From assembly GCA_009768925.2 (NCBI GenBank), contig VHIT02000036.1, forward strand, positions 62,001 to 126,000: 64,000 nucleotides of DNA, in the 5' to 3' direction. This DNA comes from Cryptosporidium bovis. Its lineage: Eukaryota > Apicomplexa > Conoidasida > Eucoccidiorida > Cryptosporidiidae. Made by a program: the position numbers and the translations under genes. Below, piece by piece: positions 1-64,000 of this stretch (the stretch's first letter is position 1; every line of letters begins with the position of its first letter). The notes below the pieces were generated by a model. The model searched no databases, was not told the DNA's origin, and saw only the letters and a list, made by a program, of their open reading frames with translations.

Positions 1-978
1 TATTAGTACCCTAATATTTAAAAAATGAAACACCCAGTTTAAATAATCCGCAATTGTGGCATGAGTTATTGTACATTTCCAGGTTTACTAGTAATTTGTC
101 TAGTCCCTGAAAAGAGGAGAAAAAACATATATATGATATCAAATAAACTTACAGATAACGTATAAACTCTCTCACCTTTTTCGTTCTTATAATAACGTAG
201 CAACATAGCTACCTGAAACTAATATATTTGAATTCTTTATTTACTCTCGATTTAATTTTTTCTTACAAATTGTTTCTACACAAAAAAGAATATACCGCCG
301 AATTAAAGACAATATTGGCGCCTCTAGATACTTTAAACATTCTAGTAAAGGCCATTTTCAAGGGAAATAAAAGATTTAAATAAAAAGGGGACAATAACCC
401 CCAAAAGTTTTGATATTATCGTTTTTACTCTGTATTATTTTCTGTTAATTTTTCTTAACTTTGTGATCATATCTTTTGTTTTTTTTCAATACATGGATAA
501 ACTACTTCTAAAGTTAGGGCTTAATATCTTCTAGAGATAAAAATGCAGTGTTATAATATTAAAATGGGTAGAGATGCTATGTGCAAAGATGATGCAGAAT
601 GTACAGCAAAATAATTTTCAATTAGAATATCATTTTTCGTGTTTCTTTTTTTTTGTCCAAGTTACTATTGTTATCATTACTAATGAAATTTGCCTCTTGC
701 ACCAAAATTATCCGCCCCATGTATGTTTACAATATGCTCAAAAAATATTATTAATACCGCCAATCATTGGCGGTAATATTATCTATTCTGTTCCCCAAAG
801 AGACAAATATATATATTGTGTTTACTAAATTGAGATAAATTATTTTATTTTTTTTGTAACTTTTCGATAGAGGGAGATTTCACTTCCATCTATATTTGAA
901 TCGTTTATAAATTGCATTGGACAATTGTATTTAATATTGTAGTTAGACATAAGTGTTTATTATAATTTACAGGAGAAG
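1..978. other. Gene-free left flank, upstream of the V-ATPase gene
   Basis: I see no convincing gene. The frame from 574 to 828 has no recognisable domain and an A+T-driven composition. The stretch holds three E2F-like elements: ACCGCC near 294 (minus orientation), TTGGCGCC at 315-322, and the inverted repeat at 755-775. The TTTACAG just before the V-ATPase ATG resembles a splice acceptor, so a 5' UTR intron is possible but not shown. Confidence 0.6.
755..775. promoter_or_regulatory. Perfect inverted repeat of an E2F-like element
   Basis: TACCGCCAAT (755-764) and its exact reverse complement ATTGGCGGTA (766-775) are separated by one base. TTGGCGG is close to the E2F core (TTTSSCGC). The element sits about 200 bases before the V-ATPase ATG, where a promoter is expected. 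The dyad is seen directly; a role as a transcription factor site is inference. Confidence 0.5.
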
Positions 979-1476
979 ATGATTACTTGTGACCCAAATA
1001 GTTTGTTTTTTGGCTTTATGGGAATTGCAGGATGCTTAATATTCGCAAATTTAGGAGCAGCCTATGGGATTGCTAAGTCAGGTGTTGGTATTTCATCAAT
1101 GGCTGTTATGAGACCAGATTTAATTATGAGATCTATTATTCCAGCAGTTATGGCAGGTATTTTGGGTATTTACGGTTTAATAGGTTCTCTAGTTATTTTC
1201 TTCCAAATGGGTGAGCCAAACCTTTACTCCGCTTACGTTGCTTATGCTCAAATGAGTGCCGGTTTGGTAATTGGTCTTAGCAGTTTAGCTGCCGGTCTCT
1301 CAATTGGTATTGTTGGTGATGCAGGTGTAAGAGCTGCAGCTCAACAACCGAGGTTACTTACCGGTATGATTTTAATTCTTGTTTTTGGCGAAGCTTTGGC
1401 TATTTATGGTGTCATTATTGGTATCATTATGGGCACAACTAAACCAAGTGGACAATTATGTGCATCATACATTTAA
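979..1476 (+). CDS. V-type H+-ATPase 16 kDa proteolipid subunit (subunit c)
   Basis: This is the proteolipid that forms the rotating membrane ring of the vacuolar proton pump, which acidifies endomembrane compartments. The 165-residue length fits the family (about 155-170). Four hydrophobic helices are visible. The proton-carrying glutamate is in helix 4 (about E138, in LVFGEALAIYG), and the duplicated glycine-rich helices 1 and 3 carry the family patterns NLGAAYG and IVGDAGVRAAAQQP. The first ATG gives the usual short N-terminus (MITCDPNS..FFGFMG), so no upstream coding exon is needed. The gene is alone on its strand and converges with the orphan gene to its right. The 3' tail (GTTKPSGQLCASYI) is slightly longer than in many homologues. 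Identification is firm. Confidence 0.96.
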   Translation: MITCDPNSLFFGFMGIAGCLIFANLGAAYGIAKSGVGISSMAVMRPDLIMRSIIPAVMAGILGIYGLIGSLVIFFQMGEPNLYSAYVAYAQMSAGLVIGLSSLAAGLSIGIVGDAGVRAAAQQPRLLTGMILILVFGEALAIYGVIIGIIMGTTKPSGQLCASYI

Positions 1477-1815
1477 GTATAAATTATTGTTGAATTAGTA
1501 GTAAGACTTTTATCTATTATAGATTAGATTAAATAGAGATTCTAAAGAAAAGAGTATACCTTTCTTTTAGCAATAGGTAAAAAGACGTTAGGTTAAATTT
1601 AGCTTCAACCGTTTAATTCTCTTTTTTAGTCTAGCTATACTTTTCCGTTTAATCTCCTAGTCCTTCTACGGTAGTTATTCCTCCATGTTTCTAGAGACTA
1701 GGTGGTGATGGTAAGTTGATTTTGTACTGGGAATAAGTGTGTCTCGCTCCTAAATGGCAGAGTAGGGGGTGGTCTTATCGTTTTTGAACCGAGAACAAAG
1801 GCTTCTAAATACAGA
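1477..1815. other. Intergenic space between convergent genes
   Basis: This holds the 3' ends of the V-ATPase gene and of the orphan gene on the other strand. It is locally richer in G+C between about 1660 and 1790 (for example GGTGGTGATGG and CAGAGTAGGGGGTGG). I could not match it to a known RNA and see no coding frame. Confidence 0.5.
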
Positions 1816-3444
1816 TTACTTTTTTTTCATTCCAAGTGGGACCTTAACAAGCCACCTTTGAATGATAAAGTTTAGAACAGGTTGAGAGACTCCTGTAACA
1901 GAGTGATACTTATAATCATTAATGCATATTGTTAAGGAGTATGAATCAGAGGTGTTTCCCGTAGCAGGTAGTAGTCTTGACGGCCACATTTCGAAAAATA
2001 ATGAAACATTATCCGATATTTGTATGCATTTATCATTATTGTAAATTCCAACATCATCAGCCTCATTTTCTTTAGTGCTGGTTTTATTTTTAAGTTTTTC
2101 TTTATTATTTCTAATGAAAGACGAATTGTTTGATCTCATTGCTAAAGGTATGGGGCAAGGAAGCTGAATTTTTCTAAACTGATTCGCCATTTCATTTTTC
2201 TCAAGTTCGCAATCTCCAACGCAATACCAAAGTCTAGAATCACCTATCATTTTGGGCATACATGAAAACCTTCTCAATAAGGGCACTATTTGGTCGCCAT
2301 TTTCTTCCAGTATGCATGAGAACATAAATATATGATATGGATGTATAGATTCAGGTGAGTTTTTTGTAAAAATGTATACAGACTTTTCATTAGTTTTTTC
2401 TTGTTGAATATAACTGTGATAATGGTCAACCACTTCTTGAGTTCCATCAGATAGAACAGAATTCCAGTAAGATAACTTAACGTGAAAAGGGATAACAGAA
2501 TTAATAGCACCAACATCTAATTTTGAGATAAATTCTTCCAACATTTTAATAACTCTTTTGCAATCGGGTTCTAGGTTAATATTTGATAATCTTCTTATAA
2601 AGTCACGATTTACAGCAGCTTTAAATGCAGGATCTAAGTTGTTAAAGTCGCCTGTCTCTCTTCTAGGAGCATTCACGACTTTAGAGTGTGTGTTTTTAAA
2701 ATACCTTTCCAAAGCATGTTTTCTGGATATATAAGATATTGTTGATCTAGGTTTATGCAAAACCAACAAATCCTCAATCTCATTTTCTATATCAACTTCT
2801 GGAACTGGATCTCTACCCATGACACCAACTGGAACAGACGATTTGTTTATCTTAATTTCACTTTTCCTCGTCTTATTATCCTGAACTATTACATCTATTG
2901 GAATGTAATCCCTTACTTCTGATTTAGTACTGCCATTTCCAAACTTAACACCAACTTTAATACTGTTTAGGTAAAGTCTTGCATATCTTCTTCCGACTTT
3001 AAGACAAGGTGAAACATATTCTATTATCGTGTCATTTAATTTTCCCATACAAAGTTGATCACCAAATTTCACCCCAACTACGGTATCTTGTGGTAATGGA
3101 TTTAATAGTGAAATATAACACAATTGTGGTCTATCCGATGCCAAAACATTTGTATATGAATCAACCAAAACATATTTTTCACATAGATTTGGAATTATAT
3201 TAATGTTATTGTCGTCTATAAAAGGTCTTAATGAGTTAATTATCCCACTTTTGTCTGTCTCATTGTTTGAAGGCCATATTAAACTTGAATCACGTCTATA
3301 GGGAGAACTAGATTCAATTATACAATTTTTTTTGCCATTACCATCAATATTTAAATCCTTTATTTTACTATTTATTTGGATTTCGTATTCACTTATTATT
3401 TCACTGCATTTTTTGGACAATATCAAGCTGCTTCTTTTATCCAT
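1816..3444 (-). CDS. Conserved-looking protein of unknown function, 542 aa
   Basis: I do not recognise this protein. The frame is open for 542 codons, starts at a clear ATG and has good amino-acid balance, so it is very likely real. It has no signal peptide or membrane helix and should be cytosolic or nuclear. The first 200 residues include a compact stretch (about 95-180, from LCYISLLNPLPQDTVVG to the repeated VGVKFG motif) that looks like a beta-sandwich. The phrase VGVKFGDQ..VGVKFGNG occurs twice about 60 residues apart. Residues 220-420 look helical and contain a Cys/Trp-containing patch (LRRFSCMPKMIGDSRLWYCVGDCELE). An Asn/Lys-rich linker lies near 440-460. It is converging with the V-ATPase gene and is followed on the same strand, upstream in position, by EXO5. 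No function is proposed. Confidence 0.8.
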   Translation of the reverse strand: MDKRSSLILSKKCSEIISEYEIQINSKIKDLNIDGNGKKNCIIESSSPYRRDSSLIWPSNNETDKSGIINSLRPFIDDNNINIIPNLCEKYVLVDSYTNVLASDRPQLCYISLLNPLPQDTVVGVKFGDQLCMGKLNDTIIEYVSPCLKVGRRYARLYLNSIKVGVKFGNGSTKSEVRDYIPIDVIVQDNKTRKSEIKINKSSVPVGVMGRDPVPEVDIENEIEDLLVLHKPRSTISYISRKHALERYFKNTHSKVVNAPRRETGDFNNLDPAFKAAVNRDFIRRLSNINLEPDCKRVIKMLEEFISKLDVGAINSVIPFHVKLSYWNSVLSDGTQEVVDHYHSYIQQEKTNEKSVYIFTKNSPESIHPYHIFMFSCILEENGDQIVPLLRRFSCMPKMIGDSRLWYCVGDCELEKNEMANQFRKIQLPCPIPLAMRSNNSSFIRNNKEKLKNKTSTKENEADDVGIYNNDKCIQISDNVSLFFEMWPSRLLPATGNTSDSYSLTICINDYKYHSVTGVSQPVLNFIIQRWLVKVPLGMKKK

Positions 3445-3644
3445 TTTCTTTTCTTCTAGTTTTACCCTTTTTCTCCTAGAAAAACATTATTTTTAAAGTT
3501 GTTTTCATTTATAATACAACTTGTTAATCTAATGTTATTACTTTAATTATTTCAAATAATAATTCAACCTTGTGTGTATAAAACAAAAAAAAGCCCCCTG
3601 TACACACACTAATAAAAACACAATTCAATAATATATTATTATTT

Positions 3645-4973
3645 TCACGTTTCAGCCTCCAAACCTTTAAGCAAAATTAAATCAAGCTCGTTTTGTCTGT
3701 TCTGTTGTATGTATTTTTCCTTCTCATCCTCCGGTAAAGGGCAGGAATTGCAGTATTCTATTACATTGCAAAATTTACATTTCCAGGACTCTGAAACTCT
3801 AATGGTTTCAGTGTCTCTATAGCCCAGCCACCAGTTTAATAAGTACTCTAATTCTGTATCAATAGTCTCATCTGGTGATCTGTACCATTTAGTTGCAAAT
3901 GTTTTTCCCTGACAGTCATACTCGACTTTCATTTCTGTTTGTATCTCAGGAAGTTTAGAGAGATTGTACAACATATGAAATCCAATCTGAAGAGCGTTCT
4001 CATATGATCCAAGAGCCTCCAAACCGTCAATACCTACTTCGGCCCTGTCTATTTTATCATCCGATTCACCATTTAAATTATCATTATTTTCACTATTTTG
4101 AACAGATTCAAGAACAACCTCTTTTTTATCACTGTTCATTTCTAATTCCAAATTCTTTTCATTTATTTCTCTATATTCTTTAAATTTAATGTATGGATCT
4201 ATGCCATAAATATTAAATATTTTATGTAGGTAATTGCAACCCAAACAACAGTTTTCTAAATTATGTGTATCCTTGCTATATAAATGGCATTTATCTATCA
4301 TTAAGTCATAATTTGTAATATCACTATGATTCTCAGCCCAATCTCTTCCAAAATTTATCATCTCACCAAGTATCTTCTTATATAAACCTAATTGTATTAC
4401 TGTTGTTTTTTGTTGTAAATTGCTTGGAAGTGTATTGTTTCTCCTTGTTTTTGTGTCGGTTATTAGTATTTTGTATTTATCTACATTTTCATAATTATAT
4501 CTAATCAAGTCGTTGCCAAATTTTGGTTTTAACTTTATTGAGTCTATTATTCCTCTCAACATTATTCCGTTAAAAAAACCTGTTATTGGAAGTTCTCTAA
4601 CGTATCCTCTTTCTAATACTGCATTCAAAAGATTGACTGTGCTTAACATATCGACGGCTATTCCTTCATATTCATTTTCTACAAGTACATCTAATACATT
4701 GTGATCTTCAAGTTCTAATTCTTCGTGATGTTTCAAACCCTCTTCTATTGCTTTGCTCGTAATTTTAATGTTCCTCTCAAGACATATTTCTAGGCTCTGT
4801 TCACACCACATTTGTCTTGAAAAGGTGGTTACACCTATTGCAGGTTTGCTTTTGTACTTTTGTATTGGAGAAATTCCTTCCAGAATGCATTCCGATATGC
4901 ACGTACTTTGTTCCTCATTTTCCAATTCGTGTTCCTTCTTCCTTCTTTTTATCTTAAATGAAGATATGCTCAT
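3645..4973 (-). CDS. EXO5: EXO5-type single-strand DNA exonuclease (Fe-S, PD-(D/E)XK)
   Basis: Exonuclease V (Dem1 in yeast) cuts single-stranded DNA and works in mitochondrial DNA maintenance or nuclear interstrand-crosslink repair, depending on the organism. The protein shows the family's split iron-sulfur ligand set: one Cys near the N-terminus (C57 in SRQMWCEQS) and a C-x2-C-x5-C-x2-C cluster near the C-terminus (WKCKFCNVIEYCNSC, about 405-420). The PD-(D/E)XK core is visible as RGIIDSI (D144) and ITDTKTR (D173, K175), followed by a Q-containing helix (QKTTVIQLGLYKKIL). Length 442 aa is close to fungal and animal members. An acidic, low-complexity insert of about 60 residues lies around 295-350. 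There is no obvious mitochondrial presequence, although the start is basic. Identification rests on motif order and is strong. Confidence 0.9.
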   Translation of the reverse strand: MSISSFKIKRRKKEHELENEEQSTCISECILEGISPIQKYKSKPAIGVTTFSRQMWCEQSLEICLERNIKITSKAIEEGLKHHEELELEDHNVLDVLVENEYEGIAVDMLSTVNLLNAVLERGYVRELPITGFFNGIMLRGIIDSIKLKPKFGNDLIRYNYENVDKYKILITDTKTRRNNTLPSNLQQKTTVIQLGLYKKILGEMINFGRDWAENHSDITNYDLMIDKCHLYSKDTHNLENCCLGCNYLHKIFNIYGIDPYIKFKEYREINEKNLELEMNSDKKEVVLESVQNSENNDNLNGESDDKIDRAEVGIDGLEALGSYENALQIGFHMLYNLSKLPEIQTEMKVEYDCQGKTFATKWYRSPDETIDTELEYLLNWWLGYRDTETIRVSESWKCKFCNVIEYCNSCPLPEDEKEKYIQQNRQNELDLILLKGLEAET

Positions 4974-5934
4974 TCCTATTTATTATATAGGCGATTCCAC
5001 CCAAATATGAACACATATAAATTTACATAAATAGATAGTATTTTTATTTACACCTTTTTTCATTCATCTATCTCATTTGATATTTAATTAAATAATTTTA
5101 TGCCTTTTTTTTGTTCATTTTTACCCACTAGGTTTTTTATTGCCGGCATTAAATTCTGAGTCGTTACATTGCATGTATTTTTTATGACCCTTCAAATTTA
5201 ATTTCCCTATTTATAATGTTTTGTTATAAAAATGGATAATGGAAAACCAGAATTGACTGCAATAAAAGAGCAAATGTATCTAAACCAGACTCTAATTTCG
5301 TGACAATTTTGCTCGTGTTTGTAATGCGAACTCAATGTAATACGAATATCAGTAAACAACAAATAAAATACAAGAGAAAATTATGTACTAATAATTAATT
5401 GTATCAGAGGCTAAATATTCTATGGAAGAACAAAAAGGAGCGAAAGTATGACAATTTGTTTTTTATGATTATTTCGAACACTATGTACAAATTAATCAGT
5501 GTGATGTAAATTTACTATGTAATTCGCTGCAATATAATCTGTTGTATTTTAAATTTACTTTTTTATTTGTTTTTACTTGGATCCGCATGCATGTAAAAAT
5601 TAATATATTTTCAGATTGGAATTTACTTATTTCCTTTAATTACTCTGTAGAAAACATATTACTCTTTTTTTGTAACGCGGTAGTAAATATTTATATCATG
5701 TCAGATTTTGAGCATTGTTTAAATTAACATTTAAAATACCAAACAGGATTATGGATTTGTTTCGTGCCATTTTTTATATATTTCAGTAATAGCAGTTGTA
5801 ACTACAAGGATTGAAACTGAAACTGTAATTGTTTATTGAATTTAAGATTTCTTTTGACTATAGGGATTTTTACATCGATGTGAATAAGTGTCTTGAATTA
5901 AATCCGGGATTATTATTTAAAATTGAAAATAACG
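4974..5934. other. Divergent promoter region between EXO5 and the Nudix gene
   Basis: There is no gene that I can support. A short open frame at 5542-5727 has no domain and a composition dominated by A+T. Near 5586 there is GCATGCATG, a near-match to the AP2 site TGCATGCA. GCCGGC occurs at about 5142. The TTG at 5923 opens the Nudix frame but the first ATG is at 5935. Confidence 0.5.
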
Positions 5935-6693
5935 ATGAATATTTATATTTCAGCGGAAAATATAAGGAAATATAGATCATTTGCATTAGTGCTCCATGTT
6001 GAATACGGATTTTTGTTGTTGGAGTCAAATAAACACGAAAATAAATTAAAAAAAGGTGAACATTATCAATTGCCAGGTGGAAGACTTGACATATCAGATT
6101 TTAATATTATTAATGAATCACTTAAAAAATCGAATTTACCTAGTACAAATTTAATTAATATAGAAGAAATAGTATTTAAATCATGTGCAGCTAGAGAATT
6201 ATATGAGGAAACAGGACTAGACTACAGAAGAAAACTAGATAAATTTGAAAGATTAAATTTCAATTATTCGGCTAAATTTAATTTTTTTTTATTAAAAATA
6301 TCTAACCAAGATAATTTGTTGTTAGACACTTGCTCAAACTACAATTATAAATGGGACTGGAATTTAATTAACAGAATATATAATAATTGTTATATCAAAG
6401 TTTATAATTATATTTTTTTAATGACGGGAGTATTAGCCAAATGTTCAGGAGATGTAGAATTTTACCTAAAGCTATCAAATGAACACAAATCTTTCTTATT
6501 TGAGAATAAGTACGAAAAAATACCCGTAATGATCAAAAATCACAGCAAAGGAATTTGCTCAAAAGCTTTTGAATGTTATTTGTCATATATTAATAATAGT
6601 AAGGATGAACTTCAGTCCTCCACCATCGCAAGGACTGACAGATCCACGGGGAAAGAAATAAGGCAAGGAAAAGGCCGAGAGAAATATGAGTAA
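5935..6693 (+). CDS. Nudix hydrolase with an expanded Nudix box
   Basis: Nudix enzymes hydrolyse a nucleoside diphosphate linked to another group, using a Glu-rich helix to bind metal. The protein (252 aa from the ATG at 5935) has LPGGRLD (about 47-52) and AARELYEETGL (85-95), which are the two halves of the box Gx5Ex7REUxEExGU. Here about 24 extra residues separate the GG from RE (49 to 87 instead of a gap of 14), so the loop before the catalytic helix is enlarged. The metal-binding RELYEE is intact, so activity is expected. The C-terminal 150 residues (large aromatic and Lys/Asn content) are not recognisable. The last 25 residues are basic. Substrate cannot be inferred. Confidence 0.8.
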   Translation: MNIYISAENIRKYRSFALVLHVEYGFLLLESNKHENKLKKGEHYQLPGGRLDISDFNIINESLKKSNLPSTNLINIEEIVFKSCAARELYEETGLDYRRKLDKFERLNFNYSAKFNFFLLKISNQDNLLLDTCSNYNYKWDWNLINRIYNNCYIKVYNYIFLMTGVLAKCSGDVEFYLKLSNEHKSFLFENKYEKIPVMIKNHSKGICSKAFECYLSYINNSKDELQSSTIARTDRSTGKEIRQGKGREKYE

Positions 6694-6959
6694 TGATGAA
6701 CAGAAATAAAAAAATATACAGGGACTGTTAGATAACAAATACAAATAAAATGAAACATCAAATAATACATGAGAATAAACAAATGAATAGAATTTACTAA
6801 TATATTAACTATTTACTCTAATTGAAAGAAAATATATACACTCGATTTACCATTACTCAATATAAACACCAGATTAATTAAATTATAATGGTTTAATTAA
6901 TGACTGTTTACCAAGTAAATTTATAAAAAAGTGAATAGCAATGAAATATAGATAAAACT

Positions 6960-9900
6960 TTAATTACTCTGGCGTTTAATGTTTTTAATTAATTTATCTA
7001 AATTAGCAGTTGCTTCACCAAAATTATCTTCACTTTTAATATTTTCGACATTCGCAGATGGCACTGTAGAATTTTGCATCAAATTTAAATTACTTGTATT
7101 GTCAATAATTTTAATTTTGCCAGGAGGCGATTTAATATGAGATGAGGACAAATCGTAGTTTGAATCGATATTCTCAGTAATAAATGAATCGATGACTCTT
7201 CTTTTTCTTGCAATTTCATCACCACTTAATTGATTTATGTCATTATTAGAAAAAATATTATTTCCTGAAACAATATTGGTCCTTGCTCTTGCAGTAGCTG
7301 TTGCTGCTGCAACAGCAGCTGCTGAAGCAGCAGCAGCAATTGTTGGATTAGGAACACCAAAAAATAGCGGATTTGCAGAAGCAATCATTCCATAGGGATG
7401 GGTTTGAACAATTGGAAATGGGAGTATAGGTTGTGGATGCCTAAACCCAACAACAGTTGCGGCAGCTGCAGCTGCAGCATATCTTGCTCTTGCAAGTGAT
7501 ATGGCAGCATCGTTCATCCTTTGCTGAATTGCTGCAGCTGCTGAGCTCATGGAGGACGATGTTGGTATCGTACATCCGGAAAAAGGAATTCCCTGCTCAC
7601 GTGAGCCCGGTTTTTTAAATCCTCCACAAGAAGTCCTGGAAAGATGTCCAGAAACAGATACACCACCAATTTCCGAATTAATGCCAGACATGGCTGGCAT
7701 TCCCCCCAGACCATGTTCACCTTGCATAATTATTTGATTTGATGATGAGTTACTGCCAGAAATACCCGTCACAGAATTTCCAATACCTGTTATAATTGTA
7801 GTATTTTGATTATTAGTATTTCTAGCAACGTTTTGACGCCCAATATAGGCAGTACCAGATGGAGTAATTATATGATGAAGATTACATGCAAGAAAACAGT
7901 CTTTTAGAAACTCTTCAGCAATTTTTTGTGCCGTTTTCCTATAACTTTCCCAACCACCAACAACTTTGTCTTCATCAATGAGTTCTAGTGGGTATTCTAC
8001 AGGATAAGAATTTAAAACTTTGATAAAATTTTCTAACACTAGCTGCCTTTGTTCATACTCCTGTTCGGCTTCATCCGGTAGAAGTGGACAACTTCTTCTA
8101 GTGTGCATTCTTCCAGAAAGGCCACAAAGGGAACAGTACGAACGCGTTTGAAACTTTGAGTCAACTCCACCATTTTTTGTGAGGATTGAAAACTCTTCCA
8201 TTGATTTAATCTTAGTCCCATCCGCCAATTGCAATGGTTGTCCTGTTTGCACATCTATCTGAGTGACACCAGAAGGGACCGAAACTTTAACAACCTCCAA
8301 AGGATACGGACATCCAGAAACATCATGAAAGGGAAGAATGCAGTTATCACAAAGTCTAAGCCATTCTCCAGGAGGTCTCATCCATGGACTCTTTCTGAGT
8401 CCACCAATTTGTTTCTCCAGATCAGTATCATTATCCGCAGTACTCCCATTATTACTTGCAGCAGCTAATATAGCAGCCTCGTGTTTTGCATTCTCCTTTA
8501 TATATTCTTGTTGAAGTTTGTACAATAATGGTGGAAATAAACGCTCAAATCCTTTTCTAATTGAGGATTCTGTGTGTTTCCAAGCAGCCTCTATATTTCT
8601 TCTTCTACCTGAGATATATAGACTATTCTTACCACTAGTACCTGAACCAAGTGCAGAAAATTGGTCAAAAGATTTTTGTCCTGATTTAAGGACATCAGAC
8701 TTAAGTTGTTCATTCATTTTTCTTCTTCTTTGCTGCTCTTCTAATAGCTGTTGTCTAGACAACTTCTTTCTAACTTCTTGTTGTTGCAAAGCTTTGCATT
8801 TTGAGCATAAAAACAAAATCATAGAATCCCTAGATACATTCCAACCTCTTTTGTTCAAATTCTCGAAAAAGCTATCTAATACTTGATGTCTTTGATATTC
8901 CGGTGGAAAGCAATCAATGCAAAAAGTTGTTGGGCACTCACTGCAATGTATTAAGAGTCCTCCAGCTTGTGTTGCTCTCCTGAAACAAAGACAGCATTCA
9001 TGCCATGGACATATCCATGTCCTCGGTGGAACTTTGTCTAAACCAAGACATTGAGACCAGTGATATGATTTAGGGCAACGATTGCAATTTATAAGCCCCA
9101 TTTTCCTCATATACTCGTCCATCTGTGCTACTGAACCACTAGGTTTGCTGTTATTAATATTATTGCCACCACTTGCAGCACTATTAGTTGAAGAGGAGTT
9201 GTCATTAGTACTAGCTGTCACACCACTGTTTCCTCCAGTATTGCTATTAGTGGTACCACCCGTGTTATTGTTATAATCACCTTCATTGTTAGATGTCTGA
9301 TTAGTATTGCTTTCCTTACTTACAGTGTCAATCTTGCTTTGGCCACAACGGAAGCAACTTCTCTCATGCTTTAAGGTTGGCTTTTTGTCATCATTGCTTT
9401 TCGTTTTGATATCCCAATGGTGAGGATTGTAAACAGGAGGTGGTGGCTTCCTAGTTCTTTTAGATCTCCACAAAATATCGTCATCACCAACAGTACCAGT
9501 AACATTATTATTATTGCCAGTTGTTTGAGATGAGGTGTTTGATGAAGATCCAGCAGAAACAATAGCAGCGCCAGTAGTAGTATCTGAAGCATCTTCGCAA
9601 GGAGAGGTGTTAATAGTAGATACATTACTACTTAGTGGTTGTGTTTTTCCACTTGAAACATTTACACCATCAGTAGTTTCACCGATTTCATCACAAAGTA
9701 TGTCTGTAATGTCAACTTCTTCGTCTGCTTTGGTATCAGTAGCTCCTTCAATAACGACATGTTGCTGCTCGCCACACTTTTCTTCTTCTTTTTGCATTAA
9801 AACATCCTCATCAGGAATAGGCACGCGTTTTCTTTCCATAAGTTCTTCTAAATTCAGTTTAAAAATATCAGATGTGTCGCCCAAATGTAATAGTGCTCTT

Positions 9901-12900
9901 CTGCCATATCTAATTAATTTGGTAACTTCTTCAGCGGATAATTTTTCTTCAGCAACAAAGTGGTCATTTTCAAACACTTTGTTTTGGTTGTTATCTACAA
10001 TATCATTAGAATCATCATTATCCCTAGAAGAACCTTTTATAATCATCTTGTCCAATTTAAGTTTTTGTTCACGCCCAAAAACCATTCTTTCCTCAACGCT
10101 CCATTCAGTAACAAGTTTCCATATACAGACATCTCTTGTTTGACCTATTCTGTGAGCTCTGTCTACAGCCTGTAAATCAACGAAAGGATTCCAGTCTTCA
10201 TCGTACATAACTACGTGATTAGCACTTACTAAATTGATTCCCAGTCCACCTGCCCTTGTACATATTAAATATACCAATACATAGTTGTCTGGCAGTCCAA
10301 ATTCCCTAATATCTAATTCCCTAATGAGTTTGTTCGTACTTCCATCTAGTCTCATGTACTGCCATCCTCTCCATAAACAGTAGTTTTCCAATTCATCCAA
10401 AATAAGCTGAAATTGTGTGAATATAAGTATTTTGTGCATTCTACATTTTTTGTCTATTTTAGCTGATAAAAATTCAGATGTGGAACTGGCATCAGAAACT
10501 AATTTTAAATTATCACCATTAACCTTTTCTTTTTTAACCTCCTTTTTAATAGCAGAGTGATCGCCGTTTTGATTTTTTAGTAAGTCAATATCACCACCAT
10601 TATCATCAGTTTCAATTTCTATCTTAATCTTTTCCTGCATTTTTTTAGGGCACTTATCGTACATATACTGGGAGTATATGTCTTTAAACTCCGATTTCTT
10701 AAAACTCTCCTCGTGCTCATCACTAACTTGGTACTTATCTTCAAAGGAAAGTATCTCATCATTTACATCACTATTGTTGCCATTTTCCTTATCTTTGCTC
10801 CTTCCACCTCCAGAGCCACTTGAATATGTATTATTGGAATTTGTGTTTGTGCTACTAGAAGAAACTGCTCCTCCCTTGTTTCTAAGTTCATTTATTCTGG
10901 ATTTAATTGATCTTATCTGCTCTCTAGTATATTTCTCGTGACTTTCTTTGTAATTAGGTATGTATTTACAATTTTCTCTGTGAAGTTGCATTAAAAGTTT
11001 GTCTAGAAAGAACAACTTTGATGATCCCTTAACATGCTCCCATCCAAATGAACCTTTTAATTTGTGAGCATCGTCAGTAACCTCATTAAGCAATTCAGGA
11101 GATGCTTCTGCAAATACACTGAATAATTTGTCTAATTGAGAAGATCTGGCAACAAGACCTCTAGGATGAGAGCAACATATTCTCATTTTAATAACAAGTC
11201 CAAGTAATTTTCTGAATGAAACATCACCGTGGATATTACCAACATCAAGTAATCTTTTGTACCACAGCCAACTTGAGGGAGATAAAGGAAGCCAAATGTC
11301 CTTTATGATTTTGTCGGGCAATTTAATTACAAGATCTTTAGTTCTTCTTAATAAAAGTTTTTGAAGTAAACAGTGAAAGAGTTTTATGCGTTTAGAATCG
11401 ACTTTAATTCCCAATGAATCAAGATCATCTATATTTTCTTCCATATCGGAGTTGTTGCAACCTTCTGATGTAGCATTGCCGCTACCACCTCCAGATGCAC
11501 TCTTTGTTATGTCTTTCATCTGAAATATTTTCTCAAATATCTCAGAATCTTGAAGAATATCAGGATATAAAAAGTTTAGTAACGTAAATAATTCCTTAAG
11601 TGAATTTTGCAAAGGAGTTCCTGTCAATAATACACGCATTGAACCACTTACTCTATCCATTGAATGTCTTATTCTCCCACCTTCATTCTTTATTCGATGA
11701 GCTTCATCCAGGATAATGCATTGCCATCTAAAATTGTCAACGAAAAAAGATTCCTCTGTAACAACAGTTTCATATGTAGTCACGTATAAATCATAGAGTC
11801 CATCAGAAGCAACAGGATCCATCATTGCATGCTCTCTCTCCCATCTACTTCCACATATTTTAGTTAGCGTTAAACTAGATGTAAATCTTCTTGCTTCTCT
11901 GGCCCAGTTACCTACTGTTGACAAAGGAACTACGATTAAATGCGGTCCAGTTATTCCAAGTGCCTTCAAACACGCTAAAAATGTGAGTGTCTGTATCGTT
12001 TTTCCCAATCCCATCTCATCTGCTAGTATTGCACCTCCTTTTATCGAAAAAGCAGTTAATAACCAATGCACACCATATCTTTGATAGTCCTTTAGCTCAA
12101 TTCCCTCATTCAATATTTGCATTGATTGTTCTTTGGCTTTAATGTGAGCTTCTCTATATTTAGGTGCATCTACAAACTCTTTATATTCAATATCACCCTC
12201 CTCACTTTCATTTTCATTGCTATCATCGTCATTATAGTTATTTTCATCATCGTCTTCTTTTTCATTATCATAATACTTTGTTTTACATTTTCCCCTCATT
12301 TTGTTTGATTTGTTTCTAATGGAATCCGATTCTCCACCAGACTCAGAACTAGAACTTTCTGAAAAACACATTCTTTTCATTTTTCTACCATAGGGGTTTG
12401 ACTCTGATTCAGAATCAATCTCTGAATTATCGTCTTGGATCTTTCTTATTCTTGATTTTTTTTGTTTCCTCCCTCTCTTGGACATGTTTTTACTGGATGA
12501 TGATGAAGAAGATGGCAGAGAAAATGCATTATTTTTTCTATAGCTTTCAGCATTTCTTTTGAGTCTTTCCAAAACTTTTCTAGAAACAAATGGAGCAATT
12601 GCCTCCCTGTTCTCCCATAAAAATAAGTCTCTGTTTATGCTTGACTGTTTAATTTGTTTTTTGATACAAGCCTGCCACTGTTGCGATAATTTAAGTCTCT
12701 CAGTTTTATTCATTCTTTTGTGCCTCATATTTTTTAGTGGATCTTCGCCCCTGCATACAGGGCATCTCCACTTATCCCCATCAAAAGCAAAAACTTCTGT
12801 TTCAATGCATTTTGGATGGTAGGAATATGTACAGAAGTCGCAACCTAACAGTTTACCACTTTTCTGACAAACATAACATGTATCACTATTTATATCTGTC

Positions 12901-13343
12901 TCATCATTAATCTTTTTGGTACCACCTAATGTCCTAACATCGCCTATTTGTTTATTCTTATTCTTGCAATTCCCTGTTTCATCATTATCACAATTAGGGC
13001 AATACCAAGTAGGTGTGTCTGGTTCTTCATTTAACCCCAAACAACCTAAATGTGCCGACTTAGGGCATCCGTCACAGTAAAGCATTGTATCTCCCGTCTC
13101 ATTTTCTCTGCATATAAAACAAAAGTCTTCATTATTTTTGCAATCTGGACAACAAAAATTGTTCTCATCATTACTGTTTATTATGCTTTCCAAACTTGTA
13201 TTCCCTTCAAGCAAGTTACAGTTTCTTAGACAATCGATGTGAAAGACTTTATTACACTGACTACATCTTAAATCTGTATCACCATCACGACATATATCGC
13301 AATATTTTCTCAAATTTTTACCTTGTCTTGCCATATTTTTCAT
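6960..13343 (-). CDS. Giant PHD-finger SNF2-family chromatin remodeler
   Basis: This is a 2127-residue ATP-dependent chromatin remodeler. Three PHD fingers open the protein (about 14-66, 73-120, 155-200; e.g. FCFICRENETGDTMLYCDGC). Basic/acidic Ser-rich linkers follow. The SNF2 ATPase starts near 420 with the Walker A sequence DEMGLGKT (about 437-444) and the DEAH box (about 541-548). It ends with the helicase-C lobe near 965-1070 (LIFTQFQLILDELE, DWNPFVDLQAVDRAHRIGQT). A large acidic/Ser insert separates the lobes. After it comes another zinc region (about 1325-1515): a CFRCGQ pair, then about 75 low-complexity residues, then CNRCPKSYHWSQC and CCLCF..CSEC..CIDC. A C-x2-C..H..C knuckle follows near 1740, and the tail is Ala-rich. 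I see no chromodomain, SANT or SLIDE. It is closest in layout to CHD/Mi-2-like or ISWI-like remodelers. The role in gene control is inferred. Confidence 0.92.
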   Translation of the reverse strand: MKNMARQGKNLRKYCDICRDGDTDLRCSQCNKVFHIDCLRNCNLLEGNTSLESIINSNDENNFCCPDCKNNEDFCFICRENETGDTMLYCDGCPKSAHLGCLGLNEEPDTPTWYCPNCDNDETGNCKNKNKQIGDVRTLGGTKKINDETDINSDTCYVCQKSGKLLGCDFCTYSYHPKCIETEVFAFDGDKWRCPVCRGEDPLKNMRHKRMNKTERLKLSQQWQACIKKQIKQSSINRDLFLWENREAIAPFVSRKVLERLKRNAESYRKNNAFSLPSSSSSSSKNMSKRGRKQKKSRIRKIQDDNSEIDSESESNPYGRKMKRMCFSESSSSESGGESDSIRNKSNKMRGKCKTKYYDNEKEDDDENNYNDDDSNENESEEGDIEYKEFVDAPKYREAHIKAKEQSMQILNEGIELKDYQRYGVHWLLTAFSIKGGAILADEMGLGKTIQTLTFLACLKALGITGPHLIVVPLSTVGNWAREARRFTSSLTLTKICGSRWEREHAMMDPVASDGLYDLYVTTYETVVTEESFFVDNFRWQCIILDEAHRIKNEGGRIRHSMDRVSGSMRVLLTGTPLQNSLKELFTLLNFLYPDILQDSEIFEKIFQMKDITKSASGGGSGNATSEGCNNSDMEENIDDLDSLGIKVDSKRIKLFHCLLQKLLLRRTKDLVIKLPDKIIKDIWLPLSPSSWLWYKRLLDVGNIHGDVSFRKLLGLVIKMRICCSHPRGLVARSSQLDKLFSVFAEASPELLNEVTDDAHKLKGSFGWEHVKGSSKLFFLDKLLMQLHRENCKYIPNYKESHEKYTREQIRSIKSRINELRNKGGAVSSSSTNTNSNNTYSSGSGGGRSKDKENGNNSDVNDEILSFEDKYQVSDEHEESFKKSEFKDIYSQYMYDKCPKKMQEKIKIEIETDDNGGDIDLLKNQNGDHSAIKKEVKKEKVNGDNLKLVSDASSTSEFLSAKIDKKCRMHKILIFTQFQLILDELENYCLWRGWQYMRLDGSTNKLIRELDIREFGLPDNYVLVYLICTRAGGLGINLVSANHVVMYDEDWNPFVDLQAVDRAHRIGQTRDVCIWKLVTEWSVEERMVFGREQKLKLDKMIIKGSSRDNDDSNDIVDNNQNKVFENDHFVAEEKLSAEEVTKLIRYGRRALLHLGDTSDIFKLNLEELMERKRVPIPDEDVLMQKEEEKCGEQQHVVIEGATDTKADEEVDITDILCDEIGETTDGVNVSSGKTQPLSSNVSTINTSPCEDASDTTTGAAIVSAGSSSNTSSQTTGNNNNVTGTVGDDDILWRSKRTRKPPPPVYNPHHWDIKTKSNDDKKPTLKHERSCFRCGQSKIDTVSKESNTNQTSNNEGDYNNNTGGTTNSNTGGNSGVTASTNDNSSSTNSAASGGNNINNSKPSGSVAQMDEYMRKMGLINCNRCPKSYHWSQCLGLDKVPPRTWICPWHECCLCFRRATQAGGLLIHCSECPTTFCIDCFPPEYQRHQVLDSFFENLNKRGWNVSRDSMILFLCSKCKALQQQEVRKKLSRQQLLEEQQRRRKMNEQLKSDVLKSGQKSFDQFSALGSGTSGKNSLYISGRRRNIEAAWKHTESSIRKGFERLFPPLLYKLQQEYIKENAKHEAAILAAASNNGSTADNDTDLEKQIGGLRKSPWMRPPGEWLRLCDNCILPFHDVSGCPYPLEVVKVSVPSGVTQIDVQTGQPLQLADGTKIKSMEEFSILTKNGGVDSKFQTRSYCSLCGLSGRMHTRRSCPLLPDEAEQEYEQRQLVLENFIKVLNSYPVEYPLELIDEDKVVGGWESYRKTAQKIAEEFLKDCFLACNLHHIITPSGTAYIGRQNVARNTNNQNTTIITGIGNSVTGISGSNSSSNQIIMQGEHGLGGMPAMSGINSEIGGVSVSGHLSRTSCGGFKKPGSREQGIPFSGCTIPTSSSMSSAAAAIQQRMNDAAISLARARYAAAAAAATVVGFRHPQPILPFPIVQTHPYGMIASANPLFFGVPNPTIAAAASAAAVAAATATARARTNIVSGNNIFSNNDINQLSGDEIARKRRVIDSFITENIDSNYDLSSSHIKSPPGKIKIIDNTSNLNLMQNSTVPSANVENIKSEDNFGEATANLDKLIKNIKRQSN

Positions 13344-16300
13344 ATAAATAATAGTAAATCGACTTAATTATATTAAACTAAATATACAAACTATTATTTA
13401 TATGTGTTTATCTAACTTATTACTAATATCAACACATTTAATTTAATACACTAATATTATTATTATACAGTACCTTTTTTAAAATTTTAATTATTGTTTA
13501 TAAAGGCGTTATTTGTATATATATTCAAAACTTTTATTAGTTTGTTCCTCTTCACTTCAGTTTAATTCAATTTTTCTCTCCAATGTATAAAACAAAATCA
13601 TAATACAATCACTATATAAATAAACCGTTTCTTATTGAATGGTGCAACAAAGTATCAACTTTAATGCGTATTCTAAGAATGGCTCTAGTGGAATTGTCTC
13701 CTTGAATGTACTGCAAAAATAAAATTCCGCTTATTAATGTTATATTTTCATATATCAAACTGAAAAACTGCTTGTATTATGCTTTATTTAAATTGTGTGG
13801 TGGAATATGAGTAATTAAGGTATTCACTTATAAAAATTAAAGCCACTTCCCTATATCCAAAAATTTGGTGTAAATAAATAGACAGTTTTGGAAAAAAATT
13901 CGCTTTTTCTCTTTTAAGTTAATTGCTTGGAATTTATATATGATGCAATAAGTATGGAAAATTGATTATACTGTAGATCTAAATACTATGAGTAAAGTAT
14001 TACAGTAACAAGGCAACGATTATTATATATGGTAACTTATATACGATACTTGTTTAACCTTTATTTACTCAAGCTTTAATCTTTAATTAATATACTTATT
14101 GAGGAAAGTCCCGCAGGAAGAGCGAGTCCTTCCTCTATAAACCCTTTGTAACTATATAAAGTCTTGATCTGCTTTTTTTCCCTATTATGCTGTATTTATG
14201 TTCCTTGATTTTCACTGGAGTTCTATTATATTTTTTGCAAGGAAAAAAACCAAACCAGCATTTTCAATTTTAAATTATTATTTTTGAAAAAAAATTTAAA
14301 TAATTTTCTTGTGCAAACACTATCTACTTATATAGCAGACATACAGACGTACATACGTATTATCAGTCCAATAATTATGTGTAGTTACTTGCTATTAATC
14401 ACGCGGCTGTCTGCACCTTATCCTCTATATGCTTTTCTAAAAATGCCTATTTACTAATATATATAATGTAGCTATGTGATACCATTTATATAGTATTTTC
14501 TTTTTTTTTCCTTTTGTTAATATATAAATTATAACTAATTTTAATTTAACAAACTACTTTTTATTGACTTGATATAAATATATTATAGAATTGGTTTATT
14601 TAATTTAACGCCAAATATATAAATCAAGTCGATTTAAAATATATTTATTTATTACGTATTTATTATTGAGACACATAATTAACTTTGTAAAAAATTAAAA
14701 AAATTACTTGGTTTTTTCCTGTTATTACAGAATTGATGTTGAGTAATACAGGAAATATAGCTTGACAGAAATATAAAGGTGAAAATACTTATTAATGTTT
14801 AATTTAACACATATAGTTGCATTTCTTTATTTGAATTGTATCCCCTTGCTTACTTGCTATTCACTACTCAATAGAAACAGTAATGGAAAAGACACTTATT
14901 TGATGATTGTGTCACACCGAAAGCTAGTGATTTAGTCCATCTATTTGTACAAGAAAACTTCACTTAATAAGCTATATATTTGTATCTAACAATTTAGTGG
15001 TATTTTTGCTGACTGGATATTTACAGTGGTCCCCTACCTTCTTTTTATATACAATTCTAGAGAAAGAAGTCGAACTGAGAATCGAAATATACTACTTTCC
15101 TTTCTCTAGTTTATATTTATTGTCCTCGTAGATCGTGTTTATTCTCCCTGTCGCTTCTCTCGAAATACAAATTGCATTAAATGCAGGTGTATGCATAGAA
15201 ATAGTGACACAACTTGACTGTGATTTATATACATGATCGGGAATTTATCTCTAAAAATTCGGGGTCAACATGTACTAACACAAATGTACACTTGTATCAT
15301 AAAGATCGCTAATAAGTAAGTTTATGTGCCACTATATTCATAAACAAATAGGCTTACCACCTATTTACACAGTATACATAAACTTGACTGATTTTTCTTT
15401 CATAGAGCACCTTTAAGTTATTAAAGGTCGAAATATTTTATTCTCATAATTAGAATTCTCGTGTTATTTATATTAAGAAGCGAGACCTGTATATGTCAAA
15501 TTCACAACAAAACTAAAAGGCGAGAACAACGAGCAAATACATGGTTTAACATTAAATAAAATGATTAAAGTTAAACTAAAAGACCTTGGAGGTAAACAAA
15601 CTTTTTCAAATATAACTATAGTAAGTAGTAATTTTACGACTTCAATCCATGATTATGTGAATTATGAAGAAACCGACAAAAAGTGTGATAAGTCCTTAAT
15701 GAACTACAAAATCATGTTTTTATTTTTTTCTGGCTTGATCTATTACCACTGTTTCATGTTTAGAATAAAACAAGTATTGGCGCCTTCTAAATTGTAAACC
15801 CGCAAACAATATACAAATAGAGTAGAAAAATATAGGTAAAGCAAATAGCAAGGAATTAATATATAAGTAAATTACTATATCCTATAATATTTTATGTGTA
15901 CCTGCTTCTCTTGCGTTGAGAAAGATAATAAAACGACTTCATGAAAACTCCAAGTAATGGTTTTGTTTTATAGGATCAATGCAATTTTTGAAAGTGGGAA
16001 TAAAAGTTGGGAACTAGGCAGATTCCCGGTATGCAAAACTATTAATGGCAAACATATGTGGGGAATCTTTTTTTTCCTGTCTTTGATTGGTATTCAATTG
16101 AGAACAGTAATGCAACAAGTTACATTAAATAATCTGACATATGCAAAACAGAGAAATTTAAGATAACAATTTAGTATAAATTGAAAGCAAAAGTTGTGAT
16201 TAACGTTAATTGTTGTATTTTAATTTAATTCAGACCTTTAAAAAATATATTATATTCATTAACCCGGTTCCATTATAAAAATTCGTGTGGTGCCAAAACA

Positions 16301-16875
16301 AAATTACAAGTAAAAAAAACCAGTGACAATTTTTTTTCAAGTAATGTTTTAATTCCAAAATAGAATCAGTAAAGACAGACTTAAATTTCATATTTTTCTT
16401 TTTAAATATCACAATTTAATAAAAGAGTAAGCATTTATATTTGTTTTAACTTGAGGATACTTTTGAATTATAGTAATATCTGCAGTAAAACAAGGTAATA
16501 ATCAATTGTATATTTCTCACTAATAAATATTCATTATATGAATTAAGGTAGTATATAGTGTTAATTTAATTAACTGGAAACAAGAAAATTGTAAGTAACA
16601 ATAATACTTTAATTAACTACATGTTTAAGGCTGATTTATGTGGCACTTGCAAAACCTATCATAAGTTAACATTTCAATCTTATGTATAAAGTCATTTAAT
16701 CTTTAGTGGTCATTATAATTTGCATTAATATAGATAATTGTATATTAAAATATATACATCATAAATAGAAATTGAATTTACATTTTAATTGTAATTTTAT
16801 CGCTTTTACTGTACATACTCAAGTAAACAAGTTCGGTGAATTAATTAAATAAATAATATATCAAGATAAATAAAG
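13344..16875. other. 3.5 kb gene-free region between divergent genes
   Basis: This is the longest non-coding stretch of the window, between the remodeler (minus) and the elongase (plus). The short frames at 15561-15797 and 15957-16166 show no domain. It holds a G+C-richer hairpin at about 14101-14135 (GAGGAA paired with TTCCTC), an inverted repeat CTAGAGAAAG/CTTTCTCTAG at 15057-15066 and 15100-15109, an E2F-like TTGGCGCC at 15777-15784, and near 16003-16080 a GGGAA..TTCCC hairpin followed by a run of eight or more T. A non-coding transcript is possible but not shown. Confidence 0.55.
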
Positions 16876-17868
16876 ATGATAATTAAAAATAATGATAGTA
16901 AATATATAATAAACAATAAAACAGGAGTATGGGAGATCCCAATGGATAACGAATTTATGAATTTACTTAAGGAAATACCCTGGTTTAGATATTTTATATT
17001 ACCTATAGAGGAAAGATGGAATGGGATAAGTTTATTTATATGGACAAATGAGAACTATTATTTGGCACATATCATATGTATATTGTACGCTCTGTTTGTA
17101 TATTTTGGACCCAAAATAATGGAAAAAAGAAAACCAATGAAGTTAGATAAATCACTTAAATACTGGAATTTGTTTTTAGCGATTTTTTCACTAATTGGAA
17201 CATCTAGGTTATTTCCATATATAATTACAAATGTAGTTAAATATGGATTTATATCGTCGGTTTGTTCTCCACCAATTGTACCACTTACAAAGGGTCCTGC
17301 CTCTCTTTGGTTGTCTTTATTTATTTACTCTAAATATTTTGAATTGATTGATACATTTTTTATTGTTGCAAGAAAAAAACCACTTTCATTTTTACACTGG
17401 TTTCACCATTTAACTGTATTGCTTTACACATGGGATGCCTATGTATCTTGTCAAACTATTGGAACTTACTTTTGTGCCATTAATTATTTTGTACATTCAA
17501 TTATGTATTTTTATTATTATTTAAGCAGTTGTGGTATTAAACCAAAATGGGGAATTATTATCACAATTCTTCAAATTACTCAAATGATCATTGGCACTTT
17601 ACTTACTATATTCGGAATGTATTTCTCATTCAAACATCCTTTTTCTAATGTATTCCCAGTTGAATATGTTCAACAACCACTGCAAGTTGGGTGTCATTTT
17701 ATTAGAACAAATGGTGTATTTGCGTGCCTTATGTACATTTCTTACTTTGCTTTGTTTTTCGATTTCTTTATAAAAAGATATCTAACCAAAGGTGTTCCTA
17801 TTGCGCAATGGATTTCATCTGGTGGCAATAATAGTGGTAAATCTAAATCGGTAAAGAAAAATCAATAA
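16876..17868 (+). CDS. ELO-family very-long/long-chain fatty acid elongase
   Basis: ELO proteins are ER membrane 3-ketoacyl-CoA synthases that condense acyl-CoA with malonyl-CoA, the first step of microsomal fatty acid elongation. The 330-residue protein has the hallmark HWFHH box (H174-H178, in FLHWFHHLTVLLYTW). It is preceded by SKYFELIDTFFIVARKKPLSF, which contains the family pattern K-x-x-E-x-x-D-T, and followed by NYFVHSIMYFYYYL (N-x-x-V-H-x-x-M-Y-x-Y-Y). About seven hydrophobic segments are visible, and the end is basic (SGKSKSVKKNQ), as in ER proteins. Cryptosporidium lacks a conventional type II fatty acid pathway and is known to have such an elongase, which agrees with this call. The start ATG has no close competitor. 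Confidence 0.95.
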   Translation: MIIKNNDSKYIINNKTGVWEIPMDNEFMNLLKEIPWFRYFILPIEERWNGISLFIWTNENYYLAHIICILYALFVYFGPKIMEKRKPMKLDKSLKYWNLFLAIFSLIGTSRLFPYIITNVVKYGFISSVCSPPIVPLTKGPASLWLSLFIYSKYFELIDTFFIVARKKPLSFLHWFHHLTVLLYTWDAYVSCQTIGTYFCAINYFVHSIMYFYYYLSSCGIKPKWGIIITILQITQMIIGTLLTIFGMYFSFKHPFSNVFPVEYVQQPLQVGCHFIRTNGVFACLMYISYFALFFDFFIKRYLTKGVPIAQWISSGGNNSGKSKSVKKNQ

Positions 17869-18269
17869 TGTTTTATGCCACTAATTAATAAAATGTTTAT
17901 TTTTATGCTTACTACTGTTGCGATATTCTGCACTAATTTCTAGACATTAATGTTATTTTTGTCATACAAACTTTGCATTTTGTATATATATTACTGTTCG
18001 CATGACTGCTAACTTTATTTCAATTAACCCCCCAAATATCTATTTGTTTCACTTTAAAGACACAACTTGGATCTCAATAAACGACCTTTTCTTTTTGCCT
18101 CTCACTAGTATTGCCTAAGCCCTGCCATAATGTGTTATATTCAAAAATGCCTTTAAAATTTAATTAAATTCTTATTTAACAGGAAGTGAAAAAAAATTTA
18201 CAGTTGAAAAAAAGCAAACATAAATAACCTGTAAGAAGTCTTTAACTTACATTTAATCACTAAGTTTCA
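17869..18269. other. Intergenic space between convergent genes
   Basis: 3' flanks of the elongase and of the WD40 gene. It is A+T-rich, with no coding frame or structured element that I can see. Confidence 0.5.
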
Positions 18270-19805
18270 TTATTCTATAGTTAAAAAACCAACGAAAGGT
18301 ATATTTGGACCGTTAAGTCCACTAGATATAATCTTATTATAATGTATAGATGATGTATTGACACCACTATTAGAACTACTTGTATTATTAGTACTATTAT
18401 TATCTAATGAATTGCATGAAAAGGTAAGAATATTTCTATTTGGATGCCATGAAGAAGAGGTAATCCTTCCTGGAATATCAAATCTACCGAGTGCTTTTAA
18501 CTCACTATTGCAAAGCATTAATGTGTCATTTGGATCATCATTATTTCTTCTTTTCTCTGATGTTATTCCAACAGAAAATAATTCATTATTCTTATTGTTA
18601 AATTTCATTGTAGATATGCAACCATCTATGTTATTTAATGTTGAAGTTACAGTTTTTCTGTCCAAGTTGAATAAGGAAATCGTTTGGTCATATCCAAAAC
18701 TAGCAATAATATTAGAAGATTCTACTACTGATGTTGAACCATATAAATGCATGCTAAATAATGTACCAGTCAAATTCGAGTTTATTTTATCGTTCAATAT
18801 ATTACTATTATTGTCGTTTAAAGGATCAACTCCACCAATACATGATTTTGAACCACTCACATCATCCACTAGACATGAATTTATATTTGAACTAGCGTTG
18901 TTTCTGCTATAAAATTGATCATTATCATTGGTATTATATGTACTAATGAAATCATTATTTATTATGTTGCTATTATTTATGTCCATACTTATCACTTCTA
19001 TCTTACCATCGTGTCTAGCCATTATTATATTTTTATTGTCACTACTTATAATTATATCATTTATTTCCTCCGTTGATTTTTTATTGCCGACTATTGAATA
19101 TGGGGATTCTTTAAGTATATCCTCAAATAATATATCTACAATATTTATCCCTTTGTCCTGTTTATTTGCATCAATATCAATGTATTCTTTATCATTGCTA
19201 CTGTTATCATTTTCAAGTCCCTCTTGTATAAATAAACTCTGCTTATATTCACTACTTTTGTTAATACTATAGTCTTCCTTCTTTTTTTCAAGTGGTAAGT
19301 GAAGATTAAAGGGCCTTGGAAATCTTAAATCTATTAAAAATAAATTATCTGTTTTGTCCCCTGTTATTATTCTTCTATTGTCACTGGACCATGCTACGTT
19401 TAATAACATTTCACAAGGTATATCTATTTCAAATTTAGTTAGTGATGCTCTTGTATCATAAAATTCTATTGCAGGCTTGTTCAGTGATGCACATATCAAT
19501 TGATAGTTATTTACTTTTGATGGTATTCCCTTAAGCCACTTTCCAGGTAATGTTGTAAATGGTATGAATTTATTTGGATCTATTACATATATTTCACTTC
19601 TTGTACAGTAAACTAACTTATCGCCATCACATGTCCAATCTATGCCACATATTTTGTCCCTTCTTTCCATGTCATGCTGTCTTGCTATTTTTATTACAGA
19701 TTGATGACCCAAACAGTTGTGTAAATACGAATGACTTCTATTAAAAATAGGCAATGAAGTCTCTGGTGCTGATATTCTATTCTTTAAAACGTTCACCAAC
19801 ATCAT
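18270..19805 (-). CDS. WD40-repeat protein, possibly THOC3/Tex1-like
   Basis: The protein has several WD40-type blades, e.g. ICGIDWTCDGDKLVYCTRSEIYVID (about 55-80), LLNVAWSSDNRRIITGDKTDNLFLIDL (about 135-160), SNIIASFGYDQTISLFNLD and the late blade SSWHPNRNILTFSCN. The conserved opening resembles the nuclear mRNA-export protein THOC3/Tex1 of the THO complex, but this is a weak similarity by eye. Two Asn/Ser/Asp-rich inserts interrupt the propeller (about 195-245 and 300-345), as is common in this lineage. The open frame extends upstream to 19826, but only through a GTG and a Phe-rich run; the first ATG pair is at 19805-19800, giving 511 aa. Other WD40 families remain possible. Confidence 0.75.
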   Translation of the reverse strand: MMLVNVLKNRISAPETSLPIFNRSHSYLHNCLGHQSVIKIARQHDMERRDKICGIDWTCDGDKLVYCTRSEIYVIDPNKFIPFTTLPGKWLKGIPSKVNNYQLICASLNKPAIEFYDTRASLTKFEIDIPCEMLLNVAWSSDNRRIITGDKTDNLFLIDLRFPRPFNLHLPLEKKKEDYSINKSSEYKQSLFIQEGLENDNSSNDKEYIDIDANKQDKGINIVDILFEDILKESPYSIVGNKKSTEEINDIIISSDNKNIIMARHDGKIEVISMDINNSNIINNDFISTYNTNDNDQFYSRNNASSNINSCLVDDVSGSKSCIGGVDPLNDNNSNILNDKINSNLTGTLFSMHLYGSTSVVESSNIIASFGYDQTISLFNLDRKTVTSTLNNIDGCISTMKFNNKNNELFSVGITSEKRRNNDDPNDTLMLCNSELKALGRFDIPGRITSSSWHPNRNILTFSCNSLDNNSTNNTSSSNSGVNTSSIHYNKIISSGLNGPNIPFVGFLTIE

Positions 19806-20594
19806 AGTAAAGAAAAAAAAAAGCACTTATTCGTTCATTCCATGTATAACCTGTTAACCTGATTGATTATTCATTCAAACAAATTATTTAATTGTTTATT
19901 TACTCTCACCTAATTAGTTTGTGCACTAATAATCTTTTTGTCTTTAAAAAACCTATTTTACCTAAATAATTGCTTTACCGCCATGTTTACCCTTTTTTGG
20001 CAAATAAATCTATTCTGCTTTATAATACACAATAACCAAGTACTAGTTATTAATTATTAAAGGAACAAAAATTATCTGCAATAAGCAAACTACTGAACTC
20101 CTAAACTCCTAAATCTTTAGCAAACTCATAAGACAGATATACTATCTAAAATAAATATTTGGATACTAAAAATATATTCTACGGATTAAACAAATTTACA
20201 CAGTAATAATAACACACTACTCTCAATATATTTCTCAGTATCGTTTCTAACGCTGGTGTTGTACCTAATAATATATTAGTTCTACATCAAAATTAACTGC
20301 CTTTTATTTCTTTAATCTAATTTCACATGTATTATTATTTAAAGCAAATACTCAAATTAATTTAAATAACCGCCCACTAATTGCTATAATATTCGAGTTT
20401 TCGGCGCCATTAATTGATGTGGGGCTTGAGCTATTTTATATAGGGAATTAAATGAAGAAATTTCGGAATGAAATATTTCTTTCATGTGACTATATTTTGT
20501 TAATTAATTGCCTATTACTTTTAATTCCTTATCTAGAAGATGTGCGTGTAAAGTATCATATTATGTTATTTGCTAGATAATTTCCTTAATTATC
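19806..20594. other. Intergenic region with an E2F-like element
   Basis: It lies upstream of the WD40 gene and downstream of the POLD4-like gene. It carries ACCGCC at about 19978 and TTTTCGGCGCC at about 20398-20408. No gene or RNA that I can support. Confidence 0.5.
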
Positions 20595-21005
20595 TCAAGA
20601 TGATCTGTTGTTCATAAGTTTATCAATTATGGATTCGGATCCAAATTTTCCACTTATTATTATATTTTCTAGATCTTTATTTATCTTGACTCCAAACAAT
20701 TTTGCTCTTTCTAATCTCTCTTTTCTGGAAATCTCGCTACATGGACCAAAGGCGTAATCTAAATCAAATCGAGTTAGGATATTTGGTTCAATAGTAGCAT
20801 TTTTATCTAATTCAGATGAGATATCATTGATGGTTATATTATTATTTTCTTTTTGTAGCTTATTTTTGTGTTTGTCTGATAAATTTCTTGAAACCTTGGT
20901 ATATGATAATTTAAATCCCTCTAATATTCCCTGATTATCAATATCATCAGTATTCCCAGATTTACCTCGCTGTCTCTTTTTGCTTTTACCAGCACCTACG
21001 TTCAT
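20595..21005 (-). CDS. POLD4: POLD4/p12-like small subunit of DNA polymerase delta
   Basis: The 136-residue protein ends with a block that matches the conserved C-terminus of the p12/Cdm1 subunit of replicative DNA polymerase delta: LTRFDLDYAFGPCSEISRKERLERAKLFG (its first part is at about 78-98; human p12 has the same FDL-x-x-x-[YF]GPC-x-x-I-x-R-x-x-R-x-x-R-A pattern). The N-terminus is basic (KSKKRQRGK), and Q25-G-I-L-E-G-F31 reads as a Q-x-x-L-x-x-F PCNA-interaction motif lacking only the second aromatic. That fits p12, which binds PCNA near its N-terminus. The middle is low-complexity. Budding yeast has no p12, so presence in an apicomplexan is informative. The match is by eye over about 35 residues and should be tested by profile search. 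Confidence 0.7.
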   Translation of the reverse strand: MNVGAGKSKKRQRGKSGNTDDIDNQGILEGFKLSYTKVSRNLSDKHKNKLQKENNNITINDISSELDKNATIEPNILTRFDLDYAFGPCSEISRKERLERAKLFGVKINKDLENIIISGKFGSESIIDKLMNNRSS

Positions 21006-21740
21006 TTTTAAGTAAATAGCGTAGGTTTATATGTAAACACTAGTTTTTTTGATGCATAAGTAAATCTCAATATTTAAAATGCATTTCATTTTGTTTGCAC
21101 ACATACACACAATTATAATATAATTAACTTTTTCATTTGAATAAAAAATCGCCTTATACTCTAACTTAATATTAAATCTCTAAAGGAAAAATAAGATATT
21201 ACTTTTACTTCCATCCTCTCCCTGCTAACAAAAATATAGGTTACTTATAGAAGAAAGAAGATAAAAATAAATTCTCTAAGTACTTTATCATCAATTTATA
21301 TAAATAATAATTGCAATGATAATGATAAGAATAAAACAAAAAAACAGGAAATTAAATAAGTAAGTTGCACCTAATTCTCTCTCATTTCATTTACTACTCG
21401 AAAAAATAGTGTAATTTTTTAGCAAAGTTAATAAAGAAAATCTTATACACTAATAAAATCAAATACTAACAGTAATTAAAAATAGTAGTGGATTATTTAT
21501 ATTCTTCAAGTATGTATGTATAAATTAATACTCTTAAAAAATATATGATATATATTAATAACTCGTAAATATCTATTTTAACAGTAGTATTGAGAACAAA
21601 AATATTGTTTTCATGTTATCTTTTTTTCTTTACTATTATCTTTCATTGCTTTTTTGTCTTCTTTTTGCCGACTTTTATACTAAATAATAAACTTGATAAG
21701 TTTTTTTTATCTAAAAGTTGTATAAAATACGTGATTTATA
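21006..21740. other. Intergenic region, nothing recognised
   Basis: Very A+T-rich spacer upstream of the POLD4-like gene and downstream of the secreted orphan. No coding frame with support, no structured element and no E2F-like or TGCATGCA site seen. Confidence 0.5.
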
Positions 21741-22967
21741 TTAATGTTTCAAAAGAAATTCACTGCAATGCTTTCCAGGAACAAATAAAGGACCAAGAGG
21801 GTCTTGGTAATCATATGGATCATGTTTTGAAGGATATCTTTCATAGTTTCCGGTCATCTTTGGTGGAATAACTAATCCAGGATTACCAGGTGAAGATATT
21901 GTTCCAGTTTTTAAATAAAAAGGAGTTTCATTTTCACCTTCAGTATTTATAATTGATAATACTGCATCATACTGACCTAAATCAGGATATTTTCCTAATT
22001 TCAAAAATGGTTCATTAAAAGCAAATGGTCTAGAAAACATATGCATTAATAATCTATCATCAGCTTTTTCTGGTATATAACTAGCAAAAGTACCAATTTT
22101 TGTTAATTTACCATCTGGATACCCAATTAGATAACCATACCAAAGAGTTTGCCCTTTTTTGGCTAAAAGATTTGCTTTTTGTAATTCATTTGGTACGTGG
22201 GAGGAGACAAAATTTCCTGCAGTAGCACTCTCTTTTGAAAGTTGCTCTTGAACAAGTTCATCACATATATAATTACCTCCCCATCTAAACAAGTTATCCT
22301 CTAACACCTCGAAAACAAGTGCTATTTCTTTTGTATTATTAAACATACTATTATTTACATTATATGTACTCATTGTAATATTCGTATTTACTAAAGAACC
22401 CGATTCTAAAAATCTTATTTTAGCCCATTTTTCTACATCATTTGGCCAATAAAAAGTCCCATTTGGGAATTCAATATCGTATTCTTCTTTTAATGTTCTG
22501 ACATTACTTCTAGGCTGTGTTTTTTGCCTTAATTTGTCCATTATCTTTTTTCTATTTATTCTTTTATGTTTATATTCATTATCATCTATTGTATTATTAC
22601 TGTTTGTAGAAAATTCTTTTATTTCAACACCAAAACCATAAAAAAAATAGTCAAATATAGCATCTGCATTCTCTTTAAATATATTAATTGATTCACCTGT
22701 TGCCTCTTTATAGTTCATATACAAATTTGAAACAACTGAATCTGACCCAAGAATCAATGAATTTATAGATATTGAATTCGAGCTAATTGGATAATATTCA
22801 TACAAGGTAGTATATGATCTTACTTTAGAAATCCATGAGTCTGCTTGCCTGCTAAAAATCCATTCCATTTTGGCCTGGTCGAATATAATTGAATTGACCA
22901 AACTAGCAACTAAAATAAATATTGAACAAATAGACAACTTAAATCCCAAATTCTTACCTTTACTCAT
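21741..22967 (-). CDS. Secreted protein of unknown function, 408 aa
   Basis: I do not recognise the family. The N-terminus has a basic start (MSKGKNLGFK) and a hydrophobic run (LSICSIFILVASLVNSIIF), which reads as a signal peptide or signal anchor. The rest is soluble and rich in Tyr, Asn and aromatic residues, with only two cysteines after the leader (YICDEL and KHCSEFLLKH), which may pair. A Lys/Arg stretch (about 134-150, KHKRINRKKIMDKLRQK) could be a processing site or a linker. The segment FPNGTFYWPNDVEKWAKIRFLESG and the Gly/Pro-rich end (SSPGNPGLVIPPKMTGNYERYP) are the most conserved-looking parts. It should enter the secretory pathway; it has no other membrane helix and no GPI-type tail. 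Function is unknown; host-facing roles are only a guess. Confidence 0.8.
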   Translation of the reverse strand: MSKGKNLGFKLSICSIFILVASLVNSIIFDQAKMEWIFSRQADSWISKVRSYTTLYEYYPISSNSISINSLILGSDSVVSNLYMNYKEATGESINIFKENADAIFDYFFYGFGVEIKEFSTNSNNTIDDNEYKHKRINRKKIMDKLRQKTQPRSNVRTLKEEYDIEFPNGTFYWPNDVEKWAKIRFLESGSLVNTNITMSTYNVNNSMFNNTKEIALVFEVLEDNLFRWGGNYICDELVQEQLSKESATAGNFVSSHVPNELQKANLLAKKGQTLWYGYLIGYPDGKLTKIGTFASYIPEKADDRLLMHMFSRPFAFNEPFLKLGKYPDLGQYDAVLSIINTEGENETPFYLKTGTISSPGNPGLVIPPKMTGNYERYPSKHDPYDYQDPLGPLFVPGKHCSEFLLKH

Positions 22968-23753
22968 TATTATTTATTTATAATAAAAAAAATTTAAGAC
23001 TCTTTTTGATTTGCTTTTATTTTATTAATTGTTGTATTGATTTTTTTGTTTATTTTTTTATAATATTTAATTGCTTCTTTTTAAATAACTTATCTCAAAT
23101 ATAGTATATTTAACTAGTTTCTATGCAGACAGAATTAAAGAGTGAGACTTCAATAAACGTAAATAGTTCCTTTTTGAAGGAATAAAAGAAAATGTTAATT
23201 TAATGTTTATCTCAAGATTTTTTATATTTTTATTCCTTTTTTAAAAGATCCAGTATTTAAAATATATTATAAAACTTTAAAATGTAAATAAAAAGATTAT
23301 GAGGAAAATAACAATCAAATAATAGGATTAAGTTAAATCAACTTCAAAATATGTGCCTAGTATATAACACTTTCCTTAACTTTACATATGTTTTAAATCC
23401 TGATTGTATTCTCTATTTTATATGATTTTCATATTTAAACATGCAATTTCCAATAATAACCCCGGTATCGCGACAAATATGGCGCCACTTTTTTTAGATT
23501 AATTTTATTAAAATTAAAAACTTGAAAAGGGTGAAAAGGAAACATCCAAGCTGTTAAGTATTGTTTGGTTTATTTATTTAGGAAAAGAGGACATATTTTT
23601 CACACCTGATTATTACTTAAAATAATTTTCTCGACTGGTTCAATTTACTTTAGTTCCCAGACATAAGTACTTAGCAAAACTGTCAAATTATTATTCAACT
23701 CTGTAATAATCCTCTTTACTTCCATATTTTTGTCAAAATTTTCCTCACATATT
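22968..23753. other. Divergent promoter region
   Basis: Between the secreted orphan (minus) and the 201-residue protein (plus). ATGGCGCCA, an E2F-like element, lies at 23479-23487, about 270 bases before the plus-strand gene. The rest is A+T-rich spacer. Confidence 0.5.
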
Positions 23754-24359
23754 ATGGCAGAAAATGATCCATATAGTAGAGTAAGGAAATTGAAATATAA
23801 GAACATTATTAAGAAACCAAATAGGGAAATAACAAATGTAACTGATCTAGAGACAAAAAAAACGAGTTCAAATAGCATAAACATAGAAGAAAATAAGTTA
23901 GGTTTAGACGACTCAGTTTCTACTGAAAAACAAACTGAATTTGATAATAACAAATTAATTATTAAAAAGGGGCAAGGTAGAATTATATCTTCAAACACAA
24001 CTGTAAAGGGGTTTCATACAAAGTTTCAACAAGAGTTAAATATAGGCGATATGATTGAAGTTGAACATCCAAATACCTTAATTACTGAGAGAAGAAAAGT
24101 AATTAATATTGCAAGCGATAGAACTCTAATTATAGATAGGGAATTCTCTTCAGATTTTGTTTCTACGACAGAATATTATATAGTTTCAGGAAACAGCGTG
24201 AATGAATATAAAGACAAGAACAATACAATTTCATACAGAGAGAAACAAGGGCTGTTCAAGTACAAGACCGTTGTAAAATCAATAGATCTTAATTTGTCAA
24301 GAGAGGATGTACTTGACATAAGAGCAAAGAAACAAAGAGACAAGTATTGTTGGATTTAA
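23754..24359 (+). CDS. Small protein with a possible SH3-like/tail-fibre-type beta domain
   Basis: I do not recognise the family. The frame is open from 23730 but only by a TTG; the ATG at 23754 (MAENDPYSRVRKLKYKN) gives 201 aa. The N-terminal 80 residues are basic and Asn/Ser-rich. Residues about 86-155 read as one compact beta domain: GRIISSNTTVKGFHTKF, then INIGD-like GDMIEVEHP, then VINIASDRTLIIDREFS. This G-x-x-S-x-x-T-x-V-x-G-x-x-T-x-F..L-x-x-G-D..I-x-x-I-x-S-D-x-x-L pattern is familiar from bacterial and phage tail-type beta modules, so a small barrel is likely. The C-terminus is charged (DVLDIRAKKQRDKYCWI). It is cytosolic by prediction. It converges with RPF2. Confidence 0.7.
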   Translation: MAENDPYSRVRKLKYKNIIKKPNREITNVTDLETKKTSSNSINIEENKLGLDDSVSTEKQTEFDNNKLIIKKGQGRIISSNTTVKGFHTKFQQELNIGDMIEVEHPNTLITERRKVINIASDRTLIIDREFSSDFVSTTEYYIVSGNSVNEYKDKNNTISYREKQGLFKYKTVVKSIDLNLSREDVLDIRAKKQRDKYCWI

Positions 24360-24446
24360 TAAGTTAAAATTACATGGTAATGCTAGTTTTAACTATATTA
24401 TTGATAACTCTAATTAGCTAAAACTCACTATATAACTTTTTTCATT

Positions 24447-25454
24447 TTAATGTTGCCCGTTATTACCCTTGTTTATTCTCGAAAGTACATTTGCATGAGG
24501 AGTATTTAACATTGACAAATCTTGTTTCCCAATATGAATCTTTCCAACTGTTTCACCCATTACATTTGTTTTAATATTTTTTATTTTCTTTACCTTAATT
24601 TCATTTGGAATTGCTAATGCTGATTTCAGCATTGATTTTTCTGGAGTTTTGTGTCTAATTAATTCCATTTTTATTTTAAGTCCTATTTGTGTTATTGATG
24701 CTCTAGGTGAACCATTTTGTATTAATTTTTCATCGGAATAAAAGTAAGTTAAATCACTACTTTCTTTCTTACCAAGATTAATGACATAATTTCTTATGTC
24801 TATTACTATATTTGATTCATTTCTATTTGAAACAATACTATCACTTTTTCTTTTCTCTTCATTTAATTCGTAAGCTGTTATAAGTACTAAATGATCAAAT
24901 CCTTTTAAAGATACTTTAGATCCTCTTAATATTGGACCTGAAAATAAATCTAAAAACACATTTCTCAAACTTTTATAGACCTCATTAGATTCAAAGGGGG
25001 ATCCTTGACATATAACAATTGGCTTTGAACCATAGTTTGGTAAATCAATATTTGTAAATATACCCCTATAGCTTAATACGTTAAACTCGTACATCTCCAT
25101 TATATTACTATCATAATATCTAGTAAATATTAGTCTAAATGGATGCTTTTTTGAACTATTTGCGAAAACACTAATTGCAGCACCATGTTTATAAGCTAAT
25201 CTTTCCATTTTTATTTGGTCTTCCCATGGTGTTACTATTAATTCACCTTTTGAAATACCTGTTACTATTTTTGTATATGTTTTTGGAAATAGTTTAACTA
25301 GATCTTTTAATAGCAGTTGTATATTCTCTTTACATTTAGATCCTTTTATTATCAATCTCCTTTTTGTTTCCTCATTTACGTTGCTTTCTCTTTTTATTAC
25401 CTTATTCTTTTTTGAACCTTTTATTTTACCTGAATTATTAGTATTTCTACTCAT
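24447..25454 (-). CDS. RPF2: RPF2, Brix-domain ribosome assembly factor
   Basis: Rpf2, with Rrs1, loads the 5S RNP (5S rRNA, uL5, uL18) onto pre-60S particles in the nucleolus. The 335-residue protein shows the family start (KRRLIIKGSKCKENIQLLLKDLVKLFPKTYTKI), then the Brix domain with LAYKHGAAISVFANSSKKHPFRLIFTRYYDSNIMEMYEFNV. It continues with the typical GSKPIVICQGSPFE, LRNVFLDLFSGP and GFDHLVLITAYE strands, and ends with the block PRASITQIGLKIKMELIRHKTP. The C-terminal tail is basic. The open frame starts at a TTG at 25463, but the first ATG is at 25454. It belongs with KRI1, NOP14 and fibrillarin in this neighbourhood. Confidence is high. Confidence 0.92.
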   Translation of the reverse strand: MSRNTNNSGKIKGSKKNKVIKRESNVNEETKRRLIIKGSKCKENIQLLLKDLVKLFPKTYTKIVTGISKGELIVTPWEDQIKMERLAYKHGAAISVFANSSKKHPFRLIFTRYYDSNIMEMYEFNVLSYRGIFTNIDLPNYGSKPIVICQGSPFESNEVYKSLRNVFLDLFSGPILRGSKVSLKGFDHLVLITAYELNEEKRKSDSIVSNRNESNIVIDIRNYVINLGKKESSDLTYFYSDEKLIQNGSPRASITQIGLKIKMELIRHKTPEKSMLKSALAIPNEIKVKKIKNIKTNVMGETVGKIHIGKQDLSMLNTPHANVLSRINKGNNGQH

Positions 25455-26032
25455 TACTATCAATTATAATTACTATATGGTTGATTTTGCTTTGAAAAAA
25501 ATAGAAATGAATTTACCCTGGGTACCCCTGAAGCAAATAACCAATATTGCTTTCAAGTATTATATCCTATTTCCAATCAACGAGCAACAGTGTAACTTGC
25601 CAGAATGTATTTGAATAATTACTCTTTGTAGATCCAAAGAAAAAGGGAAACCTTTCTCGCTTCACGTAATCTTATATTTTCGAAACTAATAAACAAAACT
25701 CCATTAATTATGAATTATTTTACTCTATTTACTCGTTAAATTTTCTTTTATCTCTATGGTTCTATTTATTTACTTCTCATATTGTCAAATATAAACTTTT
25801 AGTTATCTGTAATATATAGGCCCGCCTAATCATATTTATGGCATTTAATCGGCCTTGTAAATTTTATATTGAAATATACTTGCACAATTTACTTAATCAA
25901 AACTTTTGTTGACTACTTTTTTCTATTTTTATCATGCTAATTCTAGTTTACCTTCTTTTTATGTACGATTTGTTAGTTTAAGTGTGATACAAATAAATAT
26001 ATTTACTTAAATATATACAATTAACGAATATA
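25455..26032. other. Intergenic region with one E2F-like element
   Basis: Upstream of RPF2 and downstream of the large secreted orphan. CCCGCCTAA at about 25822-25830 is an inverted TTAGGCGGG, close to an E2F site. No gene seen. Confidence 0.45.
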
Positions 26033-28897
26033 TTATTTGTATATTTCCTTTTGAATATATAATATCATTTTAACTTCTTTTATCACATCAAAAAAAGTGG
26101 ATATCTTAAAATGGCGATTTGATTTTAAGGAAAAGTGGTCGAATAAGGTGGTATATATTTCCCATTTTTTTACACATGCTGAAAACCACTCAGAGCTATC
26201 ATTATCAAAAAAAGTATTTAGCATACAGGGATTGAAGGTGAATTCTGTCTTTGGACTCAACTTATTATGATTATAAAACAACATATTATTTGGATCATTT
26301 ATTAAGTCTGACCTTTTCCATGAATTGATTAATATTTGTTGTCTTTCTTTAGTTAACTGAATTAGGTCAAATTTTCGATTCTTTCCATCTAGTAGTGAGT
26401 CTATTCCCTTAAAAGTTGGATTTATAAACTCAACTTCCTCCATTATTATTGATTCTAACATTCCTTTTGATATTATGTCTTTTGGTAAATATGAACCTAA
26501 ATCAAAAAATGAAATAGGAAAGTCCGAATTAATCGGTATTTCAATTAATGTTGAGTTAAATATCTTCTTACTTAAATTTGAAAAATAACTCTTTTCATTT
26601 CCTTCATTGTAATCATATCCATCTTCCTCTGTGTATTTTTCATTTAAACCTAATTCGTCCACAATTTTACTGTCTAATCCAAAGTACACGGGTGGGTAGA
26701 ATTGTGATTGCCATGCCATCCACCATGGTGTTGAATCTATTACATTATCATCCAAATTCAATGTATAATAGTACATATAATTCAAAAATGCGATGTTAAA
26801 CCCGTAATTACCTATATTATTTTGGAATAATGTATTTTCTGAATAAAAGTCTAAATTACCTTTTATATAATCAACTATTTTTATTGGTCTTGATACCTCT
26901 ATAGTTTTATTAATTAAATTACGCTCGTAATAATTGATATCTAATAAATAATCAATACCATCAAAGTATTCTTCAACATCGTTAAAATTAATTGAAAAAT
27001 CATTCTCTGAATTCTGCGTATAATATTCATTTATCGGTTTGAAGTATTCTATTTTTTTATATTTTTCTAATCTAATATTTCCTTTATTATTAATATTGAA
27101 TTTGTGAAACATTAGATTTTGAGAATATATATTAGTTATAAATATTTGATCTTCATAATTTAGTCTTGTATTTACAATAATATACCCATTTTCATTAATA
27201 TCATGACTTTTTTTGCGATTATATATATTATCTACACTATTATTTGTGTTATTAGTATTATAAGATTTAAAGTGAGATATCAGTGAATAAATGTTAAATA
27301 AACCCATTCTGTAGAACATGTCTTTACCAATATATTTATTTTTCATAAATAGTCTTAACAACAACTCATATTCTCTAAAGAGAAGACCGACAAACTCGTC
27401 TTGCTTCCTTTTAATATTTATTATACCCGATCTATTTACATACCATGGTAAGTAATAATTAGCTTTACTCTTGGTTTTTAGTATTAGCAATATATTCTGT
27501 ATAAAAATAGTCACGTGTTCTATATTTAAAATTAATTTACTCTTTTTTACTGGACTTAATCTTGAAATTTCATGATTACTGTCTATATATTCGTTTGAAG
27601 ACAGTACTCTATGTTGTCTGTTTTCATAACTAGAATAATTATTTTTTTTGTTGCCTAATTCCAACTTTAAATCGACATTATTTAAAATTTGTTCTAGACA
27701 AACAATACTCTTTGAATGCTCTGATATTTTTTCATATTTAATTATCAAATCATTGTTCATGTTTTTTTTTATTACAAAACTATTCTTTTCAAGTAAAACA
27801 TTTAATATAATGCTCTCAATAATTATATTAAAATCAAACGGTATGGATAACATTTCTAGATTACTTAAAAAATAATTCTCTATTTGACTTTTTATTTTAT
27901 GATCTATACTAGTTCTTATTTGTTCTATCTCTTTTTTCATCTTATCACTTATTATACTTAATTCAAACGATTTTATTCCCAAATCAACACAATTATGAAA
28001 TATTAATTTATTGCACCAGTTATAACTTTTAATATAACTGATATTTTCACTACTTAGTCTGCTTATACTCTCACTCCACTGTATCTTATTTTGTAATTCC
28101 TTTATTACACACTTTATTTCACATACAGGATAGCCTTTTAATAAATCATTATTTGACTTTTTTATATTTGTACTATCAATTAGCATATTTATTTTATCTA
28201 TTAACACTAATTCTTTAAAAGTTATCATCTCCATTGGCGACTCAATTTTCAACAGGTTTTCAACACCATTATTTATATAAAAACCATTTGAAAACTCTAC
28301 AATTTTGTCCTTAACATTCACTCTTTCTTGTATTAAACCATCACTGGGGTCTTTTAATAATTTACTTACTATTGCTTCAAATTCGTACTTTCTCTGGTTT
28401 TTAATATCAAAAATATTTCTTAAATCAATTTTAAACTTTATTTTTATACTTGTTACTTGAATTTCTTTGCTGTTACGATTTATTTCACCTTTACTATTTA
28501 AATAATTATGGTAATTGCCATCTAATCTTGATGTTAATATTATCTTATCAAGATTATCTCTCAGCTCATAACTGTAACCGTAAATTGATCCAACTTTTTC
28601 CTCCTCCTCCTCCTCTTCATTTTTGCTATCTTTAAGTAGTTTTATTAACTCTAATATTTTTTCACTTCCTCCAAGTTCATTTATTACGTCTTTGCGGTGA
28701 CTATTAACTAGTAAATTTTTAATATATTCATCATTTTCATTATTTTTAAGATGTACCAATAGTTCTTCATCTATATAGATATTATTATAGTACCCATTTA
28801 TATATTCATCCACTAAACTGGTTTCTATTGTTGTATAGGATTTAGTTGTTTTTAATATAACCACAAGCAATAGTAGCAACCCAAGTATTTTCACCAT
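26033..28897 (-). CDS. Large secreted protein of unknown function, 954 aa
   Basis: I do not recognise the family. A clean signal peptide opens it (MVKILGLLLLLVVILKTTKS, with cleavage expected just after). The mature part has no further membrane helix. It is very rich in Asn, Ile, Tyr and Lys, with a poly-Glu run (about 95-102). Cysteines are sparse but clustered: PVCEIKC, YNWCNKL and HNCVDLG at about 256-306, SIVCLEQ near 397, and two at the end (FNPCML, FSACVKKW). A Trp-rich phrase, TPWWMAWQSQFYPPVYFG (about 730), is the most distinctive local sequence. The size and even spread suggest a lineage-specific secreted protein. The gene has no introns that I can see. Function cannot be given. Confidence 0.8.
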   Translation of the reverse strand: MVKILGLLLLLVVILKTTKSYTTIETSLVDEYINGYYNNIYIDEELLVHLKNNENDEYIKNLLVNSHRKDVINELGGSEKILELIKLLKDSKNEEEEEEEKVGSIYGYSYELRDNLDKIILTSRLDGNYHNYLNSKGEINRNSKEIQVTSIKIKFKIDLRNIFDIKNQRKYEFEAIVSKLLKDPSDGLIQERVNVKDKIVEFSNGFYINNGVENLLKIESPMEMITFKELVLIDKINMLIDSTNIKKSNNDLLKGYPVCEIKCVIKELQNKIQWSESISRLSSENISYIKSYNWCNKLIFHNCVDLGIKSFELSIISDKMKKEIEQIRTSIDHKIKSQIENYFLSNLEMLSIPFDFNIIIESIILNVLLEKNSFVIKKNMNNDLIIKYEKISEHSKSIVCLEQILNNVDLKLELGNKKNNYSSYENRQHRVLSSNEYIDSNHEISRLSPVKKSKLILNIEHVTIFIQNILLILKTKSKANYYLPWYVNRSGIINIKRKQDEFVGLLFREYELLLRLFMKNKYIGKDMFYRMGLFNIYSLISHFKSYNTNNTNNSVDNIYNRKKSHDINENGYIIVNTRLNYEDQIFITNIYSQNLMFHKFNINNKGNIRLEKYKKIEYFKPINEYYTQNSENDFSINFNDVEEYFDGIDYLLDINYYERNLINKTIEVSRPIKIVDYIKGNLDFYSENTLFQNNIGNYGFNIAFLNYMYYYTLNLDDNVIDSTPWWMAWQSQFYPPVYFGLDSKIVDELGLNEKYTEEDGYDYNEGNEKSYFSNLSKKIFNSTLIEIPINSDFPISFFDLGSYLPKDIISKGMLESIIMEEVEFINPTFKGIDSLLDGKNRKFDLIQLTKERQQILINSWKRSDLINDPNNMLFYNHNKLSPKTEFTFNPCMLNTFFDNDSSEWFSACVKKWEIYTTLFDHFSLKSNRHFKISTFFDVIKEVKMILYIQKEIYK

Positions 28898-29486
28898 TAC
28901 TCTTTAATTCATCTATTTTTGGTGTACCTCCCTTTAAAATATCACTGAATATTTATACTTTTTTCTCACTTTTTCTAAAGGTAACTATTCATAATATTAT
29001 ATTATTTGTTAAAATATTCACTTTTAATTATTTTTATTTTAAATCAAATTTTGACAATTTGAAGGCTTTTTACAGACACTCACACATGAATTTGCCCGTA
29101 ATGTCTACAATGATTACCTACTATTACAATTCCCATCCCCACAATCTGATTCTTTTAAGCAAACAAATTTAATGAATAAAACTGACTTATTACAATTTAG
29201 TATTTGATAGAAACATTAATTTCGTTCCCTATTTACTCTTAAATTCATATAGCTAATCTGTAAATCATAGATTTGTGGAAAATAAAGAAATGGACTAACG
29301 TCTTTCTCTAATTATACCGTAACTATTTAATTTAAATGCATGCAATATCACATGTGGAAAATAATAATTGATTTACGAAACAAAATAGAAACATAAATGA
29401 CTATTAATTAAACTCATTTGAGTATTTAATAAAATAGAAGAATAATGCCTACAATTAATATATTTAAACATAGTACTTATTAATAA
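28898..29486. other. Intergenic region with a TGCATGCA site
   Basis: It lies between the start of the secreted orphan (minus) and the 3' end of BUD32. A perfect TGCATGCA palindrome is at 29337-29344, about 440 bases upstream of the secreted orphan. No gene seen. Confidence 0.5.
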
Positions 29487-30501
29487 CTAGTCTTTTTTTC
29501 TTCCTCTTGATTTAACTATAAAAACAATGAGTGATATTTGGCATAAAAAACGTGAATTAATACAACGAGTAAAATCAGGGAGTTAACTCACCTTGCTTAT
29601 ATTTATTAATTATTTGTTTACTGTTTATCTGGGTTTCCGAATATTTTTCCAAAATTAAACACATCTTTTAAATATGAATGTATTAATTATTTGTGACTTA
29701 AAGATAACAATAGTTGACTTACAATGTTAATATTTGGATGAGTGACTTCTAAGGATCTTTCTAAAACATAAAGATCAACTGCTTTATCCTCAATAGTAAG
29801 AGAGTCACAGTAGCTAAGACCAAAGTCAATGAAGTTAATTAAGTTTTTATAATATCCATATTCATCTTTTTCTTCGTTTATAATTATATTTGAAGCTGTT
29901 AAATCCCCATGTATTACATAATTATGCAAGTTTGAGATTGCACGGCCTATTTCATATGATATTTCTAGTTACGCATACAAATACATGTATAATTGAGATT
30001 ATTTAACCTAAAAATTCACTATTCTTGCTTTTCAATAACTTACCTCTTAGATTATGGTCAATTTTCTCAGATTCGCAACAAATTTTGTTTAAATAATTAT
30101 TTAGTGTAACGCCATGAATATAATCCATAATAATAATTCCGTTATTAACATCAACAAAGTGAACATTTGGACAGTTTATTCCATTAATAAAACACTTTAC
30201 AAGGTTTCTTGACTCTTTCGTTATTCGGCTATTTCTTAAGTTCCTATCTAAATGTACTTGTCTGTATTTTTTCTCAAACCTGTGCTTGATTATTATTCTC
30301 TTCCCTAATAAATTAGCTTCAAATATTTTCTAAAACAACAAATATGGACAAAATAGTCATATGATGTAATGCTTAATTTGGTTCAATATTCAGACTTACA
30401 GCTTCTGCACCTTGAAACAGCAATTTACATATATCTCTATTTATTTCAATTCCTGTAACTTCTTTCTCGCTATTATAGTATTTCTTTACAAATGCATCCA
30501 T
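29487..30501 (-). CDS. BUD32: BUD32/TP53RK kinase of the KEOPS (EKC) complex, five exons
   Basis: Bud32 is the atypical kinase/ATPase of KEOPS, needed for the t6A37 modification of tRNAs that read ANN codons. Exons on the minus strand are 30501-30400, 30329-30044, 29964-29723, 29664-29592 and 29515-29487. All four introns (70, 79, 58, 76 bases) are GT..AG and keep the frame, giving 243 aa. The product starts MDAFVKKYYN. It carries LFQGAEAKIFEAN (glycine-loop equivalent), IIIKHRFEKKYR (catalytic Lys region), VIHGDLTASNIII (catalytic loop), FIDFGLS (Mg-binding DFG) and DKAVDLYVLER..THPN. It ends in the family's basic tail VKSRGRKKD, read only if the last two small exons are used. Without splicing, only fragments are open, so the gene is easily missed. 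Confidence in the exon chain is high from frame and motif order. Confidence 0.9.
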
Positions 30502-30776
30502 GATAGTTGGGGCTGGAGAAAATATACACAAACAACCATGACATACCGCAGTCGAGTTATTTAAAAATAGACAATATATACGGGAAATAAGTGTAAAAAA
30601 TAACAAATATGAAATTTACAAGTACAATGGAAAAAGGGCCTTCAGCGCCAGTTTATCGTCTAATATTGGGACACTAAATGAACATTTGTATTTCTATAGC
30701 CTTAACTTTTATTGTAAACAAAGAGTAAAACGGGAGTAAATTTACTAACAAAGTTACATGCTATCTTTGATTTCTC

Positions 30777-33005
30777 CTATATGTGAGTGTTTTTCTTGTA
30801 AATTTTCCCCTTCGAAGTACATTCTGGAGAATCCGATTTATTGTTAATTGATTCCTCATTAACATTAAATTTCATATCTAAAGAATTATACCCTTTCTCT
30901 GAGATTTCAGATGATTCGTCAGGTACGTCAAAATAGTTCATTCTGTCTCCGTTGCAATCTCTCATTGAGTTATCTCTTTTAATCTTATATTTATTGTATT
31001 CACTTGTTTCTATTGTAGATATGCTATTTATTGATATTAATTCACTTCTGCTAAAAGATTTCATCCCAGATAACCACTTCATACCATTTTTACTTCTTCT
31101 TATCAGCTTATTATTGGAATTAGAATCATCTAATAAGTTCTCATTAATTGAGGGATTTTTATTGCAACTTGGTTGGAATTCATTCTCCTTTTTCACCTTT
31201 TTTTGATCACTTCCTTCTTCTCTGTAACAATCTTCATCTGCATCACATATTACATCATTACTATCTTTTATATTATGGTAATAACTATAACTCCAATTAT
31301 TATTATTACCCTTATTATTGTCATCATTATTGCTATTGCTATCACTATCACTTTCACGACTTTCATCATAAGTTCCATATTCGTATTCATTATCACACAC
31401 ATTATTATCTTTTTCAAGATCTTTGTTTTCAGGACATTTGTCATTATGATTACTTTCTCTTACATTTGCTTCGCTATCTAAATTAGAATTATCATAAATT
31501 TTGAGTTTTGTTCTGTTGTTTCTCCTGATTTGCTCCAATCTTTCATTTTCAATTTTAAGTTGCTCCCTCTTGTATCTCCTCTCCTCTAATGACAATAAAT
31601 ACTCAAATTCCTCTTCAAAATAATACTCATGGTCCCTTCTTTTATATTTATTACATAATTCATAGTTATGCCCGACTTCACCACATAATGCACAATATGC
31701 CTTTTTAATACTGTTTTGAAATGGAGGGACACTGTTGCATATGATGTGACCCCTTTTTGAACAGGAATAACACACAATTTCAAGCTCTTCTCTAATATCA
31801 ACGGTACTCTCATCTGCCATAAAAAGTATGCTCTCTTCATATCCCTTCCTAATACAAGAGTTAAAGTCTTCCGGAACATCTGTTCTACCTCTAAAGTTTA
31901 TAGTAAAAGGAGTTTTTCCCTTGCTCTTATTACTATCATTATCACTATTGTTATGAATACTAGCGATTCTAGCAGTGTCACCTGTAACATTATTACTAGT
32001 ACTAGTACTACTAACAATACCACTATCAGTTGCGGGTCTAGTATTTACACTATTTAAAATATTCCTAGTTTGAATGTAACTATTAACGATGTTGCTATTG
32101 TTAGCATTAGTTCTGTCACTATTATTAACTCTACTATTCTTATTGTATCTTACACTTTTATCCGCACCATTGTGCGAATAATCTCCAATACTATTATACA
32201 TTCTCTCATTATATTCTATGCAATCATTCACATCTATGATGTTAAGACTATCGTCATTATAAATATCATCGAAGTCCCCATCTATTGACTCATTATTAAA
32301 GTTATTGCAAACATGTTTTCCTGAAATAGAGTAATCGAATGAGTTATTTAAATTGTAAGATATACCATCACAATATTTACAAGACTTCACTGGTTCGCCT
32401 TCTATAGGTCTCCATGGACAAACAAATGGAGAATGGTATCTACTTGAACAAATAAAACACCTTCTTAATATGCAATAGTGATATGGATGAACTCTAAAGC
32501 ACCTCGAACATAGCTTGTCTTCTGAAATGCAACTTGGACGTTTCTCATTATCATTCAAATGCTTTCTCACTCCAAAACTTCCGCGTATAGATAACGGATT
32601 GCTAAAATACCTTGTATTCAAACTATCTGCCCTTAATTTTTGAAGTACTTTAGGCAAATCAATTGCAACATCTTCATTATCGTAGTTATCCCAAATCATA
32701 TCTTCATAAGACTTCATCCAACTATGATCTGAGTAGTTTCTCCTATGACACGCGTTACCACCTCTCTTACTATATCTACCCCTAAATCCAGCTCCTCTCC
32801 TTGCCCAATGATTGCTTGTATAGTGGTCCCTTTCATCATTAGAATTCACATGATAATAACGTTTGTGTCTGGATCCTCCTCTAGACTTCCAAATTCTACT
32901 ATTAAGATCATTGTTGTTGAGGTTTCTGCTTGTTTTTGTTCCCGAATTGTTATAATGTTTACTATTATTCATTGTTCTCTTTCTGTCATTTCTATCCCTA
33001 TTCAT
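30777..33005 (-). CDS. CCHC zinc-knuckle protein, AIR1/ZCCHC7-like
   Basis: The 742-residue protein has at least four zinc-knuckle-type modules in two groups. The first group (about 155-215) is CSRCFRVHPYHYC, CFICSSRYHSPFVC (canonical C-x2-C-x4-H-x4-C) and CKYC. The second (about 411-455) is CYSCSKRGHIIC and CALCGEVGHNYELC (canonical). Such series are typical of Air1/Air2 and ZCCHC7, the RNA-binding subunits of TRAMP, which guide nuclear RNA decay by the exosome. The N-terminus is Arg/Gly/Asn-rich (RGSRHK, RRGAGFRGRYSKRGGNACHRR), which also fits RNA binding. Long Asn/Asp/Ser-rich tracts make up much of the rest. No enzyme domain is visible. The TRAMP assignment is inference from the knuckles; a splicing or translation role is an alternative. 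Confidence 0.75.
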   Translation of the reverse strand: MNRDRNDRKRTMNNSKHYNNSGTKTSRNLNNNDLNSRIWKSRGGSRHKRYYHVNSNDERDHYTSNHWARRGAGFRGRYSKRGGNACHRRNYSDHSWMKSYEDMIWDNYDNEDVAIDLPKVLQKLRADSLNTRYFSNPLSIRGSFGVRKHLNDNEKRPSCISEDKLCSRCFRVHPYHYCILRRCFICSSRYHSPFVCPWRPIEGEPVKSCKYCDGISYNLNNSFDYSISGKHVCNNFNNESIDGDFDDIYNDDSLNIIDVNDCIEYNERMYNSIGDYSHNGADKSVRYNKNSRVNNSDRTNANNSNIVNSYIQTRNILNSVNTRPATDSGIVSSTSTSNNVTGDTARIASIHNNSDNDSNKSKGKTPFTINFRGRTDVPEDFNSCIRKGYEESILFMADESTVDIREELEIVCYSCSKRGHIICNSVPPFQNSIKKAYCALCGEVGHNYELCNKYKRRDHEYYFEEEFEYLLSLEERRYKREQLKIENERLEQIRRNNRTKLKIYDNSNLDSEANVRESNHNDKCPENKDLEKDNNVCDNEYEYGTYDESRESDSDSNSNNDDNNKGNNNNWSYSYYHNIKDSNDVICDADEDCYREEGSDQKKVKKENEFQPSCNKNPSINENLLDDSNSNNKLIRRSKNGMKWLSGMKSFSRSELISINSISTIETSEYNKYKIKRDNSMRDCNGDRMNYFDVPDESSEISEKGYNSLDMKFNVNEESINNKSDSPECTSKGKIYKKNTHI

Positions 33006-33852
33006 AGTATTAAAAATTATTATTTGTCTTGCTATACAGTAAACAATATTTTTTTAAATGCATCTGTGAATCTTGCCAACTATGAATTCACTCTAACTCG
33101 AATATCAGTTTTCTCTTATTTTATGCTTTTGTGCATTAACTTATAAATCCCTAACATCTATTAAGTATTTGGCGCTATATTTACGATACCAATTTTATTA
33201 ATTACACTTTAATTTTGCATTACTTTAAATTTTTGATAAACCTATTACTAAAAATATACAAATTACAGTGGATCGGCTATGAATCATGTATATTGTGTTC
33301 TTTATATTCACTATAATTTGATTTAACAATTTTTATATAAACATAGTTTTATGCCACTTTGTTTCTCTCATACCGCCAAGCTCTAGTCTAAAGCGGTTGT
33401 GAGGGAATTTTATTTTTCGTTGTATCTTTCTATTTACATATATATACTTATGGTTTGTGATGTATAAAGGTCACACCTTATTTAAGTTCCATTTTTATTG
33501 TAAAACAAGGAAAACAAAACCTAGATATGTAATTTATCATTAATAGTGGTGTATAAATATACATACATCAGGCGCTCAAATATATTAATTAGACTAATAT
33601 TAACTAAACTATTTTTTTCATATAATTTTCTGTAATTATGACATATAAGATGCAGTCGTCAATTTAGGTGCAATAACAATTAAATAAATAATATTAGCAA
33701 AGTTATATTTCATTGTTAGTTGAATAACAGTTGTTAAAGGTATAGCGAATTCTTGTTTTTAAGATATTTATTAAAGTCATTATTTAAATAAGAGAACGGT
33801 GTGTTATTTTGTATTATTAATAACCATTTAGAGTTGACAAACAGTTAGAAAG
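33006..33852. other. Divergent promoter region, zinc-knuckle gene and SerRS
   Basis: Two E2F-like elements are visible: TTTGGCGCT at 33168-33176 and ACCGCCAAG at 33372-33380 (TTGGCGGTA on the minus strand). The SerRS ATG at 33853 follows an A+T-rich leader. No other gene seen. Confidence 0.5.
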
Positions 33853-35223
33853 ATGCCAATTGATATAAATAGAATTAGAGTAGAAAAAGGAGGTGACTAC
33901 TGCAAAATAGCTGAGTCTGAAACTAGTAGATTTAGAAGTTTAGAAAATTTGGAGGAATTAGTTAAGTTAGACAAAAAATGGCGTGAGGACGTTTTCAAAC
34001 TTGAACAGGCTAAAAAGGAGTTAAATTCTATATCTAAAGAAGTAGCACTTATAAAAAAGAAAGATCCAAAAGCTGATTGTAAGGACCTTATGGAGAAGAG
34101 TGCGGAACTTAAAAAAAGCATCCCGAGCATTGAGAGGGAAGCAGCTACAACGGAGGATTTGAGGAATGAATTTTGGAGCAAAATAGGTAATGTATTACAA
34201 CCGGACGTACCTATATCAAGTACAGAAGATGACAATTTGGTATTAAGAACCTGGGGAAATATCCCAGATATTAAGGTGGATGGAACTCCTGGTAAAATGC
34301 ATCATAATGAGGTTATGGCTAGACTTGGTTTTTTTGATTTAAATAAAGGAGCAGAGTTAGCAGGACATAGAGGCTACTTTTTGAAAGAATATGGTGTGTT
34401 AATGAGCATGGCTCTTGTTAATTATGGAATCAACTTTTTGGTTAGTAGGGGATACCAAGCAATTCAACCACCTTATTTTATGAAAAGAGATTTAATGAGT
34501 AGGTCAGCGGAATTACAGGATTTTGAGGAAACTCTTTATCACATCCCGAATAACAGTAAGGGCGAAGTTGATTCAAATAGTCTGTTTTTGATTGCTACTT
34601 CTGAACAGCCAATTGCAGCAATGCACTACAATGTTACTTTAGAAGAGAAGGATTTACCAATAAAATATGCTGGTATTTCAACATGTTTCAGGAAAGAGGC
34701 AGGAGCTCATGGCAAAGACACATGGGGTATTTTTAGAGTTCACCAATTTGAAAAGGTTGAACAATTCTGTGTAACTGTACCTGAGAAATCTAATGAAATA
34801 CACGAAGAGATGATAAACTTATCTGAGGAATTTTATCAATCATTGAAATTACCATACAGAGTGGTTTCCATAGTTTCTTCCGCACTTAATGATGCTGCTT
34901 CTAAAAAATACGACCTAGAAGCATGGTTCCCAGGATATAATGCCTATAGGGAGCTTGTATCTTGTTCAAATTGTACGGACTACCAATCCAGAGCTCTAGA
35001 ATGTCGTCTTGGATTCAGTAAAGGAGAAAGAGAGAAAAAGTATTGTCATTTCCTTAATGGTACGCTATGTGCTGTTCAAAGGACTCTGTGTTGCATTGTT
35101 GAGAATTATCAAACTACCGATGGTTTAATAGTACCAGAGGTACTGCAGCCATACTTAAATGGCGTTAAATTTATTCCATTTAAATACAGTGATGCAGGTT
35201 CTGAATCTCAAAAGAATAATTAG
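33853..35223 (+). CDS. SARS1: Seryl-tRNA synthetase, cytosolic type
   Basis: This class II synthetase charges tRNA-Ser. The 456-residue protein begins MPIDINRIRVEKGG and has the long N-terminal coiled-coil arm (about 30-105) that holds the tRNA variable arm. The catalytic part shows motif 2 as TCFRKEAGAHGKDTWGIFRVHQF and motif 3 as LNGTLCAVQRTLCCIVENYQ. Between them is the serine/ATP-site sequence AYRELVSCSNCTDYQSRAL. The C-terminus is short (KYSDAGSESQKNN). There is no organelle presequence, as expected in a parasite with a remnant mitochondrion and no apicoplast translation. No introns. Firm identification. Confidence 0.96.
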   Translation: MPIDINRIRVEKGGDYCKIAESETSRFRSLENLEELVKLDKKWREDVFKLEQAKKELNSISKEVALIKKKDPKADCKDLMEKSAELKKSIPSIEREAATTEDLRNEFWSKIGNVLQPDVPISSTEDDNLVLRTWGNIPDIKVDGTPGKMHHNEVMARLGFFDLNKGAELAGHRGYFLKEYGVLMSMALVNYGINFLVSRGYQAIQPPYFMKRDLMSRSAELQDFEETLYHIPNNSKGEVDSNSLFLIATSEQPIAAMHYNVTLEEKDLPIKYAGISTCFRKEAGAHGKDTWGIFRVHQFEKVEQFCVTVPEKSNEIHEEMINLSEEFYQSLKLPYRVVSIVSSALNDAASKKYDLEAWFPGYNAYRELVSCSNCTDYQSRALECRLGFSKGEREKKYCHFLNGTLCAVQRTLCCIVENYQTTDGLIVPEVLQPYLNGVKFIPFKYSDAGSESQKNN

Positions 35224-35492
35224 AACCTCATAATTAATTTTATTTATTATCTATTTTACTATATTGCGTTTTTTCCTTTATATTTGCCTATCAACATTAA
35301 TATTAGCAGATGCATGTATGCATGCACAAATTTAGTGTTACACCGGTTAATAATGGCCTTCCTTTTATTATTGAATTCCATATTGTACGTATTAAACTTA
35401 AATATAACTAATGTAGAACAAAAATCAAAAATATTTATTAATGGAATAATGAGAAATAGTATAACAAACAGTGCGAATAAATACTAGTTAAA
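35224..35492. other. SerRS-amylase spacer with a TGCATGCA site and a short leader frame
   Basis: A perfect TGCATGCA is at 35319-35326, about 170 bases before the amylase ATG. A 44-codon frame from 35353 to 35487 begins with a hydrophobic run (MAFLLLLNSILYVLNLN) and stops six bases before the amylase ATG, in another frame. It could be an upstream open frame. I found no splice pair that joins it to the amylase. Confidence 0.5.
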
Positions 35493-37037
35493 ATGGCAAA
35501 AATAAATTTAGAAAATGAATGGTACAAATATTGTAATTGGTATCACATTTATCCAATAGGATTGTGTGGGGCACCAAGATATAACTTGGAAGATGGGCAT
35601 GTTGAAAATAGAATTGAGGAGTTGTATAGTTTAGAATGGGTATATCATTTAAAGAGTTTAAAGATAGGAGGGGTTTACATCGGGCCTGTATTTGAGTCGT
35701 ATTCCCATGGTTATGATACAAGTGACCTATATAAAATAGATAAAAGATTAGGTAGCAATGATCATTTTAAGAAATTAGTGAGGGTTTATCATTCATTTGG
35801 TATAAAAGTAGTAATTGATACAGTGTTTAATCACGTAGGAAGGAATTTTTTTGCCTTCAAGGATCTACAAATTAAAGGTGAAATCTCTGAATACTATACT
35901 TGGTTTAAAAATATAGATTTCAATGAAAGTTCACCGAAAGGGGACAATTTTAACTATACGCCATGGCATGGTTACTATGAATTGGTAACATTAGATCACG
36001 ATAACTATAATGTTAAAAAGTATTTATACGATGCTGTGAAATATTGGTATAATGAATTCAACATTGATGGTCTTAGGTTAGACGCCGCAGATTGTTTAAG
36101 TATTGATTTTTGGAAACAATTTAGACAGTATTGCAAGAACAATTTTGGTGAAAAATTTGTTCTCATTGGTGAGATTGTGCATGGAGATGGTAAATTGTGG
36201 GTAAAACCAAGCATATATTCAAACATAAAAAGTTATATAGACGCGAATCAGCCATTCGATGGAATAACAAATTACCAATTATGGAGTGCAATATGGACAA
36301 GTCACAACAATATGAATGTAGAGATTATAGTTGATGCAATAATTCAACAAAACGAATTGCTGAATTATGGTTGGATGTACAATTTTGTCGACAATCATGA
36401 TGTAAGCAGAATATCAAGTCAAGTAGACAGGGAAGAATATCTTTATACTATATATATGATACTATTTACAATTCAAGGTTCACCCTCGATATACTATGGA
36501 AGCGAGTTTAATTTTAAAGGCATTAAAGGTTGTGGAAAGGAAGCAGATTTTCCATTAAGACCAAAAATATCAATAGACGATTTAATAAGATACAAAAACA
36601 AGTGCAAATGTGATGGATTGTATAATCTTATTAGATTTTTATCCTGCATAAGAATATATCCTCTAATAGGTGAAATACTGAATTTCGGTGAATATAATCA
36701 TGTATTTAATACAAATAAACTTTTCATTTATAAAAGACAATTAAAGGAAGAATTCATTCTAGTTGGTATTAATATTGACTCTGAATATATTAATGACATT
36801 ACTATAAATTGGAACGGCCCAAACGGCAGATGGAGGGATATTCTAGATCCCGAAAACTCCTTCAATAGTGAAAATGGTAAATTGACTCTCAGCATAAAAC
36901 CAAATTGGGGAATTATCATATCATCTTATATACCCTCCGCAATAGAATACGAAAAATTTAGATTTAACAATCAAAAAGGCCAAGTAATGCTATATATTCC
37001 CATTATTGATGGTAATACACCAGTGTTATGCTCATGA
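35493..37037 (+). CDS. GH13 alpha-amylase-family glycosidase, bacterial-like
   Basis: GH13 enzymes cut or rearrange alpha-1,4 glucan links; this organism group stores amylopectin granules. The 514-residue protein has the four conserved regions in order: DTVFNHVG (109-116), GLRLDAAD (193-200, nucleophile D197), LIGEI (224-228, acid/base E227) and FVDNHDVSR (298-306, D303). The catalytic triad is complete. It lacks a starch-binding module and lacks a signal peptide in the main frame, so a cytosolic amylopectin- or maltodextrin-degrading role is likely. The compact architecture (VYIGPVFESYSHGYDTSDLY) resembles bacterial maltodextrin-type amylases more than plant or animal ones; transfer from bacteria is an inference to be tested by phylogeny. 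No introns. Base composition is like its neighbours. Confidence 0.9.
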   Translation: MAKINLENEWYKYCNWYHIYPIGLCGAPRYNLEDGHVENRIEELYSLEWVYHLKSLKIGGVYIGPVFESYSHGYDTSDLYKIDKRLGSNDHFKKLVRVYHSFGIKVVIDTVFNHVGRNFFAFKDLQIKGEISEYYTWFKNIDFNESSPKGDNFNYTPWHGYYELVTLDHDNYNVKKYLYDAVKYWYNEFNIDGLRLDAADCLSIDFWKQFRQYCKNNFGEKFVLIGEIVHGDGKLWVKPSIYSNIKSYIDANQPFDGITNYQLWSAIWTSHNNMNVEIIVDAIIQQNELLNYGWMYNFVDNHDVSRISSQVDREEYLYTIYMILFTIQGSPSIYYGSEFNFKGIKGCGKEADFPLRPKISIDDLIRYKNKCKCDGLYNLIRFLSCIRIYPLIGEILNFGEYNHVFNTNKLFIYKRQLKEEFILVGINIDSEYINDITINWNGPNGRWRDILDPENSFNSENGKLTLSIKPNWGIIISSYIPSAIEYEKFRFNNQKGQVMLYIPIIDGNTPVLCS

Positions 37038-37235
37038 AATAAAGGTCATAGTGGTTTTAGCTACTATCATTGCTTTTCACATTATTATTAAAAATTTGAA
37101 ATAAAAACGACATAAAAAGCGAATTGAAATATTTAATGGTAAATGAAATGAAACTAAATGTCTATTAGATTTATTTTAACGATATAATAATTAGTTCTCA
37201 AAGCTAATTTAACCTCTCATTCTATATATTACGTA

Positions 37236-37598
37236 CTATATGAATACATAAGTTCCACCAACCTGGGAGATCATAGCATCAATAAGATCTCCTTCTTGCA
37301 ACTCAGCTTCTTCAGCAGTCATTTCAGGTCTAAGACGCTCTCCTTCAAACAAGAAACGGATTGAATTTTCATTTTGGCCCGTCCTCTGACAATATGAATT
37401 CATCAATTTTTGCAACTTCGTTTTCTTCTTAATTCTATACAAAACCTGTTCTCCATCCGGGCTTCTAACTTTAACTGTAACATACTGATTCTCATCAGGA
37501 GCTCCTTCTTGTTGATCTATTACTGGTTTCTGTTCTGCTATTTGATTCTCGTTGTTTCTGCCCTCAAATCCATGATTATCTGTGTCCCTAAACTCCAT
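37236..37598 (-). CDS. SUMO: SUMO, small ubiquitin-like modifier precursor
   Basis: SUMO is conjugated to lysines of nuclear proteins by the E1/E2 pair SAE/UBC9. The 120-residue precursor has a flexible acidic N-terminal arm of about 35 residues, then the ubiquitin fold (YVTVKVRSPDGEQVLYRIKKKTKLQKLM, SIRFLFEGERLRPEMTAEEAELQEGDLIDAMISQVGG). Mature SUMO would end at Gly-Gly (114-115); the five residues TYVFI must be removed by a SENP/Ulp protease. The arm contains no clear psi-K-x-E site, so self-chain formation through the arm is uncertain. The identity is not in doubt from the EGERL and QVGG features. Confidence 0.94.
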   Translation of the reverse strand: MEFRDTDNHGFEGRNNENQIAEQKPVIDQQEGAPDENQYVTVKVRSPDGEQVLYRIKKKTKLQKLMNSYCQRTGQNENSIRFLFEGERLRPEMTAEEAELQEGDLIDAMISQVGGTYVFI

Positions 37599-37938
37599 TT
37601 TGTTGATTACCGAATTAAACAGCAGGAAAATTTGTATTATACAACAATGTACTTATGTCTTATTTAATTTTGGCTAAAAGATATTCCTAAATTGTATTTA
37701 CCCTTTTTTTCTCATCTTGAATAGTTAAACAATAATTTGGCCTTTTAGCGCCGGCACTGGCGCCTATGCACTCATAGGAGCAAATAAAACAAGTGGTGAG
37801 TATTTGGGGAAAGAAAAGAATAGAATTAAGTGTACACATAAATTACTTAAACGATCATACTGATAAGATAGAGTGAGAAGTTTTTGATCTTCTTATTTTT
37901 GTGAATATTCTAGCTTTCTCAGCTTATAATAAACAGCT
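37599..37938. other. Spacer with a double E2F-like element
   Basis: Upstream of SUMO and downstream of the METTL gene. AGCGCC (37747-37752) and TGGCGCC (37758-37764) face each other across six bases. No gene seen. Confidence 0.5.
37743..37765. promoter_or_regulatory. Paired E2F-like sites upstream of SUMO
   Basis: TTTTAGCGCC and TGGCGCCTA lie head to head, about 145 bases upstream of the SUMO ATG. The motif class matches the E2F-like element reported as common in Cryptosporidium promoters. Seen directly; regulatory effect is inferred. Confidence 0.45.
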
Positions 37939-39204
37939 TTAGAGTTTGGAGAATTTAGATTGTATCCACACCCTTTTCATAGAAACATTGGTTTTCCTGT
38001 TAGTAACTTCTCTTAAACAATAATTATTAGAAATAACTTTGAATCCTGCATTTTCAAAAAGAGTTTTAATCTCATCTGTGGTGAAATAGTAGGCAAATGT
38101 TCCATCGTTTCTAACGTAGAAATTATCTGTAATTTTAGATTTGCTGGACTTCGCAAATCTAAGTTGAGCCAAGTCATATCTTCCGTAGTCTCTAAAAAGT
38201 AAAAGTGCGCCGGGTTTTAGTACCTTAGAGCATCTATTTACAACGTCTTGATGATATTTTGGGTGTATTGCTGATAAAACAAAAATAAGTAAGCCGTAAT
38301 TTGCCATATTAGGATAACATATATAGTCTGGAATGTCCGCTTGAACGATATCGAATACAAATGTTCTCAGTCTATTGCATTTTGTGTTGTTCTTACATAT
38401 TAATGTGTTTTTACTCTCATCATTGGTGTTCTCACAATTAATGGGGTTTTTATCAAATTTGTTATTAATTGTGTTAAAACAGTAGTTAAAGGGACATAAT
38501 GAACCAGTTAAATATTGACAGTTTAATTTTTCATTACCTAAACAAAAACTATAATTTTCGCACATTTCTGGTACTTGAGTTCCATTTTCGCCCAAACTTA
38601 ATAGTAATTTGTTCCATCTTTCTTCAAAAAGGTTAACTGCTCTAACAGAACAGTCAAATCCTATAAAATGCAATGAACCTGATATCTGAAGCAAAGGCAA
38701 TATAGAATTGCCAACTCCACATCCAAATTCTATTAGAAGTTCGTTATTGTTTGCTCTATTTCCAGAATGAAGTAATTCCTCAAACTCTTTTTCTATCCAG
38801 TGTCTATCTAAAAAGAAGTTTATGTTATTTCTCTTATAAAATTTATCCCAATTTTTAACGGATTCGTTTATGTACTTTTCTATGTTAATTTGGTATTTAG
38901 ATAATGAAGATGATTATCAATCAATTAGTTAGTTAATATTTAATATATTAATTAGAGTTCAGAAGAAATAAGTCCGCTAAAAACGATAAACATACCTTTC
39001 CAAAATTTTGGGATTGTGTCTTTGTCAGAATCTACGATCTTCTGTGATTCCTGTATCATTTCTTTTGTTAATTCAAATTTTTTAGCTAAAATTATTTACA
39101 AATGAAATATTAACGATTAATTTGTAAGATAAGTAGGTGCACTCACCAACATCACTGTCATAAAATTTTTGGTTCTCATCTTTAATAATTTCCTTTTCCT
39201 CCAT
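37939..39204 (-). CDS. METTL6/METTL2-type tRNA 3-methylcytidine methyltransferase, three exons
   Basis: These SAM-dependent enzymes make m3C at position 32 of the tRNA anticodon loop (METTL6 acts on tRNA-Ser with seryl-tRNA synthetase). Exons on the minus strand: 39204-39147, 39085-38996 and 38879-37939. Introns of 61 and 116 bases, GT..AG, keep frame and give 362 aa. The spliced product reads NWDKFYKRNNINFFLDRHW (family signature), then LLIEFGCGVGNSILPLL (SAM motif I), FIGFDCSVRAVNLFEER, LIFVLSAIHPKYH, GALLLFRDYGRYDLAQLRF and FYVRNDGTFAYYFTTDEI. All of these are family marks. A Cys-rich insert of about 80 residues (eight Cys, about 145-225) is not part of the usual fold. A SerRS gene lies 2.7 kb away, which fits biologically but may be chance. 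Confidence 0.9.
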
Positions 39205-39735
39205 ATTTACGCAATTCTAAAGCCAAAGATAGGTTGGGAAACTCGTTACCAATTTATATCAGGTATTAAATCCCCCTATTTTGGGTATTTAAATTGATTA
39301 AAAATTAAATTGTTTTCTTAATATCAATAAAATGACGTAATACTCTGAATGTCTAATTAATCCAAAAAGAGTATAATGGATCAATTACTTTAAAAAACTT
39401 TTACACCGTGTAACTCAGGTTGACTTCCTATTTAACTTTGCTTATATTCTATTAAAGTCCTGGGATGGTTTAATTAACTCATCTAAATGCAGATCACTCT
39501 CTCATACATTCGTTATTTTCACTTTATATAATTAATCTTTAAAGGCCATGAAAGAATAATTAGTAGTTTTGGCGCCATGTCAAATCAGGAATTTTTATTA
39601 AGAAAATATAAACAGTAAAAACAATAAATCAAATTGAGAGTAAAGTAAGGATAATAAAGGGAAAAGAAACAGGAATAAGCGCATATTTATAAAATAAATA
39701 GGAAATAAGCAAGAAATTGTTTGTTTTTTCGGAGG
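39205..39735. other. Divergent promoter of METTL and KRI1
   Basis: A short shared upstream region for two translation/ribosome genes. TTTTGGCGCCA sits at 39567-39577. Nothing else is recognised; the KRI1 frame is open from a TTG at 39721 but the ATG is at 39736. Confidence 0.55.
39567..39577. promoter_or_regulatory. Palindromic E2F-like site between METTL and KRI1
   Basis: TTTTGGCGCCA is a near-perfect TTTGGCGCCAAA palindrome in a 0.5 kb divergent promoter, so it could serve both genes. Motif seen directly, function inferred. Confidence 0.5.
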
Positions 39736-41634
39736 ATGAAGGATTTATTAAATTCTGAAGATGAGTCGGATTATGTTGATGACTGCAATAAAGATTCATT
39801 AACAATAAATCAAGAATACAAGAGGAAGTACGATGAAAGAAAGAGGAAGGAGGCTCTTTCAAGGGCAAAAGAGCTCTTAAAGAATAATGAAAATCTAGAT
39901 GTTTCATCAGACAATACAAGCAGTAGTTCATCTGAAGATGAAGATTCAGACGCTGAGTTACTTGATTTTAAAACACAAAGCAAGATACTCAATACTCTCA
40001 GTTTGATCAAGGAGAAAAACCCATCTATATACGATAAATCTCATATAATTTTCCCAGAATCTGATGAAGATAATGAAGAAGATGAGAGCGAAGAAAAGAG
40101 CAAGAAAATAAAACCAATGACATACAGAGATTATGAGAGAAAAGTGCTGTTAGATTCACAGATGAACGATGATAAAATGAGTGAAAGTGAGAAAGAAAAC
40201 GAACTAAAGGGTAGTAAAAATGGTAGATCAAAAAAAATAGGCTATGACAAGGAACAAGAAGAATTAAGAAGAGCATTTATAGAAGCATCAAACAAATATG
40301 ATGATAATGATGACGATGGTTCGGAAACATTTGTTAAAAAGGACAAAACAAAGGAGGAATTAGAGGAAGAAGAGAAAAGTTTCAGAACGTTCTTGTTAAA
40401 TAATACAAATGAAAATCCAATGGAATCATTAAATAGATATTGGGGCCCGGAGGAGGAATTGGATGAGAATGAAAAATTTTTAAGAAACTATATACTAAAT
40501 CAAGAGTGGAAGGAAAATAAAATCCATACGAGGATTAATGATGCCGAAGGTGATTCACTTAGTGTTCAATTAGATTTAGATGAAATAAATGAGGAGGAAG
40601 ACGAACAGCATTTGGAACTTTCAAATGAATTTGAGAGTATATACAATTTTAGATATGAAGAACCGAATATAGGTCAACAGATTCAGGGTTACTCCAGAAA
40701 CATATCATCATTAAGAAGACAAGATGACCGTAGAAAACTGAAAAGAAAAGAGAAAAAAGAAAGGAAAGCGGAAGAAAAGCTTAGATTAAAAGAGGAAGTA
40801 AAAATGTTAAAGAGTTTAAAAAAGAAGGAAATAATGGAAAAACTTGCTAAAATCCAGAAAATATCCGGTAATAATAAAATCACAAGTGAGAGTATTGATT
40901 TGGAAGGAGAATTTGACTCTGAAAAACACGATAAATATATGGAAAATATATTTAACGATGAATATAATAACGATAGTGAGAATCTTACTTTAAATGAAAT
41001 ACTTGATGAAACAAAGGATGAACTGGATTCTTTATGCAGTGGAAAGCTTGAAGAAGATACTCATGAAGATCACGAAGAATGGTGGCAGTGTGATGTATGT
41101 TTAAAAGAAATACAACCAAATAAGAAAAAATTTGATTGTACTGTATGTGAAAACTATACTCTTTGTAAATCTTGTTGTAGAAATGTTGAGCATGAGCATC
41201 CTTTAGCTAAAGGTAGGGTCCCCGAGAGAGCATGTAATAATAATGTAAATAATGGTGCATTTAATTTTAAATATGGTAATAACGAGGATATAAACAAATT
41301 GTTGGATGAATATTACGGTCTAGATTTTGAGGATATACTTGATAGTGGTAAACTTCAGGTTAGATTCAAGTATACAAATGTAGATAAAGAGGACTACGGT
41401 CTTAAAGTCGAAGACATTCTTTCAATGGATGATAAAGAATTAAATCAACACGTATCCTTGAAGAAATTAGCACCATATAGAACCGATAAGGTAAAATTAA
41501 AATATATAAGAAATAGAAGTTTAAATAAAAATAAGAGTTTTTCAAAAATACTAAATAAAAATAGCAAGAGAAAAAGCGATAAACAAAATTCTGGAGATCA
41601 AATAAACAAGCATCGTCTCGAGGCTTACTATTAA
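39736..41634 (+). CDS. KRI1: KRI1 ribosome assembly factor with a ZZ-like zinc finger
   Basis: Kri1 is a nucleolar protein needed for 40S subunit formation and 18S rRNA processing, together with Krr1. The 632-residue protein is acidic in its N-terminal half (DESDYVDD, SSSSSEDEDSDAE). It contains the family blocks TYRDYERKVLLD, EEKSFRTFLLN..FLRNYILNQEW, and a Lys-rich coiled coil near 330-380. The C-terminal KRI1 block reads LLDEYYGLDFEDI..VRFKYTNV..DYGLKVEDILSMDDKELNQHVSLKKLAPYR. Between these, at about 450-490, WWQCDVCLKEI..FDCTVCENYTLCKSCC..HEH has the C-x2-C..C-x2-C..C-x2-C..H-x-H spacing of a ZZ-type zinc finger, which I do not recall from human Kri1. It ends with a basic tail. First ATG used. 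Confidence 0.88.
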   Translation: MKDLLNSEDESDYVDDCNKDSLTINQEYKRKYDERKRKEALSRAKELLKNNENLDVSSDNTSSSSSEDEDSDAELLDFKTQSKILNTLSLIKEKNPSIYDKSHIIFPESDEDNEEDESEEKSKKIKPMTYRDYERKVLLDSQMNDDKMSESEKENELKGSKNGRSKKIGYDKEQEELRRAFIEASNKYDDNDDDGSETFVKKDKTKEELEEEEKSFRTFLLNNTNENPMESLNRYWGPEEELDENEKFLRNYILNQEWKENKIHTRINDAEGDSLSVQLDLDEINEEEDEQHLELSNEFESIYNFRYEEPNIGQQIQGYSRNISSLRRQDDRRKLKRKEKKERKAEEKLRLKEEVKMLKSLKKKEIMEKLAKIQKISGNNKITSESIDLEGEFDSEKHDKYMENIFNDEYNNDSENLTLNEILDETKDELDSLCSGKLEEDTHEDHEEWWQCDVCLKEIQPNKKKFDCTVCENYTLCKSCCRNVEHEHPLAKGRVPERACNNNVNNGAFNFKYGNNEDINKLLDEYYGLDFEDILDSGKLQVRFKYTNVDKEDYGLKVEDILSMDDKELNQHVSLKKLAPYRTDKVKLKYIRNRSLNKNKSFSKILNKNSKRKSDKQNSGDQINKHRLEAYY

Positions 41635-41898
41635 TTCTATTATATTACTCGTACTATAATTCATTATTGTTACTATATAATTTTTATTGTTACCGTTATT
41701 ATTAGTATTGTTAATGTTCTTTTTTCTTTGCTCCATAATTTTAAATGTGTATTAATATTACATTTCCTATTATCACTGTATTGTTTTACTATATAATTTT
41801 ACATTGATGAGGGTCACACTTGATTCAAATTTGTTGTATTTATCTACTCTTGTTTAATTAATGTCATTATTAGTGTTATCTAAATATTGCCATTTTAA
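41635..41898. other. Short convergent spacer
   Basis: Holds the 3' flanks of KRI1 and of the minus-strand secreted paralogue. A+T-rich with repeated TTATT/ATTATTG; nothing recognised. Confidence 0.4.
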
Positions 41899-43005
41899 TT
41901 AAATAACGTTTTCACCATTAACTGTAATTTTTGGATTAAAACCAAGTGAATCCTTAACAACAACATGTTGTGTTCCTCTTGACTGTAACCAGTTAATCAC
42001 GTTAGACTGGACCTTATTGGACATTTGCAGTTGCCTTTTTGCTATTTGCTCAACCCATCTAAATTAAGAGTTAGTAAAAAAAAGTTCAGGCACATCATAT
42101 TTGTGGTAATATTTGTTTCTCTCTTTATCTTTCGTTTCTCTTTTGCACACCACTTAATTCAATCTTAAACTTACCTTAGGTCTTTTGTGGTCAAGGCTGG
42201 AATGCCCAAAGAAGAATCAGTCATGCCAGTATTTTCAATGTCTTTTGTCAACTTTGAGAATGAAATACCACTATTCTTGCAAAATACCTATTTTGTTTAA
42301 ATTTGAGTTGAGAGAATCAAACTGATATATATAATTAAATATCAAACTTACAGCTTCAGTTATTTTATTCATCATTTCGTTCCTACTTTCGTCCGATTTA
42401 GCACACATTACAATGGGATTACCTTCATAATACATTCTGAAACACTTTCTGCTATTTTGAACAGACTCCAGTGGTGCCTCAATTTTATCTAAAGAATAAT
42501 TTCTAATGAGAGTTTCTGGATTTTTAATGTCTGTCATAAATAATAAATCATTCTTCGTTATTTTAAAGCCTAATAAATCAACATCGAAAATGTTCTTTGG
42601 ATCTAATGCCAATGATAATTCTCCAGAAATCATAACTGAGCATGCAGGTTCTCTTGTATTCGCTACAACAGGCATACTACTAACTGCTTCTTTTTGCTTA
42701 AGTCTGTTATGAGCAGCATCATTCATTCCCTTTTGATAAACTGACATTGCTGATGAAACCGCTTCCTCGTATAACTTTTCAGAGTCACTCGCATTTATTT
42801 GTGATATTCCTTCACCTATTACTGATTCTGGTTCTACATTTGAACCTATAATTTTTCTTGCAGTTTGTATTAATGTTGATATTGTTCCTGGGAGAAATTG
42901 GGGTTCAACCAATGCAAGACCTGATGTAGATCTGGTTAATCTTCCATAAACCAATCCACTTGTTGCTATCAAAGACAATAATTTAAGAAATATTAGTTTT
43001 CTCAT
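41899..43005 (-). CDS. Secreted protein with a PH-like fold, three exons (paralogue A)
   Basis: Exons on the minus strand: 43005-42352, 42287-42175 and 42058-41899; introns of 64 and 116 bases, both GT..AG. The product has 308 aa. A signal peptide is clear (MRKLIFLKLLSLIATSGLVYG). After an Ala/Ser-rich helical region comes a beta-rich stretch from about 121 (ACSVMISGELSLAL) ending KCFRMYYEGNPIVMCAKSDESRNEMMNKITEAVFCKNSG. Its last strand plus amphipathic helix look like the end of a pleckstrin-homology fold. The end reads TQHVVVKDSLGFNPKITVNGENVI. The same elements recur in the head-to-head neighbour at 43437-44708 (CFAFKYHG..VICASGKDSQSAWINAITEAWFCRNLG). Being secreted with a PH-like module suggests a role at host or vacuole membranes, but that is a guess. 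No family name is given. Confidence 0.82.
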
Positions 43006-43436
43006 TTTTTAAATATTAGCTGCTAATCCAAAATAGAATGTTATTATACTCTCAAATTATTTCTTACAAATAGAGAATAACAGTTTACTTCCCCTTTTAT
43101 CTATGTTATTCCTTCTTTTTATTCCTATTTTATAATTTACATGCACTTTTATGACAAAAATATCAAATACGGATGTTTATGCATGCATTTTTCTGATACA
43201 TGCCCACATAAATAAAACAATTTGCATGCACAATAAATACCGGTATAGATTACTTTTAATATGGAAATACATGTATGTGCATGTGAATTGCTTTTTAATT
43301 TTAAAATTGGTTTAAATTAACTCATTAAATCGTGATTTTCCTCTTTTTTAAATTAAATAAATATCTTTTTTATTTTCGTCTATCATTTAATTTTTATTAC
43401 TATTTATAAAGAAAATCAGAATAAAAATCAATAAAT
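43006..43436. other. Shared divergent promoter of the secreted PH-like pair
   Basis: 431 bases between two genes transcribed away from each other. It has two exact TGCATGCA palindromes (43180-43187 and 43223-43230), the GCATG-rich CATGTATGTGCATGTG at about 43270-43285, and ACATGCACTT at 43140. This density is higher than in other spacers here. Confidence 0.6.
43180..43230. promoter_or_regulatory. Two TGCATGCA sites, probable AP2 binding sites
   Basis: TGCATGCA at 43180-43187 and 43223-43230. The AP2-domain protein PF14_0633 of Plasmodium falciparum and its C. parvum orthologue cgd2_3490 were reported to bind this sequence. Two copies 43 bases apart (start to start) in one divergent promoter suggest shared control of both secreted genes. 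Confidence 0.6.
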
Positions 43437-44708
43437 ATGGTTAAAATGTTAAATATGAAAAAAGCACTATTTGTTATTGGCTGCATAGGTCTAAGCAACG
43501 CCTTGACTGTATTTCACTTAACTAACCCTTATGACATGTTGCAAGGCTTAAGTCATGAGAATTTGGATTTAAAAGGAAAACCTGTTTCTCATAGAACTTT
43601 AGCATTTATTCAAAAAAAAGTGAAGGGATATTCTTCAAAAAAAAATAGTGCTAGTGAAGCAATAGATGGCCTAAGTTCAGTTACCGGTGTTAACTTCAAG
43701 ACTACCCCCCTTTCACAAGAGGCATTTAAATTGCAAAGTAACACTCTTTTCTCCCAAGCTGAAAATAAAAGAAAAGTAGCCAAGTATTTACAAGAGCAAA
43801 GTGGAATGACTGAGAGTGAGCTTACAAAAGTTGAAGTTGATGCAAATAAGAGTCCTGAAAAGGAAGCTGCTATAACAAATATGAAAAGAGCGAAAGTTCT
43901 ATTGGCTCAGGCGTATATACTAGAAGGTAAGTATCACATATATGAATATACCTCTTTTTTCAAACAATTACAAACAAATCTTTAAATTGAATCATTTTAG
44001 AGGAAGCCAAAAGAATGCAATTGGCCGCAGAAAGGAGTGGAAACAATGAAAGTTTTAAATGTGATATTCTTAAAATTGGTCCTCTTGCTTTCGCACCAAA
44101 TAGTGAAGAGATAACAGATATAATGGACGGTTCTTTAGGTTTATTAAACGGAAATATGTTATCTATTTACTACAATTCAGTAAGTTTGTTATTTTAATAT
44201 GAACGTTTCAAATAACCATTATTTCAGATTCCAAAAGAGTCATTTTCATTAGAAAGCATTGAAATGCCAGTTTACAATGTAGATGCAGCTCCGGGGTGTT
44301 TCGCATTCAAGTATCATGGTACTGAACAGGTGATTTGTGCATCAGGAAAGGACAGTCAATCTGCCTGGATCAATGCAATTACTGAAGCATGGTTTTGTAG
44401 AAATTTAGGTCTTGCAGGAACATTACCAACTACTAATAAGTCTCAAGGTAAGTCTATCGATTAAAAAATAGGTGCGAGTAATCAAATTTTTAATTGATTT
44501 TGTAGATAAAGAAAAAACCGAAGAAAATAAGGAAGGGGATGATGAAGAGGATGATGATAATGAAGACGAGGAAAATGAGAATAGTGAGGATGAGAAGAAA
44601 GAAGCGAAGAGTACAGAAAATAAAAAACCAACAAGATATACGAGATCATCAGTAAAAACCTTTACTGTCGAGTTGGAGGATGGCAAACCAAAAATAACAC
44701 AGAATTAA
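43437..44708 (+). CDS. Secreted protein with a PH-like fold, four exons (paralogue B)
   Basis: Exons: 43437-43926, 44001-44179, 44228-44447 and 44506-44708; introns of 74, 48 and 58 bases, all GT..AG and in frame, giving 363 aa. Three in-frame ATGs are close together (MVKMLNMKKALFVIGCIGLSNA); all leave a signal peptide. Residues about 25-160 are helical and Lys/Glu-rich. A beta region runs from about 178 (FKCDILKIGPLAFAP) and ends in CFAFKYHGTEQVICASGKDSQSAWINAITEAWFCRNLG, matching the neighbour on the other strand residue for residue at several key places. A very acidic run (EEDDDNEDEENENSEDE) precedes the basic KPTRYTRSSVKTFTVELEDGKPKI tail. One intron boundary differs from the neighbour, so the pair is old. 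Function unknown. Confidence 0.82.
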
Positions 44709-45088
44709 GTACTTTAGACAATATTTTACCTTAAATAATTGTGATTCGTATAATCACAATGAAAAATTTTGAAGTAAATGTAGTGATGATGATTATAAAA
44801 TAGAGAATTTTTAAGGAAATATAATAATCACTATTTAATTGTAGTTAAATTCTCGTATAATTTAAACAAAGAGTGCAACAATATTATCGATTTTTTTGCA
44901 TACGAGTCATCAATTAAGGCTAATATAAAGGTTAAACAGAATAATGTGCCAATTTACTTTCATTGTGTTTTAATTATAAATGTATATGTGAATACAAATA
45001 ATATGTATGTATCATTTACAATACCTGAATTGCTACTACCAAAATATAAATATAACAGTTTCACTGCATAATTATTATAAAATATATA
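44709..45088. other. Convergent spacer
   Basis: 3' flanks of the secreted gene and of the orphan at 45089-45736. A+T-rich; no gene recognised. Confidence 0.4.
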
Positions 45089-45736
45089 CTATTCACTTTC
45101 ATCAGTTCCTATTTTCATATTTGCTAATTGTTGTAAAGCAATCGCATCCGAAATGGACATACTGCCAAATCTCACAGGAGTTATTGAACTAGATCCTTGC
45201 CTTCTATATGAATCAGAAAAATCGTAACTTGTTTCGGGGTTACCTCTATGATTAGTAATATCTGTTTTAGATTTCCTTTCAAGTGTTATACTTCCACTTT
45301 CATCATAACTCGTTAAATCATTTTCCTGTTTAACTCCCTTCCTAAATTTGGATACGGCAGAAAGCTGAGCTCTTATATGTTGCAGCGTAACTCTCCTTCT
45401 AGATACCATAGCAGCTAAACGAGCTCTTTGTTTGTAAGCATCAACAACTTCTTCCTTCGAGTGTGATAGTGATTGTTGTCTAATTAAATAAGAACGCTCT
45501 ATTGCCCCTTTTAAACCACCCGAATTACTAAATGTCAAAGATCTAAGCAACGATCCTGTGTTTTGGTGGATTATTTGTCTTGTTTCCTCAGGAAGTTCTG
45601 ATTCATCGAATTCAATGTTGGCTTTAAAAGGTGCCAATTTTTCCGATAATTCATCACCAGAAGAAAGAGAAGCCGTTCTAGAGGAATCGTTTACAAATCT
45701 ACTCTCCTCTAAAGGTACATCTTTACCATTATTCAT
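45089..45736 (-). CDS. Orphan 215-residue protein
   Basis: I do not recognise this protein. The frame is complete with an ATG (MNNGKDVPLEESRF) and reasonable composition. It has no signal peptide or membrane helix. The first 60 residues are acidic/Ser-rich. Residues 75-135 look like one basic amphipathic helix pair (AIERSYLIRQQSLSH..VDAYKQRARLAAMVSRRRVTLQHIRAQLSAVSKFR), which could be a coiled coil or RNA-binding helix. The tail is Ser-rich (SYDFSDSYRRQGSSSITPVRFGSMSISDAIALQQLA). It sits next to the U3 gene on the same strand. No function is proposed. Confidence 0.7.
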   Translation of the reverse strand: MNNGKDVPLEESRFVNDSSRTASLSSGDELSEKLAPFKANIEFDESELPEETRQIIHQNTGSLLRSLTFSNSGGLKGAIERSYLIRQQSLSHSKEEVVDAYKQRARLAAMVSRRRVTLQHIRAQLSAVSKFRKGVKQENDLTSYDESGSITLERKSKTDITNHRGNPETSYDFSDSYRRQGSSSITPVRFGSMSISDAIALQQLANMKIGTDESE

Positions 45737-46192
45737 TTACGTTGATTTATATCTATTATTACACAATTAATACAAACTAACTTTTAACTGTATCTACAAA
45801 TCACTTATTCAAAAACATGTAGAAAAAAAAGTGACGAATTCAGTACAGTATTTCTGCCTTTCAATGCATTCAACAGCTTCACGGATTTTCACTTGCCACT
45901 TAACCTTTTCTTTGTTCAAGAAACAGTGATTAGCAGCAAAACACCACCTCTGAGCTGTCGCACTTCAATAATACCGTGCTCACACGCAACACCTTCAGTA
46001 ATCGAATCACTATCAAAAGCCTCGAATCCGACCGAACACCGCGCCACAGGTAGCCAGGGTACCAGCACAAGTCATTTCGGTATCCCAAGCGGCGCCGGCG
46101 CCCGCACCAGATATCTACAACAAACGCGCCAAGACAGTACAAAATCAAACAACAAAACCAAAAGGGGTTAAGATAGCCGTTCAGAATCATCC
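45737..46192. other. G+C-rich non-coding stretch downstream of the U3 gene
   Basis: From about 45890 to 46140 the sequence is clearly richer in G+C than the window average and has no sensible frame. It holds the palindrome GGCGCCGGCGCC (46091-46102) and a local stem-rich part around 46040-46080. It could be an extension of the U3 transcript, a second RNA gene, or a 5' leader of the orphan gene. I cannot choose between them. Confidence 0.45.
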
Positions 46193-46450
46193 ACACCGAT
46201 CAGAGTCCAACCCGAGGATCTCTGTAGGGTCATCAATACCGTGAAACAACACATAATCGTTATGACAGAGAGACACGCAGCCCGAGGACGCGAATCTACA
46301 ACTGCACATAAGACTGGGTGTGACAGGCCAAGCTTCCCGTTTCCGGTGAGATGGATAACTCATCTTCACGGACAGAGGTGTTGTCAAGAGCTGTAGCCCA
46401 ATACGTTTCGGATTCACTATAGAAATGATCCCGTTCGAGTACAGTCGACG
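46193..46450 (-). ncRNA. U3: U3 small nucleolar RNA (SSU processome), ends approximate
   Basis: U3 guides the first cuts of the pre-rRNA and folding of 18S rRNA. On the minus strand GGGATCATTTCTATAGT (46432-46416) is identical to eukaryotic U3 box A, 17 of 17. Before it, GACTGTACT (46446-46438) resembles the 5'-end sequence GACTATACT of human U3. CGTGAAG (46370-46364) matches box B, and ATTGATGACCC, with TGATGA at 46235-46230, matches box C. CTGA at 46203-46200 is a candidate box D, though TTCTGAACGG just beyond is an alternative. Distances are shorter than in human U3 (217 nt) but the order A, B, C, D is kept. The 5' end is placed a few bases before GACTG; the 3' end could lie at 46160-46200. 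Fibrillarin, a core U3 protein, is encoded 0.7 kb away. Confidence 0.82.
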
Positions 46451-47108
46451 GCGTGTCTAACCAACCGGAATTACAACTAGGTAACTTAACACATTTCTAT
46501 GATGGTTCTCAAATAACCACAATACGCATAGCAGGTACCGCTGACAAACAAAACAGAGCAACAAGCAAGGCGCCTAATTCTAAATGCACGTCTTTTAAAT
46601 AGAAAAGGTCAAGGAGAAAAGAAGCCGCTTAATACCTTGAAAAAAAGTCAATATTCGTGCTCATTCAAAAAATTATCGAGATATGATTATTAATATTTCA
46701 GTAACTCGCTGAAATGCTTGGCTTTTCTATTTCCTATTGCGACATTGACTATCAATGAGCCAAAATAACTATTATTTGACTTTTAATCACTTGAAAATTT
46801 GTGATGTGGTACGTACTTTTACATGAAAAACTGAAAATAAAATAATAAAATGTATTTTATTGTCCCACTGTCACTATGTACATTTATTTTTACTTTTCTA
46901 TATAAACTTTATAAATTTAATTTCTCATTTTGACTCCAGTCAAATTTACAGCAGTCTCATAAGAATAAATGAACGTGTTAACTTGTCAATTTGGTATTGT
47001 CTATTTAGTTTTTTTTTTTTACACTTGTCCATCTTTGTTTTGTATAACTTTATATAATCTATTTATTTGTTATATTGTTATAACTGTTTCATTATAGTGG
47101 ATATAATA
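46451..47108. other. Upstream flank of U3 and 3' flank of fibrillarin
   Basis: The promoter of the U3 gene must lie here (minus direction, from 46450 up). A G+C-richer part at about 46440-46560 includes GGCGTGTCTAACCAACCGG and GCAGGTACCGC. No coding frame seen. The far part is A+T-rich. Confidence 0.45.
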
Positions 47109-48005
47109 TTACTCTTTCTTTTTAATCGGACGGTAAACGCCAATTACAACAGCATGGTCTCTGTGATAAGGCTCTAAAGTTAGTTGCTCTTTAGGTTTAC
47201 ATTTTTCAGCTCTCAATTTATCAACTTCAGAAGCAAATACAGCTTCAGGCTTAGCAGTTGAATCTACGCAACTAGCCTTAATTGATATAATAAAATAGCC
47301 ATTATTCTTTAAGAAAAGGCCTGCATTCAAGGCAACAATACGAGCTTGATCTGGTTGAGCAACGTCAGAGAAGATGACATCTACCATGGGAACAAGCATT
47401 CTATATTTTTGAGGCGTCCTAGCGTCCTCAACGATAGGAACAATATTTTGTCGTCTTTTTGCCATATCTGTTAAGTCTCTACCAGATCTGTGACTAAATT
47501 CTACTGCATAAACACTTCCTTCTGGGCCAACCATATCAGAGACATGGGAAACTGTGGTGCCATTGGCAGCTCCCAAATATAAGACTTTAGCACCAGGTTT
47601 AATCGGCATATTAGCAACACCACCAATAATAGTAGCTCCTAATTTTGATCTAAAAGGATTCCATACTCTATACTCTATCTTTTCATTAGTCTCTGAGTTA
47701 ACCGATTCTATTCTTTTTTCACCATAGACAGAAACCCCAGGCACCATATTTTTTGTTACAAGAGCATCGCTCTTTCCTTTTGCCATAAATACGCCCTCGT
47801 GTCTATGAGGAACTATTACTACCTTGGAACCACCCTTCATCCCTACTCCTTTACCTCCTTTACCTCCTCTTCCTCCTCTTCCACCTCTTCCTCCTGGGCT
47901 CCTTCCTCCACCTCTACCTCCACCTGGGCTCCTTCCACCTCCACCTGGGCTCCTTCCTCCACCTCCTCTTCCTCTACCTCCAAACGGACTTCCTCTAGAG
48001 CTCAT
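47109..48005 (-). CDS. NOP1: Fibrillarin (Nop1), box C/D snoRNP methyltransferase
   Basis: Fibrillarin is the 2'-O-methyltransferase of box C/D snoRNPs, also present in the U3 snoRNP. The 298-residue protein has a Gly/Arg/Ser/Pro GAR domain (1-55, repeated GGRSPGG) and the methyltransferase fold. Motif I is [20 protein letters not shown]. It continues with [54 protein letters not shown], and [19 protein letters not shown]. All catalytic parts are intact. The GAR part is encoded by short tandem repeats (CCTCCACCTGGGCTCCTTC class, 47880-47990). Divergent from the USP gene at 48798. Start ATG clear, no introns. Confidence 0.97.
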
Positions 48006-48797
48006 AGTTATTTATATTACTCTTTTTCTTAGTTCTCAAAAAGAGCTAATTTCACAAAATAATATACCCCTTTCTGTCACTTTTTTCTTATTTATTCTAT
48101 TACTCTGTCAAGTCCTGACTTCACGAACCCTTTATTATATTTATTGACCACAAATAAGCGGCAACAGACTTCGGTTTGGCGGTATATGGCTGTCTCCGTG
48201 TATTATATTATTAACAGTCTCTTAAGTAATAGCAGATTAATAGACAATCCAAACTAAAAATGTTTCCTTTTAAGTGGAATTCAAGAAAATAAGATCTGTT
48301 CTCACTGTTTCTCACTCCTTTTCTGATTACTCCTTTTTTGTTCTATAATTTATTCTCGTGACTGTCACTTTTAAGATTTTAGTTGGCGCCTGTCGAAAAG
48401 AAGCCGTTTTAAATAAAGTATTGAATTACGTGCCCCAAAGTTTCTTTTGTTTTATGTATGGCTTTTTCTGTAAAAAAAGCTCAATAAGGGGAGTCTGTAG
48501 ATTCGTTAAGTGAAAAATTGTCATAGATCATTTTCATAATATTTTTTCCCTCTCATTGGAGTTTCTGTATTACATAAGATACTGTTGTTTAGGCGGTAAA
48601 TAGTGAATCTATGATGATTATTGTAGGAGTAAATTTAGATTTTATGGTCATAATACAGTAAGAGGAAAAATAGATAAATGGTTGTGATTTGAAACTGAGA
48701 AAAGTGAAAGATGTTTCTTTGTGTAGAAAATATTAGAATTTTTTGAGCATAAACAGAAATATTTGGTAATTTATTAATTATAAATAATAAAGAAATT
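48006..48797. other. Divergent promoter of fibrillarin and the USP gene
   Basis: Three E2F-like elements: TTTGGCGGTATA at 48175-48186, TTGGCGCC at 48383-48390 and AGGCGGTAAA at 48591-48600. This is the densest such cluster in the window. No extra gene seen. Confidence 0.55.
48175..48390. promoter_or_regulatory. E2F-like cluster between fibrillarin and USP36-like genes
   Basis: TTTGGCGGTATA (48175-48186) and TTGGCGCC (48383-48390) are about 200 bases apart in the shared upstream region; a third, AGGCGGTAAA, follows at 48591. Directly visible; effect is inferred. Confidence 0.5.
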
Positions 48798-51197
48798 ATG
48801 TCTCTAGAGGAGACTGAAATTGAGATTAAACATATAAGTAAAACTAGTGAGACGCTGCAACTTTTAAATCGCGTTGTAAAGTACATTCCAGACGGTTATC
48901 TAGATCAGATGCGTGATTGTGAGATGAATATTAATATACATCCATTAGAAAGTACAGAGAGACGTGAAAAAGATAATAAAGAAAAATTGGAAAATGACGC
49001 TCCTTTGGGAAAACCTGAATACTACTACTTTCCTCCAGAGCTTATTTTTGGTGAAAGATACTCTTTTAAACTTACCAAAGATGAGATTGAGAGATTTGGG
49101 AATGTAGGAAGGGGACTCTCAAATCCTGGATGGAATACTTGTTACTTTAATTCAATATTGCAAGCCCTTACCTACGCCCCTTATTTATCATCAGATTGTT
49201 TGAGAAGAAATCATCAAAGTATTTGTAAACACAAATCAGATGGTCTTGTATGTTTGATGTGCATATTTGAAGATCACGTTAACCAAATGTTTGGTAATAC
49301 TGGAAACTTTTCTTCCTCTGGTTCATTTAAGAGCGAACTAAAGGATAAAGCAGTAGTTCCTCAATTCATTAAATGTGCTCAGAGATTAATATGGAAAAAA
49401 TTTAGGATTGGAATTATGCAGGATGCTCAGGAATTTTTAAGATTCTTTTTAGAAGCCCTTCATAAGGCATGCTTACCGAAAAATCTTCAAGATGATCAAG
49501 TTTTTAGAAAATTAAATCCAATTACTGCTTCAACTACTTATGTCGGTCAGTTGTTCTGTGGTTTCTTTAGATCAAGAATAATATGTTCCAATTGCGATTA
49601 TATTTCAAATACTTATGATCCTTTTATGGATGTTCCCTTGGATATTATGGGAGTATCAACTTTGGAAAATGCTCTTAAATTATTTACTAAAACTGAGTAT
49701 TTAAAAGGGGAAAATAGGTATATGTGTCCTAATTGTAAGGTAAAATCTGATGCTTCTAAACAACTTTTAATAGAAAGATCACCTCCATTATTAACAATAC
49801 AACTTAAAAGGTTTAGTTTTTTTGGTTTTGGAAGTAAAAAGCCAACAAAACCTATTCATTTCTCTGAAACCATTGACATGAAACCTTTTATGGCATATAA
49901 ACATTGCAATTCTTCATTTGTTGACCAGAATTTTAATAATTTTGATGAACCATCTTTTAAATATAAATTATGGGCAGTAGTTTGTCATGCAGGAAATACT
50001 CTTTCTTGTGGACACTATTATACCCATGCCAAGAGTATTGATGATAAATGGTATTGCTTAAATGATGAGCAAGTAAGGCCAACAACATTGGAGAATGTTC
50101 TTTCTGAGAATAATAGGGCTTATCTCCTTTTTTACTATAAAACAAGCATTTTTAACGATTATGAATATAGATATAACTCAACATTCAACTCAAATAACTA
50201 CTACCTTGCCCCAGAGGTTTCTTTTATTAATTTTGAGAAGAAAATCGCGACTAGAGATAAGAAAAATATTAATGGTAGTTATGATAATAATAACAATGTA
50301 TTCAAAACAAAAGATGCAGAGAAAGATGAAAATTTATCCGATTTTCTAGATAAACTTGAAAGACAACAAAAAAGCAAATGTGCTGAGAATAAATTATTGA
50401 ATGATGAAATTACTAATGTTAATGATGATGAAGCCTTTATGAATACTGAAGATGGATTGAGACTTGTATTAACACATAATTCATTATATTCAAGTTCATC
50501 ATCCATTTCCACTGCTCCGACTTCCACTTCTTCTATTGATAATTTATTAGTAACTCCAAATAACAACAGAGAAAATGATTCTCAATTTGCGTCTCCAAAG
50601 TCACAAACATCAAGCTGTAGGTCTCAAAGGCTTAGACTTAAAAATAAGAGAATGCTGAATAAATTGAAGGTATTACTTTTTGGTGACTTGAGTATTATTT
50701 CAAAAACTAGGAGAAATTTGAAAAATATTATTTGTTTTAAGAAGTTCATGGATCTTCTTTGTCAAGAAAAACAAAATGGAACAGATTCATCAGTATTCTC
50801 AAAATATCCTATTTTAAACAATGAGTGTGGCAAATCGAGCGTTTTATGTGGTGATGTAAACTCAATAAAATCAGAATCATTACAGAAAAATATTGTTGAA
50901 AAGTGGGATGACTTAGAACTTACACTAAATGATGAGAACATGATAGAAGCTGCTCGAAAATCCATTCTTCCGAAAACTAATATCAGATCTGACTATGACA
51001 GGGAATATGACAAAGGAAAAGTAAAAAAACCCCTTAGACAAGTTTTAAGACAAGTCAATGATAAAAGCACAAATGATTCGAAAAGCGATATTACTAATAG
51101 AGAGTTATTTGATCTTGTTCAAAAAAACAAAAGTCGTCACAGCTCAGGACCCCTTAAAAATATAAATAAAAAAAAATTTATTAAGGTAAAAGTTTAA
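48798..51197 (+). CDS. USP36/USP42-like ubiquitin-specific protease
   Basis: This cysteine deubiquitinase removes ubiquitin; USP36 acts in the nucleolus on ribosome and snoRNP proteins. The 799-residue protein has the Cys box GLSNPGWNTCYFNSILQALTY (its catalytic Cys about 115) and QDAQEFLRFFLEAL. It continues with RSRIICSNCDYISNTYDPFMDVPL and YMCPNCKVK (zinc ribbon Cys), PPLLTIQLKRFSF and the His box WAVVCHAGNTLSCGHYYTHAKS (H about 406). One extra residue (Trp112) stands between Gly and Asn-Thr-Cys of the Cys box. The C-terminal 350 residues are Ser/Asn-rich, with basic repeats (KKPLRQVLRQV) that fit nucleolar targeting. Assignment to the USP36 branch is by eye (LTYTP-, HQ..CLMC, KACL patterns). 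Confidence in the USP family is high, in the subtype moderate. Confidence 0.9.
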   Translation: MSLEETEIEIKHISKTSETLQLLNRVVKYIPDGYLDQMRDCEMNINIHPLESTERREKDNKEKLENDAPLGKPEYYYFPPELIFGERYSFKLTKDEIERFGNVGRGLSNPGWNTCYFNSILQALTYAPYLSSDCLRRNHQSICKHKSDGLVCLMCIFEDHVNQMFGNTGNFSSSGSFKSELKDKAVVPQFIKCAQRLIWKKFRIGIMQDAQEFLRFFLEALHKACLPKNLQDDQVFRKLNPITASTTYVGQLFCGFFRSRIICSNCDYISNTYDPFMDVPLDIMGVSTLENALKLFTKTEYLKGENRYMCPNCKVKSDASKQLLIERSPPLLTIQLKRFSFFGFGSKKPTKPIHFSETIDMKPFMAYKHCNSSFVDQNFNNFDEPSFKYKLWAVVCHAGNTLSCGHYYTHAKSIDDKWYCLNDEQVRPTTLENVLSENNRAYLLFYYKTSIFNDYEYRYNSTFNSNNYYLAPEVSFINFEKKIATRDKKNINGSYDNNNNVFKTKDAEKDENLSDFLDKLERQQKSKCAENKLLNDEITNVNDDEAFMNTEDGLRLVLTHNSLYSSSSSISTAPTSTSSIDNLLVTPNNNRENDSQFASPKSQTSSCRSQRLRLKNKRMLNKLKVLLFGDLSIISKTRRNLKNIICFKKFMDLLCQEKQNGTDSSVFSKYPILNNECGKSSVLCGDVNSIKSESLQKNIVEKWDDLELTLNDENMIEAARKSILPKTNIRSDYDREYDKGKVKKPLRQVLRQVNDKSTNDSKSDITNRELFDLVQKNKSRHSSGPLKNINKKKFIKVKV

Positions 51198-51880
51198 GTT
51201 TGGGCTTAGTAGATATATTAGAATAATATTTAAGAGTATTATTGTGTGTAGTTAAGTATCAAACATGAGACGGAACGACAATAGTTGCTTATTCGCAAAT
51301 ATTTATTCTCACAATCTCTTCAGTTTTATCGTTCATAGATTATATTTGACTTATTAATTTCCTTTTGTTGTTACAACCTTCCTATTTATTTGCCATTATT
51401 ACTGTTCTTTGGTTGAAGTGTTCCATAGAGAAATCTTGCTGGTGTGTGACCCGTCTAAACCTGATTGTCGCATATACATGCACGGACGTATGAAGCAGTA
51501 CCGGAGTAGGCAAATTCGAGCGTAAAAAGAACTGTAAGAGAATAAACAGTATGCAATCCCAATAAACATTAAGATACAAGTTCAATGTAAGAATTTGGAT
51601 TTCCCGGATAACTCACAATCAGAAAGGGGCAATTTTAAAACTTAAGTGATTCATTTGGATGAATTTGAAAAATAAGAGAATAAATTAAAATACCGACATT
51701 AACATCACCAGTATTGATGTTAACTCCAATTCATCTGCGACTCCCTCGCTTCTAACCTATATTAACAATTTACAAAGGACAAGTATGTTCGTTGTCTGTG
51801 GTAAATATTGCAGCAACATTACATACTGTATATAATAAATCTATAGTAGCAAGGGGAGATAACAGTCAAAAATTGGAAAC
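51198..51880. other. Spacer with a G+C-richer core near 51400-51540
   Basis: Downstream of both the USP gene and RPL7. From about 51415 to 51520 the base composition is richer in G+C with phrases such as GACCCGTCTAAACC and GCAGTACCGGAGTAGGC. It holds no recognised RNA signature, and no coding frame is convincing. Confidence 0.4.
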
Positions 51881-52639
51881 TTAGCACATTCTATCAATCA
51901 ATTTATTGATAAGATGTTCTCTGTTGCCACAGTCACCACCTCTTGCTTCTGTGAATCTAGTTGTTTTGTGAACAAAACCACCTCTTGGAGAGGAGAGCTT
52001 AAATGGCCAAAGTGAAGATGAGACAGCTTTAAATTGTTCACCACAAAAAAACAATTCACGAACCATTCCTTCAATTCCAAAAACACCCTTTGACGAGAGT
52101 TTTTCTTGGATCATTCTATTGTCTTGGATTTTAATTCTCTGGTAACATCCCTTTTTTCCAACCTTGAAGTAGCCTCTTTTATACAACAATTTTCTAATCA
52201 TTGAGATAGAAGGGTAACCATAAGCTACATACGGATCAATAACTTTAAGCATTTCCGTTGTTGCTTTGTTTACTGGTAAAAATACACCATTATTTATCTG
52301 TCTCAATCTAAATAGCTGCAAAATTTTCCTTACTTTTGGGCAAAGTTTATTTATACCTTTTAGACGTATAACAAAGACGACCTTAGCCTCTGGGTCGCGA
52401 TAAAGACCTCTATTTTGCTTTGCTTGTCTTTTCAAGTCAATAATTGAACGTACATGTTCTTTATATTGTTTTTGTAACTTTAAAGATTCAACCTTTGCTT
52501 CTTTACGAAGTCTACGCATTTCAGTGCGTTTTGTTTTCATTTCAGAAATAAATTTACTCATCATCTCCTTGTTGCGTTCCTCCTTAAGTTTTTTAGACTC
52601 GCTTGGAGGAACTTTCTTAACTACAAATCTTGAAGACAT
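51881..52639 (-). CDS. RPL7: 60S ribosomal protein L7 (uL30)
   Basis: Component of the large ribosomal subunit. The 252-residue protein begins with a basic eukaryote-specific extension of about 80 residues (KEERNKEMMSKF..MRRLRKEAKVE). It then has the uL30 core: KVVFVIRLKGINKLCPKVRKILQLFRLRQINNGVFLPVNKATTEML, YVAYGYPSISMIRKLLYKRGY, and the tail RGGDCGNREHLINKLIDRMC. Every mark of eukaryotic L7 is present and length matches. The gene has no intron that I can see. RPS15A follows 1 kb to the right on the same strand. Confidence 0.97.
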   Translation of the reverse strand: MSSRFVVKKVPPSESKKLKEERNKEMMSKFISEMKTKRTEMRRLRKEAKVESLKLQKQYKEHVRSIIDLKRQAKQNRGLYRDPEAKVVFVIRLKGINKLCPKVRKILQLFRLRQINNGVFLPVNKATTEMLKVIDPYVAYGYPSISMIRKLLYKRGYFKVGKKGCYQRIKIQDNRMIQEKLSSKGVFGIEGMVRELFFCGEQFKAVSSSLWPFKLSSPRGGFVHKTTRFTEARGGDCGNREHLINKLIDRMC

Positions 52640-53696
52640 TTTTTGTTTTCAATCGGTCTGTATTTACACTTGGATCTATTCGAAACAAAATGATTAGTTG
52701 TGGATTATTTTATCCCTAAAAATATTCCTTATTATAAAGTTAGGAATAAAATAACTACTTTATTCGGATTTTTCTCGCTTGATTACCTTCAGCTCTTACC
52801 GTCCCAAATTTAGGCTTGTTATTATTCCTTTCTGTTTTTTCCTCTTTTGCGACTTTTTACTATTAATTATATTGATACTTTATATGTTAAATTGATATTT
52901 AAATAGTACTATTATATTAGACACTGTTTATACTATTATTTGTATATAAATACATTCAAGTATTAATTAGGCATTTTTCAACATTAATTTACCATTATTA
53001 CCTTAAATAATATATTATTTTATTTTTTCTGGCATTATTAATGTATATATCGGTATATTAAATGATTGTCTCAAATAGGCGGGAATATATTTTTTGTCTC
53101 ATTGATGTGAAAGCAACCAAGCCTATGAAAAAATAAATACGAGCGGGAAAGTGTGTATCGATACATTGGGTCTTACATGTCCCGTTTACTAATGTGAATC
53201 TCCTATTTTCTCCAAACTAACCCGACTAAAATCGCTCCTCTATGACCCACGCCGATGGGAACTAGGTGGACAACGAATATCTGCAGGGTTACATGTGAAA
53301 ACAGCGTGAATATACATAACGTTTTAGAATAGACCGCAAACAAGCAGTGAAGATGTACATGAGCCTCTATTTTAGATTAAGAACATCCGGAACTAAAAAA
53401 CAATGAAATTAAAAAGAAATAAGACTTTAAATAGGTACCATTTATCCTTCTCTATAAGTAGATCATCCTACCAAATAATATCAGTGGAACTGTTTATCCG
53501 TAAAAGGAGTTTGATTATCATTTATTTATGATGATAATTAACAATAACAGGATTATCATATATTTAAAATGGGAAAAAAATAAACAATGAAATCAACCGA
53601 TTGTCAATCTATTTCTCTCGGGAATCCCAGAAGAAAAGAACACTTTTTTTCCATTTATGCTTGTTTTTTTCATTCCAATTGCAATTGTCTAGATTT
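52640..53696. other. Spacer with a G+C-rich core, candidate RNA gene
   Basis: Upstream of RPL7, downstream of RPS15A. TAGGCGGGAATA at 53077-53088 is a textbook-like E2F element. From about 53150 to 53340 the sequence is richer in G+C, with a self-complementary CCCACGCCGATGGG at 53247-53260. No coding frame. This could be a small structural RNA, but I cannot name it. Confidence 0.5.
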
Positions 53697-54089
53697 TTAA
53701 AAAAAAAATCCTAAAATCTTTCCACCTGTGTGTTTCCTTCTTGCCTCTTCCTGATCCATAATTCCGTATGAAGTTGAAAGTACAATGTAACCAAATTGTC
53801 TAGATGGAAGTAAGTTTGTACTGATCTGCTCAATATCAGAAAGAGGAACGTCGTAACGTGGTGAAATGACACCACATTTATTTAGACGTCCAAGCAATTC
53901 AATGCAAATTTTACCTGATCTATGGTCGTCAATAACTTCAAATTCACCGATATAACCACGTCTTTGCATACATTGTAAAAACTTTATGATAACTTTCGAT
54001 GATGGACGAATCAATACTTGACGACGTCCCATCTTCTCTGCATTTAAAATAGCCTTTAAACAATCACTTAAAACTGAAACGCGAACCAT
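53697..54089 (-). CDS. RPS15A: 40S ribosomal protein S15a (uS8)
   Basis: Small-subunit protein that binds the central domain of 18S rRNA. The 130-residue length and sequence ([61 protein letters not shown]..) are typical, ending [25 protein letters not shown] with the conserved GGKILGFF. All 130 residues align by eye with the eukaryotic family without gaps. No intron visible. Confidence 0.97.
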
Positions 54090-55021
54090 CCTTAATTTTA
54101 TTTAATACCAAAGTGCAAATAATTTCTTAAATTTTCAGTTACTTCGCAGTCACTTTCTCTATTTCTGATAGGCAGTTTATTTGGTAATTATCGCCTATTA
54201 AATGAAACAACCACTCTAAATGGAATATATTGCAAATTTATATACTTAAATATATATATTCCCTTAAATTTATATATATATATGTATATATATATATGTA
54301 TATTTTCACGGTTTATTTCAACGAATGGGAGAAAAATATTTTTTTGTAGCTTTCTCGTTTAATATATTTTTTTCTCAAACAAACTATTCCTTAAACTTAT
54401 CTGTTAATTGTCTTTATTTAAATATAGTAAAATTGACCCCGCCTCGACCTTTTTATTTTACTGATTAATTATTATTAGTTAATGTCTTAATTATCATTTT
54501 TAACTCATTAAAAAAAATATAATCACGAATACTACTTATTTACAAATAACTTAATATAGCCTTTTTGCTTTAACTATTTTTAGGTGTCCTTTTGTAAATA
54601 ATTACTTTAGAGACGCCGTCGCCCAAAAGTCACTCAGATAGCCCGCCGCCGACCCGCCCTAATCTATAAATAGGTAACGAGTATCAACAGATTTTGTATT
54701 ATAAGGTATTATTAGCGCCAAGGAGAATAATAGTCAAAAATTGCGGCTGATGAATATATTTGTGTATTGTATGACATAGAGTTTGTTTGTTAATAAACAA
54801 AGACTATAGTCTCACATCTTGTTGTTTTTTTGGTGGTATTGATATATGGAATACTTGGCATGATTTATTTTGAATTAAATTGATGTAAATAAGTTGAGTA
54901 TCGAACTAAATATTTATAGTAAATATATTTTATAATTTCAAACTACCTCCCTTAAATGTTGCATAGAGATCTCACTTGCATGAGTCGATGAATAAAGGTA
55001 GACCTACGTGAAACAGGTAAA
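54090..55021. other. Divergent promoter of RPS15A and NOP14
   Basis: It contains a TA-rich microsatellite (54270-54302). A strikingly G+C-rich block follows at 54612-54660 (CGCCGTCGCCC, GCCCGCCGCCGACCCGCCC), and then TCTATAAATAGG and an E2F-like TTAGCGCCAA at 54712-54721. This looks like a promoter but it is unusual for the window. Confidence 0.5.
54270..54302. repeat. TA-rich microsatellite
   Basis: Alternating TA interrupted by G (TATATATATATATGTATAT). Low-complexity spacer repeat. Confidence 0.8.
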
Positions 55022-57922
55022 ATGAAGCTTAAAGGTGAAAAAGAAGTTGATTTGAGTTCGTTTTTTGATTCAGTTAGACACCAAAAAAAAAATTCTCGCA
55101 TAAAGGTAATAAAAGGTAATAAGAGAAAGGATGTTTTTTCCACTTTTGATTTAAATAATAAGCGAGACTTTGGCGAGAGAAAAAGACTCTTACTCAAAGA
55201 ACTCTACAAGGAAGGTCGTTGTGGGGAGTTTAATGATGAAAGAGAGAGGTTTAGCACGAATAAAGAGTTACCTTCTGATCAAAGTGTAAAAAGCATAATA
55301 GCTACCAAACTGCTAAAGAAATTATACAGCTCAAAAAATAAAAAGAGGAAGTCAAATTTTAATTTAGAAGAGGAGAATGAGGTAGATTATAATAACGATG
55401 GTTTGGATTTTACCCATAAAGGCACGTCATTATTTTCTATAAACGATGCAGAAATTAGAAATTACTCTGATTTTGACGATAATGACGATGAATTTGGTGG
55501 CGACTATACTTCTAAGGGTAAATTTGATGGTATTTTGGATGATAAAGCAATTCCAGGATTTTTTTTTGGACAGGGAAATGATTCAGGTATTTCTGCTTCG
55601 GATATAGATGTTGCTCCGAAGTCAAGGCAGGAAGTTTTTAGAGAAATTATGCATAAAAGCAAGCTTTCAAAGATTGAGATGAAACGTAATAAGGAAGCAT
55701 TGGAAGAAGAGCTTCTAGATTTAGATAATTCATTTAAGGACGTTCAATCACTACTAACATTTAAACAATCTAAAAAAGAGAGAATAAAGTCATTAGCATC
55801 AGAAATTTTGAATAAAGACGGTAACGTTAATGGATCAGAAAAAGAAATTCTAAAAGAAAATACAAATGATAGCCAAGAGAATGATGATTACGAAAGAATT
55901 CGCAGCGAATTAAAATTTGATACTAGGTCAGGTGTCTCTGATAGAATCAAAACGAAAGAGGAAATAGCTAAAATTAATTTGGAGAAACTTGAGAAACTAG
56001 AAATAGATAGAAGGAATAGGATGAATATGAACACAAACTTTGAATTAGAAAGTGAAGAAGAGTGCACAACCAATTATCAATCTGAAACTACATCAAATGA
56101 AAGTGAGTCAAGTGATTGTAGTGAAGATAAGATCTACATAAATGAGGATTTAAGTGAAAACGAAGAACATATTGAAAGAAATGATAGCGAAAATGATGAA
56201 ACAGAGAAAGAACTTCATTTGGAGTATCAATTTAAGGGCATAAATCCAAAATATATAACGGAGTTTTTGGAATTTGATGATAATATTCCAATAAATTGGC
56301 TAAAAAATGAAGATAATGAGGACGATCTTCCTTTTAGCTGTAATTTGAGGAAGATACTAAGAAACTACAATCTGAACGAATTAATTAGCTTTCTTGGAAA
56401 TTTTTCTCCAATTTCTCAATGGAAATTCATAAGTAGATTTAGAGCTTGTTTTAGTAGTAGTGAAACTGGAATGCTAAACGATTTAAAGCTGCTTTTTGGT
56501 TTTTTAATAAAATATCCACTTAAATGTATAAATTATACACAGAATAATCCAGATAATAGTGGTACAGATAGGATTATATTCAAATTCATCATAAAATACC
56601 TAAAACTTATGACAGGACATTTATTATTTATGACAGAAGCAGATCCCAAAGAGTGTTTGATTGTTTTTACTTATTTTACGCTAGACATTTGTTGTACAAC
56701 TTTTCCAGATATAAAAAAATCACGAAGAGTTGAAAAGTTTTTGAATGAGCAGCTTTTAGATGTAAATAGTGAGAATTATTATACTGAAATTCTAGAAGAT
56801 TGCCACTCCTTATATGAAGATAGCAATGACATATATGAGCCTAACCTAGAGCAAATTTTGATATGTAGAATGATGTTTTTAATATTCCCTATTACAGATG
56901 CTCAACATCCTATATTAACACCTGTTATATCTTGTTTAGAGCAGTGGGCATATAGATGGAGTCAAATAGGCAAATCATTCTTAAATCCGGTTGAGCTTGA
57001 CAATAATCATTCGAAGTACGATCAAATAAGACTTGTGAATAAACCAAATTTAGACTGTATGATTGGCTTAATCAATTTACTTGAAATAGCAAGTATTGGA
57101 TACTATAATAAAGTGAATGCTAATACTTCGGATAATCTGGAAAGGTTTAGCATAGGTTATTTCTCGCTTTCATTAAGTTGTTTAAAGTGGATTATTACTA
57201 GTGAAAAAGATCTTAATTTAAGAAATGTTTGTGTTTCTATTGGTATATTGAACTCTCTTAATACAGTAATAGATAGATTTAAAGATATTCAAGGATTTCA
57301 TGTTCCCTTAATACATTTGGTTATTCCAAACGTTAGTGAGATTAAAAATTTTATACATTGCAATCCGGACATTAAGAAAAAATTAGGTGATAAACACTAT
57401 AATGAGGTAACATCACTTATTTCAAATATTTTAAATGTCTCTATTTGTATTTCTAATAAACGGCTTAAACCAGTAGCTTTATGTCCAAGACAAACACCGA
57501 CGATTAGATCTCTAACCCCAAAACTGGATGACCCATCTGTTCCTTTTGCTGCCAAAGCAATGTTAAAATCAAAACACAATCCTAAGGAATCTCAGTATGA
57601 CTTTGAAAAGAGATTGTATCTATCTAAGTTAAAGAAGGAGGTTAACACTGCAAGAAGACAAGCTAATAGGCAAATTAGAAGAGATTCCCAAGTTTTGGCT
57701 TCCATCTCTAGAGAGAATAAATTAGCAAAGACGACAATTAGAGATGCTAAATATAATTCTTTCATGAAAATGTTGCAAGACGATCAAGCAGAGTACAAAA
57801 GAATGAAAACAACTGGAGGTACTATGGACACTTCAGTCGAGTCTTACAGGTCTAACAAAAAGAAAAAGAAGGAAAATAGAAGAATGGGTGGCAATAAAAC
57901 AGAAACCGGAATGGTGCATTAG
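55022..57922 (+). CDS. NOP14: NOP14, SSU-processome factor
   Basis: Nop14 is part of the U3-containing SSU processome, needed for 18S rRNA maturation. The 966-residue protein shows the family N-terminus (NSRIKVI..STFDLNNKRDFGERKRLLLKELYKEG..FND), then SKQEVFREIM-like PKSRQEVFREIMHKSKLSKIEMKRNKEALEEELLDLDN. An acidic middle follows (about 335-400), then a helical repeat region of about 450 residues. The C-terminal block reads KRLKPVALCPRQTPTIRSLTPKLDD followed by DFEKRLYLSKLKKEVNTARRQANRQIRRDSQVLA, an Arg/Lys-rich helix. Order and length fit Nop14 well. Start ATG clear; no introns. Confidence 0.92.
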   Translation: MKLKGEKEVDLSSFFDSVRHQKKNSRIKVIKGNKRKDVFSTFDLNNKRDFGERKRLLLKELYKEGRCGEFNDERERFSTNKELPSDQSVKSIIATKLLKKLYSSKNKKRKSNFNLEEENEVDYNNDGLDFTHKGTSLFSINDAEIRNYSDFDDNDDEFGGDYTSKGKFDGILDDKAIPGFFFGQGNDSGISASDIDVAPKSRQEVFREIMHKSKLSKIEMKRNKEALEEELLDLDNSFKDVQSLLTFKQSKKERIKSLASEILNKDGNVNGSEKEILKENTNDSQENDDYERIRSELKFDTRSGVSDRIKTKEEIAKINLEKLEKLEIDRRNRMNMNTNFELESEEECTTNYQSETTSNESESSDCSEDKIYINEDLSENEEHIERNDSENDETEKELHLEYQFKGINPKYITEFLEFDDNIPINWLKNEDNEDDLPFSCNLRKILRNYNLNELISFLGNFSPISQWKFISRFRACFSSSETGMLNDLKLLFGFLIKYPLKCINYTQNNPDNSGTDRIIFKFIIKYLKLMTGHLLFMTEADPKECLIVFTYFTLDICCTTFPDIKKSRRVEKFLNEQLLDVNSENYYTEILEDCHSLYEDSNDIYEPNLEQILICRMMFLIFPITDAQHPILTPVISCLEQWAYRWSQIGKSFLNPVELDNNHSKYDQIRLVNKPNLDCMIGLINLLEIASIGYYNKVNANTSDNLERFSIGYFSLSLSCLKWIITSEKDLNLRNVCVSIGILNSLNTVIDRFKDIQGFHVPLIHLVIPNVSEIKNFIHCNPDIKKKLGDKHYNEVTSLISNILNVSICISNKRLKPVALCPRQTPTIRSLTPKLDDPSVPFAAKAMLKSKHNPKESQYDFEKRLYLSKLKKEVNTARRQANRQIRRDSQVLASISRENKLAKTTIRDAKYNSFMKMLQDDQAEYKRMKTTGGTMDTSVESYRSNKKKKKENRRMGGNKTETGMVH

Positions 57923-58398
57923 CTGTATGCTTTCCTAATACATTGTTAACATTTTATAATTTACACCTTTTTTATTAGTATGTTTATTTTCAAATCAAAT
58001 TTTAGCGTGATGAGGCTATAAATGTATACATATTTGCCTAGTTTTTTTTCTGAAAATATATTAAAAAAAGCACCGGTATATAGATATAAAAGAAGGTACC
58101 GATTTTTTTTGCTTTTTTACCGGCATTTAAAATAGTTTCGTGAATAATTTTTTTTCATTTAAACTTGTAGATATAGATTATGAATTAGAAGAAGGTAAAA
58201 TATTGTTTTCTATCTAGTCTTTTAGACGAGCATTAACTCCATTTTACTGTGGTACATGGTCTTGATAACGCTGGAATATACACAAGAGATCGCAATTTAA
58301 AAAAAATGTTTACTAATTATATTATTAATTTAGCATCAATATAAAAGAAGTATAAAATTTGAGGATAAAACTAGTAGGTTAGGGGCTTGTGGAATATA
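57923..58398. other. Intergenic region before SNW1
   Basis: Contains ACCGG elements at 58072, 58097 and 58117 (CACCGGTATA, GGTACCGAT, TACCGGCAT) but no gene. The SNW1 frame opens at a TTG at 58387; the ATG is 58399. Confidence 0.45.
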
Positions 58399-59724
58399 AT
58401 GTCATCGTTAGAACTTTATAAAGAGAGAAATAATGAGATTGGGAAAAGTGACAAAAGTGACAGTATAGTTTTTTTAAATAACAACAGAGATACAAATCTA
58501 ATATGTTCTGAAAGGTCGCTTGTTACGAAAAATGGTGAGAAACAACTATTGAGACCAAGTAAAGAGGAAGAATTTAATATATATGAGAAAACAAAAAAAG
58601 CCTTAGATACTGAATTAAATAGAAAACAAAATAGTCTTTTGCCTTTTAAAGAGATATCTAATGGAGGGAAAACAGAATATATAAGATATAAATCAAAAGA
58701 AGATACAATAGGCTACGATCCGAGGTTTTCAGAGAGAATAATTAAAATAGTAGAAAAACCCAAGGATCCACTGGAACTGCCAAAATTTAAAAATAGAAAT
58801 TTAGCAAGTGTAAAAAAAACGGAAATGGTACCTATATTAAGATCGGCTCCAAAGAAGCTCACACAGGAAGAGATAAAAGAATGGAATATCCCACCGAGTG
58901 TTTCTAACTGGAAGAATCCAATGGGGTATACAATTCCTATCAATATGAGAGTTCAAGCAGATACACGTGATTTAATTAACTATACTGTGAATGAACGCTT
59001 TTCATCTTTAAGTGAAACATTATATTTGGCGGAATGTAATGCAAGAGAACAAATTAAACTAAGAAATGAGTTACTTAAACAGAAGAAAATCAGGGAGGAG
59101 ATTGAAAGGGAGGAAAAACTTAGAAAATTAGCGGAAGCATCTAGATATGAGAGGAATAACATTATTGGTACGAAATCATCATCTAGGAAAGATGATGATA
59201 TAATAGATGGCAATATAGTGGATAATATTGATTATATAAAAAAAATTGAAATTGATAAGAGAAGGGAAATAGAGAGGGAGTTTAGAAAAGAGAGAGCAGG
59301 TAAAAAATCGAAAACATTGAGGGATGAAGATAGGGATATATCAGAACATATTGCTTTGGGACAATCTAATCCATATGTATCAAATGAAGTAGAATATGAT
59401 GCAAGGCTTTTCAACAAAACTTCAGGATTAGACTCGGGTTTTGGAAATGAGACTTTGGATGAATATGATAGGCCTTTGTTTAATAGAGTGAAAAAACCAA
59501 GTGGTTTGTATACATTTGAAGAAAGTAGAGTTGAAGGTAATATTGGTGGAAGAGTGCATGTTCCCTCATTCTCGGGGGCTCAAGGGTTACCATCTTCAAA
59601 CAATCAAGGACGTTCCAGACCTGTTCTATTTGAAAAGGATGAAGACGATCCATTTGGTTTGGATAGATTGATTGATTCTGTAAGCAATGAAAGCAAAACA
59701 AATAATAAAAGGAATAATTCATAA
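58399..59724 (+). CDS. SNW1: SNW1/SKIP (Prp45), spliceosome and transcription factor
   Basis: SNW1 is a component of the activated spliceosome (NTC-related) and a transcription co-regulator. The 441-residue protein has the SNW domain with SVSNWKNPMGYTIPINMRVQADTRDLI (SNWKN about 169) and the helix FSSLSETLYLAECNAREQIKLRNELLKQKK. It ends in a charged coiled coil (RKEREIEREFRKERAGKK class) and a C-terminal Pro/Gly tail ending DPFGLD. Those features follow the family order: YDPRFSERI, PRSAP-like LRSAPKKLTQEEIKEW. Length is shorter than human (536). It is intron-less although the window has spliced genes. Firm identification. Confidence 0.94.
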   Translation: MSSLELYKERNNEIGKSDKSDSIVFLNNNRDTNLICSERSLVTKNGEKQLLRPSKEEEFNIYEKTKKALDTELNRKQNSLLPFKEISNGGKTEYIRYKSKEDTIGYDPRFSERIIKIVEKPKDPLELPKFKNRNLASVKKTEMVPILRSAPKKLTQEEIKEWNIPPSVSNWKNPMGYTIPINMRVQADTRDLINYTVNERFSSLSETLYLAECNAREQIKLRNELLKQKKIREEIEREEKLRKLAEASRYERNNIIGTKSSSRKDDDIIDGNIVDNIDYIKKIEIDKRREIEREFRKERAGKKSKTLRDEDRDISEHIALGQSNPYVSNEVEYDARLFNKTSGLDSGFGNETLDEYDRPLFNRVKKPSGLYTFEESRVEGNIGGRVHVPSFSGAQGLPSSNNQGRSRPVLFEKDEDDPFGLDRLIDSVSNESKTNNKRNNS

Positions 59725-59973
59725 TTAAAACAATAAGAGCAGTAGCGAATATTATTACACAATTTGTTTAATCTGTTATGAATTTGGAATATAACATATA
59801 CATATATATAAATATATTATTTCATAAAGAATACATCCGCTATTTAAAGACTAATCTTTTAATTTGTATTATCATTCTGTATTTTTTCCTATTTTATGTA
59901 TTGCTTCAACAGAGTACCCTTGTTTTAAACTATAGTTTACATATAATGATGTGAAAATCGCATACTGTGTACG

Positions 59974-60009
<36 letters not shown>

Positions 60010-60013
60010 TCAT
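59725..60013. other. Spacer with a TA repeat
   Basis: 3' flanks of SNW1 and of the membrane protein. It ends in the TA run at 59977-60007. Confidence 0.5.
59977..60007. repeat. Uninterrupted TA microsatellite
   Basis: About fifteen TA units, directly after the 3' end of the minus-strand membrane protein gene. Confidence 0.85.
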
Positions 60014-60547
60014 TTAAGCTTGTGATTCAACACTAACACCCCTTCTCAATGCTTCATAGTATGAGCTTGCAACCCAGGCAGCAAAGTAATCGAATCCAAC
60101 GGTTATTGCCGATATAACGAAGACCACGAAGGAAAAAATTGAAAAACCAATGCGAATTATTGCAAAGAATCCTGCAGATACCAATAATAAGGAACTAATA
60201 ATCAATAAAAGAGCTTGTAAATAGGCAAATATCTTTGATATAGACTCTTGTTTTTGGTATGCTGCAAGAAGACCAGTAACACCTACACCAAATCTTGAGA
60301 TAGCTACAACCAATCCTACAAAACTCATTGCTGTGAATATTTGGAATATAGAAAATAATAATGAGGCAGATGCTATTATTGTTACAACTCTTCTTAGTGA
60401 AAGAGGGCCGACTTTTCCCAAAGGATGCGGAAATAAAAAGCCAGATGCCTTTTCATAGTCCGCATATTCACGTGCCTTATCAATTCCTTGTTGGGCTGAC
60501 GATAATAACGATTCACTTTGAGCTTTGATTGTTTCTGCGTATGTCAT
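60014..60547 (-). CDS. Four-helix membrane protein of unknown function
   Basis: The 177-residue protein has an amphipathic N-terminus of about 50 residues (MTYAETIKAQSESLLSSAQQGIDKAREYADYEKASGFLFPHP). Four hydrophobic segments follow (about 53-72, 75-93, 104-127, 129-152). The short end is AWVASSYYEALRRGVSVESQA. It has no signal peptide; helix 1 begins after the long soluble arm. I do not recognise the family. The arm-plus-hairpins layout resembles small ER, Golgi or inner-membrane-complex proteins, but that is only a resemblance. It is convergent with SNW1. Confidence 0.8.
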   Translation of the reverse strand: MTYAETIKAQSESLLSSAQQGIDKAREYADYEKASGFLFPHPLGKVGPLSLRRVVTIIASASLLFSIFQIFTAMSFVGLVVAISRFGVGVTGLLAAYQKQESISKIFAYLQALLLIISSLLLVSAGFFAIIRIGFSIFSFVVFVISAITVGFDYFAAWVASSYYEALRRGVSVESQA

Positions 60548-60883
60548 TTTTTCTTGTTTATTAATTTCTATAATCTGAAATTATTCTTTATGTTTTATAT
60601 AATGTTTTTATTAAATAGGTAAATATATTCAACTACTTATATATTTGTCTCAACCTATGGAATATTTTTTTAATTAAAAATATTCTATTTGTTTTAATTA
60701 ATATTAATTTGGTTATTTGCTTTTAAATTGAAGTTGACTGAAATAATAAACATTCAAATCGATGTTAAAATTTTTTTAAAATGTTTTGCATGCGATTTTA
60801 TATTCACTCACTTTCATTTTGTGTTTTTCTTGCACCATTTTTTGCTTTTTTGCATTAATTTAATGTGGATTGTACTTTCCTTG

Positions 60884-60903
60884 TGCATGCATGTATGCAT
60901 GCA
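60884..60903. promoter_or_regulatory. Double TGCATGCA, possible AP2 sites
   Basis: TGCATGCA at 60884-60891 and 60896-60903 within one continuous GCATG-rich palindrome. It lies about 340 bases before the membrane protein ATG. Matches the reported site of the AP2 domain of cgd2_3490. Confidence 0.5.
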
Positions 60904-61545
60904 TGCCAAATATTATCTTTTTGACAATTCGCATGTGGCCATTAATAAAATCAAGTACAATTACTTATTTCAATGTGAATAAAGGAGTAAAAAGAGTAAC
61001 AAATCATGGCAGTAGTTACTTATTAAAAAAAGGGGGGGAAAAAGGTGATAATAAACATAATATTTTAAAACTGAAATGGCCGATGACTCAAATGTAGTTA
61101 AAGTAGTAAGTATGAATTCATGATTAATGTCAAAAATATTAGAAGGGTTATAGAAATTTAATTTTTAATAACTTGTGGTTTTCCTAAAAATTATTAGTGT
61201 GTTACTGTTTGTTTGAAATCAAACTTTATTTAAAAAGCTAAGGATTAAAAACAAAATTTTAAAGTATATGTTATTCTTAAGTTTAAATTAATGAATATTA
61301 TATGTTATTAACGGAAATTAATGTGTGGTTTTAAGTATAATTTATTATTGATTGTTTTGCTATTCAAGTAAACCATCAGTAGGAACAGCTTAATAAGCTG
61401 ACAAAAAATATAAAAATATTAGTTTTGTTGTGTAATTGACTCATAAATTGAAATTTTGATGGCAAAGTAAACCTTTGACTATGAAAAAAATTGTCCGTAC
61501 CGTTTTTTGATTTAATGTTATGGTGATTCAAGACAAGTTTGGCGG

Positions 61546-61567
61546 TATATGTATATATATATATATG

Positions 61568-61604
<37 letters not shown>
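61546..61604. repeat. TA/CA-type microsatellite
   Basis: Nearly uninterrupted TA units with isolated G or C (TATATGTATATATATATATA). Directly after an E2F-like element; about 310 bases before TFIIS. Confidence 0.85.
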
Positions 61605-61913
61605 TCATTTTTTCTTTTATCAATTTATACATAGAAACTGGTAAAGAAAATGTTAGGCTTATTTTAAAGAGTGGTGTTCATATGAGGGAAGAAATAAGTC
61701 AGTGAAACATATATGTATTTCGGTATTTTCATATTTTAGGCGATTTATTATTAATGCCACAGAAGTGGCATTATGTAACTTAAAGAGGAGAGTTGGAAAG
61801 TAAATAAAAGTATATGTATACGCCTATACTATTATATGTATATTCTTTAAAACTTTACCAAAATAATTGTAGCAAAAGATCAAACACTTGTACGATAATT
61901 ACACAGTTTGGAG

Positions 61914-62894
61914 ATGATTAAAGCGAGTATGGATGAACATAATGTTGTAATCGAAAAAATAAGGTTAATTAGGCAACAGTTGGAAAATTTATCATCTAAA
62001 ACAGAATGTGAATCTACTTCTGAAGATGTATTAAAACTTTTGAACGATTTAGACGAGTTTAATATAGATAGAGAAATATTAAAATCAACTAAAATAGGTG
62101 TAGTAATGACATCGATAAAAAAGTGTTTTTGTAAGGTAAATAATATAGCGGTAGTGACAAGAGCAGATGAATTAATTAAAAAGTGGAAACAGGGATTAGC
62201 AATATCTGGAAAAAAAAAAGATGAATCAGAATCCATTTCAAATGAAGTGAATTCTAGTAATCAAGGATCGACAGTTAAATCTATGAAAAGAAAATCAGAG
62301 AGCGATGAAACTGATGATAACATTAAACTGGAAAATATACATAAGGAATACAAGGGACCATTTACAGGAGACACACATAGAGATAAAGCAAGAACATTCT
62401 TGTGGAAAGCAATTGTCACAGGCGTTCCATCTTCCCAAGCAAGACTTATGAAGGAAGATCAAGTTTGTGAATTAGCGGCAGAAATAGAAACTGTATTATA
62501 TAATGAATATATCATTAAAGGTGAAAATTCTGTAAGAGATTACAATTTGCAATTGAAAACAATTAAATGGAATTTGAGTGACTTAAAAAATCCTGAATTG
62601 AATTCAAAATTATATGTTGGTAAAATTACACCAGAGGAAATAGCAAGAATGGAAAGTAAAGATATGGCTTCTGATGCTAAACAAAAAGAAAGGGAAAAAC
62701 ACAAAAAGGAAAGTTTAGAAGCGTGCCAATCAGATTGGGATTTAAGGAATTTAGTACAAAAAGAGGGACAATTTACATGTGGAAAATGTAAGACTAATAA
62801 AACGACTTATTATCAAATGCAGACTAGGTCTGCAGACGAACCCATGACAACATTCGTACGATGCTTAAATTGCAACAATCGCTGGAGGTTTTAA
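61914..62894 (+). CDS. TFIIS: Transcription elongation factor TFIIS
   Basis: TFIIS binds backtracked RNA polymerase II and stimulates cleavage of the RNA 3' end. The 326-residue protein has an N-terminal helical TFIIS-N (LW) domain (about 8-90). The central domain begins at HRDKARTFLWKAI (about 155), and the C-terminal zinc ribbon is CGKCKTNKTTYYQMQTRSAD.. with the RSADEP acidic hairpin and the final CLNCNNRWRF. The Asp-Glu pair that reaches the polymerase active site is present. The open frame starts at a TTG at 61908; the ATG at 61914 (MIKASMDEHNV) is used, with another ATG at 61932. Firm. Confidence 0.96.
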   Translation: MIKASMDEHNVVIEKIRLIRQQLENLSSKTECESTSEDVLKLLNDLDEFNIDREILKSTKIGVVMTSIKKCFCKVNNIAVVTRADELIKKWKQGLAISGKKKDESESISNEVNSSNQGSTVKSMKRKSESDETDDNIKLENIHKEYKGPFTGDTHRDKARTFLWKAIVTGVPSSQARLMKEDQVCELAAEIETVLYNEYIIKGENSVRDYNLQLKTIKWNLSDLKNPELNSKLYVGKITPEEIARMESKDMASDAKQKEREKHKKESLEACQSDWDLRNLVQKEGQFTCGKCKTNKTTYYQMQTRSADEPMTTFVRCLNCNNRWRF

Positions 62895-63252
62895 AATCAG
62901 TCAATCTTTTTTGTATAATTATTTCTTAGATTAGACAAACTGAATATTTGTTGATTTTAAATTTACCTAGAAACCCACAATATATTCCGTGAAAAAGGTC
63001 AGCATTAAATGTGAATGCGAAATCAAAATACTTGAATATTCATAATCTATTTAAACGAAGTATATATATTTGCTTATATAAAATTATACAGGAAGAGTAA
63101 AAGCCTGTACATTAAGGAAAAAAGATTTGTTATTTAATTAAATTTATTTAATACCTAAAACTGGAAATCTGTGCTAATATCTAACAAAATATAGTAGTAG
63201 AAGGTACTTTGTGATTAAAGCTATTAAAAGTTTGCATTGCTGTCTCAGTGTC
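62895..63252. other. Convergent spacer
   Basis: 3' flanks of TFIIS and of the gene at the right edge. A+T-rich; nothing recognised. Confidence 0.4.
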
Positions 63253-64000
63253 CTATTCATGATATGAATTTAAAAGATTGCAAGATAAAAATTTCATTAA
63301 AGGTGATACTGTCAACTTTGGAGTTTCACCTCTGTAAAATGGAAAGACTGAGTAGAAAAGATTTAAGTAGTTGAGCGAGAAAATGATTGACATAATAAGT
63401 CCAAATGTTTTTAGTAGGAAGTGTTTATTTGCAACTCTAACGGTATTTGGAGTAAAGAATAATTGGTACTCAGCTCTTACCCAAAGAGTGGAGTAGTTAT
63501 TTTCAACATTATTTATGTAATCAGTGTTTTTTAGATAGTTTTCCGTAAATTGAGATATTGATTCTGAACTGGTGACATTGCCATTTAATGATGGCAATAT
63601 GTTGTGTAGAAACATCCACTCTAACCAGTTCTCTGGTAAGACTTTATTGTGAATTTGGGCGATATCTGCAACAAGTTGATGCGATTCAGAAACAAAGTAT
63701 GCATTTTGTTTCGATTCAATTCTACTATTAACGTTTGTTTTATTATTTGCGGGTGGAGATGGATATTTATTTCCACTAATATCATTATCATTATAGTTAT
63801 AAATACTAGCACTTTCATTGTTATTTTTATTGTTATTACTAATATTAATGTTACTATTTTTTCTGCTAAAGAACTTTATTAAATAATTAAACGGATTTAA
63901 TTTATGGTAAAAAAATAGTTTAAATATATAAAAATCGATAATCCAATTCTTTTCAAGCTGAAGAAATGCAAATATCACACCAGGGAAACTGGTTTTAACC
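63253..64000 (-). CDS. Partial membrane-associated protein, 5' part beyond the window
   Basis: The frame stays open to the last base (VKTSFPGVIFAFLQLEKNW..), so the start lies outside. The visible 3' part (about 249 codons) contains a hydrophobic stretch (IIDFYIFKLFFYHKL) and an Asn/Ser-rich linker. A conserved-looking core follows (SHQLVADIAQIHNKVLPENWLEWMFLHNILPSLNGN), then VRAEYQLFFTPNTVRVANKHFL and a second hydrophobic segment (LIMSIIFSLNYLNLFYSVFPFY). The family is not recognised. It could be an enzyme of a membrane pathway, but I cannot say which. Confidence 0.65.
   Translation of the reverse strand, partial: VKTSFPGVIFAFLQLEKNWIIDFYIFKLFFYHKLNPFNYLIKFFSRKNSNINISNNNKNNNESASIYNYNDNDISGNKYPSPPANNKTNVNSRIESKQNAYFVSESHQLVADIAQIHNKVLPENWLEWMFLHNILPSLNGNVTSSESISQFTENYLKNTDYINNVENNYSTLWVRAEYQLFFTPNTVRVANKHFLLKTFGLIMSIIFSLNYLNLFYSVFPFYRGETPKLTVSPLMKFLSCNLLNSYHE

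Follow-up and report, generated by a model that had tools for sequence, protein, structure and literature searches.

The minus strand of the window, which is the whole 64,000-nucleotide stretch of Cryptosporidium bovis DNA analysed here, carries the gene of the U3 small nucleolar RNA (snoRNA), and our account of it, to which we give a probability of about 0.85 as a whole, is that of an independent U3 gene, found in one copy, with a PSE-like promoter element at -57 and with transcription most likely by RNA polymerase II (Pol II), followed by read-through and trimming. The identification of 46448-46175 as the U3 snoRNA gene of Cryptosporidium is practically certain. When the whole window was searched by cmscan, the single match at or above the gathering score was that of RF01848 (ACEA_U3) at this locus, with 105.9 bits against a gathering cut-off of 55 and an E value of 4.6e-20, and the match covered model positions 1-209 of 209 and was not cut off. 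The original prediction had put a U3 gene on this strand, as the full-length match confirms, and had proposed a check with the general U3 model, RF00012, which also gave a minus-strand match at the locus with 46.7 bits against a cut-off of 34, that of RF01848 being far stronger. Four of the five listed Rfam matches around U3 were weak, far under their own gathering scores. In genome-wide searches of the 9,064,136-base assembly, the U3 locus was the one place found with RF00012 (48 of 102 first-look candidates scored) and the one place found with RF01848 (85 of 244 scored), and the stretch 45900-46600 was not found again elsewhere in the 9.06 Mb. The gene and its boxes are as follows.

46175-46448, minus strand: U3 snoRNA gene, 274 nt, with covariance-model ends that are good to a few nt
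46433-46440, minus strand: box A' region, ACTCGAAC, aligned to the model consensus ACUCgaAC
46416-46432, minus strand: box A, GGGATCATTTCTATAGT, 17 of 17 bases exact
46359-46369, minus strand: box C' region, GTGAAGATGAG, aligned to the consensus GUGAUGAUGA, a weaker fit
46332-46338, minus strand: probable box B, GGGAAGC, from the model alignment, weak
46228-46236, minus strand: box C, TTGATGACC, placed by the RF01848 model
46181-46186, minus strand: box D, TTCTGA, placed by the RF01848 model

Box A was the sole match of its kind in the window, even with up to three mismatches allowed; at that tolerance, a mean of 0.27 matches was expected and at least one occurred in 23 of 100 shuffles, and the real match has no mismatches. 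The exact 17-base box A that had been claimed from the letters was found at 46432-46416 as described, and a 22-base box A pattern had no match in the genome-contig and viral-contig collections. As placed by the model, boxes C and D are present and close the 3' domain of U3, and boxes B and C' align in the expected order with degenerate sequences; the names A', C' and B for the aligned segments are those that we presume to apply. The original prediction had also put its boxes in order, but its placement of box D and the tail, which it had flagged as uncertain, was wrong. It had ended the gene at 46193 and given it a span of 258 nt, whereas the model box D at 46186-46181 lies outside that interval, the 3' end is at about 46175 and the gene is 274 nt long. 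A decoy CTCTGA at 46205-46200 fits the earlier end at 46193 and was probably the box D of that reading.

The minimum-energy fold of the single U3 sequence was not better than that of its shuffles (z of -0.51, with 59 of 200 shuffles folding equally well or better, and z of -0.24 in a second run), and in the RF01848 alignment several pairs of the second 5' hairpin of U3 are non-standard. Since the fold energy does not rise above that of the shuffles, the identity rests on the covariance model and the boxes. A pseudogene or a chance match would agree with this fold energy and with the weakness of boxes B and C', but we consider such an explanation extremely improbable in view of the full-length model match with its E value of 4.6e-20, of the finding of no other U3 copy and of a promoter element at the right spacing.

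The element in question was recognized by comparison with the spliceosomal RNA genes U1, U2, U4, U5 and U6, each of which was found once in the genome (lower bounds, with 41-48 first-look candidates scored per search). The upstream elements, with distances counted from the covariance-modelled 5' ends, are as follows.

46485-46505, minus strand: PSE-like element of U3, CCATCATAGAAATGTGTTAAG, starting at -57, leave-one-out matrix score 20.2
U1, upstream element at -54: CCATCATTAAATCGTGTCGAAT
U2, upstream element at -56: CCATCACAAAATCGTATTTGAA
U3, upstream element at -57: CCATCATAGAAATGTGTTAAGT
U4, upstream element at -56: CCATCATAGACTCGTGTTAAGG
U5, upstream element at -55: CCATCATAGTGGCGTGTTAGGA
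U6, upstream element at -60, a weak form: ACGTCATACAGAAGTATTTGAA

With a matrix made from U1, U2, U4 and U5, and so without U3, the U3 site scored 20.2 and ranked first among about 528,000 positions, the background being made up of the window and 20 further stretches of 10 kb, on both strands. When U1, U4 or U5 was left out in turn, no background site except that of U3 itself reached the score of the gene left out, and when U2 was left out, the site of U3 and three others did so. The U6 site was weak, being equalled by 85 background sites when scored with a five-gene matrix. A strict pattern, CCATCAYNNNNNNGTRTY, had 12 matches in the genome, five of which were those of U1-U5, with five matches for the reversed-pattern control; because this pattern was drawn with U3 in view, the leave-one-out matrix is the fairer test. 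The other seven matches lie away from known RNA genes, which counts against our main account. They were considered as candidates for new RNA genes and were taken as chance, because four of the seven lie inside long open frames, in none does the GC of any 50-base bin exceed 0.46 over the 700 bases counted from the element, and the reversed control gave as many as five. Three of them (L022, L026 and L027) lie outside long frames, and two of these (L026 and L027) have AATTAATGCCGG nearby, perhaps an ordinary protein-gene promoter motif. Judged from the DNA, U3 very probably has its promoter element in common with the snRNA genes, and this element has the look of the organism's own promoter element of the snRNA type. 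A 2007 study stated, in the part available, that prediction of PSE or DSE elements was not yet possible for apicomplexan MRP-RNA genes, including those of Cryptosporidium (PMC1796607), and there was no published description of the Cryptosporidium element, or of the 3' box or the tract described below, among the literature matches listed.

Downstream of the genes, U1, U2, U4 and U5 have a 3' box in common, AAAYCAATGTATC, which starts 6, 23, 9 and 8 nt past the modelled end, respectively. In leave-one-out scoring of these four genes in the same order, 0, 0, 2 and 0 of 527,454 background positions were as good. The best 3' box scores at U3 and U6 were 1.8 and 6.3, respectively, against 17.3-19.6 in the four genes, indicating that the box is absent at U3 by matrix score and, among U1-U5, is missing only there. 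The pattern AAYCAATGTATC had seven matches in the genome, four of them at U1, U2, U4 and U5, with five for the reversed control; the three matches elsewhere were set aside, having neither a PSE-like site in the preceding 500 bases nor a comparable tract.

What U3 does have in common with the other four genes is a stretch poor in A and rich in G+C on the sense strand.

45932-46155, minus strand: G+C-rich, A-poor tract downstream of U3
46154-46163, minus strand: two T4 runs, about 12-22 nt past the U3 gene

At +20 to +220, the fractions of A and GC were 0.125 and 0.53 for U1, 0.14 and 0.595 for U2, 0.15 and 0.52 for U3, 0.09 and 0.56 for U4, and 0.06 and 0.53 for U5, so that the tract of U3 is the weakest of the five, whereas U6, with 0.29 and 0.26, has no tract. 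The missing 3' box and this weakest tract at U3 also count against our main account. With a cut-off of A at most 0.15 and GC at least 0.50, which was set after the profiles had been seen and which U3 just passes, 220 of 519,642 background 200-base windows passed, all of them in the given window and none in the 20 other stretches; 118 of these covered the U3 tract together with the 3' part of its gene, and 102 lay around the Gly/Arg-coding start of the fibrillarin gene, on the other strand. The mean of U1-U5 was 0.09-0.10 A and 0.56-0.59 GC at +50 to +200, and 0.18 A and 0.51 GC at +200 to +250; the window as a whole has about 30% GC. The G+C-rich island noted in the original prediction is thus real and is bigger than U3, reaching over about 45.9-46.6 kb, since the tract extends it beyond the gene. 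In the 300 bases downstream, AATAAA or ATTAAA occurred 0 times for U1, U2, U3 and U5 and once for U4; low A content alone would give such counts, so that avoidance of poly(A) signals is a weak explanation for the existence of the tracts.

The tract 45932-46155 could also be a separate RNA gene, or a promoter part of the gene for a 215-aa protein (45089-45736), that is unrelated to U3, and its location 200-440 bases upstream of the ATG of that gene on the same strand would suit the latter. This is rather improbable, since no Rfam match was obtained on the tract at E values up to 5, the five tracts did not fold clearly better than their shuffles (z of -1.46 to 0.02) and were thus not clearly structured, and a similar tract lies behind each of U1, U2, U4 and U5. 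U4 and U5, in particular, are neighbours that converge, with about 670 bases between them (C31:11117-12040) and with their tracts facing each other, which means that these tracts are no protein gene's promoter. We therefore prefer to regard the tract as belonging to U3, where it is probably a transcribed read-through zone.

To compare U3 with genes of RNA polymerase III (Pol III), we read the downstream sequences of the best-scoring 20 of the 45 tRNA gene matches in the genome. The first T run was T5 or T6 within 60 nt in 18 of the 20, starting within 8 nt in 16 of those; it was T4 in none, and the remaining two had no T run of four or more within 60 nt. At U3, there is no run of T5 or longer just downstream, and no T run longer than T4 inside the gene. 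None of the 20 tRNA genes passed the tract cut-off (A 0.18-0.41, GC 0.24-0.48; the downstream stretch of one locus, L051, contains another tRNA gene), and GC was raised after the tRNA genes too, at 0.48 in the first 50 bases and 0.27 at +250 to +300. It is conceivable that the U3 gene is real and yet transcribed by Pol III, with its 3' end within the T4 runs at 46163-46154. The position of these runs about 12-22 nt downstream, with no longer run inside the gene, would allow this, the snRNA 3' box is missing at U3, and U6, presumably a Pol III gene, has the weak form of the same upstream element at -60, so that the polymerase cannot be told from the element by itself. Nevertheless, we consider transcription by Pol III unlikely, as the tRNA genes have T5 or T6 where U3 has T4, and as the A-poor tract lies behind U1-U5, including U3, and not behind U6 or the 20 tRNA genes. 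The comparison of T runs speaks against Pol III without proving Pol II. Because U3 lacks a T run of the Pol III kind and has a tract as at U1, U2, U4 and U5, it shows indirect signs of Pol II, and we consider it likely, judging from the sequence, that U3 is transcribed by Pol II.

Under our main account, the PSE-like element at -57 would drive U3 as an independent gene, most likely with Pol II, and the transcript would probably continue into the A-poor tract, some 200-250 nt beyond the mature end. As the 3' box of U1, U2, U4 and U5 is absent at U3, we propose that the 3' end probably arises when the transcript is trimmed as far as the box C/D core. The resulting RNA would bind fibrillarin, and its boxes A' and A would pair with pre-rRNA and guide 18S maturation. 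The composition of the tracts may mark transcription past the mature end, which would be longer after Pol II-type than after Pol III genes. More broadly and only tentatively, at somewhat less than even odds, U1-U5 including U3 may form one Pol II class with an undescribed PSE and a strand-oriented, A-depleted and G+C-raised footprint of about 200 nt that marks polymerase run-on. If this is true, the extent of non-polyadenylated transcription could be read from base composition alone, being short behind Pol III genes and long behind Pol II small-RNA genes.

Upstream of U3 lies the gene of its presumed protein partner.

47109-48005, minus strand: fibrillarin gene (PF01269, E value 4.3e-105), a neighbour outside the U3 gene

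Both genes are on the minus strand, with fibrillarin upstream and 660 bases from its stop codon to the 5' end of U3, in agreement with the distance of about 0.7 kb given in the original prediction. The 215-aa neighbour at 45089-45736 had 11 matches including its own; the seven named ones are all from Cryptosporidium, with 82% identity in C. ryanae and 48-65% in the others, which points to a Cryptosporidium near C. ryanae. In C. andersoni, the relatives of fibrillarin and of the 215-aa protein are apparently on the same contig, which suggests that the neighbourhood is old in the genus. Several genes for making ribosomes are near one another here, since a span of 13 kb contains, besides U3 and fibrillarin, a KRI1-like gene for ribosome biogenesis (39736-41634) and the gene of a ribosomal protein with L30/L7e domains (51881-52639). 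Two small genes that lie on different strands, at 42271-43005 and 43437-43985, encode proteins with signal-peptide-like starts as judged by eye, and neither product had a Pfam match; the protein of 42271-43005 had 10 matches including its own, six of them named, all from Cryptosporidium, with relatives annotated as PH domain-like or as secreted protein.

U3 belongs to the conserved core of ribosome assembly and helps to build the small ribosomal subunit, its boxes A' and A pairing with pre-rRNA and guiding 18S processing. According to one paper, which cites Marz and Stadler 2009, U3 is present in all eukaryotes examined (PMC3879963). For C. parvum, the accessible text of a review lists five C/D snoRNAs, none of them named U3 (PMC12246861), and the T2T genome paper, in the sections available, describes an Infernal run and an annotation that includes snRNA and snoRNA genes (PMC12179316), so that the U3 gene of C. 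parvum has quite possibly been annotated before. One of the C/D snoRNAs in that review text, cgd6_3219 (PMC12246861), might be the C. parvum counterpart of the present U3; cgd6_3220, which is numbered next to it, is described in the part seen of another source as a GTPase, not fibrillarin (PMC2661377). In C. bovis, the U3 gene can be annotated with better ends. What this study adds beyond U3 itself is the common snRNA-type element, the 3' box that U3 is missing and the composition footprint: the element and the 3' box offer a starting point for studying how Cryptosporidium small nuclear RNAs are begun and ended, and the downstream tracts, as a simple mark in the genome, can be tested with existing RNA data.

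As a member of its family, the present U3 is an ordinary one. It has in common with RF01848, which is in clan CL00100 with RF00012, the exact box A, the box order and the full model length, and it scores nearly twice the gathering score; it differs in being 274 nt long against 209 model positions, boxes B and C being separated by a long insertion that has a low posterior probability. Yeast U3 has an intron near box A, and in the RF01848 alignment no insertion was found near box A here, giving no sign of an intron there. The genes of snRNA type with a PSE are those of the SNAPc-dependent class in animals and the USE genes in plants. With these, the Cryptosporidium genes agree in having one upstream element near -55, at U1-U5 and weakly at U6, and a 3' box 6-23 nt past U1, U2, U4 and U5, but the element has a sequence of its own, and U3 is without the 3' box. 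Plant U3 genes are transcribed by Pol III from an upstream element plus a TATA box; the present gene resembles them in having an upstream element in common with snRNA genes, and it differs from them in that no run of T5 or longer lies just downstream and that its tract is like those of the other U1-U5 genes.
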